The notes beneath the pieces were generated by a model, which was given only the letters and a program-made list of their open reading frames with translations, had not been told where the DNA came from and made no database searches. Below are positions 1 through 35,252 of a stretch of DNA of 35,252 nt, one piece after another. Every line of letters starts with the position of its first letter. Position 1 is the stretch's first letter. The position numbers and the translations under genes were made by a program. This DNA comes from Candidatus Thorarchaeota archaeon (GTDB taxonomy: Archaea; Asgardarchaeota; Thorarchaeia; Thorarchaeales; Thorarchaeaceae): positions 1 to 35,252 of the forward strand of contig JAUWOU010000019.1 of the NCBI GenBank assembly GCA_030612005.1. The letters are read 5' to 3'.

Positions 1-1
1 C

Positions 2-1000
2 TTTTTTGATTGTGAATCATTGAGAACTCTCAATATAGAAACAGCACAAAATAGTTCTCTGGACTTAAGTATCCTATCTAATTCTAGTATCACACACCTC
101 ATTATCACGGCTTCCAAGGCACATCCTATAATGGGACAAATACTGAATGAAATTGCGATGGCCGAACAGTTTTCACGTTGCAAGCCCCAGATTCATGAGG
201 TAGACCTGTCACCTTTGGAAAGATGTTTGAAAATGACGAATTATTCTACGGAATTCTCGCAGGACAATATAGATTTAACACCCTTATCATCCTGCACCGG
301 ACTCAATAAAATTAGTATTAGCGTAGGTGGATTAACTAGTATAGATTTGACACCCTTATCATCCTGCACCAGACTTAAAGAAATTAATATTAAAGGAAAA
401 GGAATAACTAGTATAGACCTCTCTCCATTACGAAAGAATACGTCACTTGAAGTACTAAACCTGAGTGACAATAATCTGAGTGATATAGACCTTAGACCTC
501 TTTCAAAGGCACCCCTTTTGGAACTCCTGCTTGATAATAACAACCTACAAAGAATAGACCTGAAGCCTCTCCCAAAGACCATTAGGAAGTTGTTAATCTC
601 CAAAAACAATCTCAGGTATATCAGTCTCATACCTCTCAGAGGAAGTGCTATTGAAACGCTGAAAGTGGACTACAACAAGATTAGACGAATAAATATAGAA
701 CCATTATTTCAGTGTGAACATCTGAGAGAAGTTGACCTCAGCTTTAATTCTATGCGTACAGAAGTCAGACAAATCGTCGAGCTTTCCACTAAAAGAACCA
801 CAGAGGAGTTGTCAGTGGCTCGACGAGCTGGTAAATACGATAAAGGACATGCCTCTCTCTCTGAATGGTGGTCTATCCTATTACATGAAGAAATGAAGCT
901 ATATGGGGATGAAGAAATCTTTCCTTATTGGTGGTTGGAAGAGTTAGCAGACTATGAACATTACTATGAGATAGCAGATCGAGAAGATTACTATGATTAA
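2..1000 (+). CDS. Leucine-rich-repeat protein, 5' end cut by window edge
   Basis: The reading frame is open to base 2, so the gene probably starts outside the window; a TTG at 20 is the first possible internal start but has no Shine-Dalgarno motif. From about residue 80 to 255 there are at least six repeats of 22 to 24 residues with the pattern I-D-L-x-P-L followed by L-x-x-L-x-L-x-x-N-x-L, the standard LRR core that forms a solenoid and usually mediates protein binding. Two neighbouring repeats are almost identical in DNA (from 271 and from 343), a sign of recent repeat duplication. The C-terminal 70 residues are not repeats: they hold a Trp-rich SEWWSILLHEE segment and an acidic, Tyr-rich tail. 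No signal peptide or membrane helix is visible, so it is probably cytosolic. The binding partner is unknown. It converges on the next gene with 6 bases between stops. Confidence 0.8.
   Translation, partial: FFDCESLRTLNIETAQNSSLDLSILSNSSITHLIITASKAHPIMGQILNEIAMAEQFSRCKPQIHEVDLSPLERCLKMTNYSTEFSQDNIDLTPLSSCTGLNKISISVGGLTSIDLTPLSSCTRLKEINIKGKGITSIDLSPLRKNTSLEVLNLSDNNLSDIDLRPLSKAPLLELLLDNNNLQRIDLKPLPKTIRKLLISKNNLRYISLIPLRGSAIETLKVDYNKIRRINIEPLFQCEHLREVDLSFNSMRTEVRQIVELSTKRTTEELSVARRAGKYDKGHASLSEWWSILLHEEMKLYGDEEIFPYWWLEELADYEHYYEIADREDYYD
271..414 (+). repeat. Near-identical tandem LRR-encoding DNA repeat, 72-bp period
   Basis: Two 72-bp units encode successive 24-residue leucine-rich repeats. 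The segment beginning AGATTT at 271 recurs at 343 with only a few substitutions over roughly the first 45 bases (the part encoding IDLTPLSSCT), while the second half of each unit has diverged. This points to recent in-frame duplication or gene conversion within the solenoid. Confidence 0.75.
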
Positions 1001-1015
1001 CCACTTCTAATCTTC
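983..1015. terminator. Inverted repeat across two convergent gene ends
   Basis: GAAGATTA at 983-990 and TAATCTTC at 1008-1015 are perfect complements separated by 17 bases. The arms span the stop codons of the LRR gene (+) and the next gene (-). The loop is long and no T-tract is obvious, so a terminator role is only a suggestion. Confidence 0.3.
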
Positions 1016-1933
1016 AATAAAATCGAAGACAGGTGGGTAACCGTTACGACTTGCTTTGCTTGAAAGGGGATCTAGTTTTTCCCAAGTAGTGTAGAAGTAT
1101 GATGGAAATGATACCGGTCTGATCATGAGAAACTCTGATGTATCATCTGATGATTTGTACCATGAAAGTGCGTTCTTTGCTGCTTCCAAGAGTGTATTTC
1201 TTTCATCCTTATCCCAGACTTGTTGACGAAAGACATACGCATCATCATACCACTTGTAGATAATTGTATAGTCATCGAGCCAAATATTCTCAATCACTCT
1301 CCAAGGCCAAAATGTTGACATTTGTTCAAGCATCTCTCCTGCCCCATAGAAGTCAATTCCCAGACCTTCTTCACAAAATATGTAATCTGGTCCTTTCTCG
1401 CGAAACTTCTCATTTGGTTTTCCTAAGAGTGGTCCGGTCTTTATCCAATCATGCCATGTTGTTTGATGGCGGTCACGTATTGTACAGTGTTTCAACATAT
1501 ATCGTACAGCCGCAGCATTTCCATGGTGTGCAAGACGAGGTAGTTGAGACCTGTTAGTGTATTGCTCTATAAGCTTGCGTACTTGGATTACATCCTCAAT
1601 AGGGATGTAAGACCAAATTTGAAGAATTCCTGGTACCTTGGGCAATAGGAAAAAGAACGCCATACCCGCTGGTCCGATTATATCGAGATCTTCAACTGGT
1701 TCTTCATCAATTGGCCATGACTTATCTTCCTCACAGTAATTAACTTCAGTGCATTCGAAGGAGATGATCTCGTCCCAATCCAGATTGTAGACTGTTTTGT
1801 ATGATTTTCTTTTCTTTGTTCTATGAAGTATAAATCGGATTCCTTGTGCACCAATCGCAATTTCATCTGGTCCATCGGAATAGGGATGTGTACCAATATA
1901 TTCGTAATCTGAGAGGTCTGTGTCATCTAGCAT
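1007..1933 (-). CDS. Unknown protein with apparent internal duplication
   Basis: I do not recognise this 308-residue family. It starts at ATG with AAGGA six bases upstream. Residues about 20 to 125 and about 180 to 260 look like two copies of one domain: each opens with G-P-D-x-I, then G-I-x-F, then a Trp followed by a beta-strand-like Ile/Val stretch, and ends with a helix-like segment (IEDVIQVRKLIEQY and NTLLEAAKNAL). Strand-rich segments capped by one C-terminal helix would fit a pleckstrin-homology-like fold, but that is inference. There is no signal peptide and no clear membrane segment, although GMAFFFLLP is hydrophobic. The linker carries His residues (LAHHGN, KHCTIRDRH) that do not form a motif I know. 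It is a single transcription unit between two unrelated neighbours. Confidence 0.7.
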   Translation of the reverse strand: MLDDTDLSDYEYIGTHPYSDGPDEIAIGAQGIRFILHRTKKRKSYKTVYNLDWDEIISFECTEVNYCEEDKSWPIDEEPVEDLDIIGPAGMAFFFLLPKVPGILQIWSYIPIEDVIQVRKLIEQYTNRSQLPRLAHHGNAAAVRYMLKHCTIRDRHQTTWHDWIKTGPLLGKPNEKFREKGPDYIFCEEGLGIDFYGAGEMLEQMSTFWPWRVIENIWLDDYTIIYKWYDDAYVFRQQVWDKDERNTLLEAAKNALSWYKSSDDTSEFLMIRPVSFPSYFYTTWEKLDPLSSKASRNGYPPVFDFIED

Positions 1934-2058
1934 ATAATTCCTTCACCTATGTATTATTGTCTGGCAGAAGTTAACTGCCACTTAAAGAAGTCGGTATTGA
2001 AAATCCCAAATCTTAATATGTCACCATCCATTCGACCACCAATAGAGGACTACTTAAG

Positions 2059-2769
2059 ATGACCCAAAAGCCAAAGAAGAAGAAGGGACTTGGTGTTCCA
2101 ATTAGTGGATTCAAATTCGACCCTTCTGAACTAGACCTAAAACTGACTCGAAGTCTAATTTCTGTAATTGACGGATATCGAATCTATCGATGTTTTGATT
2201 TATCGTTTATAGTTAAAAGACAAAAGAAAGGCCAGTTGCCAAGAGGATTCATTACACAGTGGCCAACTATGAGAGGTATCTTGCATAAGTTTGCGGCTGT
2301 GGGTCCTGGTGTTCCAGGAGTCGAAAATGAACTGAAACATAGACAGACCATCGCATTTGCCGCTCTTGCACTCTTAACAATCTCAGCTCCTCTACTTGTC
2401 TTTGGATGGATATTCCGTGTAGCATGGATTGTTGATATCAATATCCCGTTAGCACTAATTGCGGTTGGTTCCGTATTTCTTTCAGCATTAACAAATGCGT
2501 GGTATAATAGAAAGGTAGCTTGGGTTATTTTCGAATATACAGAAAGCAATTCCACTCTTCTTTTGGAAGAACATAAGATGTTGTTTGACTGGGTTCAATC
2601 ACTAATTTACCATGCTGCTCGGTTAATGCGAATGGAGGATATCAAATCCGAAAAGAAATTGACCAAGTTCTTCAACAATGATTACAAGGGTGTAGAAATT
2701 ATGCAAGAACCAGGTGGTCTCCGTAAGCACTACTCGGCGAGAATCATTACCGAACGCAGAACGAAATAA
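2059..2769 (+). CDS. Unknown two-helix membrane protein
   Basis: A 236-residue protein starting at ATG, supported by GAGG (2045-2048) ten bases upstream. The first 90 residues are basic and begin with a run of Lys (QKPKKKKG), then a soluble segment with a beta-rich look. Two membrane helices lie near residues 96-122 and 126-145, separated by a short loop, followed by a cytosolic-looking C-terminal domain with a Lys/Glu-rich helix and a basic tail (ITERRTK). The helix pair closely followed by NRKVAWVIFEY gives a hairpin membrane anchor with both long termini on the same side. No catalytic motif is recognised. It points convergently at a DUF917 gene with a strong hairpin between them. Confidence 0.7.
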   Translation: MTQKPKKKKGLGVPISGFKFDPSELDLKLTRSLISVIDGYRIYRCFDLSFIVKRQKKGQLPRGFITQWPTMRGILHKFAAVGPGVPGVENELKHRQTIAFAALALLTISAPLLVFGWIFRVAWIVDINIPLALIAVGSVFLSALTNAWYNRKVAWVIFEYTESNSTLLLEEHKMLFDWVQSLIYHAARLMRMEDIKSEKKLTKFFNNDYKGVEIMQEPGGLRKHYSARIITERRTK

Positions 2770-2795
2770 TGGTTTTCCCGTATGAGTCTATGTGT

Positions 2796-2825
2796 GAGGG
2801 CTAGCCTTATGGCAAGCTAGCCCTC
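2796..2825. terminator. Perfect 10-bp hairpin between convergent genes
   Basis: GAGGGCTAGC (2796-2805) pairs perfectly with GCTAGCCCTC (2816-2825) around a 10-base loop. It lies 26 bases after one stop codon and 16 bases before the opposing one, so it could stop transcription from both sides. Neither side has a clear T-tract, so the call rests on position and stem strength. Confidence 0.5.
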
Positions 2826-2841
2826 GATTGGAGCTATACTA

Positions 2842-3957
2842 CTATACTAGATTTTCAATTGGCTTATACTCTAAGTCGAATCCAAAATGTTTTGGTCCTA
2901 AAACGTTCAGTCCTTCTGGCGTTCTAAAGATTGGTTCTATCTTCATACCGATTACACTAACATTGTCTCCTTTTTTGATGTCAGTATTTGTAATAGGTTC
3001 ACCCGATTTCGCATCTATTATTTCGATGATATCAGGACTTGTAATCCACGGTTTTCCATCCAACCATGTGACATGATTCTCATTTTTGAACCAGATCTTC
3101 ATCTTCGAACCTGGTTTAAGCCCACTTCCCTTGATTTCAGTTTCTCCCCACATGTAGCCCTGTCGATTCTCCCAGGTCCTGCCAACAACTTCTCCTCTGA
3201 ACAAGACCCAACCACCGATTTTTTCTACGATCTTATCAGCAGGGTCATCACCAGACTCGTGAGTTTCTCTGATAATCTTTCCAACTTCATAACTCTTGGA
3301 TAAGGTTCCTGGAATAATAGCTTCATGAAATTGCTTACCTTGTACTGGGAATGCTACATTGCCAAGTCTTCCCCAGGCAACCTCACTTAGACCCTTTGAA
3401 ATTCGTTCTCCCATTTCATAATTGATGATATGATCGACGATACTCTTGTTTCCAAACCAGTCGATGAGTGCCATTGGTGCCATTGGGAATTTATGCACAC
3501 AAACTGTGTTTTGGCATATTTCTGGTACTGCTCTTCCAGCATAATCCCCATCAACGCAAGAAATATTGTGCTTGACAGCTGCATCAATAGGTGCAGGAGT
3601 ATTCACACCGCCTAGCTCAAATGGAGCTACTGCTGTAAACTTGACTCCCATATGATCTTCAAGAGTTGCTAATCCCAAAGCTAATTCTTTCGCGTAGAAG
3701 TCCCAAGGAAATCTGGTTCTAAGAGCTTCAATTTCTGGGGTTGGTGGTGCAATGGTTCCAGAATAATACGGAGACGCTACCCAATCATCATCCTTTACAG
3801 TTTTAACGTCAACGATCTCAATTTCCTTTCCGGCATCAACATGCGGAAAAAGCATGTCAAGTCCATCTTGCTTATTTCCTCCGCCACCAGTTCCGAAGAA
3901 TGTACATCCTGTTGTGAGATCTTCAACATCTGTCCTTGTTTTCAATATTAAAGTCAT
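2842..3957 (-). CDS. DUF917 family protein (S-methyl-thiohydantoin desulfurase-like), copy A
   Basis: A 371-residue DUF917 (Pfam S-Me-THD) protein, close to full family length. Family signatures visible are the N-terminal glycine run F-G-T-G-G-G-G near residue 22, PFELGGVNTPAP near 113, and the VDGDYAGRAVPE block near 135-147. The C-terminal third (from about residue 240) is the strand-rich second domain, ending in LEYKPIE as in copy B. Known members sit next to hydantoinases and one has been linked to thiohydantoin breakdown in ergothioneine catabolism; the substrate here is not known. The glycine-rich block followed by Asp/Glu residues suggests a phosphate- or metal-dependent site, which is inference. 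It is transcribed leftwards, upstream of no other gene, and its paralogue lies on the opposite strand 2.2 kb away beside a hydantoin racemase, so a joint pathway is plausible. Confidence 0.85.
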   Translation of the reverse strand: MTLILKTRTDVEDLTTGCTFFGTGGGGNKQDGLDMLFPHVDAGKEIEIVDVKTVKDDDWVASPYYSGTIAPPTPEIEALRTRFPWDFYAKELALGLATLEDHMGVKFTAVAPFELGGVNTPAPIDAAVKHNISCVDGDYAGRAVPEICQNTVCVHKFPMAPMALIDWFGNKSIVDHIINYEMGERISKGLSEVAWGRLGNVAFPVQGKQFHEAIIPGTLSKSYEVGKIIRETHESGDDPADKIVEKIGGWVLFRGEVVGRTWENRQGYMWGETEIKGSGLKPGSKMKIWFKNENHVTWLDGKPWITSPDIIEIIDAKSGEPITNTDIKKGDNVSVIGMKIEPIFRTPEGLNVLGPKHFGFDLEYKPIENLV

Positions 3958-4080
3958 CGATTATAACTACCCTTTAAGTGAAGTTAAAAAATATTAAGAC
4001 ACACTCCTATATATTTGCAATGGAAACTTATCAATATGATAAAATCTGACTAAAATGATATAATGAGGGATAAAGGAGAA

Positions 4081-4102
4081 TGAGAGTGATTTAACACTCT
4101 CA
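4081..4102 (-). terminator. Hairpin terminator of the metallophosphoesterase gene
   Basis: TGAGAGTG (4081-4088) and CACTCTCA (4095-4102) form a perfect 8-bp stem with a 6-base loop, 15 bases past the stop of the minus-strand gene. On that strand the stem is followed by a pyrimidine-rich stretch (TTCTCCTTTATCCC), giving a terminator-like arrangement. Confidence 0.5.
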
Positions 4103-4117
4103 AAATTCTATGAAAAA

Positions 4118-5059
4118 CTAAAGTTCTACTCGTCCTGCATTGACTTCACCATCTGCGATATTGATGATGAATCCTTTCAGAATACCTTCACGATATTCAG
4201 AACCTGGATTAACACATAGAGTACGACCAATCTTACGGAATCCGTGAGACTCATGAATATGACCGTGCATTCCTACGAGTGGCTCATATTTCTCTATCAC
4301 CGCTCTAACTGACTTACTACCAACAGGACCAACGACTTCCATAGCTCCTGACTTCTTTATAGTATGGTCTTTGTTCAAAGTTGGAGCTGTGTCTAGACCA
4401 GAATTGAATGGAGGATCGTGAAAGTTGCACAAAACATTAGAATAGTCATCTGTATCAAGCCTTGCAAATTCTACTTCTAACTTCTCCATCATCTCTTCTT
4501 CTGAACATTCACGATGTGTGTCCCATGGAGTGTTATTGACCCATTCAAGGCTAATCATCGGATATCCACGAACATCTATGACTTTATTCAATGGATTGAT
4601 GATTCTGGGGTCGTCCTCAATTACTTTGTCGATAGAGTAGTCATCATCATTTCCTGGGTTAACAACAACTATCACATCCTCAGGAATTCTCTCATTAGCC
4701 ATATCCATCCATTCTTGCATTCTCTCAACCATGAGATCTTGGAAGAGTTTAGTAATTGATCCCTCAGTTTCTTTTAGTTTTTCAAGTTCATCGGGAGTCA
4801 GGACTTTTGGATAATATCCTTCATCTTTTGTGAACTTGATGAACTTATCCAAATCCTTCTGCTTCTTGATGGTTTTCTTTTTACCATGTGGTTGAACAAA
4901 CCATCTGTCTTCTTTCTCTTGGATAATCGGCATGATTGCCTTACCTGTTAGGTCGCCGCACATCATCGCTACATCGGCTTTGAAGACTTTAGGAGCTCGA
5001 CACATTTTCTCCCATGTCATTTGACTTCCGTGTGGGTCTGCTGCTAGGAATATTCTCAT
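4118..5059 (-). CDS. Calcineurin-like metallophosphoesterase
   Basis: A 313-residue enzyme with the ordered metal-binding motifs of the superfamily: D8-x-H10 in AADPHG, GDLTGK at 35-40 (D36), GND at 136-138 (N137), H214 in NFHDPP, and G-H-I-H at 266-269. Together these ligate two metal ions and hydrolyse phosphomono- or diesters; the substrate cannot be read from the sequence. A Lys/Glu-rich insert of about 90 residues lies between the second and third motifs, larger than in compact members and perhaps a substrate-recognition cap. There is no signal peptide, so it is cytosolic. The ATG start has GAGGT seven bases upstream. It is divergent from the nucleotidyltransferase gene and has its own hairpin at the 3' end. 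The family assignment is firm. Confidence 0.9.
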   Translation of the reverse strand: MRIFLAADPHGSQMTWEKMCRAPKVFKADVAMMCGDLTGKAIMPIIQEKEDRWFVQPHGKKKTIKKQKDLDKFIKFTKDEGYYPKVLTPDELEKLKETEGSITKLFQDLMVERMQEWMDMANERIPEDVIVVVNPGNDDDYSIDKVIEDDPRIINPLNKVIDVRGYPMISLEWVNNTPWDTHRECSEEEMMEKLEVEFARLDTDDYSNVLCNFHDPPFNSGLDTAPTLNKDHTIKKSGAMEVVGPVGSKSVRAVIEKYEPLVGMHGHIHESHGFRKIGRTLCVNPGSEYREGILKGFIINIADGEVNAGRVEL

Positions 5060-5251
5060 TTGTTTACCTCAGTTGTTGTCTTTATGGCAATCTATGCTCG
5101 CAGGCTAGACCACCCGTTGATGAAAATCAGTCATTCCTAGTTTAAAGTTTAATGGTTTAACGGAATTAGGTGACTTTAAGAAATAGATTAAAAAATGCAG
5201 TTTCTTATTAACGGGCACAAGATATTAATGTCGAGTAGCTTCAGATTATTA

Positions 5252-5277
5252 ACAGACAGACCGTTGTCTGTGAGGTG
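5252..5277 (+). promoter_or_regulatory. Palindrome abutting the ribosome binding site
   Basis: ACAGACA (5252-5258) and TGTCTGT (5265-5271) are perfect complements with a 6-base spacer. The right arm ends directly at the Shine-Dalgarno motif GAGGTG (5272-5277) of the following GTG-started gene. It could be a repressor operator or an RNA hairpin that affects translation. Confidence 0.4.
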
Positions 5278-5288
5278 TGAAACAGTAA

Positions 5289-6089
5289 GTGACAGGAAAA
5301 TATGGTCCAATTCTTGAAGATTTCATGGATGAAGCGCTACGAATTGAGAAAGCTGCTGCTGAGTTAGGAATCCCACTACGGATTATTGGCTGTTTGGCTT
5401 TTAGATTGAAGAGTCCGGAATATTCTGATCTACACATTAAGATGGGTCGAGAAGTTACTGACATTGACTACATGTCGTACTACAAACATCAACAGAAAAC
5501 CATCAATCTCTTCAGGGATGACTTGGGATATCATTGGGTTCCTCCAAGTTTTGCTAGAGCAACAACTCTTAGAGATCTGTTCATTGACAAGAACACAGGC
5601 AGGAAAGTTGATGTATTCTACGACCATCTGGATTTCTGTCATAAAATTGATTTCAAGAAGAATAAGCGATTGGAAGTCGATAAGCCAACAATACCCTTGG
5701 CGGAGTTGTTCCTTGAGAAGACTCAGATTTTCGAGATAAACGCAAAGGACCTCAAAGACCTCATTATTACCTTTCTAGCACATGATGTTAGTGATGAACT
5801 TGATGATACAAAAGTAAATGGTCCATATATTGCTAAGATACTCTCAAATGACTGGGGCTTTTATTACACCGTAACTGAAAATATCAAGAAATTCATCAAT
5901 TTTGTTCCAAGTATCACAGATATCACTCAGGAACAAAAAGACCATGTAATTGCGGTTGCAAACAAGATTCACAAGATGATTGAAGACGAACCTAAATCAC
6001 GTGGATGGAAAAGACGTGCAAAGGTCGGTACAAAGAAGCGCTGGTACAAAATCGTTCATTCAATGGACGGCGAAAGAAGTGCTGGCTAG
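5289..6089 (+). CDS. Nucleotidyltransferase-fold protein
   Basis: A 266-residue protein starting at GTG with GAGGTG (5272-5277) eleven bases upstream. It has the layout of the polymerase-beta-like minimal nucleotidyltransferase fold: R-I-I-G-C near residue 31-35, T-D-I-D at 57-60 where D58 and D60 would bind metal, and K-V-D-V-F near 106-110 carrying a third acidic residue (D108). A helical half follows, including LAELFLEKTQIF, a pattern seen in AbiEii-like and archaeal nucleotidyltransferase families. Such proteins transfer nucleotides to proteins, RNA or small molecules; the target is unknown. The C-terminus is Lys/Arg-rich (SRGWKRRAKVGTKKRW), suggesting nucleic-acid or acidic-partner binding. 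It lies 32 bases before DUF917 copy B and is probably co-transcribed with it. No HEPN or antitoxin partner is beside it. Confidence 0.65.
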   Translation: MTGKYGPILEDFMDEALRIEKAAAELGIPLRIIGCLAFRLKSPEYSDLHIKMGREVTDIDYMSYYKHQQKTINLFRDDLGYHWVPPSFARATTLRDLFIDKNTGRKVDVFYDHLDFCHKIDFKKNKRLEVDKPTIPLAELFLEKTQIFEINAKDLKDLIITFLAHDVSDELDDTKVNGPYIAKILSNDWGFYYTVTENIKKFINFVPSITDITQEQKDHVIAVANKIHKMIEDEPKSRGWKRRAKVGTKKRWYKIVHSMDGERSAG

Positions 6090-6121
6090 AAAACATCATA
6101 ACTTACTAGGATTTGATTTGA

Positions 6122-7240
6122 ATGAGGTTATCAAAAGAAAATGCCTATGACATGCTTACTGGCGTTGGGATACTAGGTACTGGTGGCGGAGGAGACCCTG
6201 TTTCCTTTGGGAAACCCCTTGTTGATTGGGACTACCAGCGAGATCGAGTGTATGAAATCACCGATCCCGAAGATATCAAGGATGATGCTTTCATCGTTTG
6301 CGGTGGCTATATGGGATCAGTTTCTGCATTCACATCAATTGGAGATATGATAGAATCTTGGGAAACTCGTTTTGAACTTCATGAAGCGATGAAGATCTCT
6401 GAACAAATCACTGGCAAGAAAGTCAATCATCTTGTTCCATTCGAACTTGGTGGAGCTAACACAACTGTGATGCTCTCTCTTGCAGCCAGAGCTGACATAA
6501 CCAGTGTTGATGGTGATGGACTTGGTCGTTCAGCACCAGAATCTCAAATGATTACTTTCGTAGGTTACGGAATCGAGCTTTGTCCAATGCCAGTAGTTAC
6601 CAAAAACGGTAGTATCATTGTTGTTGACAAGGCCACAAGTCCAGCACTTGCTGATGAAATTGGTCGTTTCGCCGTAGTTCAAGATGGTGGTGCTGGTGCG
6701 AATAATCACTACCATCAATCAGGAGCTCAACTCAAAAAAGCTGTAATTCCTAATTCAATATCAAAGTCAATCGAGCTTGGCGTTGCAGTAAAAGATGCTA
6801 ATGCCAACAAAACTGATCCTATCGATGCTTTCCTTGACACCATGGGTGGACAAGTCCTAATTCATGGTAGGATTGAGGATGTCAAGGGCGAAGATCGTGC
6901 AGGACACTGGCATGTGCTAGTGAGGATAAAGCCTGACGATCTCAAGGGTCGCTTTGAGATTGTTGTCAAAAATGAATACATGATGGTTATGAGCGATAAC
7001 GAGCCAGTAGTAATGTTCCCCGACTTGATTTGTATGCATTATCCTGACACGGGCCATGGAGTAATGAGCTCGGACCTGAAAGAAGGATTGAATGTTGTTG
7101 TGACTGCTGTCCCAGCTCATGAACGTCTTCGTTATGCAGGAAGTACTAAGATTGGAAAGAAAGCATTTTCACCTGAGAGATATGGTCATCCTGAGCTAGA
7201 ATATAAGCCAATGGAAGAGATTATTGGGCGGCTTCACTAG
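6122..7240 (+). CDS. DUF917 family protein (S-methyl-thiohydantoin desulfurase-like), copy B
   Basis: A 372-residue paralogue of the gene at 2842-3957. It keeps G-I-L-G-T-G-G-G-G near residue 16-24, PFELGGANT near 104, and SVDGDGLGRSAPE near 127-139, and ends in LEYKPMEE. Outside these blocks the two copies differ widely, so they look like old paralogues rather than a recent duplication. Two dissimilar DUF917 proteins near each other may act on different substrates or form a heteromer; this is inference. It is followed after 60 bases by the hydantoin racemase and preceded by the nucleotidyltransferase gene, all on one strand. A role in opening or desulfurising hydantoin or thiohydantoin rings fits both the family and the neighbour. 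Confidence 0.85.
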   Translation: MRLSKENAYDMLTGVGILGTGGGGDPVSFGKPLVDWDYQRDRVYEITDPEDIKDDAFIVCGGYMGSVSAFTSIGDMIESWETRFELHEAMKISEQITGKKVNHLVPFELGGANTTVMLSLAARADITSVDGDGLGRSAPESQMITFVGYGIELCPMPVVTKNGSIIVVDKATSPALADEIGRFAVVQDGGAGANNHYHQSGAQLKKAVIPNSISKSIELGVAVKDANANKTDPIDAFLDTMGGQVLIHGRIEDVKGEDRAGHWHVLVRIKPDDLKGRFEIVVKNEYMMVMSDNEPVVMFPDLICMHYPDTGHGVMSSDLKEGLNVVVTAVPAHERLRYAGSTKIGKKAFSPERYGHPELEYKPMEEIIGRLH

Positions 7241-7300
7241 TAATTTGTACTGACTCAGGCCTTTGACTCAATGGTCACGCAGTATGGAATGGTGTGAATA

Positions 7301-8065
7301 ATGGTAAAATTAGCTCTAATTGGGGCAACAGGCACAGATTGGTGGACAGACTCAAAAAAGAAGTCTTTCGTCATGTCTTTTGTTCCCGCTGGTAGTGAGA
7401 TTGGGAATTTGACTCCCAGACATGGAACTCATAGTCTTGAGTCCCGTGTGGATGAGGCATACAATGCTCCTTTCATTCTCGAACAGGTGGTAAGGGCTAA
7501 TAATGAAGGGTATGATGTAATTGTAATAGATTGTGCTTGTGATCCTATTCTTGATGCAGCTCGTGAGATTTCCAAAGTTCCAGTTGTTGGCCCAAGAAAT
7601 TCTGCCTTACACCTCGCATTAACACTTGGAACAAAATTCGGTATCGTGACATTGCAGGGAAACTCACTGAAAAAGTGTATGGAAGCAGGTGTTCGCAGAG
7701 AAGGACTCGAAGCATTTTGTACTGGTGTCAGATATCTGCAAATGCCCGTCCTTGATATACCAAAAAATCCTGAGAAGACCCAAGAAGAGCTACTCCAACT
7801 CTGTAAGATATCTATTGAAGAAGATGGGGCTGATGTAATAGTTCTTGGTTGTACTGGGTTATCTCATGAAATTGACTTGGAACCAATTATGTTGAACCTT
7901 GGAGTTCCTATTATAGATCCATGGATTGTAGCTGTAAAAACTGCCTTCATGCTTGTTGATTCTGGACTATCTCACAGCAAAGTAGCTTATCCATTTCCAC
8001 CAAAGAAAAAGATTAACGAGGCACCTTCATTGAAAGGAGCCTTCGATGACATACTAAAAGAGTAA
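7301..8065 (+). CDS. Asp/Glu/hydantoin racemase family protein
   Basis: A 254-residue member of the cofactor-independent racemase family. Two cysteine motifs expected for acid-base chemistry are present: V-I-D-C-A-C-D near residue 75-81 (C78 or C80) and L-G-C-T-G-L at 182-187 (C184). PVVGPRNSALH near 94-104 is typical of the hydantoin racemase branch rather than aspartate racemase. The enzyme would interconvert stereoisomers at a carbon next to a carboxyl or ring carbonyl in the cytosol, here perhaps 5-substituted hydantoins. It starts at ATG after GGTGTGAATA. Its place right after DUF917 copy B supports a shared hydantoin-type pathway. No hydantoinase or carbamoylase lies in the window. The gene ends one base before the opposing MFS gene ends. 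Confidence 0.85.
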   Translation: MVKLALIGATGTDWWTDSKKKSFVMSFVPAGSEIGNLTPRHGTHSLESRVDEAYNAPFILEQVVRANNEGYDVIVIDCACDPILDAAREISKVPVVGPRNSALHLALTLGTKFGIVTLQGNSLKKCMEAGVRREGLEAFCTGVRYLQMPVLDIPKNPEKTQEELLQLCKISIEEDGADVIVLGCTGLSHEIDLEPIMLNLGVPIIDPWIVAVKTAFMLVDSGLSHSKVAYPFPPKKKINEAPSLKGAFDDILKE

Positions 8066-8066
8066 G

Positions 8067-9308
8067 CTAATTCTTTGAGGAATTTCGTTCTTTCCTGAGA
8101 AGTGGGACGATTCCTAGAAATACTATAATTGATAGGATCATGCACATGAGATAGGGAAGCTCACCACTGATATCTGCTAGCCATCCTCCAAAAATAGGAC
8201 CAACAAACAACCCTACTCCACCCATACTCTCTACCAATCCTGCATACGCTCCTTTATCGATCTTGGTAGCTGACACTATTAGATAGAGTGCTCCTAGGTA
8301 GCTAAACCCGACTGCAATTCCTGAAAGAGCCATAGAAATCGTAAGCATCCAAAAATCAGTAAATACGAAAATGATACCTGAAGAAATAGCTGATAAACCC
8401 GCTCCCAGCAAAATCACTGATGTCATGGATTGTTCCGGAAGTTTTGCTGTTATGATGAACGCAATTGTTCGAACACCGTTCCACACTAGAAGCATAATAC
8501 CCCAATCTCCAGTCGTTAATCCTGGCAGTGTTTCAACGTATGCTGGAAAGAGTGCAAGTACAATTGTGGAAATCACTCCCCAAAGCATTATTGAAAGGTA
8601 TGAGGCGAGGAAGCGCGGACTTGTCTTTGATGGTGGTGTATCTATGGTAGTGTCTTGAATATCTTCTTCATTGGTGGGTTTTGATAATGTTTTTCTACGA
8701 TAACCCTGCAAGAATCCTCCAATGAGTCCCAGCATTATCAATTCAATTGCTATAACGACATAGATACCTGATGTCGATCCGTAATTGTTGGTCATGAATG
8801 TTAGGATAAAGGGACTAAAGATCATCCCTGCACTCCAAGCTGTTGAGAAGTTACCAAGAACCGCAACTTCCGACTCTGGGGTTAATTCCGCAAGCATTGC
8901 TTGATTGGAAGGTGCAATAAATCCAAAAACCAGTCCTTCTAATGCTCTAATTACAATAAGATAGAGTGGGGACGCAAATGGATTGAGAAAGAGCACTAGA
9001 ACTAGAATGTATGCAGAAGTAGCAATCAACAATGCTTTTCTTCTTCCTATTCTGTCGGAAAATATTCCACCAAGTGCGGGAGATATCATGTATACGATTC
9101 CAAATGAGCCCATTGCCCAACCCATCTCGAAGTTGGTTCCTCCCATCGCGCCAATATACCATGGAGCAAATATTTCTGTGGTTCCTAGAGTGAAAGTTAC
9201 TAGAAAAGTAGCGATGTATGCAACTAATCGATTCCTTCTCTTTGCAGAAACAGGCATATCTTGTTTCTCAGCATCATCCAAACAGAAGAGTTCCACATGT
9301 TCGTGCAT
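8067..9308 (-). CDS. Major facilitator superfamily transporter
   Basis: A 413-residue protein with twelve predicted membrane helices. The cytoplasmic loop between helices 2 and 3 holds the MFS motif A as G-G-I-F-S-D-R-I-G-R-R-K near residue 80-92. A central hydrophilic loop (about residues 208-235, TLSKPTNEEDIQDTTIDTP) separates the two six-helix halves. Sequence alone does not tell the substrate; the layout fits drug:proton antiporters and small-molecule exporters or importers. I chose the ATG at 9308; a GTG one codon earlier is also possible. It is the last gene of a four-gene minus-strand operon, 17 bases after the Mer-like gene, so it may carry the substrate or product of the AOR and Mer-like enzymes. 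It meets the racemase gene tail to tail. Confidence 0.9.
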   Translation of the reverse strand: MHEHVELFCLDDAEKQDMPVSAKRRNRLVAYIATFLVTFTLGTTEIFAPWYIGAMGGTNFEMGWAMGSFGIVYMISPALGGIFSDRIGRRKALLIATSAYILVLVLFLNPFASPLYLIVIRALEGLVFGFIAPSNQAMLAELTPESEVAVLGNFSTAWSAGMIFSPFILTFMTNNYGSTSGIYVVIAIELIMLGLIGGFLQGYRRKTLSKPTNEEDIQDTTIDTPPSKTSPRFLASYLSIMLWGVISTIVLALFPAYVETLPGLTTGDWGIMLLVWNGVRTIAFIITAKLPEQSMTSVILLGAGLSAISSGIIFVFTDFWMLTISMALSGIAVGFSYLGALYLIVSATKIDKGAYAGLVESMGGVGLFVGPIFGGWLADISGELPYLMCMILSIIVFLGIVPLLRKERNSSKN

Positions 9309-9328
9309 CACATCAAATCCATCACAAG

Positions 9329-10342
9329 TTACTTGAACCGTGGCATAATTTCAGTAGCCAAAATCTTTGCTGTTTCAAGGGGTTCTGTTCCGGGGACTGG
9401 GAATGCAACAAGGGTATTTGCTCCTGCATCAACCATCTGGTGAAGTTTCTTTATGCAAGTGTCCGCATCGCCAATAACACAAAGCTCCTGTAACATCTCA
9501 TCTGTGATTAGTTGAGATAACAGAGCATCATCTCCCTTCTTCACTGCATCTGCCATAGCATTTGTATCTTCAGCCTTAACACCCGCATGCGACATCAACG
9601 GACCTCCTGCTTGAGAGTGTGGAAGATACAATTTTGAGAACTCTCTTGCAATGCCTAAAGCTTTGTCAAGATCATCATCTATGACCATTGGCAAGTAAGC
9701 AACCATCTCATAGTTTTCTAGCGACTTTCCAGCTTTCTTTGCTCCCTCTGCTACTTTATCCCAGGCAAATTTCACATATCCCGGTGTGCAAAAGATTGAA
9801 AGAATGACGCCATCTCCAATTTCACCTGATAGAGCTAGACCCTGGGGTCCTTCAAAAGCTAAGTATATCGGAGCGCTCTTTCGAATAGGTTCAAAGACAA
9901 GTTTGATGTCTTTAGCGGTGAAGAACTTGTCTTCATGATTGATGTTTTCTCCGGTCATGATTTTCCTAACCAGATCGACACAAGCCCGAGTTCTGGATAT
10001 AGGCTTTTTATCATAGATTCCCATCTGTTCCATCCAGAAGGGTACGCCAGAACCAAGACCAAAAACAGTCCTTTTGTTAGACATCTCATCCAGTGTGGCA
10101 AACTCCATTGCAATTAGTGCAGGGTGACGTGAGTAGGGGTTTACAACTCCTAAGCCAATTCGAATTTTTTCAGTAGCCATAGCTGCGGCAGCCATATAGG
10201 GAATTCCTCCCCTGAAGAAGTAATCCTCGGCAAACCAGACTGAACCAAGACCCAGCGATTCCGCTAACTCAGCTAATTCTACTGCTTCTTTTACTGGGAA
10301 AACGCCAGTCATGGCAACTCCAAACTCTTTGAATCCTTTCAT
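9329..10342 (-). CDS. Methylenetetrahydromethanopterin-reductase-like (LLM family) oxidoreductase
   Basis: A 337-residue luciferase-like TIM-barrel protein. The GLGVVNPYSRHPALIAMEFATLDE stretch around residues 63-86 and the following GLGSGVPFWMEQMG are characteristic of the Mer branch, whose members use coenzyme F420 to transfer hydride. Whether this one reduces methylene-tetrahydromethanopterin or acts on another substrate is not decidable: many such proteins are Mer paralogues. The length matches the family. It is third in the operon after ferredoxin and AOR genes, with a 72-base gap and a hairpin upstream, and it has its own GAGAGGAATG ribosome site and a TATA-like AATTAAATA, so it may have a separate promoter. 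It is cytosolic. Pairing an F420-linked enzyme with an AOR suggests electron exchange between ferredoxin and F420 pools, which is inference. Confidence 0.85.
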   Translation of the reverse strand: MKGFKEFGVAMTGVFPVKEAVELAELAESLGLGSVWFAEDYFFRGGIPYMAAAAMATEKIRIGLGVVNPYSRHPALIAMEFATLDEMSNKRTVFGLGSGVPFWMEQMGIYDKKPISRTRACVDLVRKIMTGENINHEDKFFTAKDIKLVFEPIRKSAPIYLAFEGPQGLALSGEIGDGVILSIFCTPGYVKFAWDKVAEGAKKAGKSLENYEMVAYLPMVIDDDLDKALGIAREFSKLYLPHSQAGGPLMSHAGVKAEDTNAMADAVKKGDDALLSQLITDEMLQELCVIGDADTCIKKLHQMVDAGANTLVAFPVPGTEPLETAKILATEIMPRFK

Positions 10343-10396
10343 CTTTTCATTCCTCTCTAGATTATCGTATTTAATTGTTCAAAACATAGGAAAGAG

Positions 10397-10415
10397 GAGG
10401 GGATCAGTTCCCCTC
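10397..10415 (-). terminator. Hairpin at the AOR gene end, within the operon
   Basis: GAGGGGA (10397-10403) and TCCCCTC (10409-10415) form a perfect 7-bp GC-rich stem with a 5-base loop, overlapping the AOR stop codon. On the minus strand a pyrimidine-rich CTCTTTCCTATGTTTT follows. It may stop part of the transcripts or stabilise the mRNA end, separating ferredoxin-AOR expression from the two genes downstream. Confidence 0.5.
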
Positions 10416-12340
10416 TACTCCTTCGGAAGCTTGTCCAGCTTCTCCAAGTAGTCTGCTACATCTTTCAAATCTAGCATCTCTAATGTGCGTCTTGTTGGCC
10501 AGCTTGTTTCATTGTCCCACTCATGAAGTGCATAGTATTCATCAAGCATTTCATCTAGCTCTTCTTGAGAGTTAGTTGCTCCCTTTAGTGGTCCAGATGC
10601 GGCTCCTTCATTCATGAGCCGCCAGGGTAGATTATCATGCGCACGAGTTGCACCCCTAGTTACATTGAATGCTTTCTCCAATGTACAAACTCTTCGACCT
10701 GTGAGCATCAACTCATCTTCTGTCATCTCAATTCCAGTCGCAGCTGCATAGAGTCTTGCCATATTATCTGGATTGACCCCGTAGGCTGCAGTTGATGTGA
10801 AGACACAGAAACCAAGCGCCTCAGTAATCTCGTAACAGTCTTCATGCCATCGGACAATTTCTGCACGAAACTCGGTGAAGTGTGGTGAAGCCCATTTCTT
10901 ATCCCCTGTAATTTTACCGACAACATCGATTGCTTCAGGACTTGCACCGAATTCGGCAAAGGTTTCAGTCATAAGATGATCATTTCCTCTTGGATTGACC
11001 GCGAAAGCAAGAGCATATGCTTTAGCAGAACGGGTTTCCACGTTAGACTGCTCAAGACCCTTGGCGTTAATGATTGCCCACTTGTAGGAATCCTTACCAA
11101 CTTTCTCTGCAGCTATCTTCAGACCATCAGCCAGCAAATCTCCAAGTTTGCCCTTTCTGAATGCCATTGCTTCTATGATCTCTAGCAGCTCGGGTAACTT
11201 ACCCCAACCAAGATCGAGACCATTTGTGTCATCCTTTGTCAGGACTCCACGTTCATAGCTTTCAATGGCCCATTGAGCAACTCCTCCAGCTGAGATTGTA
11301 TCAAGGCCCAGCCGATTACACATCTCGTTAGCCAGAATAACACCCTCTGTGTCAATCACTCCTGGTCCATTGCCTAGGGCTCCAAAAGTTTCATACTCTG
11401 GACCACCGCTAGCGATACCAGCATTTGGTCCCTTGTCAATTGCAGAATATCGATGACACCCAATCGTGCAGCCAAAACATGCAACACGTCGCTTTAGATA
11501 TCCACCATCATTAAGTGCTTGGCCAGTTATTGGAAACACATTTTCGGTATAGCCTGTTTGCCAGTTTTTACCTGGAAATGCATGCAGTTCATTTACTCCT
11601 GCTAGTGATCCTGCAGTACCAAACTCGTGCAATCCTTGAGCACCACTATCTGCTCTAAGGAGTTCTCTCATTTCCTCTGCTACTTCTGCGAATTTCTTTG
11701 GATCCTTTACTCGGAGGGGTTTCGATCCTTTCACGCTTATTGCTTTGAGTTTCTTCTTTCCCATAACTGTGGCTGCACCACCTCTACCAGCTGCGTGGTA
11801 TAGTGAGCAGTGGACAGAAGCTGCGCGGACTAAGTTTTCACCAGCAGGTCCAATGTAGAGACCTCGTGATTCCTCGCCGTGCCACTCTTTCAGGAGCCTG
11901 TCAGTTTCATTGATATCCTTGCCCCAAAGATCTTTTGCATCCTTGATTTCAACATGGTCATCTTCAATATGAATGTAAACTGGTTTGTCTGATTCTCCAT
12001 GAACAACAATATGGTCATACCCTGCAAACTTTAGTTCAGCACCCCAATGTCCTCCGGTGTTGCTTTTGAGATAGAGTCCTGTTGTACAACCTACAGTTGT
12101 TACTGAAGTTCTACCAGAAGCTGGAGCTGTGGTCCCAGTAAGTGCTCCTGGAGCATAAATTAAGATGTTCCTTGGGTCATCCCATGTGATGTCTGGATCT
12201 TTACAGTAGTCCCATAGGAGTTTGGCGTTTATACCTCTGGAACCCACATACAATTTCCTCCATTCTTCTGGAATATCTTCCACCCAAATCTTGTTCTTGC
12301 CAATGTCAACATGCAATATTTTTCCTTGATGTCCAAACAT
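10415..12340 (-). CDS. aor: Aldehyde:ferredoxin oxidoreductase family tungsten enzyme
   Basis: A 641-residue AOR-family protein of normal length. The [4Fe-4S] ligands are C288, C291 and C295 (A-C-F-G-C-T-I-G-C-H) plus C512 in EALGFCVF, at the spacing of Pyrococcus AOR. Residues about 1-210 form the bis-pyranopterin-binding N-terminal domain, ending in AAGRGGAATVMGKKKLKAI. The enzyme oxidises aldehydes to acids with ferredoxin as acceptor, or the reverse, in the cytosol. The second pterin-contact region, usually D-P-R-G, reads NVETRSAKAYAL, so this is a divergent branch and its substrate could be other than simple aldehydes. The gene starts three bases after the stop of the ferredoxin gene, which indicates translational coupling and a two-subunit enzyme. 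Signal peptide and membrane segments are absent. Confidence 0.93.
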   Translation of the reverse strand: MFGHQGKILHVDIGKNKIWVEDIPEEWRKLYVGSRGINAKLLWDYCKDPDITWDDPRNILIYAPGALTGTTAPASGRTSVTTVGCTTGLYLKSNTGGHWGAELKFAGYDHIVVHGESDKPVYIHIEDDHVEIKDAKDLWGKDINETDRLLKEWHGEESRGLYIGPAGENLVRAASVHCSLYHAAGRGGAATVMGKKKLKAISVKGSKPLRVKDPKKFAEVAEEMRELLRADSGAQGLHEFGTAGSLAGVNELHAFPGKNWQTGYTENVFPITGQALNDGGYLKRRVACFGCTIGCHRYSAIDKGPNAGIASGGPEYETFGALGNGPGVIDTEGVILANEMCNRLGLDTISAGGVAQWAIESYERGVLTKDDTNGLDLGWGKLPELLEIIEAMAFRKGKLGDLLADGLKIAAEKVGKDSYKWAIINAKGLEQSNVETRSAKAYALAFAVNPRGNDHLMTETFAEFGASPEAIDVVGKITGDKKWASPHFTEFRAEIVRWHEDCYEITEALGFCVFTSTAAYGVNPDNMARLYAAATGIEMTEDELMLTGRRVCTLEKAFNVTRGATRAHDNLPWRLMNEGAASGPLKGATNSQEELDEMLDEYYALHEWDNETSWPTRRTLEMLDLKDVADYLEKLDKLPKE

Positions 12341-12343
12341 TTC

Positions 12344-12835
12344 TCAAGCAGCCTCCTTCTTAACAGTACGATACATTGCCATTCGCGCAGAGCGTAGTTT
12401 CTTCTTCTCTTTGACTAGATCATCAGTCTTGTCAACCCAAACAATTGCTCCGGGTACACAATGCTTTGCACAATATGGATCTCCTCCACAGAGATCACAA
12501 ATTATCGGTATGTCAGTTTCAGGATGTAGTCTGATACCATGATACTGGCAGGCTTCAACACAAGCTCCGCACTGTGTACAGATTTCTGCATCCACAGAAA
12601 TGATACCAGTATCTTCATCTCTTGAGAGTGCTCCGTCTGGGCACGCCTCAATGCAAGGATATGTGTCACACTGTTCGCACAGTAGCTCTATTCCTAAGGC
12701 TAGCTCCTCTTTCTTTAGGACTTTGATTCTTCCTCGGGCTGGGTCGAATAAGTCCTCTTTAATGAGAGAACATGCTAGGGAACACTGCATACAACTAGTG
12801 CATTTGTCCATATCAACAAGTAGCAGCTTTTCCAT
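12344..12835 (-). CDS. Four-cluster [4Fe-4S] ferredoxin subunit of AOR
   Basis: A 163-residue polyferredoxin with sixteen cysteines in four groups: 12/15/18/22, 53/56/61/65, 86/89/92/96 and 113/116/122/126, enough for four [4Fe-4S] clusters in the HycB/DmsB-like arrangement. The 53/56/61/65 and 113/116/122/126 groups have the longer C-x2-C-x4/5-C spacing typical of electron-transfer subunits of molybdenum and tungsten oxidoreductases. It should pass electrons between the AOR active site and a soluble carrier. The basic tail (KEKKKLRSARMAMYRTVKKE) may be a docking surface. It is the first gene of the operon and lies three bases before the AOR start. There is no twin-arginine signal, so the complex is cytosolic. 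Confidence 0.92.
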   Translation of the reverse strand: MEKLLLVDMDKCTSCMQCSLACSLIKEDLFDPARGRIKVLKKEELALGIELLCEQCDTYPCIEACPDGALSRDEDTGIISVDAEICTQCGACVEACQYHGIRLHPETDIPIICDLCGGDPYCAKHCVPGAIVWVDKTDDLVKEKKKLRSARMAMYRTVKKEAA

Positions 12836-13126
12836 ATTGATTCATTCCTTCCAATTGACTGAATGTTAAATCAACTTCGGTAGCCGAAGAACCTACATTT
12901 TAATGTTTGTTTACACTTTGCTAATTTCTATAATCACCAATTAATTCAATAAAATGAGCTTACGAGTCATTCAGACTACTTACTTCTGTATCCCCCTTCT
13001 TTGAAATCCATTAATTTACTATAAGTACACCTTAAGATTTTGAAAGTGTTATTTAAGAAACAAAAGGTCAATAATCCATCGACTACAAGCAATACGTTTT
13101 AAGACTTGAAATTGATTCTGAAAAGT
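12836..13126. other. Divergent intergenic region with palindrome and promoters
   Basis: About 290 bases separate the AOR operon (-) from the DUF2085 gene (+). It is AT-rich. I see one palindrome, described separately, and a TATA-like CGTTTTAAGA near 13095-13103 that would place a transcript start close to the GTG at 13127. No reading frame with a ribosome site and no tRNA-like structure was found. Confidence 0.5.
12875..12889 (-). promoter_or_regulatory. Palindrome in the AOR operon leader
   Basis: CTTCGG (12875-12880), TAG, CCGAAG (12884-12889): a perfect 6-bp inverted repeat with a 3-base centre, 40 bases upstream of the ferredoxin start. It is GC-rich in an AT-rich stretch, which suits an operator or leader hairpin controlling the AOR operon. 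The regulator is not in view. Confidence 0.4.
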
Positions 13127-13693
13127 GTGGACACCGTGACCGATGAACAACAACAACGCACAGTGCACGATGATGAACTCGATCCTACGTCCCTTGAGTG
13201 GAGTCGATCTGATGATGTCAAGGAAGGTATTCACATGCTTCTCTCTCATCACCCTCCTTCACTGTACGGTCATTGCCTTCGTGTTTCGTTCAGAGGGCGT
13301 TCACTATATTTCTGCGGAAGATGTACAGGTATCTATGGAGGTTTAGCTCTTGGGATTGTACTCATCGTACTGTTTCAAATTAACCTGACACCTTCATGGT
13401 TTTGGTTCTTATTTTCCATAATTCTAGGGTTCACAACAGTTGTTGACTGGATGAGTCAAAGACTGGCACCTCGAAAAACCACAAATCACATTCGATTTGT
13501 TACAGGATTCTGCAGTGGTTTTGGGCTTGCTATTATTTTCTTACTTGGAGACCTCTCTTTCATGCTTGTTACGCTAGCAATAATGGGTGGTTCAATCGGG
13601 ATTGTTGGACTGATTGAGAATCGTCGTAAAGCTGCAAGTCTTGCTATCATGCGAGCAAAGTTTGAAGCTGAAGACGCATTAGATGAAGAGTAA
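13127..13693 (+). CDS. DUF2085-like small membrane protein
   Basis: The protein has a short acidic N-terminus, then a SHHPPSLYGHCLRVSFRGR segment and the block Y-F-C-G-R-C-T-G-I-Y-G-G, which is the hallmark of DUF2085: a pair of cysteines in C-x2-C just ahead of membrane helices. Four hydrophobic helices follow (GLALGIVLIVLF, FWFLFSIILGFTTVV, FVTGFCSGFGLAIIFLL, FMLVTLAIMGGSIGIVGLI) and an acidic, Ala-rich tail. The conserved His and Cys residues may bind a metal near the membrane surface; the function of the family is unknown. The frame allows TTG at 13106, but the TATA-like TTTTAAG ends near 13102, so a leaderless GTG at 13127 or a GTG at 13136 is more likely. It is followed by the DegT gene after 68 bases. 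Confidence 0.75.
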   Translation: MDTVTDEQQQRTVHDDELDPTSLEWSRSDDVKEGIHMLLSHHPPSLYGHCLRVSFRGRSLYFCGRCTGIYGGLALGIVLIVLFQINLTPSWFWFLFSIILGFTTVVDWMSQRLAPRKTTNHIRFVTGFCSGFGLAIIFLLGDLSFMLVTLAIMGGSIGIVGLIENRRKAASLAIMRAKFEAEDALDEE

Positions 13694-13761
13694 GAGTACA
13701 ATTATTCCTAGATGCCAAAGTGTTTTAACACGGATAGAATTTTGCTGATTCGTGAACCTTG

Positions 13762-14898
13762 ATGATTCCATTTACCAAGCCTATTATCAAAGAAGAAGAG
13801 ATTGAAGCTGTCAAGCGAGTCCTAGAATCGGGTATGCTTGCTGAGGGTAAAGTTTCTCGCGAATTTGAAAAACTATTCTCTGAATTCGTTGGAACAAAGT
13901 TTGCCACTGTTACCTCAAATGGAACCACTGCTCTGAGTACTGCTCTAGAAGCAATGGGTATTCAACCTGGGGATGAGGTAATTACTTCTCCATTCACATT
14001 TATTGCTTCAGCTAATTCTATTGCTATGGTCGGTGGAATCCCGATTTTTATTGATATCAAACCAGACACTTACAACATCGATCCTGATCTCATTGAGGCT
14101 GCTATCACCGAGAAGACCAAGGCCATTATGCCTGTTCACATCTTTGGTATGCCCGCAGATATGAAACGAATAATGAAGATAGCAGAGAAGCACGACCTCC
14201 AGGTTATTGAGGATGCCTGTCAAGCTCATGGTGGTTCTATAAACGGTAAACAGATCGGAAATCTTGGACACTGTGCCACATTCTCATTTTATGCAACCAA
14301 GAACATACTAACAGGTGAAGGGGGCATGATCACAACAAACGACGAAGAGCTCTATGATCGGATGCTCATGATTAAAAATCACGGTCGTGGAAAACATGGT
14401 GGCTATAGTCACTATCAAATTGGGTACAACAATCGAATGATGGACATTGTTGCAGCTATTGGCGTAGAACAGATGAAACGCTTTGAGTTTGTTATCAATG
14501 AGCGAAGGAAGAACGCTCTAGAATATGATAAGTTCTTCTCTGAGTTTGATGAGATTAAACCACAGGTTGAAGATGATGGATTCCAATCTGCCTATCATCT
14601 GTACGCTCCAAGCATCTACTCCGACAAAATTACTCGTGATGAGATTGTATCTGCTCTTCGAGATGAGGGCGTCGGTTCTCGAGCTGTCTATGCTCTACCC
14701 TGTCATAAGCAGGACACCTATCTTAACATCCAGCAGTGGAGATGGGCTAAATTCGTAGACTACCCTGATTACTCCAAGGTGTCACTACCCCACGCTGAGG
14801 AGATTGGTGCAAGGCACTTCGATATCCCTGTTCATCCTAGTCTTACAGGAGCGGAAAAGGATTCAATCAAAGATTCTTTCAGAAAGATTCTTGCGTAA
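13762..14898 (+). CDS. DegT/DnrJ/EryC1/StrS family PLP aminotransferase
   Basis: A 378-residue sugar aminotransferase-type protein of normal length. The PLP Schiff-base lysine lies in S-F-Y-A-T-K-N (K180 from the ATG), followed by the usual T-G-E-G-G; the PLP-pyridine aspartate is in E-D-A-C-Q-A-H (about D151). The N-terminal F-T-K-P-I and SNGTTAL phosphate-binding segment also match. Members usually transfer an amino group from glutamate to a keto sugar nucleotide for surface glycans. GlmS further along the window feeds amino-sugar synthesis, but the two are 15 kb apart. The ATG at 13762 is preferred over the TTG immediately before it. The ribosome site is weak. The gene ends two bases before the opposing HAD gene ends. 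Confidence 0.93.
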   Translation: MIPFTKPIIKEEEIEAVKRVLESGMLAEGKVSREFEKLFSEFVGTKFATVTSNGTTALSTALEAMGIQPGDEVITSPFTFIASANSIAMVGGIPIFIDIKPDTYNIDPDLIEAAITEKTKAIMPVHIFGMPADMKRIMKIAEKHDLQVIEDACQAHGGSINGKQIGNLGHCATFSFYATKNILTGEGGMITTNDEELYDRMLMIKNHGRGKHGGYSHYQIGYNNRMMDIVAAIGVEQMKRFEFVINERRKNALEYDKFFSEFDEIKPQVEDDGFQSAYHLYAPSIYSDKITRDEIVSALRDEGVGSRAVYALPCHKQDTYLNIQQWRWAKFVDYPDYSKVSLPHAEEIGARHFDIPVHPSLTGAEKDSIKDSFRKILA

Positions 14899-14900
14899 TC

Positions 14901-15545
14901 TCAAATGAAATGTTCTAGAATTGACTCGAGATTCTTTGAGTGGATGGCTATTGTTGCTGTTTCACTCACATCTTCATTTTCAGGATTGAATGCAATAGAG
15001 AATGCTGAAACTCCAAACAGATCAATATCATTCATTCCATCACCAATGCTTGCCAAATTCTTAGTACTGAGATCTCTTTCTTGTAATATTCTAAGTGCAG
15101 TTTCTGCTTTCTGAGGTCCGCCCATAGAATATTTGACTGAGCCAGAATGAGCTCCATTCGATGTACCTAGAATATTGGAATGTGCGAAATCAAGATTTAA
15201 TCGCTTGGTTAGTGGTTCCATGAAAAATTGACTCACACCACTAGAGATACAGCCAACAAGGTATCCCGCCCCTTTGAGTGCTCCAATTGTTTCTTCAGTC
15301 CCTTTCATGAGAGGTAATTCCATCACTAGATGGTCGTAATTTCCATCAATTTGAACTCCTTTCCAAATCTTGCTTCCTAAGCGAATGGACTCTTCGATGG
15401 GTAATCTTTCTTTACCAATTCTAATGAATAACTCTTGATACTTTTCCCCTAGACCAACCTGTTGCGCTATATAAAACGCTGCGCTTGAACCGTCAAAGAG
15501 GACTCCGTCGAGGTCGAAAGCAATTACTTTGATTTCTTTGTGCAT
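14901..15545 (-). CDS. HAD-superfamily phosphatase, SerB-like
   Basis: A 214-residue haloacid-dehalogenase-fold hydrolase. Motif I is D11-L-D13-G-V-L-F-D, with D11 the nucleophile and D13 the acid/base; motif II is the Ser in C-I-S-S-G (S101 or S102); motif III is K146; motif IV is G-D-G-M-N-D at 168-173. The cap between residues 20 and 80 is helical (C1 type), as in phosphoserine phosphatase, and motif spacing fits that branch. It would remove phosphate from a small cytosolic metabolite; phosphoserine is possible but not shown. It starts at ATG with GAAGGTAA upstream. It stands alone, convergent with the DegT gene; a role in the same sugar pathway is conceivable. Confidence 0.9.
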   Translation of the reverse strand: MHKEIKVIAFDLDGVLFDGSSAAFYIAQQVGLGEKYQELFIRIGKERLPIEESIRLGSKIWKGVQIDGNYDHLVMELPLMKGTEETIGALKGAGYLVGCISSGVSQFFMEPLTKRLNLDFAHSNILGTSNGAHSGSVKYSMGGPQKAETALRILQERDLSTKNLASIGDGMNDIDLFGVSAFSIAFNPENEDVSETATIAIHSKNLESILEHFI

Positions 15546-15701
15546 TTTCAGGTTACCTTCTCTATCTCTATTACTGCTAGGCTCACACGATAGTGTAAAT
15601 TATTCTCCAATATAATACCGTTTGGTAATCCAAATTTCTGTGCCAACTAGTAATAACAGTTAAAGCCCCATTTTTCCAATTTCAGAATCTGGGAAAACAC
15701 A

Positions 15702-16004
15702 ATGGACGAAGAATCGAAACAGGAAATATTGAAAGTATTGAAAAAGGAATTGAGCAAACAACAAGGGATTTTCAATAAGTACGCTCCTATCGCAATAAAT
15801 CCGAATGCTAAGGGGTATGGAGAAGCTCTAACAGCTTTTAACAAGGCAGATTGGGCAATAAAAGATATTCAAAAACAAATCGCCTATCTGATAACTGAGA
15901 AAACATATGAACCATCGATAATTGACAAAATAAAGGACGTTGTCGACAAACTCGTAGGTGATGATGATCCAGGAACGAGTGCCACCACAGGAGTACGGGG
16001 TTAA
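15702..16004 (+). CDS. Unknown 100-residue helical protein before the C25-like peptidase
   Basis: I do not recognise this protein. It is highly charged and helical in look: a Lys/Glu-rich first helix (EILKVLKKELSKQQGIF), a middle segment with NPNAKGYGEAL, a second amphipathic helix (ADWAIKDIQKQIAYLI) and a third (IIDKIKDVVDKLVG) followed by a Gly/Thr/Ser-rich flexible tail ending VRG. There are no Cys residues, signal peptide or membrane helices. It starts at ATG without a strong ribosome site; an AT-rich TTAAAG lies about 45 bases upstream. It precedes the caspase-fold peptidase by 93 bases on the same strand. The flexible tail could be a peptidase substrate or the protein could be an inhibitor or adaptor, but this is only a guess from position. 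Confidence 0.55.
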   Translation: MDEESKQEILKVLKKELSKQQGIFNKYAPIAINPNAKGYGEALTAFNKADWAIKDIQKQIAYLITEKTYEPSIIDKIKDVVDKLVGDDDPGTSATTGVRG

Positions 16005-16097
16005 TCACTTACTATTGATTTGCTTCTTATTAAAAAGTCTGAGATATTTCGCAGTAGGAAGTATCATTACCAATTTTGATAGAGAGTTTCAATAGCC

Positions 16098-17246
16098 ATG
16101 AATATAATTAGAAAATCAGGTTCCGTCAATGAGATTAAACGAAAGTTTGTACGGAAGGAACGATCTGATGAAGACCTTACCTTTGATGTTGGTCGCATGC
16201 CCCGTGATGTACTATCAAAGATGTTGATTATTTGTGGCAAAGTTGGAAAAGATAATATTACAAAATACGAGCAAAAGGCAAAGGAACTGAATTGCGACTT
16301 TATTCAAGAGAAAGGCAGGTCTTGGGTTCTGACCCACAAGACAATACGTGATAATTATGACCCAGACAATCACTTGGGTGTTCTTCTAATTGGAAGTAAC
16401 AAAGAACTACCTGCGACTCAAATATCCTATCAAGATGATTATGCCTTCACTGACTGGTTTATCCAAGATCTTGACAATGATATGATTCCAGATTTTCCTG
16501 TAGGACGGATTTTTGGTTCGCCTGAAACAGTGCTTTATCATATGGACCCTAAAATAATTGACAGTGATATTGCCATAGTTTTTGATAGTCAACCAGGTCG
16601 TTCATCTCGTCATGTTGAAGGTCTAGCAGCTCTAGGTTTTGATGTGGAAGTTCTTGGAAAATATACAGATGATGAACGTAAGTTACTGTCTGTATGTGAG
16701 TTCATTCTTCAATTTTCAGATGGAGTTTTCACTTCTAGAATCCATGGCACTCCTGATAAATGGGCGACACATAATTCTGTCATTTTAAGTTCAGAACAGA
16801 CATCTACAATCAGTTTTGAAGGATATCCTGTTGTCTTTTCAGAGGCATGTAGCACGGCTCTAGAAGGTCCACTCTTGAAAGCTTTCTTAGATCAAGGGGC
16901 GATCTATATTGGAGCAACATTGGATACGTTGAATAATGTGGAGCCATTTGATGATTGGAGAACATGTCCATATTGTGATGGTTGGAAATTTGGTTTCCTT
17001 GATCTATTAGACACATATGAGCTGATTGGGCAGGTAAAGATGTCAGTGGACAGAGAGATTACGCGTAACCTTGACAGAGATGCCATGGAAGCTCTTGAGA
17101 ATGTGCGTAATGGTAACACAAACACCCTGACCAATGACCACGCTGTGTCAGTTTGTGAATGGATGCTATTTGGTAATCCACTCAGACCAACTACAGTTGG
17201 GCCTAACGCAGATTACTCTCCAGGTAGAATTGTTGTAGATACTTAA
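16098..17246 (+). CDS. Caspase-fold cysteine peptidase, C25 (gingipain)-like
   Basis: A 382-residue protein with the features of clan CD peptidases. The candidate catalytic His is H216 in S-R-I-H-G and the candidate nucleophile is C251 in F-S-E-A-C-S-T, the H-G then A-C order and spacing of C25 and caspase-type folds. Upstream, DDYAFTDWFIQDLDND then IPDFPVGRI near residues 113-137 matches the C25 pattern of an acidic loop followed by P-D-x-x-V-G-R. Near the C-terminus MLFGNPLRP corresponds to the GDP-type segment of C25. Unlike gingipains it has no signal peptide, prodomain or secretion domain, so it should be cytosolic. A C-x2-C at 290-293 lies after the nucleophile. The substrate is unknown. 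It follows the 100-residue unknown and overlaps the opposing membrane-protein gene by 4 bases. It could instead be an inactive homologue. Confidence 0.7.
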   Translation: MNIIRKSGSVNEIKRKFVRKERSDEDLTFDVGRMPRDVLSKMLIICGKVGKDNITKYEQKAKELNCDFIQEKGRSWVLTHKTIRDNYDPDNHLGVLLIGSNKELPATQISYQDDYAFTDWFIQDLDNDMIPDFPVGRIFGSPETVLYHMDPKIIDSDIAIVFDSQPGRSSRHVEGLAALGFDVEVLGKYTDDERKLLSVCEFILQFSDGVFTSRIHGTPDKWATHNSVILSSEQTSTISFEGYPVVFSEACSTALEGPLLKAFLDQGAIYIGATLDTLNNVEPFDDWRTCPYCDGWKFGFLDLLDTYELIGQVKMSVDREITRNLDRDAMEALENVRNGNTNTLTNDHAVSVCEWMLFGNPLRPTTVGPNADYSPGRIVVDT

Positions 17247-17584
17247 TATGATGATTTACTCATCCTCTTGTATAGGAGTGTTCCAATGAATCCTCCAACT
17301 CCTCCAATGATAGCCATGATAAGAACAGCTTCACTAAAGACAAGAAGGTCTGATACAGAGCCTGTTGCAATAAACAACAACCCGTAAGAAAACGCTGCAC
17401 TTAAGGTCCCAGCAATAATCGCATTTCTTTTGTGATCTAAAATATACCCACATATGAAACCCACCAATAAAGGAGTAAATAATGCTAGAATAAAGAATAA
17501 TCCCCAATTGAGAAGGATTCCTGCCGCCAATATCGCAAAAACTCTCAATGCATCATCATTGAATCGACTTACAGTTTCGGACAA
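17243..17584 (-). CDS. Small four-helix membrane protein
   Basis: A 113-residue, almost wholly hydrophobic protein with about four membrane helices (roughly residues 13-30, 33-47, 55-72 and 80-104) and a short Lys/Arg loop (DHKRN) after the second. Glycine is frequent in the last helix (IIGGVGGFIGTLL), a pattern of tight helix packing. The start is TTG with GAGGT seven bases upstream. No family is recognised with certainty; small archaeal DUF5518-type membrane proteins look alike. It converges on the peptidase gene, and the two stop codons overlap in the sequence TTAA. Confidence 0.7.
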   Translation of the reverse strand: MSETVSRFNDDALRVFAILAAGILLNWGLFFILALFTPLLVGFICGYILDHKRNAIIAGTLSAAFSYGLLFIATGSVSDLLVFSEAVLIMAIIGGVGGFIGTLLYKRMSKSSY

Positions 17585-17744
17585 TTTCTAACCTCTACTG
17601 GCAATCATTCTCAATTTGTTTTAATCATGACGCTATCGCGCTTTACAAGTGTCCGATATCACGACAACTGATAGATTAATAGCCGAATGATGTAGAATAT
17701 TATTGCCACTTCTTACAATTTGAGTGGTTAGAGAGGCAATAGAA

Positions 17745-17861
17745 TTGACTGAGGAAAACGAATCAACTAGTGAAAAAATTAAGAAAATTTTCAGTATCAA
17801 AATACATGGACCAAAGAATCCGTTTAAGACAAAAAATCCGTACAAGAAGAAAGAAGAGTGA
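17745..17861 (+). CDS. Possible 38-residue small protein or gene remnant
   Basis: A short frame starts at TTG with GAGAGG (17731-17736) eight bases upstream, so it has a better ribosome site than many real genes here. It encodes an acidic N-terminus (TEENESTSE) and a basic tail with a small repeat (KNPFKTKNPYKKK). It is in the same frame as the ABC permease start 70 bases downstream but ends at a TGA. The stretch up to the permease stays open in another frame (IKGILTKNQIELLGDLDCLG). Either this is an independent peptide, or the 5' part of a larger gene has been broken by indels. Confidence 0.3.
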   Translation: MTEENESTSEKIKKIFSIKIHGPKNPFKTKNPYKKKEE

Positions 17862-17930
17862 GAGGACTTTCTCCAAACCCATAAAAGGCATTCTCACAAA
17901 GAATCAGATTGAACTACTGGGTGACTTAGA

Positions 17931-19094
17931 TTGTCTCGGGTTGGGAAGAAACGGAATAGCAAAATCTGGCGGATATATTCTATGTTCATTAAGGAACTGA
18001 AATTGATATCCAACGATAAATTTGCACTTCTTCTCGTATTCATTCTTCCTGCGATGATCATGGGTACTATGTATTTGGCTATCAATGAGGGTAGCACGAT
18101 TGGTATGTCAAATATTGACCCTACAAAGAATGCAGATGCTGTGATATTGGGTCTTGTAGATATTGATACAACAGATACTTTTCCCGGTCAAGATCTCTCG
18201 GCTAATTTCTCATGGTACCTCCAGAATAGTCCTGACTTTATTGTAACTATGTATGGAACCGAACAAGAGGCTCTCGAGGCGTTGTATTTTGGCCAAGTTG
18301 ATGTATATGCTGTACTCTCTCACGGGTTCGAAGGGAACATAACTAACGACATACCTACATTTGTTGATATTCACATCAGTAGTACCGACTTTGATAGCAT
18401 GAGTGAAGTTTCCTCAAGATTCAGCAGAGTCGTACAGGAATTTCGATTCGACCACGGTTGGATCCTAGGTGAGATTGCATCTTACAATTACGCCGAGTTT
18501 CAACCACCTGGCGCATCTTCCTTAACTGCCACTTTTGGCGTATTCATGATTGTTTTCGCGGTCTTCATCGCAGTATCAGCAACAGCTGCGCAGGCAATTG
18601 TTGGTGATATCCCATTAAATCGAATGCTATTGACACCAGCAACAAAAATGGAAGCTCTTATAGCTAAGATTCTGGGATACTTCATCGTGGGTATGCTTCA
18701 GGCTCAATTCTTGCTTGTTCTTTGGATGACCCTCTTCAACATTGATCTTTGGCATCAGTATCTGAACCTTAACATCATCATGGCGCTTATGTCTATATCA
18801 GGTGCAGGTCTAGGTCTCTTGATATCCACTCTAGTCCAAACCAGATTGCAAGCAAATCAAAGCTTTCTATTCTTACTATTTGGAAGCACGATCATAGGAA
18901 CTGGCTTTATGGACGTAGGTCTCCTTGATGACTATTTCCCGCTTAATATGGGCAGAATTATGTTTGTCGATATGGCTTTCAAGAATATTGCGATTACTGA
19001 GTTCATTGGCGATATATATCTAATACTCCTTATGACATTGGCTTTCATTCTCATATCATGGGCAATCTTTGTTAAGAAAACGACCTTGGCATAA
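17931..19094 (+). CDS. ABC-2 type transporter permease without adjacent ATPase
   Basis: A 387-residue permease with the ABC-2 layout: a first helix at about residues 31-52 (FALLLVFILPAMIMGTMYLA), a large extracytoplasmic loop of about 150 residues, then five helices from about residue 200 to the end. A cytoplasmic basic segment precedes the first helix (GKKRNSKIWRIYSMFIKELK), a usual feature of such permeases. The family exports lipids, glycans, drugs or peptides with a separate nucleotide-binding subunit. No such ATPase is encoded within the window, so the partner is elsewhere, or was lost if the upstream remnant is real. The TTG start is backed by GGTGA (17920-17924) six bases upstream; ATG at 17983 is the alternative. 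A strong hairpin follows the stop. Confidence 0.88.
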   Translation: MSRVGKKRNSKIWRIYSMFIKELKLISNDKFALLLVFILPAMIMGTMYLAINEGSTIGMSNIDPTKNADAVILGLVDIDTTDTFPGQDLSANFSWYLQNSPDFIVTMYGTEQEALEALYFGQVDVYAVLSHGFEGNITNDIPTFVDIHISSTDFDSMSEVSSRFSRVVQEFRFDHGWILGEIASYNYAEFQPPGASSLTATFGVFMIVFAVFIAVSATAAQAIVGDIPLNRMLLTPATKMEALIAKILGYFIVGMLQAQFLLVLWMTLFNIDLWHQYLNLNIIMALMSISGAGLGLLISTLVQTRLQANQSFLFLLFGSTIIGTGFMDVGLLDDYFPLNMGRIMFVDMAFKNIAITEFIGDIYLILLMTLAFILISWAIFVKKTTLA

Positions 19095-19106
19095 AATAGG
19101 ATGACT

Positions 19107-19131
19107 CCTCGTACTTAGTACAAGTACGAGG
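19107..19131. terminator. Perfect 10-bp hairpin between permease and dodecin genes
   Basis: CCTCGTACTT (19107-19116) and AAGTACGAGG (19122-19131) pair perfectly around a 5-base loop. It starts 12 bases after the permease stop and 12 bases before the opposing dodecin stop, so it is placed symmetrically and likely acts in both directions. Confidence 0.55.
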
Positions 19132-19142
19132 ATATCTGAAAA

Positions 19143-19346
19143 CTAAGACTCGTATTTGAAGGCAACTTTCAGATTTGCCTTATACTTCACGATCTTTCCA
19201 TTTTCTACCTTAGCGGTGAAATGGATAACATCAATTCCTGTAATTCCACGAAGACTCTTTCCTGCAATATCAATAGCATTCTGGGCTGCTGCTTCCCAGC
19301 TGTCTGGAGAAGCACCAATTAGTTCAATAACTTTGACTACACTCAA
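19143..19346 (-). CDS. Dodecin-family flavin-binding protein
   Basis: A 67-residue dodecin: S-V-V-K-V-I-E-L-I-G-A-S-P-x-S-W-E-x-A-x-x-N-A-I matches the family start, with the Trp that stacks on flavin, followed by G-I-T-G-I-D and F-T-A-K-V-E-N-G-K-I-V-K-Y in the strands. Dodecins assemble into hollow dodecamers that store and protect riboflavin or FMN in the cytosol. I chose TTG at 19346 as start since GGAGG (19355-19359) lies eight bases upstream; a longer frame would start at a TTG inside that ribosome site. It is a single gene. The F420/flavin enzyme earlier in the window is a possible client, but nothing shows a link. Confidence 0.92.
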   Translation of the reverse strand: MSVVKVIELIGASPDSWEAAAQNAIDIAGKSLRGITGIDVIHFTAKVENGKIVKYKANLKVAFKYES

Positions 19347-19420
19347 ATAAATTTCCTCCAATAGAAGTATCGATACAAAGGGGAATAATGCTTATGGACG
19401 TTTGCAACAATAGAAGACTG

Positions 19421-20116
19421 TTAGTTTTCGAAGAGTTCTAACCAGCATTTACTGATCATCGCAGGACTGGATGTTGATAATAATGACAAATCTCTCTGAG
19501 AAATTCGAACCATCATCTTTCCGTGATGCCGTTGTATTGCTGCATAGATAGCTGTCATAGCGATAAGGAGCGGGTCCCTATTCACAATATTTGGTTTTAG
19601 AGATTGAGTTAGTTCTATTGCTTCTATCTCTATTTTCTCCAACCAATTTTTCACTTCAGTGGTCATTTTATGTACAGCTTTTATCAGGGTCCGAATCACA
19701 CTAGAAACTGCATCTGATGGCAATTCATTCTTTTCTACATACACTCTGTCAAGATAATCTCCCATCAGTGATACTCGATTGTCAAACAACCTAATCCACG
19801 TAGTATTGATACTGCAAGAACTTTGACCAAGAGCCTCATGCATCATTGGAAGTCTCAATTTTATGGTTGTCCTACTCTCAAATTCTAGGAATGCATCATA
19901 GACTGCAGCGGCAGCCACAACTTCTGGTTTCCTTCTCTTCAATTGAGCTTGAGTAAGAGCTTGCACTATCTTCTCTGCATGTTCCTCAATGAACTTGATC
20001 CATTGTGATAATTTCTCCCTCTGGTCGTCTTCCAACTTTTCAACTAGGAGGTTCATCACTTCTGATACTGCACTTGCAGATGCTATTATTTTCAGTTCCG
20101 TTGTTACTGAAGCCAT
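19421..20116 (-). CDS. Two-cyclin-repeat, TFIIB-core-like protein lacking a zinc ribbon
   Basis: A 231-residue helical protein with two similar halves. Residues 61-113 read K-R-R-K-P-E-V-V-A-A-A-A-V-Y-D-A, then a loop and S-I-N-T-T-W-I-R-L-F-D-N; residues 177-231 read N-R-D-P-L-L-I-A-M-T-A-I-Y-A-A, then I-S-Q-R-D-L and A-M-I-S-K-C-W-L-E-L-F-E-N. The R-x-P then A-x-x-I-Y then S-x-x-x-I-x-x-x-W-x-x-L pattern is that of TFB/TFIIB cyclin folds, where the last helix contacts DNA. TFB proteins start with a zinc ribbon and B-finger; here neither is present, only a Glu/Lys-rich helix. It may bind DNA or TBP-DNA without recruiting RNA polymerase normally, which is inference. A distant cyclin-fold adaptor is the alternative. 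Confidence 0.5.
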   Translation of the reverse strand: MASVTTELKIIASASAVSEVMNLLVEKLEDDQREKLSQWIKFIEEHAEKIVQALTQAQLKRRKPEVVAAAAVYDAFLEFESRTTIKLRLPMMHEALGQSSCSINTTWIRLFDNRVSLMGDYLDRVYVEKNELPSDAVSSVIRTLIKAVHKMTTEVKNWLEKIEIEAIELTQSLKPNIVNRDPLLIAMTAIYAAIQRHHGKMMVRISQRDLSLLSTSSPAMISKCWLELFEN

Positions 20117-20333
20117 TCCTTACTGTATCTCCAATGTAGTGTACGACACATTCGATGATACCTTTTTTGTTGACACTTTTCCAGAAACCCAAGCCTTTGT
20201 TTCAATTAACAGCAAGTTATGACTTTTCAAAAACGCCAAATGTTGTGTTTATGTCATTTATTTCACAAAATAAGACCTCATATCGCTTGAATATGCTACC
20301 AATGTGCTCGGTTTGCAGGAATTGGTACCCTTT

Positions 20334-21143
20334 CTAAGTAAAAAGGAGCGCCATAATCACAATAGCTGAGTTGTTTATCCCGTGAGCAACAGTAGGTCCA
20401 ATGATTGAGTAGTTTCGCTTTTGTGCCAAGTAGCCTAGAAATAGTCCAAGTACAAATCGTGTTCCTAGTCCGATCAGGTCTAGATGGATAGCCGCAAAGA
20501 TAAAACTGGTAATTACTAGTGCAAGTGTCTTATAGTTCTTAGAGCCCTTATCTCTGTAGTACATTTCCATTCGGCGTTGTAAAAAGCCTCTGAATACAAT
20601 CTCTTCGCTGAAACCAACAATTGCAAACATGGCAACTGTCCAAAGTGATACCCAGATCAATTTCTCAATTTCACCATCTGGCGGAAAGAAGAATAGTTCA
20701 TCTCCTCCGAGACCAGGATTAAATTGATACATGAAGTATGAAATAACAAGATTGGCTGCGAGCATCAGGAAACCAACAACAACGCCAAGTCCGATATCCT
20801 TCACCGAGAGCATGTTTTTCAAGCCGATTGACCTTAAGCTTATTCCCTCTTTTTTGACGTACCTGTATACGGGGATGATAAAACCAAACTCTGCAAGAGT
20901 AAGGATTAGTAGGGCCCAAGGATTTGTTACGAGTCCCCAGATGCCGACAAATCCGATTAGAGGAACCATAATGATGATTGTTAAGACAAACATCATCACC
21001 CAACCTGAAATTACCCTGTATAGAACGTGAGAAAATCTATTCCAGTCCATATAACGCTCAAAGTAAGAGCCTGGCTCGAAGATACCTATTCCAATCTCAT
21101 CTATATCTTCAATTTCAAATAAATCAGGATCATCGATGGCCAT
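20334..21143 (-). CDS. CPBP-family intramembrane metalloprotease
   Basis: A 269-residue membrane protein of the CAAX-protease and bacteriocin-processing (CPBP/Abi) family. The active-site motifs are E180-E181-x-x-x-R185 in F-S-E-E-I-V-F-R-G, F-x-x-x-H220 in FAAIHL, and H254-G-x-N257 in VAHGINN, lying in consecutive membrane helices. About seven or eight helices are visible; the first 35 residues are an acidic cytosolic segment (DDPDLFEIEDIDE). In eukaryotes the relative Rce1 cleaves prenylated CaaX proteins; in prokaryotes the family acts on bacteriocins and signalling proteins. The substrate here is unknown. It starts at ATG with GAGGT upstream and lies downstream of the TnpB insertion on the same strand. 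Confidence 0.9.
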   Translation of the reverse strand: MAIDDPDLFEIEDIDEIGIGIFEPGSYFERYMDWNRFSHVLYRVISGWVMMFVLTIIIMVPLIGFVGIWGLVTNPWALLILTLAEFGFIIPVYRYVKKEGISLRSIGLKNMLSVKDIGLGVVVGFLMLAANLVISYFMYQFNPGLGGDELFFFPPDGEIEKLIWVSLWTVAMFAIVGFSEEIVFRGFLQRRMEMYYRDKGSKNYKTLALVITSFIFAAIHLDLIGLGTRFVLGLFLGYLAQKRNYSIIGPTVAHGINNSAIVIMALLFT

Positions 21144-21245
21144 CTAACACTACCTCTTCAGATGTTCAATTCTAGAAAGTTAAGCATTTGCTTTAAAGAG
21201 CTGATGGCTTGCGTCTTTCACGTATAACCTAAATCTTACATTGGT

Positions 21246-21263
21246 GTGAGTGAACCTCAACTG
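21246..21263 (+). repeat. Inverted repeat copy, right side of tnpB
   Basis: GTGAGTGAACCTCAACTG here matches the reverse complement of 23082-23099 at 17 of 18 positions. The two copies lie about 1.8 kb apart and bracket tnpB. A run of ATAACC lies 16 bases before this copy and 18 bases before the other, extending the likeness loosely. Confidence 0.7.
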
Positions 21264-21560
21264 TAAGGAATTTCTATGTTCCACCCTTCTCCTGCCAGTG
21301 TCACCACCTCTTCGCATTTTAAAAGAAATACAAAAATTAGCAAGAGCTTTGTCAACGTTCATCGGGATAGGATCCCTCCTGAAGACCTGGCTTCCTTCTC
21401 CTGTTTGAGTACTGGTGCATCACTTCCAGCAACAGAGAGAGTTTCCACAGTTCTTACCACGGCGGGGTCATTATCACTCTCACCAGTCCCATCACTGAAA
21501 CTGACAAGGTCCGAATGGACAAAGTGAACAGCCGCGGACTCTCCAGAACCTGATGTTTGT
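21264..21560 (-). ncRNA. Probable omega-RNA region at the tnpB 3' end, limits unknown
   Basis: Placed by analogy: omega RNAs of TnpB overlap the 3' end of the gene and run to the right end of the element. Here the last 100 or so codons encode low-complexity sequence unlike the conserved nuclease, and the stop codon is close to a palindrome. No direct sequence signature fixes the limits. Confidence 0.3.
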
Positions 21561-23038
21561 TCTTTATTGGAGAGTAAGGACTTCCCTTTGGAAGAAGGCT
21601 TCTTCTTTCGGGCTTTCAGTGGCGCACGTCGAGCTTTATCTAAAGCCCTAGTCCACATACCTAGTCCTCTCACAGAGTGCAGTGACTTTGTGAGCGTTAA
21701 CATGCGTGCAGCGATATTGATACTACCATTCCGGTCAGCATTAAGCTGAAGTCCACAAGAGGGACAGTAGAAGTAGTTCTGCATGGGTCTTGTACCCTTG
21801 CTTCCACACTTCCAGCACCTGATGGAGGTCCATGCTTCGGGAACCGCTCGGAATCGAGTATCTTTTCCATCAACTTTCCAACCTTGCTGAGCCAGTCCAT
21901 GTTTCAGACTGTCTGTTATTCGAGCAAAAGCCCAAGAATGCATCATTCCTCTGAACCGCCGCCCTTGGTAGTTTCCTCGCTTCGCACGCACTCGTATATT
22001 TTTCAGGCGACCAATGGCAATATAGAGTGTGTACTTCTTGGATAGTTTGGAGATGTAATCGAGAAGCTGACGCGTTAGGATACGGTCATACTCCCGCGCA
22101 ACATTCTCTCTTTTGGAACGCATTTGACGGAGCTTCTCTGTAACCCTCTCAAATGAAAAATTGTTATTTCTTCGGGTGTCCATTTCTCTCTGGAGAACCG
22201 CAACATGAGCATCGTACTCCTTGATGATCTTGACTTTATCATGTTGTACAAAGTAGCGTGTTTCCCTTGTCTTCTCAGGAGTGAGCAGGGTTGAGCATGC
22301 CGCCTTCTCGATACCAAGGTCAATTCCAAGTATAGCAACAGGAAGATTCTCTTCTGGGGAATCAGTAAAAGGAATTCTAACAGCAATGGTAACCCACCAC
22401 TTTCGTGTCCGGTCTGTAAAGAGCTGCACTGCCTTCACCTCACCCCGTCTGATCTGGTTCAGATGGAAGGGAGATATCTTAAGAGGAATACTCAATCGAT
22501 CATGGCGGAATCTTTTCTCAGGTGCTGAGTCAAGAGCGTTCCTGATATCTAACCACCAACGAGAAACAGAGGTCTTCTTCTCAATCAGTTTGAATCTCTG
22601 AGAGAACACCCATCGGGGTATCCTTCGACTACCATTGATTGAAGTAGGCCGTGAAGCATTCCAGCCATTCTTGTTTCTCAGTTTAAGATAGCTCTCATAG
22701 AGGGCAACAGCAGTCTGCCGACACTCTGTCATCTCGTTTTGTGAAATTCGGGGAAATCGGACTTTAAAATTATGTGGAACGTTCGTCCTCTGACTAGCTC
22801 CTGATTTGACCTTGAGGGCAGTCATGGTCAATTGATCTAGCTTTCCATCATGAATTCTATCTATGTTCTTACCTGTTAACAACTTGTCTTCATTCTGTTC
22901 AATTATTCCAAGAAATGCACGAATCACTCTAGTGTCTCGTCCAACAGTCTGTCTAAGCCTCTGCTTATTCCTTGCAGTTATAGGTTCCCAATTGATAGGG
23001 ACTTTCACTGCAATCGTCACACTCTTGGACCGAGCCAT
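21359..23038 (-). CDS. tnpB: TnpB, RNA-guided transposon-associated nuclease
   Basis: A 559-residue TnpB from the ATG at 23038 (AAAGGCG upstream); a GTG at 23095 would add 19 residues. Counting from that GTG, the RuvC-I aspartate is D259 in G-I-D-L-G, the zinc ribbon is C427-x2-C430 and C444-x2-C447, and the RuvC-III aspartate is D454 in N-A-D-R-N-G-S-I-N-I-A. The RuvC-II position, usually E-D-L-K, reads I-G-R-L-K (G362), without the glutamate; E420 in V-P-E-A-W-T-S just before the ribbon may replace it. Known TnpB proteins cut DNA guided by an omega RNA made from the 3' end of the gene. Residues from about 465 on are low-complexity and basic then Ser/Gly/Glu-rich, as if the frame reads through omega-RNA sequence. 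The protein is longer than the usual 370-450. Confidence 0.92.
   Translation of the reverse strand: MARSKSVTIAVKVPINWEPITARNKQRLRQTVGRDTRVIRAFLGIIEQNEDKLLTGKNIDRIHDGKLDQLTMTALKVKSGASQRTNVPHNFKVRFPRISQNEMTECRQTAVALYESYLKLRNKNGWNASRPTSINGSRRIPRWVFSQRFKLIEKKTSVSRWWLDIRNALDSAPEKRFRHDRLSIPLKISPFHLNQIRRGEVKAVQLFTDRTRKWWVTIAVRIPFTDSPEENLPVAILGIDLGIEKAACSTLLTPEKTRETRYFVQHDKVKIIKEYDAHVAVLQREMDTRRNNNFSFERVTEKLRQMRSKRENVAREYDRILTRQLLDYISKLSKKYTLYIAIGRLKNIRVRAKRGNYQGRRFRGMMHSWAFARITDSLKHGLAQQGWKVDGKDTRFRAVPEAWTSIRCWKCGSKGTRPMQNYFYCPSCGLQLNADRNGSINIAARMLTLTKSLHSVRGLGMWTRALDKARRAPLKARKKKPSSKGKSLLSNKEQTSGSGESAAVHFVHSDLVSFSDGTGESDNDPAVVRTVETLSVAGSDAPVLKQEKEARSSGGILSR
21364..21376. repeat. Small palindrome at the tnpB stop
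   Basis: GGGAT, AGG, ATCCC: a perfect 5-bp stem with a 3-base loop, three bases inside the stop codon of tnpB. IS200/IS605 elements carry subterminal palindromes near the right end and omega RNAs end in hairpins, so it may belong to either. Confidence 0.35.
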
Positions 23039-23049
23039 CGTTTTCGCCT

Positions 23050-23162
23050 TTCTATATAAACCTCTGACCCGTTTCTTGAGCCAGTTGAGTTTCACTCACC
23101 TTCTTGTTTCCAAGAGTGGTTATGTACTCGTACAATTACTCTGGATAATTCTATATAAACCT
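23050..23162 (-). promoter_or_regulatory. Duplicated TATA-like box upstream of tnpB
   Basis: The 14-mer TTCTATATAAACCT is present at 23050-23063 and 23149-23162. On the minus strand it contains TTTATATA. The outer copy lies 54 bases before the GTG and about 110 bases before the ATG of tnpB, while the inner copy is only 12 bases before the ATG and cannot serve that start. Confidence 0.5.
23082..23099 (-). repeat. Inverted repeat copy, left side of tnpB
   Basis: Reverse complement GTGAGTGAAACTCAACTG pairs with the copy at 21246-21263 (17 of 18 identical). It overlaps the possible GTG start of tnpB at 23095. Confidence 0.7.
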
Positions 23163-23396
23163 ATTAAGCTAATTAATTCGATAAGCGTTTGATATGAAAA
23201 TAGTGGCGCTATTTCAAAGCAGAAACAGATATTATCAATGAGCATGAATCCTAAGAACCCGCAAGAAATATGAGTAAATACTTCCTGCAGGAGTATGACA
23301 AGCTAAGAAAACGCAAAGAATCTCCGCAATCCACCAGCTCTTTATTGTAAATGCTTAATTCACGTAGTCTTTATGAGGTTCTACATTCTTTGAGGG

Positions 23397-25343
23397 ATGA
23401 TGGTCGACGGGGAACCAACTCGAAGTAGAGGTACTGCATTACTAGTGATTACTATCATTATTATCGCAACCTTTGCATATCTACAGTCAACACCTCAAAG
23501 TTACCCCGAACCTGAGTTAGATGTGAAAGTTGCAATCATTGATTCAGGAATAAATATTGATTTTGAACTTGAATCTAGAGTAATTGCCCAAAAGAGTTTC
23601 ATCAATTCATCTTATGGTTACTCTGAAACTGATAATGATACAACTGATAGTATGCCCGGTAACAGTCCTCATGGAACTCTTATTGCAAAGATTATTGCTG
23701 AGGAATCTCCAGATGCTGGAATTATCAATGCAAAGGTTATATCTGATGGTGATATAGCCACAGCAGCAGGAATAGTTGAAGCTATCAGATGGGCAGTTCT
23801 GGAAGAAGACTGTAGCGTCATCAACCTTAGTCTCGGAATAAGTATCGTTACAACTGATATTGTTGGCGATGCTGTGAAGTGGGCATTTGAACTTGGAGTG
23901 TGTGTTGTTGCAGCGGCTGGCAACGAGGGTTTAGATGGCATAGCTGGAAGTTCTATTGAATCACCTGCTGCATATGATGAAGTAATCGCAGTAGCAGGTG
24001 TTGATAGTCAATTAGTTCCTTATGGGTTCACAGCAACAGGTCCACTCCGTGATCGTATCTTGAAGCCTGATATCTCTGCATGGGGATACTACAAAGAAAA
24101 TGGTGAAACGGTCTTTGGAACAAGCTTTGCTGCCCCAATCATAAGCGCCTCAGCTGCCAAGATTATTGCTTATTGTTTTCACAATGGTTGGTCTTGGACT
24201 CCTGGAATGATCAAGGCCGCATTGATGATAAGCGCTTTACAATTACCTTATGAAGAATGGATTGTCGGTGCTGGCTTCATTAATATTAACTCTGCTCTGA
24301 TTTACCTTGACAACGCGCAGAAGGATAATGGGCTTCCCCTTGTTTCCACACTTACTCCAACTTATGGTCCTTTCTCATTCGAGCACTGGTTTGTCAATCA
24401 ATCTGTGTCCATTCCTGTATCCATATTTTCGAGTAGCAATGTTACATTCAATATGGTATACCGAGGAACACATGCTCAATGGATACATGGTCCATCAGAA
24501 ATAACAATCAATCAAACTGGACAGATTACTATTGTAGTCAATGTAATTGCATCAGAAGATGTAGAAGACATCGATGCATGGGTGACCTTCATTGCACCTA
24601 ACTATCTGAATATGCGAACATCTTTTCACTTTGATGCCAAAGTCCCTTTCAAAGAAATCGCGATTGATACAAGCCACACTCCATGGGCCATTGACTCCGT
24701 ATTTGGTCAATTTCGTGAGCTAGCATTAATGATCAACGAATTGGGTAGCTCTGTTGATGAACTTGGAAGATCGACCGAAATCACATATGGATTGCTTAGT
24801 CGATACGATGCCGTGTTTGTCATGGATCCATGTGCCTGGTCATACCATATGGTCAACAATACAATCACAAAGGCCGCGTTATACACATACTCACAATCTG
24901 AGATTGATGCCTATGTTCAATACTGGGAACAAGGTGGCGGACTTTTCTTGGTTGGTCTGTCGAATGCAAGCTTGGATTTGAGTAGCGCAAATGAATTATT
25001 TTCAGCATTTAACATCACTTTGAATTATGATATTGTGCCACCAATTACAATCATTGTGAATGGTATTGCTTCAACAACAGAGATTACAAAAATGCACAAT
25101 CACCCTGTCACGGCATTCTTGGACTCATTTGACTATAATGGGTGCTCCATGAATTTCACAGGTGATGTCTTCGAGTTGGCATGGGCTGAAATTTTCAGGA
25201 CTGATGGAACTGGTACTATCCAAAAAGAAAATCGCACCGTCTTAGTTGGATTGGAGAATCCACTTGGAGGTAGATTACTTGCTACTGGCAGTAACTTCTT
25301 TTTAGATAATTGGGCACTGAATGAATTATATTGCTCCAATTAA
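23397..25343 (+). CDS. Membrane-anchored subtilisin-like protease with site-1-protease-like C-terminal domain
   Basis: A 648-residue S8 protease. After a short basic N-terminus a single hydrophobic helix (residues 13-30) would export and anchor it. The catalytic triad is D49 in A-I-I-D-S-G, H92 in S-P-H-G-T and S243 in G-T-S-F-A-A-P; the oxyanion Asn is N176 in A-A-G-N-E-G. There is little room for a propeptide. Residues about 315-415 look like a beta domain. Residues about 420-648 form an alpha/beta domain (AIDTSHTPW, LLSRYDAVFVMD, YWEQGGGLFLVGLS, GGRLLATGSNFFLDN) resembling the glutamine-amidotransferase-like or DUF4350-type domain found after the protease in eukaryotic site-1 protease. It should act outside the cell or in an envelope space. 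The substrate is unknown. It starts at ATG after GAGGG. Confidence 0.9.
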   Translation: MMVDGEPTRSRGTALLVITIIIIATFAYLQSTPQSYPEPELDVKVAIIDSGINIDFELESRVIAQKSFINSSYGYSETDNDTTDSMPGNSPHGTLIAKIIAEESPDAGIINAKVISDGDIATAAGIVEAIRWAVLEEDCSVINLSLGISIVTTDIVGDAVKWAFELGVCVVAAAGNEGLDGIAGSSIESPAAYDEVIAVAGVDSQLVPYGFTATGPLRDRILKPDISAWGYYKENGETVFGTSFAAPIISASAAKIIAYCFHNGWSWTPGMIKAALMISALQLPYEEWIVGAGFININSALIYLDNAQKDNGLPLVSTLTPTYGPFSFEHWFVNQSVSIPVSIFSSSNVTFNMVYRGTHAQWIHGPSEITINQTGQITIVVNVIASEDVEDIDAWVTFIAPNYLNMRTSFHFDAKVPFKEIAIDTSHTPWAIDSVFGQFRELALMINELGSSVDELGRSTEITYGLLSRYDAVFVMDPCAWSYHMVNNTITKAALYTYSQSEIDAYVQYWEQGGGLFLVGLSNASLDLSSANELFSAFNITLNYDIVPPITIIVNGIASTTEITKMHNHPVTAFLDSFDYNGCSMNFTGDVFELAWAEIFRTDGTGTIQKENRTVLVGLENPLGGRLLATGSNFFLDNWALNELYCSN

Positions 25344-25396
25344 GACTGGAGATTGGTTCTTCAAGCATTATATTGGCTCATCCACATTCTGGATGG

Positions 25397-25780
25397 TTAG
25401 AGCAGCGGGGCAATTTTCTCTGCGGCGGTGTTTGCAGCATATACAAGTAACCCTGTCTTTGTCGTCTTACTTGCTGCTAAAACAAGAATTGCTTTTTCGC
25501 CAGCACTTCGCATGATGACTAGACCCTTCTCATTTGTCATCAGAATTTCTTCAAGCGTTCCCTGGTTCAATCTTTCAGCTGCAAGATCTGCAACGCCCAG
25601 AATTGAAGCTGCCATCGCGGCAATCTCCGCTTCCTCGAGACCCTGAGGAACGGCTGACGCTATTGGAAGTCCTTCTTTGGACAAAAGCATCCATGCACGA
25701 ATGCCCCCAGTAAGTGAAGTAGATTCCTCTATTATCGTCCGAAGCTTCCCTTGCAGCTCTTCAAAGCTAGGATCGAACAT
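25397..25780 (-). CDS. Roadblock/LC7 domain protein
   Basis: A single-domain Roadblock/LC7 (MglB-like) protein of about 127 residues. It has the fold order of one helix (ELQGKLRTIIEES), a strand pair (AWMLLSKEGLPIAS), a long helix with Ala-rich repeats (EEAEIAAMAASILGVADLAAERL), strands (EEILMTNEKGLVIMRSAG, AILVLAAS) and a final helix. Members dimerise and bind or regulate small GTPases; Asgard genomes encode many alongside Ras-like GTPases, though none is in this window. The start may be the ATG at 25780 or a GTG at 25789 that lies just after GAGGATAA. It is monocistronic between two convergent or divergent neighbours. A cytosolic scaffold or GTPase-regulator role is inferred from the family. 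Confidence 0.88.
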   Translation of the reverse strand: MFDPSFEELQGKLRTIIEESTSLTGGIRAWMLLSKEGLPIASAVPQGLEEAEIAAMAASILGVADLAAERLNQGTLEEILMTNEKGLVIMRSAGEKAILVLAASKTTKTGLLVYAANTAAEKIAPLL

Positions 25781-25893
25781 ACTACCCACTTATCCTCTCA
25801 ATGCGTTACTACGCAACTACAAATGCGCATTATTAAATCTTTCATGGTTATTATTGAAATAGGTTCAGGAAAAGAAATACTGAGGAGAATCGT

Positions 25894-26526
25894 ATGAATG
25901 AAAGACATAGAGTCCAATCACTCGAAACAACGCCTCAAGGAATGACTCCCCAATGGAAAACAGGGGTTCGGGTCCTGGCAATTGCTGAGAGTTTCAGTCG
26001 AGAAGACAAGCAGAGTATTGTGGCAGGTGTTGTGATGCGAGGCGATTTTCGCATAGACGGATTTGGAATATGTCGACCTACAGTAGGCGGTATGGACTCT
26101 ACTAACTCGCTGATATCACTGTTTCAACGACTTGAACGCCCTGATATCAGGGCATGGCTGTTGGGTGGGTGTGTAATATCTTGGTTCAATATTATTGATA
26201 TTGTTGAATTGCATGAAGCTACTGGAGTTCCCGTCGTCTGTGTCACATACAATCCATCAGAGGGAATTGAGAAATATCTGAAGGAGTACTTCCCTATTGA
26301 TTGGAAACAACGATTACAGATAATGGAACGTGGTGGTACAAGAATGGAAGTGACTCTTGGAACTGGTCACCGCATATATCTCACAGTTTCAGGACTTAGT
26401 AAAACAAGAGCAAAACAATTAGTTGATCAGTTCACTCTAGATGGTAGAGTTCCAGAACCAATACGAGTTGCTCGAATTGAAGCAGCTGGTCTTCATCGCG
26501 ACCTTCGCCAAATTGATGGGAAGTGA
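25894..26526 (+). CDS. DUF99 (UPF0215) family protein
   Basis: A 210-residue member of DUF99, an archaeal family distantly related to endonuclease V. The sequence shows R-V-L-A-I-A-E-S-F then I-V-A-G-V-V-M-R-G, D-G-F-G-I, V-G-G-M-D-S-T, and the block L-L-G-G-C-V-I-S-W-F-N-I-I-D-I near residues 90-105, all in family order. In many members the first strand ends in acidic residues (D-D-G) that would bind metal; here it reads A-E-S-F, so catalysis is uncertain. DNA repair or RNA processing is the usual guess, with no experimental function that I can cite. It starts at ATG with GAGGAGA five bases upstream. It converges on the HD-domain gene with 17 bases between stops. Confidence 0.85.
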   Translation: MNERHRVQSLETTPQGMTPQWKTGVRVLAIAESFSREDKQSIVAGVVMRGDFRIDGFGICRPTVGGMDSTNSLISLFQRLERPDIRAWLLGGCVISWFNIIDIVELHEATGVPVVCVTYNPSEGIEKYLKEYFPIDWKQRLQIMERGGTRMEVTLGTGHRIYLTVSGLSKTRAKQLVDQFTLDGRVPEPIRVARIEAAGLHRDLRQIDGK

Positions 26527-26543
26527 TTGTTATGTCAACTACT

Positions 26544-27170
26544 CTATTCTAGAACAATGCCTTGAGCTCTGGCTTCCTGTTGATGTTCATGGTACAATGT
26601 ATTGTAAATTTCAGTTACGATCTCAATTGCTACAGAATCGATTAAAGAACGACTAGATATGAAGAATTGATGGAGTGACTGAGGTGATACTCCTGATTCC
26701 TCTAAACTTCGAGCATGAATGAGCATGTCAATAATGTCAGCTCCCTTCACTACTCTCGCTTCTAAAGACTCGCCAAGATTGAATTCGTACCAGATATGAA
26801 GTAGGTTCTCAAATGATTTTCCCATTGGTTCAAATATACTTTTGATAGCGTGTTTTTCCGCAAGTTCTTTTGTCCTCACCTGTTCTTTGTCTTCTACAAA
26901 AACCTCGGTCCTTGCAATATCTCCTGTAATCGATTCCGGCAGGTCATGGAGTGCCGCCATAAGGACTACTTTCTCCAAGTGGATATTAGTTTCATCGGAA
27001 ATCAATTGCTGGGCAATAATGATGGCTGATAGGATTGAACCATAGCTATGCTCTGCAACTGATTCTATTCGTTCTGATTCAACTCCTGACAAAGCCCATC
27101 CTGAACGATCAATGCTCTTGAGCGATTCACCATGTCGTATCAATTCGATTATCGTCTTAGTCTGAATCAC
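26544..27170 (-). CDS. HD-domain hydrolase, YfbR/HDDC2-like
   Basis: A 208-residue HD-fold phosphohydrolase. Metal ligands are H41 in V-A-E-H-S, H75-D76 in A-L-H-D-L-P-E and D144 in K-G-A-D-I-I-D-M, in the H...HD...D order of the family. The A-x-H-D-L-P-E-x-x-x-G-D-I segment is that of the YfbR/HDDC2 branch, whose known members dephosphorylate deoxynucleoside 5'-monophosphates. A deoxynucleotide salvage or pool-cleaning role in the cytosol is therefore likely but not proven. It starts at GTG with a strong GGAGAT seven bases upstream. It lies head to tail downstream of the BMP-type receptor gene, separated by that gene's terminator, so it is probably independently transcribed. Confidence 0.87.
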   Translation of the reverse strand: MIQTKTIIELIRHGESLKSIDRSGWALSGVESERIESVAEHSYGSILSAIIIAQQLISDETNIHLEKVVLMAALHDLPESITGDIARTEVFVEDKEQVRTKELAEKHAIKSIFEPMGKSFENLLHIWYEFNLGESLEARVVKGADIIDMLIHARSLEESGVSPQSLHQFFISSRSLIDSVAIEIVTEIYNTLYHEHQQEARAQGIVLE

Positions 27171-27202
27171 ATGAATTATCTCCTTGGGATAATGATAGAT
27201 GC

Positions 27203-27242
27203 TAGAAAAAAAAGATGGTGTTGGGGGCGATATGCCCCCTAA
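27203..27242 (-). terminator. Intrinsic-type terminator after the BMP receptor gene
   Basis: GGGGGC (27223-27228) and GCCCCC (27234-27239) form a 6-bp GC stem with a 5-base loop. On the minus strand it is followed after nine bases by eight T residues (complement of 27206-27213). It lies 14 bases after the stop codon at 27253. Confidence 0.7.
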
Positions 27243-27252
27243 CTGACCAGGA

Positions 27253-28368
27253 TTATGGATAAGTTGTTGATACAGTTATCAAACCACTAATGATATCCTC
27301 TCTCAAACCATTGATAATGTCAAAGATCCATAATGGAGTCCACTCATTGTTGATGAAATCTGATTCGGTCAAGATGACTCCAGGAGTATCAGTGTCATCT
27401 CCTGATGCTTCAAGATTATAGATATCTGTATCTGCCTCAAATTTGTTCCATAATGTTGCGTTAATCGCTTTATAGACTGCGAGGTCTGATCTGGGTACAA
27501 TGCTTGTGATAATCCAGGATGAACCAGTTCTTGTTTGAATGTCAGGTAGGCCAAAATAATCTTGGTCACCTTCCGCTGCAATGACTAATGGTCGTCTTGT
27601 ACTGTTCCATGTTGAGTTAGCTAGAATCATTGCGCTTCGAATACCTGGCATGCTTGCACGCACTGGAGTAAACAGTATTGTTGTATCATTGTCATTGAAC
27701 AAGATAGTAGCAAGTTCCTCGGCTTTTGCTGAGTTGTTGTATGAACCAACGAATACCTCTGGAAGGAGTGTAATAGTTAGATTGAGTGTATTATTGGCGT
27801 AGTCGAAGCCCTGTTTGAAGCCTGCAATCATTGCTGCTATTGTAGGGTCTGCTTCTACGGAACCAATAATTCCAACGATACCTGTTCCAGTTCTATTTTC
27901 ATCTCCGATGCTTGCTAATCCTGCTAGAACACCAGCAAGGAATGCTGCTTCATGTTGTAGGAATGTTGCTGAAATTATATTACTTGCAACTATTTCTCCA
28001 CCGATGAACGCATACTTCTGATCGAGATGAAACTGTGCAACTGACTGCAGTTCATCACCAAGTTCTCCTCCTATAACAACTATCAAGTCATATTCATTTG
28101 ACACTGATATTTCTTCTAGGATTACTTCTGCGTTAGCTTCATCCGTGGCTGTGAAATATGTATAATCAACTACGATATCGCCGGCTAGTTCATCCAGACC
28201 TTCTGCAACCTGGTCTGCCATGGTAAGATCTCCAAACCCTGGTTCATTCACGACAACTGCAATTTTTGCAGGAACGTAAGGGTTTGTCATGAAAATGAAT
28301 CCGCCTATAGCTGAAAACACGAGTACTACGATAATCACTGATGTTATGATACTTGACCTTGAGCTCAA
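27253..28368 (-). CDS. BMP-family (PnrA/Med-like) substrate-binding protein
   Basis: A 371-residue periplasmic-binding-type protein with one N-terminal helix (residues 8-27, IITSVIIVVLVFSAIGGFIF) that anchors it outside the membrane. The binding fold begins with K-I-A-V-V-V-N-E-P-G-F-G-D and continues with VVIGGELGDELQ, the Y-A-F-I-G-G-E strand, the Q-H-E-A-A-F-L-A-G-V-L-A-G helix near residue 138-150 that is diagnostic of the BMP family, and GIVGIIG. Known members bind purine nucleosides for an ABC importer; no permease or ATPase of that type is next to it, so it may be an orphan receptor. Several N-x-S/T sites suit surface N-glycosylation. The start is TTG, with GGAGG about eight bases upstream. 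It has a TATA box inside a palindrome and a clear terminator. Confidence 0.87.
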   Translation of the reverse strand: MSSRSSIITSVIIVVLVFSAIGGFIFMTNPYVPAKIAVVVNEPGFGDLTMADQVAEGLDELAGDIVVDYTYFTATDEANAEVILEEISVSNEYDLIVVIGGELGDELQSVAQFHLDQKYAFIGGEIVASNIISATFLQHEAAFLAGVLAGLASIGDENRTGTGIVGIIGSVEADPTIAAMIAGFKQGFDYANNTLNLTITLLPEVFVGSYNNSAKAEELATILFNDNDTTILFTPVRASMPGIRSAMILANSTWNSTRRPLVIAAEGDQDYFGLPDIQTRTGSSWIITSIVPRSDLAVYKAINATLWNKFEADTDIYNLEASGDDTDTPGVILTESDFINNEWTPLWIFDIINGLREDIISGLITVSTTYP

Positions 28369-28406
28369 AATGGATGCCTCCAGTGGTCGTTAACCCTCGA
28401 TGCCTA

Positions 28407-28433
28407 GGAGCGTTAATATATACATTCCGCTCC
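28407..28433 (-). promoter_or_regulatory. Palindrome framing the TATA box of the BMP receptor gene
   Basis: GGAGCG (28407-28412) and CGCTCC (28428-28433) are perfect complements, and the 15 bases between hold TTAATATATA (TATATATTAA on the minus strand). The TATA box lies about 50 bases before the TTG start, giving a leader of about 20 bases with GGAGG. A regulator bound to the arms would block TBP, so this is a good operator candidate. Confidence 0.5.
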
Positions 28434-28498
28434 GAAACTTATCTACTTCTAACTAATAGTTATTCGTAATTTTTTCAATTCGAAACAAAGAGCATCAG

Positions 28499-28506
28499 TT
28501 ATAAAT
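28499..28506 (+). promoter_or_regulatory. TATA-like box of the tandem Roadblock gene
   Basis: TTATAAAT at 28499-28506 would set transcription start near 28528, about two bases before an in-frame TTG at 28530 and 23 bases before the ATG at 28551. GGTGGT at 28541-28546 favours the ATG. Confidence 0.5.
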
Positions 28507-28550
28507 GCGGGTGCTGTCGCTTCAATAGATTGAGTGAACTGGTGGTCAGA

Positions 28551-29267
28551 ATGCCTGGTGATACACTTGGTGATGTGGCGAGTCTTCTCGAAGAAACTCT
28601 GAATGTACATAGATCGGTAAAACAAGTTGTACTATGTACAAAAGAAGGCGTGGTAGTAGCTGCCGTGTCAAGAGAGGGTGAGGTAGACTCCAAGATTCTT
28701 GCAACGGTTTCAGCTGCACTTGTTTGGGGTGGTTCTTCAGTTCTAACTCATTTGAAAGAAAATGTACCCACACATCTTGTCCATACAACAACCATTGAAC
28801 GAATCTTGACTATTGTGCAACCACATTATCAGCTAGTTGTTGTCGTTTCACGAGGCGATGATGCTGGTTTGGAAATTTCCCAACTAGTTCCTACTCTCCA
28901 ATCATTAGCTACACGAATGGAATTAGTTATGGGCTCAACCAGGGACTTTGGTAAACAGACAATGTTGGGTAGAATTGTGGAACAAATACCTGAAGTAAAA
29001 CAAGCAATCTTGCTGACTGTAGAAGGTCTCCCATTAGGTTCAGTTGGCTTTAGTGAAGAGATTGAAGTTGCAGGTATTATTGGTTCGCTTTATGCAAACG
29101 GACTTACATACTCTGATGTAACCCACACAATTTCTATTGATACACAATCTGTGAAACTGGTAATCACAAGAGTTGATGAAACAAGATTGCTTGCAGTTGT
29201 GTGTCGTGGACCTGATCCTGATGAGATAGCGCAAAAAATTCTATTGGTTCTTGATGGTGCGATCTAA
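28551..29267 (+). CDS. Tandem Roadblock/LC7 protein
   Basis: A 238-residue protein made of two Roadblock/LC7-like halves. The first (to about residue 112) has helix DVASLLEETLN, strands KQVVLCTKEGVVVAA, a long helix DSKILATVSAALVWGGSSVL, and strands ILTIVQPHYQLVVVVS. The second (about 115-238) repeats the order with LGRIVEQIPEVKQAILLTVEGLPLGSV, IIGSLYANGLTYSDV and RLLAVVC. Single Roadblock proteins dimerise; a fused pair would form the dimer within one chain, as in some GTPase-regulating heterodimers. I chose the ATG with GGTGGT upstream; TTG at 28530 would add seven residues. It overlaps the stop of the opposing winged-helix gene by 4 bases. No GTPase gene is near. Confidence 0.75.
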   Translation: MPGDTLGDVASLLEETLNVHRSVKQVVLCTKEGVVVAAVSREGEVDSKILATVSAALVWGGSSVLTHLKENVPTHLVHTTTIERILTIVQPHYQLVVVVSRGDDAGLEISQLVPTLQSLATRMELVMGSTRDFGKQTMLGRIVEQIPEVKQAILLTVEGLPLGSVGFSEEIEVAGIIGSLYANGLTYSDVTHTISIDTQSVKLVITRVDETRLLAVVCRGPDPDEIAQKILLVLDGAI

Positions 29268-29974
29268 TTTCCATCAGCTTCAACAGTTTCAGGATCTATT
29301 GGAGATTCATTCTCCTCTTCCTCTTCTACGAGATGAAATTCCCATTCTGTCAAGTTGATTGTTATGAAGCAGTCCTTTCCTCTTTCAGGACAATCTATCC
29401 TGATTGTAACGTGGTCCTCTTTTGTTTCAATAATCTGTGGGTTCAGACAGCCATCTTCTAGTTTCTCCATCAAGAAGAGGATGTACGCTTCAGTGATTGT
29501 GTTGAGGCTGCCCTTCATTAGATTTTTACCTAGGTCATCTAAGTAGTGACGTTTCTTCCGTCCTTCACGAATTACTTTGATGAGACCAACCTCTTCCATA
29601 CGTGATACATGCCATCTCACTGTATCATGATGGACTGATAGAGCCTCAGCCATCTGTTCTTGGTAGCATCCACTGTTATTAACAACAAAAGCGAATACTT
29701 TCTGAGCTGTATCACTTCGCATTGTGAGATACGCCATCTCTGCTTCTTCTGAGCGCAACATCTTTGGGTAGTATAATCGCTTACCTGCGAATTTAATGGA
29801 TTTTACAAGTCCCTCTCTTTCAAGAATACGAAGATGCCAAGTGAGGGTTCCCAAAGGTGATTCAAGAAGGCCGACTAGTTCGAGAAGATAGGTGCCTGGG
29901 TTTTCACAAAGAACTTGATAGAGCTCCTTTCGAAACGGATGCAATAGTAAAGCCATTCTTTTCTGTTTACCCAT
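29264..29974 (-). CDS. Double winged-helix (ArsR-like) transcription regulator
   Basis: A 236-residue regulator with two winged-helix domains in a row. The first (about residues 8-75) has HPFRKELYQVLCENPG, then L-L-E-L-V-G-L-L-E-S-P-L-G-T-L-T-W-H-L-R-I-L-E-R-E-G-L-V-K-S and a wing R-L-Y-Y-P. The second (about 90-155) has QEQMAEALSVHHDTVRWHVSRMEEVGL and the wing K-K-R-H-Y-L. Archaeal fused winged-helix proteins of this type usually bind operator DNA as dimers. The C-terminal 70 residues form a small strand-rich domain with two cysteines (I-D-C-P-E-R-G-K-D-C) that may sense a metal or redox state, and an acidic tail. A TATA-like TTTTAATG near 30021-30028 fits the ATG at 29974 rather than an earlier TTG at 30016. 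It is divergent from glmS and may regulate it. Confidence 0.88.
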   Translation of the reverse strand: MGKQKRMALLLHPFRKELYQVLCENPGTYLLELVGLLESPLGTLTWHLRILEREGLVKSIKFAGKRLYYPKMLRSEEAEMAYLTMRSDTAQKVFAFVVNNSGCYQEQMAEALSVHHDTVRWHVSRMEEVGLIKVIREGRKKRHYLDDLGKNLMKGSLNTITEAYILFLMEKLEDGCLNPQIIETKEDHVTIRIDCPERGKDCFITINLTEWEFHLVEEEEENESPIDPETVEADGN

Positions 29975-30150
29975 TGCTCGGGGCCTCTCTCTCTCTCGCT
30001 TCGTGATGAGTCTCAAATCGACATTAAAAGGTCTTCGACTCTGAGCGTTTCAGTCTATAATCAGTACAGGTCTTGACCGGACACAACTCTTTTATCGATA
30101 AACCTCTGTCACCCGACGTCTTTACGCAAAAGACCAACTGAGGTAATACT

Positions 30151-31983
30151 TTGTGCGGAATCACCGGGATAGTAACTCTCAATTCCGATAACATTGGCGA
30201 GTTACTTGTCAAATGCAGTAGTAAACTCACTTACAGAGGATATGATTCAGTGGGTGTTGCTGCAGTTAGTAATGGAAAAGTTGACCTCAGGAAGGACGTT
30301 GGCACGGTTGATGAAGTTGACAAATTACTTGGTCTCTCTCAGATGCACGGTGATCGTGGAATTGCTCAGCTTCGATGGGCAACATATGGTGCTCCCACAA
30401 AGGTCAATGCACAACCTCACTTTGGTTGTGATGAAGTATTTTTCGGAGCACACAACGGAAATATTCACAATTATGTTGAATTGAAAAAGAGCTATATTGA
30501 AACTGGTCATATTGTACGCTCTGAAAATGATGGAGAACTCTGCGTACATGCTGTTGACAAGTACTATGAAGAAACCGGAGATATGTTTGAAGCTGTTCGT
30601 AAGTCAACTCAAGACTTGCATGGTGCGTTTGCATATGCAGTAGGACGAGCAGATGAACCTGAGATATATGCGGTGAAAATGGGCTCATCATTAGTCGCTG
30701 GAGTTGCTAATGATGCTACTATTGTTTCCAGTGATTTACCCTCAGTTCTTCCTCTTACAAACAATGTAATCTATCTTGCAGATGGCGAGATGCTGGTTCT
30801 AACTCATGATGATGTGAAGGTCTACAGAATAGAAGATGGGAAACAATTAGACAGGAAACCTGAGATATCAAATGTTGATGCAAGAGCCGCCGAGAAAGGT
30901 GGGTATCCTCACTTCATGCTCAAAGAGATCAATGAACAACCAACTATAGCTAAGGATATTATGGGTGTCCTTGAAGGTCAGCACTGTGAAGACTGGCTCA
31001 AGATGTTTGAAGATGCCTCACGACATTATCTGGTTGCATGCGGTTCCTCCTATAATGCGAGTATAGTCGGGACCTACTATTTCAACAAACTTGCTGGAAT
31101 ACCAATCATCCATGGTCTTGGTGGACAATTCGAACATATGTATGGACAAACAATGGATGAAGATAGTTTCAGTATTCTTGTTTCACAGAGCGGCGAAACC
31201 AAAGATATTCTCAATGTGTTAAAGCTGATCAAGGAAAATGACTATGGGAAGATGCTAGGTATTCTGAATGTTATCGGTAGTACTTTGATGTTCCAAGCTG
31301 ACTCCTATGTTCCAATGGCTTGCGGCTATGAAGTTTCAGTACCAGCAACGAAGACATACTATTCGCAGACAATCATCTTTGCATATCTTGCTGCTAAGCT
31401 TGGGGAACGGAATGGACATCTTGATCCATCTGAAGCTAAGTCTTTCATCAATATGCTGAAGAACGATCTTCCGAAACTCACTCAAGAAACCATCGATCGA
31501 ACTGGTATCCTGACGAAGAACCTCGCAAGAACAATGCTTGATGTGAAGGACCTCTACTGTCTTGGCTACGGATTTACGGATGGTGTTGCTCGAGAGGGTG
31601 CTTTGAAGATCAAGGAAATTTGTTACAATCATTGCGAAGGAATGTACAGCAGTGAATTCAAACATGGACCCCTAAGCATTGTTACAAAAGACTACCCTGT
31701 TATCTTTGCAACTACGACTAACGACTCCTGGATGGTCATCAACCACATCAATGAAGTTCGTGCTAGATATGGTCGAACAATCATTGTGGGTGAACATGAA
31801 GAGAAACTGGAGCCCTACATCGATCACAAGCACGACTATCTTATCGTACCAAAATCAGATGTGCTGATCAATCCGCTCCTGGATGTGATTCCACTTCAGC
31901 TGCTTAGTTATTTCCTCTCAGTAGACCTTGGAATCAATCCTGACCTTCCAAGAAATCTATCAAAGACTTTGACTGTGGACTAG
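30151..31983 (+). CDS. glmS: Glutamine:fructose-6-phosphate aminotransferase (GlmS)
   Basis: A 610-residue GlmS of normal length that makes glucosamine-6-phosphate from fructose-6-phosphate and glutamine. The N-terminal Ntn domain starts M-C-G-I so that Cys2 becomes the nucleophile after Met removal. R75-W76-A-T78, H-N-G (101-103) and D127 are kept, but the usual His of R-W-A-T-H-G is Y79, and N-A-H-P-H is N-A-Q-P-H. Two SIS domains follow: C-G-S-S-Y-N (297-302), S-Q-S-G-E-T (345-350) and the K-E-I-C-Y-N-H-C-E-G and K-H-G-P region (488-507), ending L-S-K-T-L-T-V-D. The start is TTG with GAGGT six bases upstream. It serves UDP-GlcNAc synthesis for N-glycans. The family call is firm; altered glutamine-site residues raise the chance of a paralogue with a different donor or acceptor. 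Confidence 0.93.
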   Translation: MCGITGIVTLNSDNIGELLVKCSSKLTYRGYDSVGVAAVSNGKVDLRKDVGTVDEVDKLLGLSQMHGDRGIAQLRWATYGAPTKVNAQPHFGCDEVFFGAHNGNIHNYVELKKSYIETGHIVRSENDGELCVHAVDKYYEETGDMFEAVRKSTQDLHGAFAYAVGRADEPEIYAVKMGSSLVAGVANDATIVSSDLPSVLPLTNNVIYLADGEMLVLTHDDVKVYRIEDGKQLDRKPEISNVDARAAEKGGYPHFMLKEINEQPTIAKDIMGVLEGQHCEDWLKMFEDASRHYLVACGSSYNASIVGTYYFNKLAGIPIIHGLGGQFEHMYGQTMDEDSFSILVSQSGETKDILNVLKLIKENDYGKMLGILNVIGSTLMFQADSYVPMACGYEVSVPATKTYYSQTIIFAYLAAKLGERNGHLDPSEAKSFINMLKNDLPKLTQETIDRTGILTKNLARTMLDVKDLYCLGYGFTDGVAREGALKIKEICYNHCEGMYSSEFKHGPLSIVTKDYPVIFATTTNDSWMVINHINEVRARYGRTIIVGEHEEKLEPYIDHKHDYLIVPKSDVLINPLLDVIPLQLLSYFLSVDLGINPDLPRNLSKTLTVD

Positions 31984-31987
31984 AAAC

Positions 31988-32377
31988 CTATTCCTTCTCC
32001 CCACCGGACTCTCCAATACGAATGGCTCTCATTTCAGAGGATACTACAGCACCTGCATCAAATCCATCGCGCATGTTTACTAGATCCTCCTCGTCTACTT
32101 CTCTAACTGCGAGCAATTCATGATTATCATCGAGAACCCATTGTCCGTAAACACTCAAGCCGCTATTTGTTTCACATTCGAGAAGACCAATGCTTCCCCC
32201 ACTAGACCACCAGCTCAGACAGGAAACACCCTCTGCGAATTCTTCTATCATTTCTGTCCATAATTGTTTAAGTTTGGTCGGACCGTGTTTATTACGGAAT
32301 GCGATTACATAGCTACCTTTCTTTCCTTGAAGATGGTTGTTTATCGTTTCCAGTTCAGAATCAGAGAAGAGCTTCAT
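31988..32377 (-). CDS. Unknown small acidic protein
   Basis: A 129-residue protein from the ATG at 32377; a TTG three codons earlier is possible. I do not recognise it. It shows a helix (SELETINNHLQ), a strand (YVIAFRNK), a second helix (KLKQLWTEMIEEFAEG), then SCLSWWSSGGSIGLLECE, a second strand pair and an acidic stretch (REVDEEDLVNMRDGFD). The tail (IRIGESGGEKE) is flexible. There are two cysteines and no membrane segment. It ends four bases after the glmS stop on the opposite strand and its start region is divergent from the ATP-grasp gene. The longest ATP-grasp reading frame would overlap it, which supports the shorter start chosen for that gene. Confidence 0.6.
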   Translation of the reverse strand: MKLFSDSELETINNHLQGKKGSYVIAFRNKHGPTKLKQLWTEMIEEFAEGVSCLSWWSSGGSIGLLECETNSGLSVYGQWVLDDNHELLAVREVDEEDLVNMRDGFDAGAVVSSEMRAIRIGESGGEKE

Positions 32378-32450
32378 AGAATTCAACCTGAATCATCCTT
32401 CAAGAGAACATAAAAGGTCTACTACAAGGGAAACTACATCTGGTGATTTC

Positions 32451-33350
32451 TTGACAACGCAACGTATCTCTAAGATTGGCTTTTTCTCCTCAGACCCATG
32501 GTCTCGGAGGGTTCAGAATCTTAATGATGCGTTCAGGAACATTGGGGTAGATGTTCTTCATGTTCTACCTTGGAAGGTTTTACGGTGGGGGTCAAAAGAG
32601 AGTCATGAAATAACCTATGAGGGAAGGGACCTTACAGAACTTGATGTAATGTTTGTCCTAGACTTAGGCGCAAATGATATTGGTGCGTTCTTCAACCGAG
32701 TTGGCTTGCTCTCGGCTCTTACAGAGTTAGGTGTCAACGTGATAAATTCTGTTTCTTCCATACTTCTCATGAGGAATAAAGCTGAAACCATGCGGAAATT
32801 AATTTCTGCTGGGCTACCAGTTCCAAGATCGCTAATTACGGAGTCAATTGAGGATGCAGCAGAATTTGTAAGAGAGAATTTCCCATGTGTGCTAAAACCC
32901 ATAACAGGATTTGGAGGGGCAGGTGTCCAACTCATCCATCGAGAATTTGATAGGGACAATATCTATGATTATCTAAAGTTCCATAGTCAGCTTTGGGGGA
33001 AAGGCGCGTTTATTCTTCAAGAGTTTGTGAAAAGTCCAGGTTATGATATTCGGGCGTTTGTACTAGATGGTGAAGTTATTTCTTCGATGAAACGTGTTGG
33101 TGGTGAGGGAATCACGAACAATGTTCACGCTGGTGGAGTCCCTCAGAAAAATGATATTGATGTTACAGACTTGGCTGTGAAATCTGCAAAATCTGTTAAA
33201 GGTCGAATTGTTGGAGTCGATATTATCCCTGACCAGAATGGTGACCTCTGGGTACTAGAAGCAAATGCGACTCCAGGATGGGCTGGATTACAGCAAGTAA
33301 CTGACTTTGATATTTCTCAACACATCGCAGATGTCCTCTCAAGGAAATGA
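32451..33350 (+). CDS. RimK-like ATP-grasp ligase
   Basis: A 299-residue ATP-grasp protein from a TTG at 32451; TATA-like ACATAAAAG near 32408 and GGTGAT at 32442-32447 favour this start over an earlier TTG at 32337. After a pre-ATP-grasp domain (I-S-K-I-G-F-F-S to about residue 115) come the nucleotide-binding segments: R-N-K-A-E-T-M-R, F-P-C-V-L-K-P-I-T-G-F-G-G-A-G-V, F-I-L-Q-E-F-V, and the metal-binding G-V-D-I-I-P and L-E-A-N-A-T-P-G-W near the C-terminus. The RimK, LysX, CofF and MptN enzymes of this group add glutamate or amino acids to proteins or cofactors such as F420 and tetrahydromethanopterin. Given the Mer-like gene, a cofactor-glutamylation role is possible. The N-terminal difference from RimK and the exact substrate are unresolved. 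It is cytosolic. Confidence 0.87.
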   Translation: MTTQRISKIGFFSSDPWSRRVQNLNDAFRNIGVDVLHVLPWKVLRWGSKESHEITYEGRDLTELDVMFVLDLGANDIGAFFNRVGLLSALTELGVNVINSVSSILLMRNKAETMRKLISAGLPVPRSLITESIEDAAEFVRENFPCVLKPITGFGGAGVQLIHREFDRDNIYDYLKFHSQLWGKGAFILQEFVKSPGYDIRAFVLDGEVISSMKRVGGEGITNNVHAGGVPQKNDIDVTDLAVKSAKSVKGRIVGVDIIPDQNGDLWVLEANATPGWAGLQQVTDFDISQHIADVLSRK

Positions 33351-33535
33351 CGAATTAGTTCGTAGAAATGCACTATGAAGGCAATAAATGCTGTTCTCAT
33401 AATAAACCTTTTAAGCGGGATACTTGCGGGGTGAACTTAGTTTACGTGCCCCCTCCGGGTAACATCCTTGGGGATGAACGGAATCCGCCTTGCTTTTGCA
33501 GGGCTAGCAAAACGAAATTCTGAGGTCAATGAAGT
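33351..33535 (+). promoter_or_regulatory. Promoter and hairpin-rich leader of the coiled-coil gene
   Basis: CTTTTAAG at 33408-33415 is TATA-like and would start a leader of about 95 bases. The leader appears to form three hairpins: GTGAAC/TTA/GTTTAC (one G-T pair) with flanking GGG and CCC, CATCC/TTGG/GGATG, and TTTTGC/AGGGCTA/GCAAAA. It ends with GAGGT nine bases before the TTG. It is unusually structured for archaea, where leaders are often short or absent. Confidence 0.5.
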
Positions 33536-34813
33536 TTGACAGAAGTAGCTGAAACGAATCAAGAAGATGTTGAATTCTTACGGACAAAGTTCCGTGAATT
33601 GAAAACACTAGCAAGAGATGAACTAGACGTACTGCGTCGTGATAGAGATCAGATGCGTGAGTACAAACAAATACGGGACGATCATAACAAAGAAGTGAAA
33701 GCTCTTATCGAGTCTGTTAAGGCAGAGCGAGAAGAACGGGATCGTATCAACAAGGACATCAATGAAGCGAAGGAGCGACGAAGAGCTATTCACGCTCAGC
33801 TCAAGAGTGTGTACGATGAGATTCGTGATCTTCGTGGTAATCTTGTTGGAAGCCCTTCAAATGACCAACGTAGGATGATGCGTCGTGTTGAAGAGCTTGA
33901 ATGGCGTCAACAGACCGAGCAGATCTCACGTGACGAAGAAGTTTCTATTATTGAAGAGATTGCTCGAATTGAAGCACAGCTCGTCAAGATTGGTGAAGAG
34001 AAGGAAAAACAAGATCGAATCAGCGAACAAAGAAGATTGGCACGAAAACTAAAGGAAGAAGCTACTGAGGCACATACTAAAGTATTGACTCTTTCAGAGC
34101 AATCACAGATACATCATCAAGAAGTTGTCAGAATTCGCCCACAGCTAGAAGAATACAAGAAGTCAGCTGATACGGCCCACAAGAACTTCGTCGAGTGGCT
34201 TAAGAAGGTCAAGGAAGGCGAGACCCGTCTTAAGGAACAGAGAACTCAAATCGATGATATTCAGACAAAGCTCCGTAAACATACCGTTGATCGACGAGAT
34301 GTTGAACGAGATGAGATTCGAATACACCAGAAGGCTCAGGAACGTGAACGAGTCGAGTCTGCTGTTGAGAAGCTTAAATCTGGAAAACGGCTAACCTTTG
34401 ACGAATTCATTTTGGCTCAGCGTACAGTTTCATCAGGTAAGAAGAAATCAAAGAAGCAAAAGAAGAGAACAGAAGAGGTAAAACCTGAACCTGCTGCAAC
34501 TGTAGAACCCGAACCAGAAAAAGTGGTCAAGGAAGAACCCGCAGTCGTTGAGGTTGTAGAACCAGAACCTGAAGAAGTGGTTGAGAAGAAGAAACCAAAG
34601 AAACGTAAGACAAAAGAAGCTAAACCTGAACCTGCTGCTGAAGAACCAGAACCTGAAGAAGTGGTTGAAAAGAAGAAATCAAAGAAGCGTAAGACAAAAG
34701 AAGCTAAACCTGAACCCACTGCTGTAGAACCAGAACCTGAAAAAGTGGTTGAGGAAGAACCAGCAATTGTTGAAGTGGAAGAACCCAAAACCGAAGAAAC
34801 CGGTAAAGAATAA
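33536..34813 (+). CDS. Long coiled-coil protein with Lys/Glu/Pro repeat tail (COG1340-like)
   Basis: A 425-residue protein that starts at TTG after GAGGT (33522-33526). Residues about 5-300 are almost unbroken heptad-type coiled coil, rich in Glu, Arg and Lys (for example ELKTLARDELDVLRRDRD), with a break at GSPSNDQRR near residue 105-113, the pattern of the archaeal COG1340 family. Those proteins resemble SMC-type coils without ATPase domains and their function is unknown. Residues about 300-425 are a disordered tail of alternating basic KKKSKKRKTKEAK and acidic/proline E-P-E-P-E-E-V-V blocks, with two tandem 28-residue copies at the DNA level. The charge-block tail may bind nucleic acids or partners. 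It is probably cytosolic. It lies 56 bases before a small membrane protein gene on the same strand. Confidence 0.85.
   Translation: MTEVAETNQEDVEFLRTKFRELKTLARDELDVLRRDRDQMREYKQIRDDHNKEVKALIESVKAEREERDRINKDINEAKERRRAIHAQLKSVYDEIRDLRGNLVGSPSNDQRRMMRRVEELEWRQQTEQISRDEEVSIIEEIARIEAQLVKIGEEKEKQDRISEQRRLARKLKEEATEAHTKVLTLSEQSQIHHQEVVRIRPQLEEYKKSADTAHKNFVEWLKKVKEGETRLKEQRTQIDDIQTKLRKHTVDRRDVERDEIRIHQKAQERERVESAVEKLKSGKRLTFDEFILAQRTVSSGKKKSKKQKKRTEEVKPEPAATVEPEPEKVVKEEPAVVEVVEPEPEEVVEKKKPKKRKTKEAKPEPAAEEPEPEEVVEKKKSKKRKTKEAKPEPTAVEPEPEKVVEEEPAIVEVEEPKTEETGKE
34583..34750 (+). repeat. Two tandem 84-bp units encoding Lys/Pro/Glu blocks
   Basis: Units at 34583-34666 and 34667-34750 each encode 28 residues of the form E-K-K-K-x-K-K-R-K-T-K-E-A-K-P-E-P followed by E-P-E-P-E-x-V-V. 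They are nearly identical in DNA, with more diverged copies on both sides. The tail length could vary between strains. Confidence 0.85.
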
Positions 34814-34848
34814 TCACACACAATGTCTATACTATCTGCATGTGATTA
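34811..34848. terminator. Inverted repeat after the coiled-coil gene
   Basis: TAATCACA (34811-34818) and TGTGATTA (34841-34848) are perfect complements 22 bases apart; the first overlaps the stop codon, the second lies just before the ribosome site of the next gene. A terminator or operator is possible. Confidence 0.3.
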
Positions 34849-34869
34849 TCACCGAGAGGGGTGGTTACA

Positions 34870-35175
34870 ATGAGCAGTCGAAGCCAGAGACCTGTTAGTC
34901 AGAGGTCAAGCACTACGATATTCTATACACTGGCTATTGGGTCTGGGGTTCTAAGGGCTATTACAGTCGTCTTCGATATAGTTGCCATTAATACAATAGA
35001 CATTGACCCCTTGGTTTACGGTATTCTTGCACAGTGGGTGAGTCTTCTAGTTACGGTTCTACTTGTGGCGATTGTTAGTATTAGACGAACTGTAGATGGA
35101 AGAAAACAAGCACTTGGTTACAATCTTGATCCAGACTTTGATAGATTACGAATTCTTCCAAAGAATTGGACATGA
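34870..35175 (+). CDS. Small two-helix membrane protein
   Basis: A 101-residue protein from the ATG at 34870, with GAGGGGTGG ending six bases upstream; a GTG at 34861 lies inside that ribosome site. It has a Ser/Arg-rich N-terminus (SSRSQRPVSQRSS), a first helix at about residues 16-42 (IFYTLAIGSGVLRAITVVFDIVAI), a second at about 50-69 (GILAQWVSLLVTVLLVAIVSI) and a basic cytosolic-looking tail with DPDFDRLRILPKNW. The family is not recognised. It follows the coiled-coil gene on the same strand and may share its transcript. The remaining bases to the window edge hold nothing that I can identify. Confidence 0.65.
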   Translation: MSSRSQRPVSQRSSTTIFYTLAIGSGVLRAITVVFDIVAINTIDIDPLVYGILAQWVSLLVTVLLVAIVSIRRTVDGRKQALGYNLDPDFDRLRILPKNWT

Positions 35176-35252
35176 TGATGAAAAGCCTTCTCGTATCAAT
35201 CCTGCCGTACTGGTGAACCAAAAGATTTCTAAATTGTGCCATTTCCTGCAAT

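Follow-up and report, generated by a model that had tools for sequence, protein, structure and literature searches.

The gene at positions 16098–17246 of the window, the whole stretch of 35,252 nucleotides analysed here, is a real gene and is well conserved in Thorarchaeota (Asgard archaea). The window is part of a metagenome-assembled genome whose nearest named relatives are without exception Candidatus Thorarchaeota; the Asgard host agrees with the preliminary description of this DNA.

16098–17246, forward strand: stand-alone C25-type peptidase gene, 382 residues, ATG start, without signal peptide, prodomain or immunoglobulin (Ig) domain

According to the profile comparisons, the product is a member of the peptidase C25 (gingipain) superfamily, and its clade appears to be a distinct, probably cytosolic catalytic-core subfamily of this known peptidase family. 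We consider it likely that the protein is a compact, probably cytosolic C25 cysteine endopeptidase, which is expressed from its own promoter and has a housekeeping processing role.

In a search of the phylum, the peptidase gene was detected in 39 of the 47 genomes of the window's Thorarchaeota family, and remote homologues were detected in five genomes from three other Asgard families. The identity is 61–94% inside the genus and 48–67% across the remaining family. Two matches were obtained in a single genome only, G223 (residues 1–327 and 317–383), and these look like one gene divided between two contigs. Among the four nearest species, dN/dS is 0.05–0.09, which means strong purifying selection. 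The maximum-likelihood tree of the peptidase has 13 taxon-label changes for 14 taxon groups. This is the minimum possible, and thus the gene has been inherited mainly vertically.

Family membership and catalytic residues

The Pfam profile PF01364 (Peptidase_C25) matches the window protein at 27.6 bits (gathering score 23), and the match spans residues 81–140 only. The same profile matches 29 of 30 orthologues at E ≤ 1. In the remote Asgard homologue L072, the match is located instead in the second half (residues 204–368). As the Pfam match is confined to one half of each protein, a profile–profile comparison with canonical C25 domains was performed to settle the family. Using hhalign, a profile of 35 peptidase family members was compared with 22 canonical Asgard C25 domains, taken from this genome and its relatives. 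The resulting probability is 97.3% over 236 columns, and both halves of the catalytic domain are covered. The control values are at most 1.2% for 20 column-shuffled targets and 0.2% for the reversed target. Sequence searches of the PDB with the peptidase gave no relative and no gingipain match. The Pfam score above the cut-off and the hhalign result bear out the C25-type catalytic domain that a preliminary description of this DNA had proposed.

In the hhalign alignment, G99, P105, D119, P131, G136-R137, G209, H216-G217, W222, A250-C251 and T253 fall on matching canonical C25 residues. The following motifs are the most relevant to catalysis and family assignment.

16488–16508, forward strand: P131-D132-F-P-V-G136-R137, the C25 'P-(D/E)-...-G-R' signature in the N-terminal half (posteriors 0.98–0.998)
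16743–16748, forward strand: H216-G217, predicted catalytic His, aligned on the canonical C25 His (posterior 0.96; 0.96–0.98 for the His-Gly pair)
16845–16850, forward strand: A250-C251, predicted nucleophile, aligned on the canonical C25 Cys (posterior 0.9998)

All three had been pointed out previously and are present at the places given for them; the first reads P131-D132-x-x-x-G136-R137 (P-D-x-x-V-G-R in the preliminary description). H216-G217, A250-C251, P131 and G136-R137 are invariant in the 30 orthologues, and D132 is nearly invariant. When the five distant homologues are added, the expected conservation of the catalytic pair holds throughout for C251 (35/35) and, with one exception, for H216 (34/35). 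The exception is the distant homologue L080, in which the residue is Arg (V-R-G). Thus, L080 at least may have lost activity, or a His at this position may be dispensable. In the proposed mechanism, Cys251 would attack the peptide bond, and His216, judging from its conservation, would serve as the acid/base. As in gingipains and a number of further families of clan CD, the P1 residue would probably be Arg or Lys.

The Arg of L080 could also be explained if the protein were a C25-derived pseudopeptidase, in which catalysis is lost or changed and a binding or scaffold role is left. The conservation beyond the dyad agrees with this explanation: the S207-D208-G209 turn is invariant save for Asn at D208 in one distant homologue, and the blocks D294-G295 and G359-N360-P361 are invariant. 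However, a dead enzyme is expected to lose the His-Cys pair more often than is observed here over four Asgard families and long branches. Thus, we regard a pseudopeptidase as unlikely. Two features around the predicted catalytic His count against reading the protein as a C25 enzyme. The segment preceding H216 is two residues shorter and less hydrophobic than in canonical C25, and the alignment is weak just ahead of H216 (posterior 0.37–0.43 at R214-I215).

The S207-D208-G209 turn, at the end of the strand-like EFILQFS, was also considered as a degenerate Gly-His-Gly, in which case H216 would be non-catalytic. The profile alignment speaks against this assignment: S207-D208-G209 pairs with the N-x-G turn that precedes the strand in canonical C25, and H216 pairs with the canonical His. 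At the C-terminus, residues 377–382 (window 17226–17243) read R-I-x-V-D-T in most members. The end point is exactly the same in 30 of 30 family members, and D381 and T382 do not vary.

AlphaFold models were made from seven sequences (the window and six other loci), and the mean pLDDT is 39.1 for the whole protein and 38.4 for the C-terminal 233 residues, too low for either model to be used. As a solved C25 member has a caspase-like fold (PMC4357240), the same fold is inferred for the window peptidase from its C25 membership. The preliminary description had raised a link to caspase origins, which did not find support. C14 proteins occur in 13 of 59 relatives; none was detected in the window's genome at the threshold used, and the Pfam scan of the peptidase gave no C14 match. 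The hhalign probability of the peptidase family against 15 Asgard C14 domains is 0.2%. Since canonical C25 likewise fails in this comparison (0.8%), the peptidase family is no nearer to caspases than the rest of C25 is, and unrelatedness is not implied. The present evidence has no bearing on caspase origins.

Gene neighbourhood and the upstream gene

The features surrounding the peptidase gene are as follows.

13759–14898, forward strand: DegT/PseC-like sugar aminotransferase, conserved upstream neighbour
14901–15545, reverse strand: HAD phosphatase (SerB-like), divergent neighbour
15702–16004, forward strand: lineage-specific gene of 100 residues in the divergent HAD–peptidase gap, not a conserved partner
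16061–16080, forward strand: AT-rich element, GTAATTATC-like in relatives, conserved in the alignment, 18–37 nt upstream of the peptidase ATG
17243–17584, reverse strand: small membrane protein with weak DUF5518 resemblance, convergent neighbour

Almost all relatives share the same gene order: a DUF2085 membrane protein, the aminotransferase, the HAD phosphatase (reverse), the peptidase, the small membrane protein (reverse), a DNA-glycosylase-like gene and an ABC-2 permease. The peptidase gene is a single gene between two neighbours on the opposite strand or, where the HAD gene is missing, directly follows the aminotransferase gene. In most relatives, the stop of the small membrane protein gene overlaps or abuts that of the peptidase. 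By its sequence, the gene ahead of the ABC-2 permease resembles an AlkA-type DNA glycosylase gene. No match to it was found in the window (17585–17930) or in the contigs of the three nearest species, and the clade without it is the same clade that gained the 100-residue gene.

The AT-rich element is probably the TATA box of a promoter belonging to the peptidase itself, and it is kept between the 100-residue gene and the peptidase. The 100-residue gene lies 93 nt upstream of the peptidase on the same strand. Its dN/dS against the nearest relative, G013, is 0.31 (moderate purifying selection); G005 was left out of the codon statistics because the frame start there is not homologous. The open reading frame is a genuine, moderately constrained gene. 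The preliminary description had proposed its product as a substrate or inhibitor of the peptidase, and its adjacency was checked in related genomes. It adjoins the peptidase only in four sister species (the window's genome, G005, G012 and G013), against 39 of 47 genomes for the peptidase. In most of the other relatives with the HAD phosphatase at this place, the HAD–peptidase gap is 63–90 nt (132 nt in one), and in the window it is 552 nt. The short gap of the relatives and the retained AT-rich element indicate that the 100-residue gene entered ahead of a promoter-like element that was already there. The insertion is recent and specific to this lineage; the gene product is not a conserved substrate or inhibitor. 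A stop-containing relative of the 100-residue protein with 40% identity is present in G031 (L041:1474-1728), on a contig different from that of the G031 peptidase fragment.

Some defence systems of prokaryotes make use of caspase-like proteases of clan CD. Together with the small open reading frame just upstream, this could suggest a protease of defence or programmed death whose substrate, sensor or inhibitor is the 100-residue neighbour. In a PADLOC scan of the peptidase and seven neighbours, however, nothing was obtained for the peptidase, and the neighbours gave weak matches only; the best (E = 1.5e-4) is that of the DUF2085 membrane protein to a TIR effector model. The metabolic and membrane neighbours are conserved, the tree clusters genus by genus in keeping with mostly vertical inheritance, and no relative of the peptidase was found in the viral contigs searched. 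As the small gene is also limited to four species and inserted upstream of the promoter-like element, the defence or death module named in the preliminary description is very unlikely.

The distribution and the genomic context argue rather for a housekeeping role. The peptidase, expressed from its own promoter, would most likely process one or a few intracellular proteins. In two genomes of the Asgard family f25 (L079:5408-8001 and L080:788-3416), the homologue is located directly upstream of the gene for KsgA, a 16S rRNA methyltransferase, with gaps of 14 and 3 nt. This arrangement points to housekeeping co-expression in f25. Both loci also carry a HemK-like methyltransferase downstream of the homologue. 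In the family f15 (L077:4063-8749 and L078:610-4188), the homologue abuts or overlaps an upstream gene whose soluble product is unclassified, and the next gene encodes a membrane protein. In one of the f15 operons, a zinc-ribbon/TPR-like protein is also encoded. No neighbour is common to the peptidase loci of all Asgard families compared. Since the context differs between families, the substrate is not readable from the neighbours. A further reading, which we hold to be rather improbable, is that these proteins form an old Asgard lineage of cytosolic prodomain-free C25 peptidases carrying out regulated site-specific cleavage in the cytoplasm, for example in ribosome maturation as hinted by KsgA in f25. 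This would be a type of regulatory protease undescribed in archaea.

Cellular location and comparison with known peptidases

Most of what is known of C25 peptidases concerns secreted degraders and virulence factors, and those of archaea are commonly taken for extracellular scavengers. Over the first 60 residues, the 17-residue hydropathy peaks at 0.80 in the window peptidase and at no more than 1.12 in any of the 35 homologues. As a positive control, the values for the secreted C25 encoded in this genome are 2.23 at the N-terminus and 2.95 at the C-terminus. No signal-like or anchor-like hydrophobic segment was found in any of the 35 homologues. The catalytic domain starts close to the N-terminus of the 382-residue protein and extends to its C-terminus, leaving no prodomain, Ig domain or sorting tag. 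The hydropathy and the length agree with the preliminary description, in which the protein lacks all of these elements and a signal peptide. Judging solely from the absence of such signals, the peptidase is probably cytosolic. As it has no prodomain, the enzyme would be made in its final form, and its activity would then be limited by the choice of substrate, by a metal or ligand, or by the conserved basic N-terminal segment (residues 1–25). The separate canonical C25 of the same genome (L073:1501-2772) carries both signal-like and anchor-like segments and matches gingipain R at 5.8e-12.

The presence of this secreted C25 in the same genome would be in keeping with a nutrient-scavenging role for the window peptidase also, following non-classical export, and C25 peptidases of archaeal metagenome-assembled genomes (MAGs) are mostly called extracellular (PMC6461988). 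However, the secreted relative has hydrophobic segments at both termini, and none of the 35 homologues has one. We consider a secreted scavenger very unlikely. C25 genes predicted to be non-secreted have already been listed for Thermoprofundales (PMC6461988), so that an intracellular location as such has precedent. Since this conserved Asgard clade lacks signal peptides, an extracellular location should not be deduced from a C25 annotation alone. In these relatives of eukaryotes, the probably cytosolic peptidase is a specific candidate for an enzyme of regulated proteolysis inside the cell.

The window peptidase resembles MEROPS family C25 (PF01364) in the profile match over both catalytic halves, in the His-Gly and Ala-Cys pairs at canonical places and in the P-(D/E)...G-R signature. 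Gingipains proper have a signal peptide, a large N-terminal prodomain and an IgSF domain after the catalytic domain, whereas the window peptidase has none of these. It also lacks the gingipain sorting domain, and its sequence is too distant for a gingipain match in the PDB, unlike the secreted C25 of the same genome. The C14 caspases and metacaspases would belong to the same clan CD, judging from the His-Cys dyad in that order, but the Asgard C14 proteins have no detectable profile similarity to the peptidase. YabG, a sporulation-specific protease proposed for clan CD, is of a different family and is likened here by description, as an analogue in its way of working only. It has a His-Cys pair, is Arg-specific and processes a few proteins of its own cell (PMC12445089).
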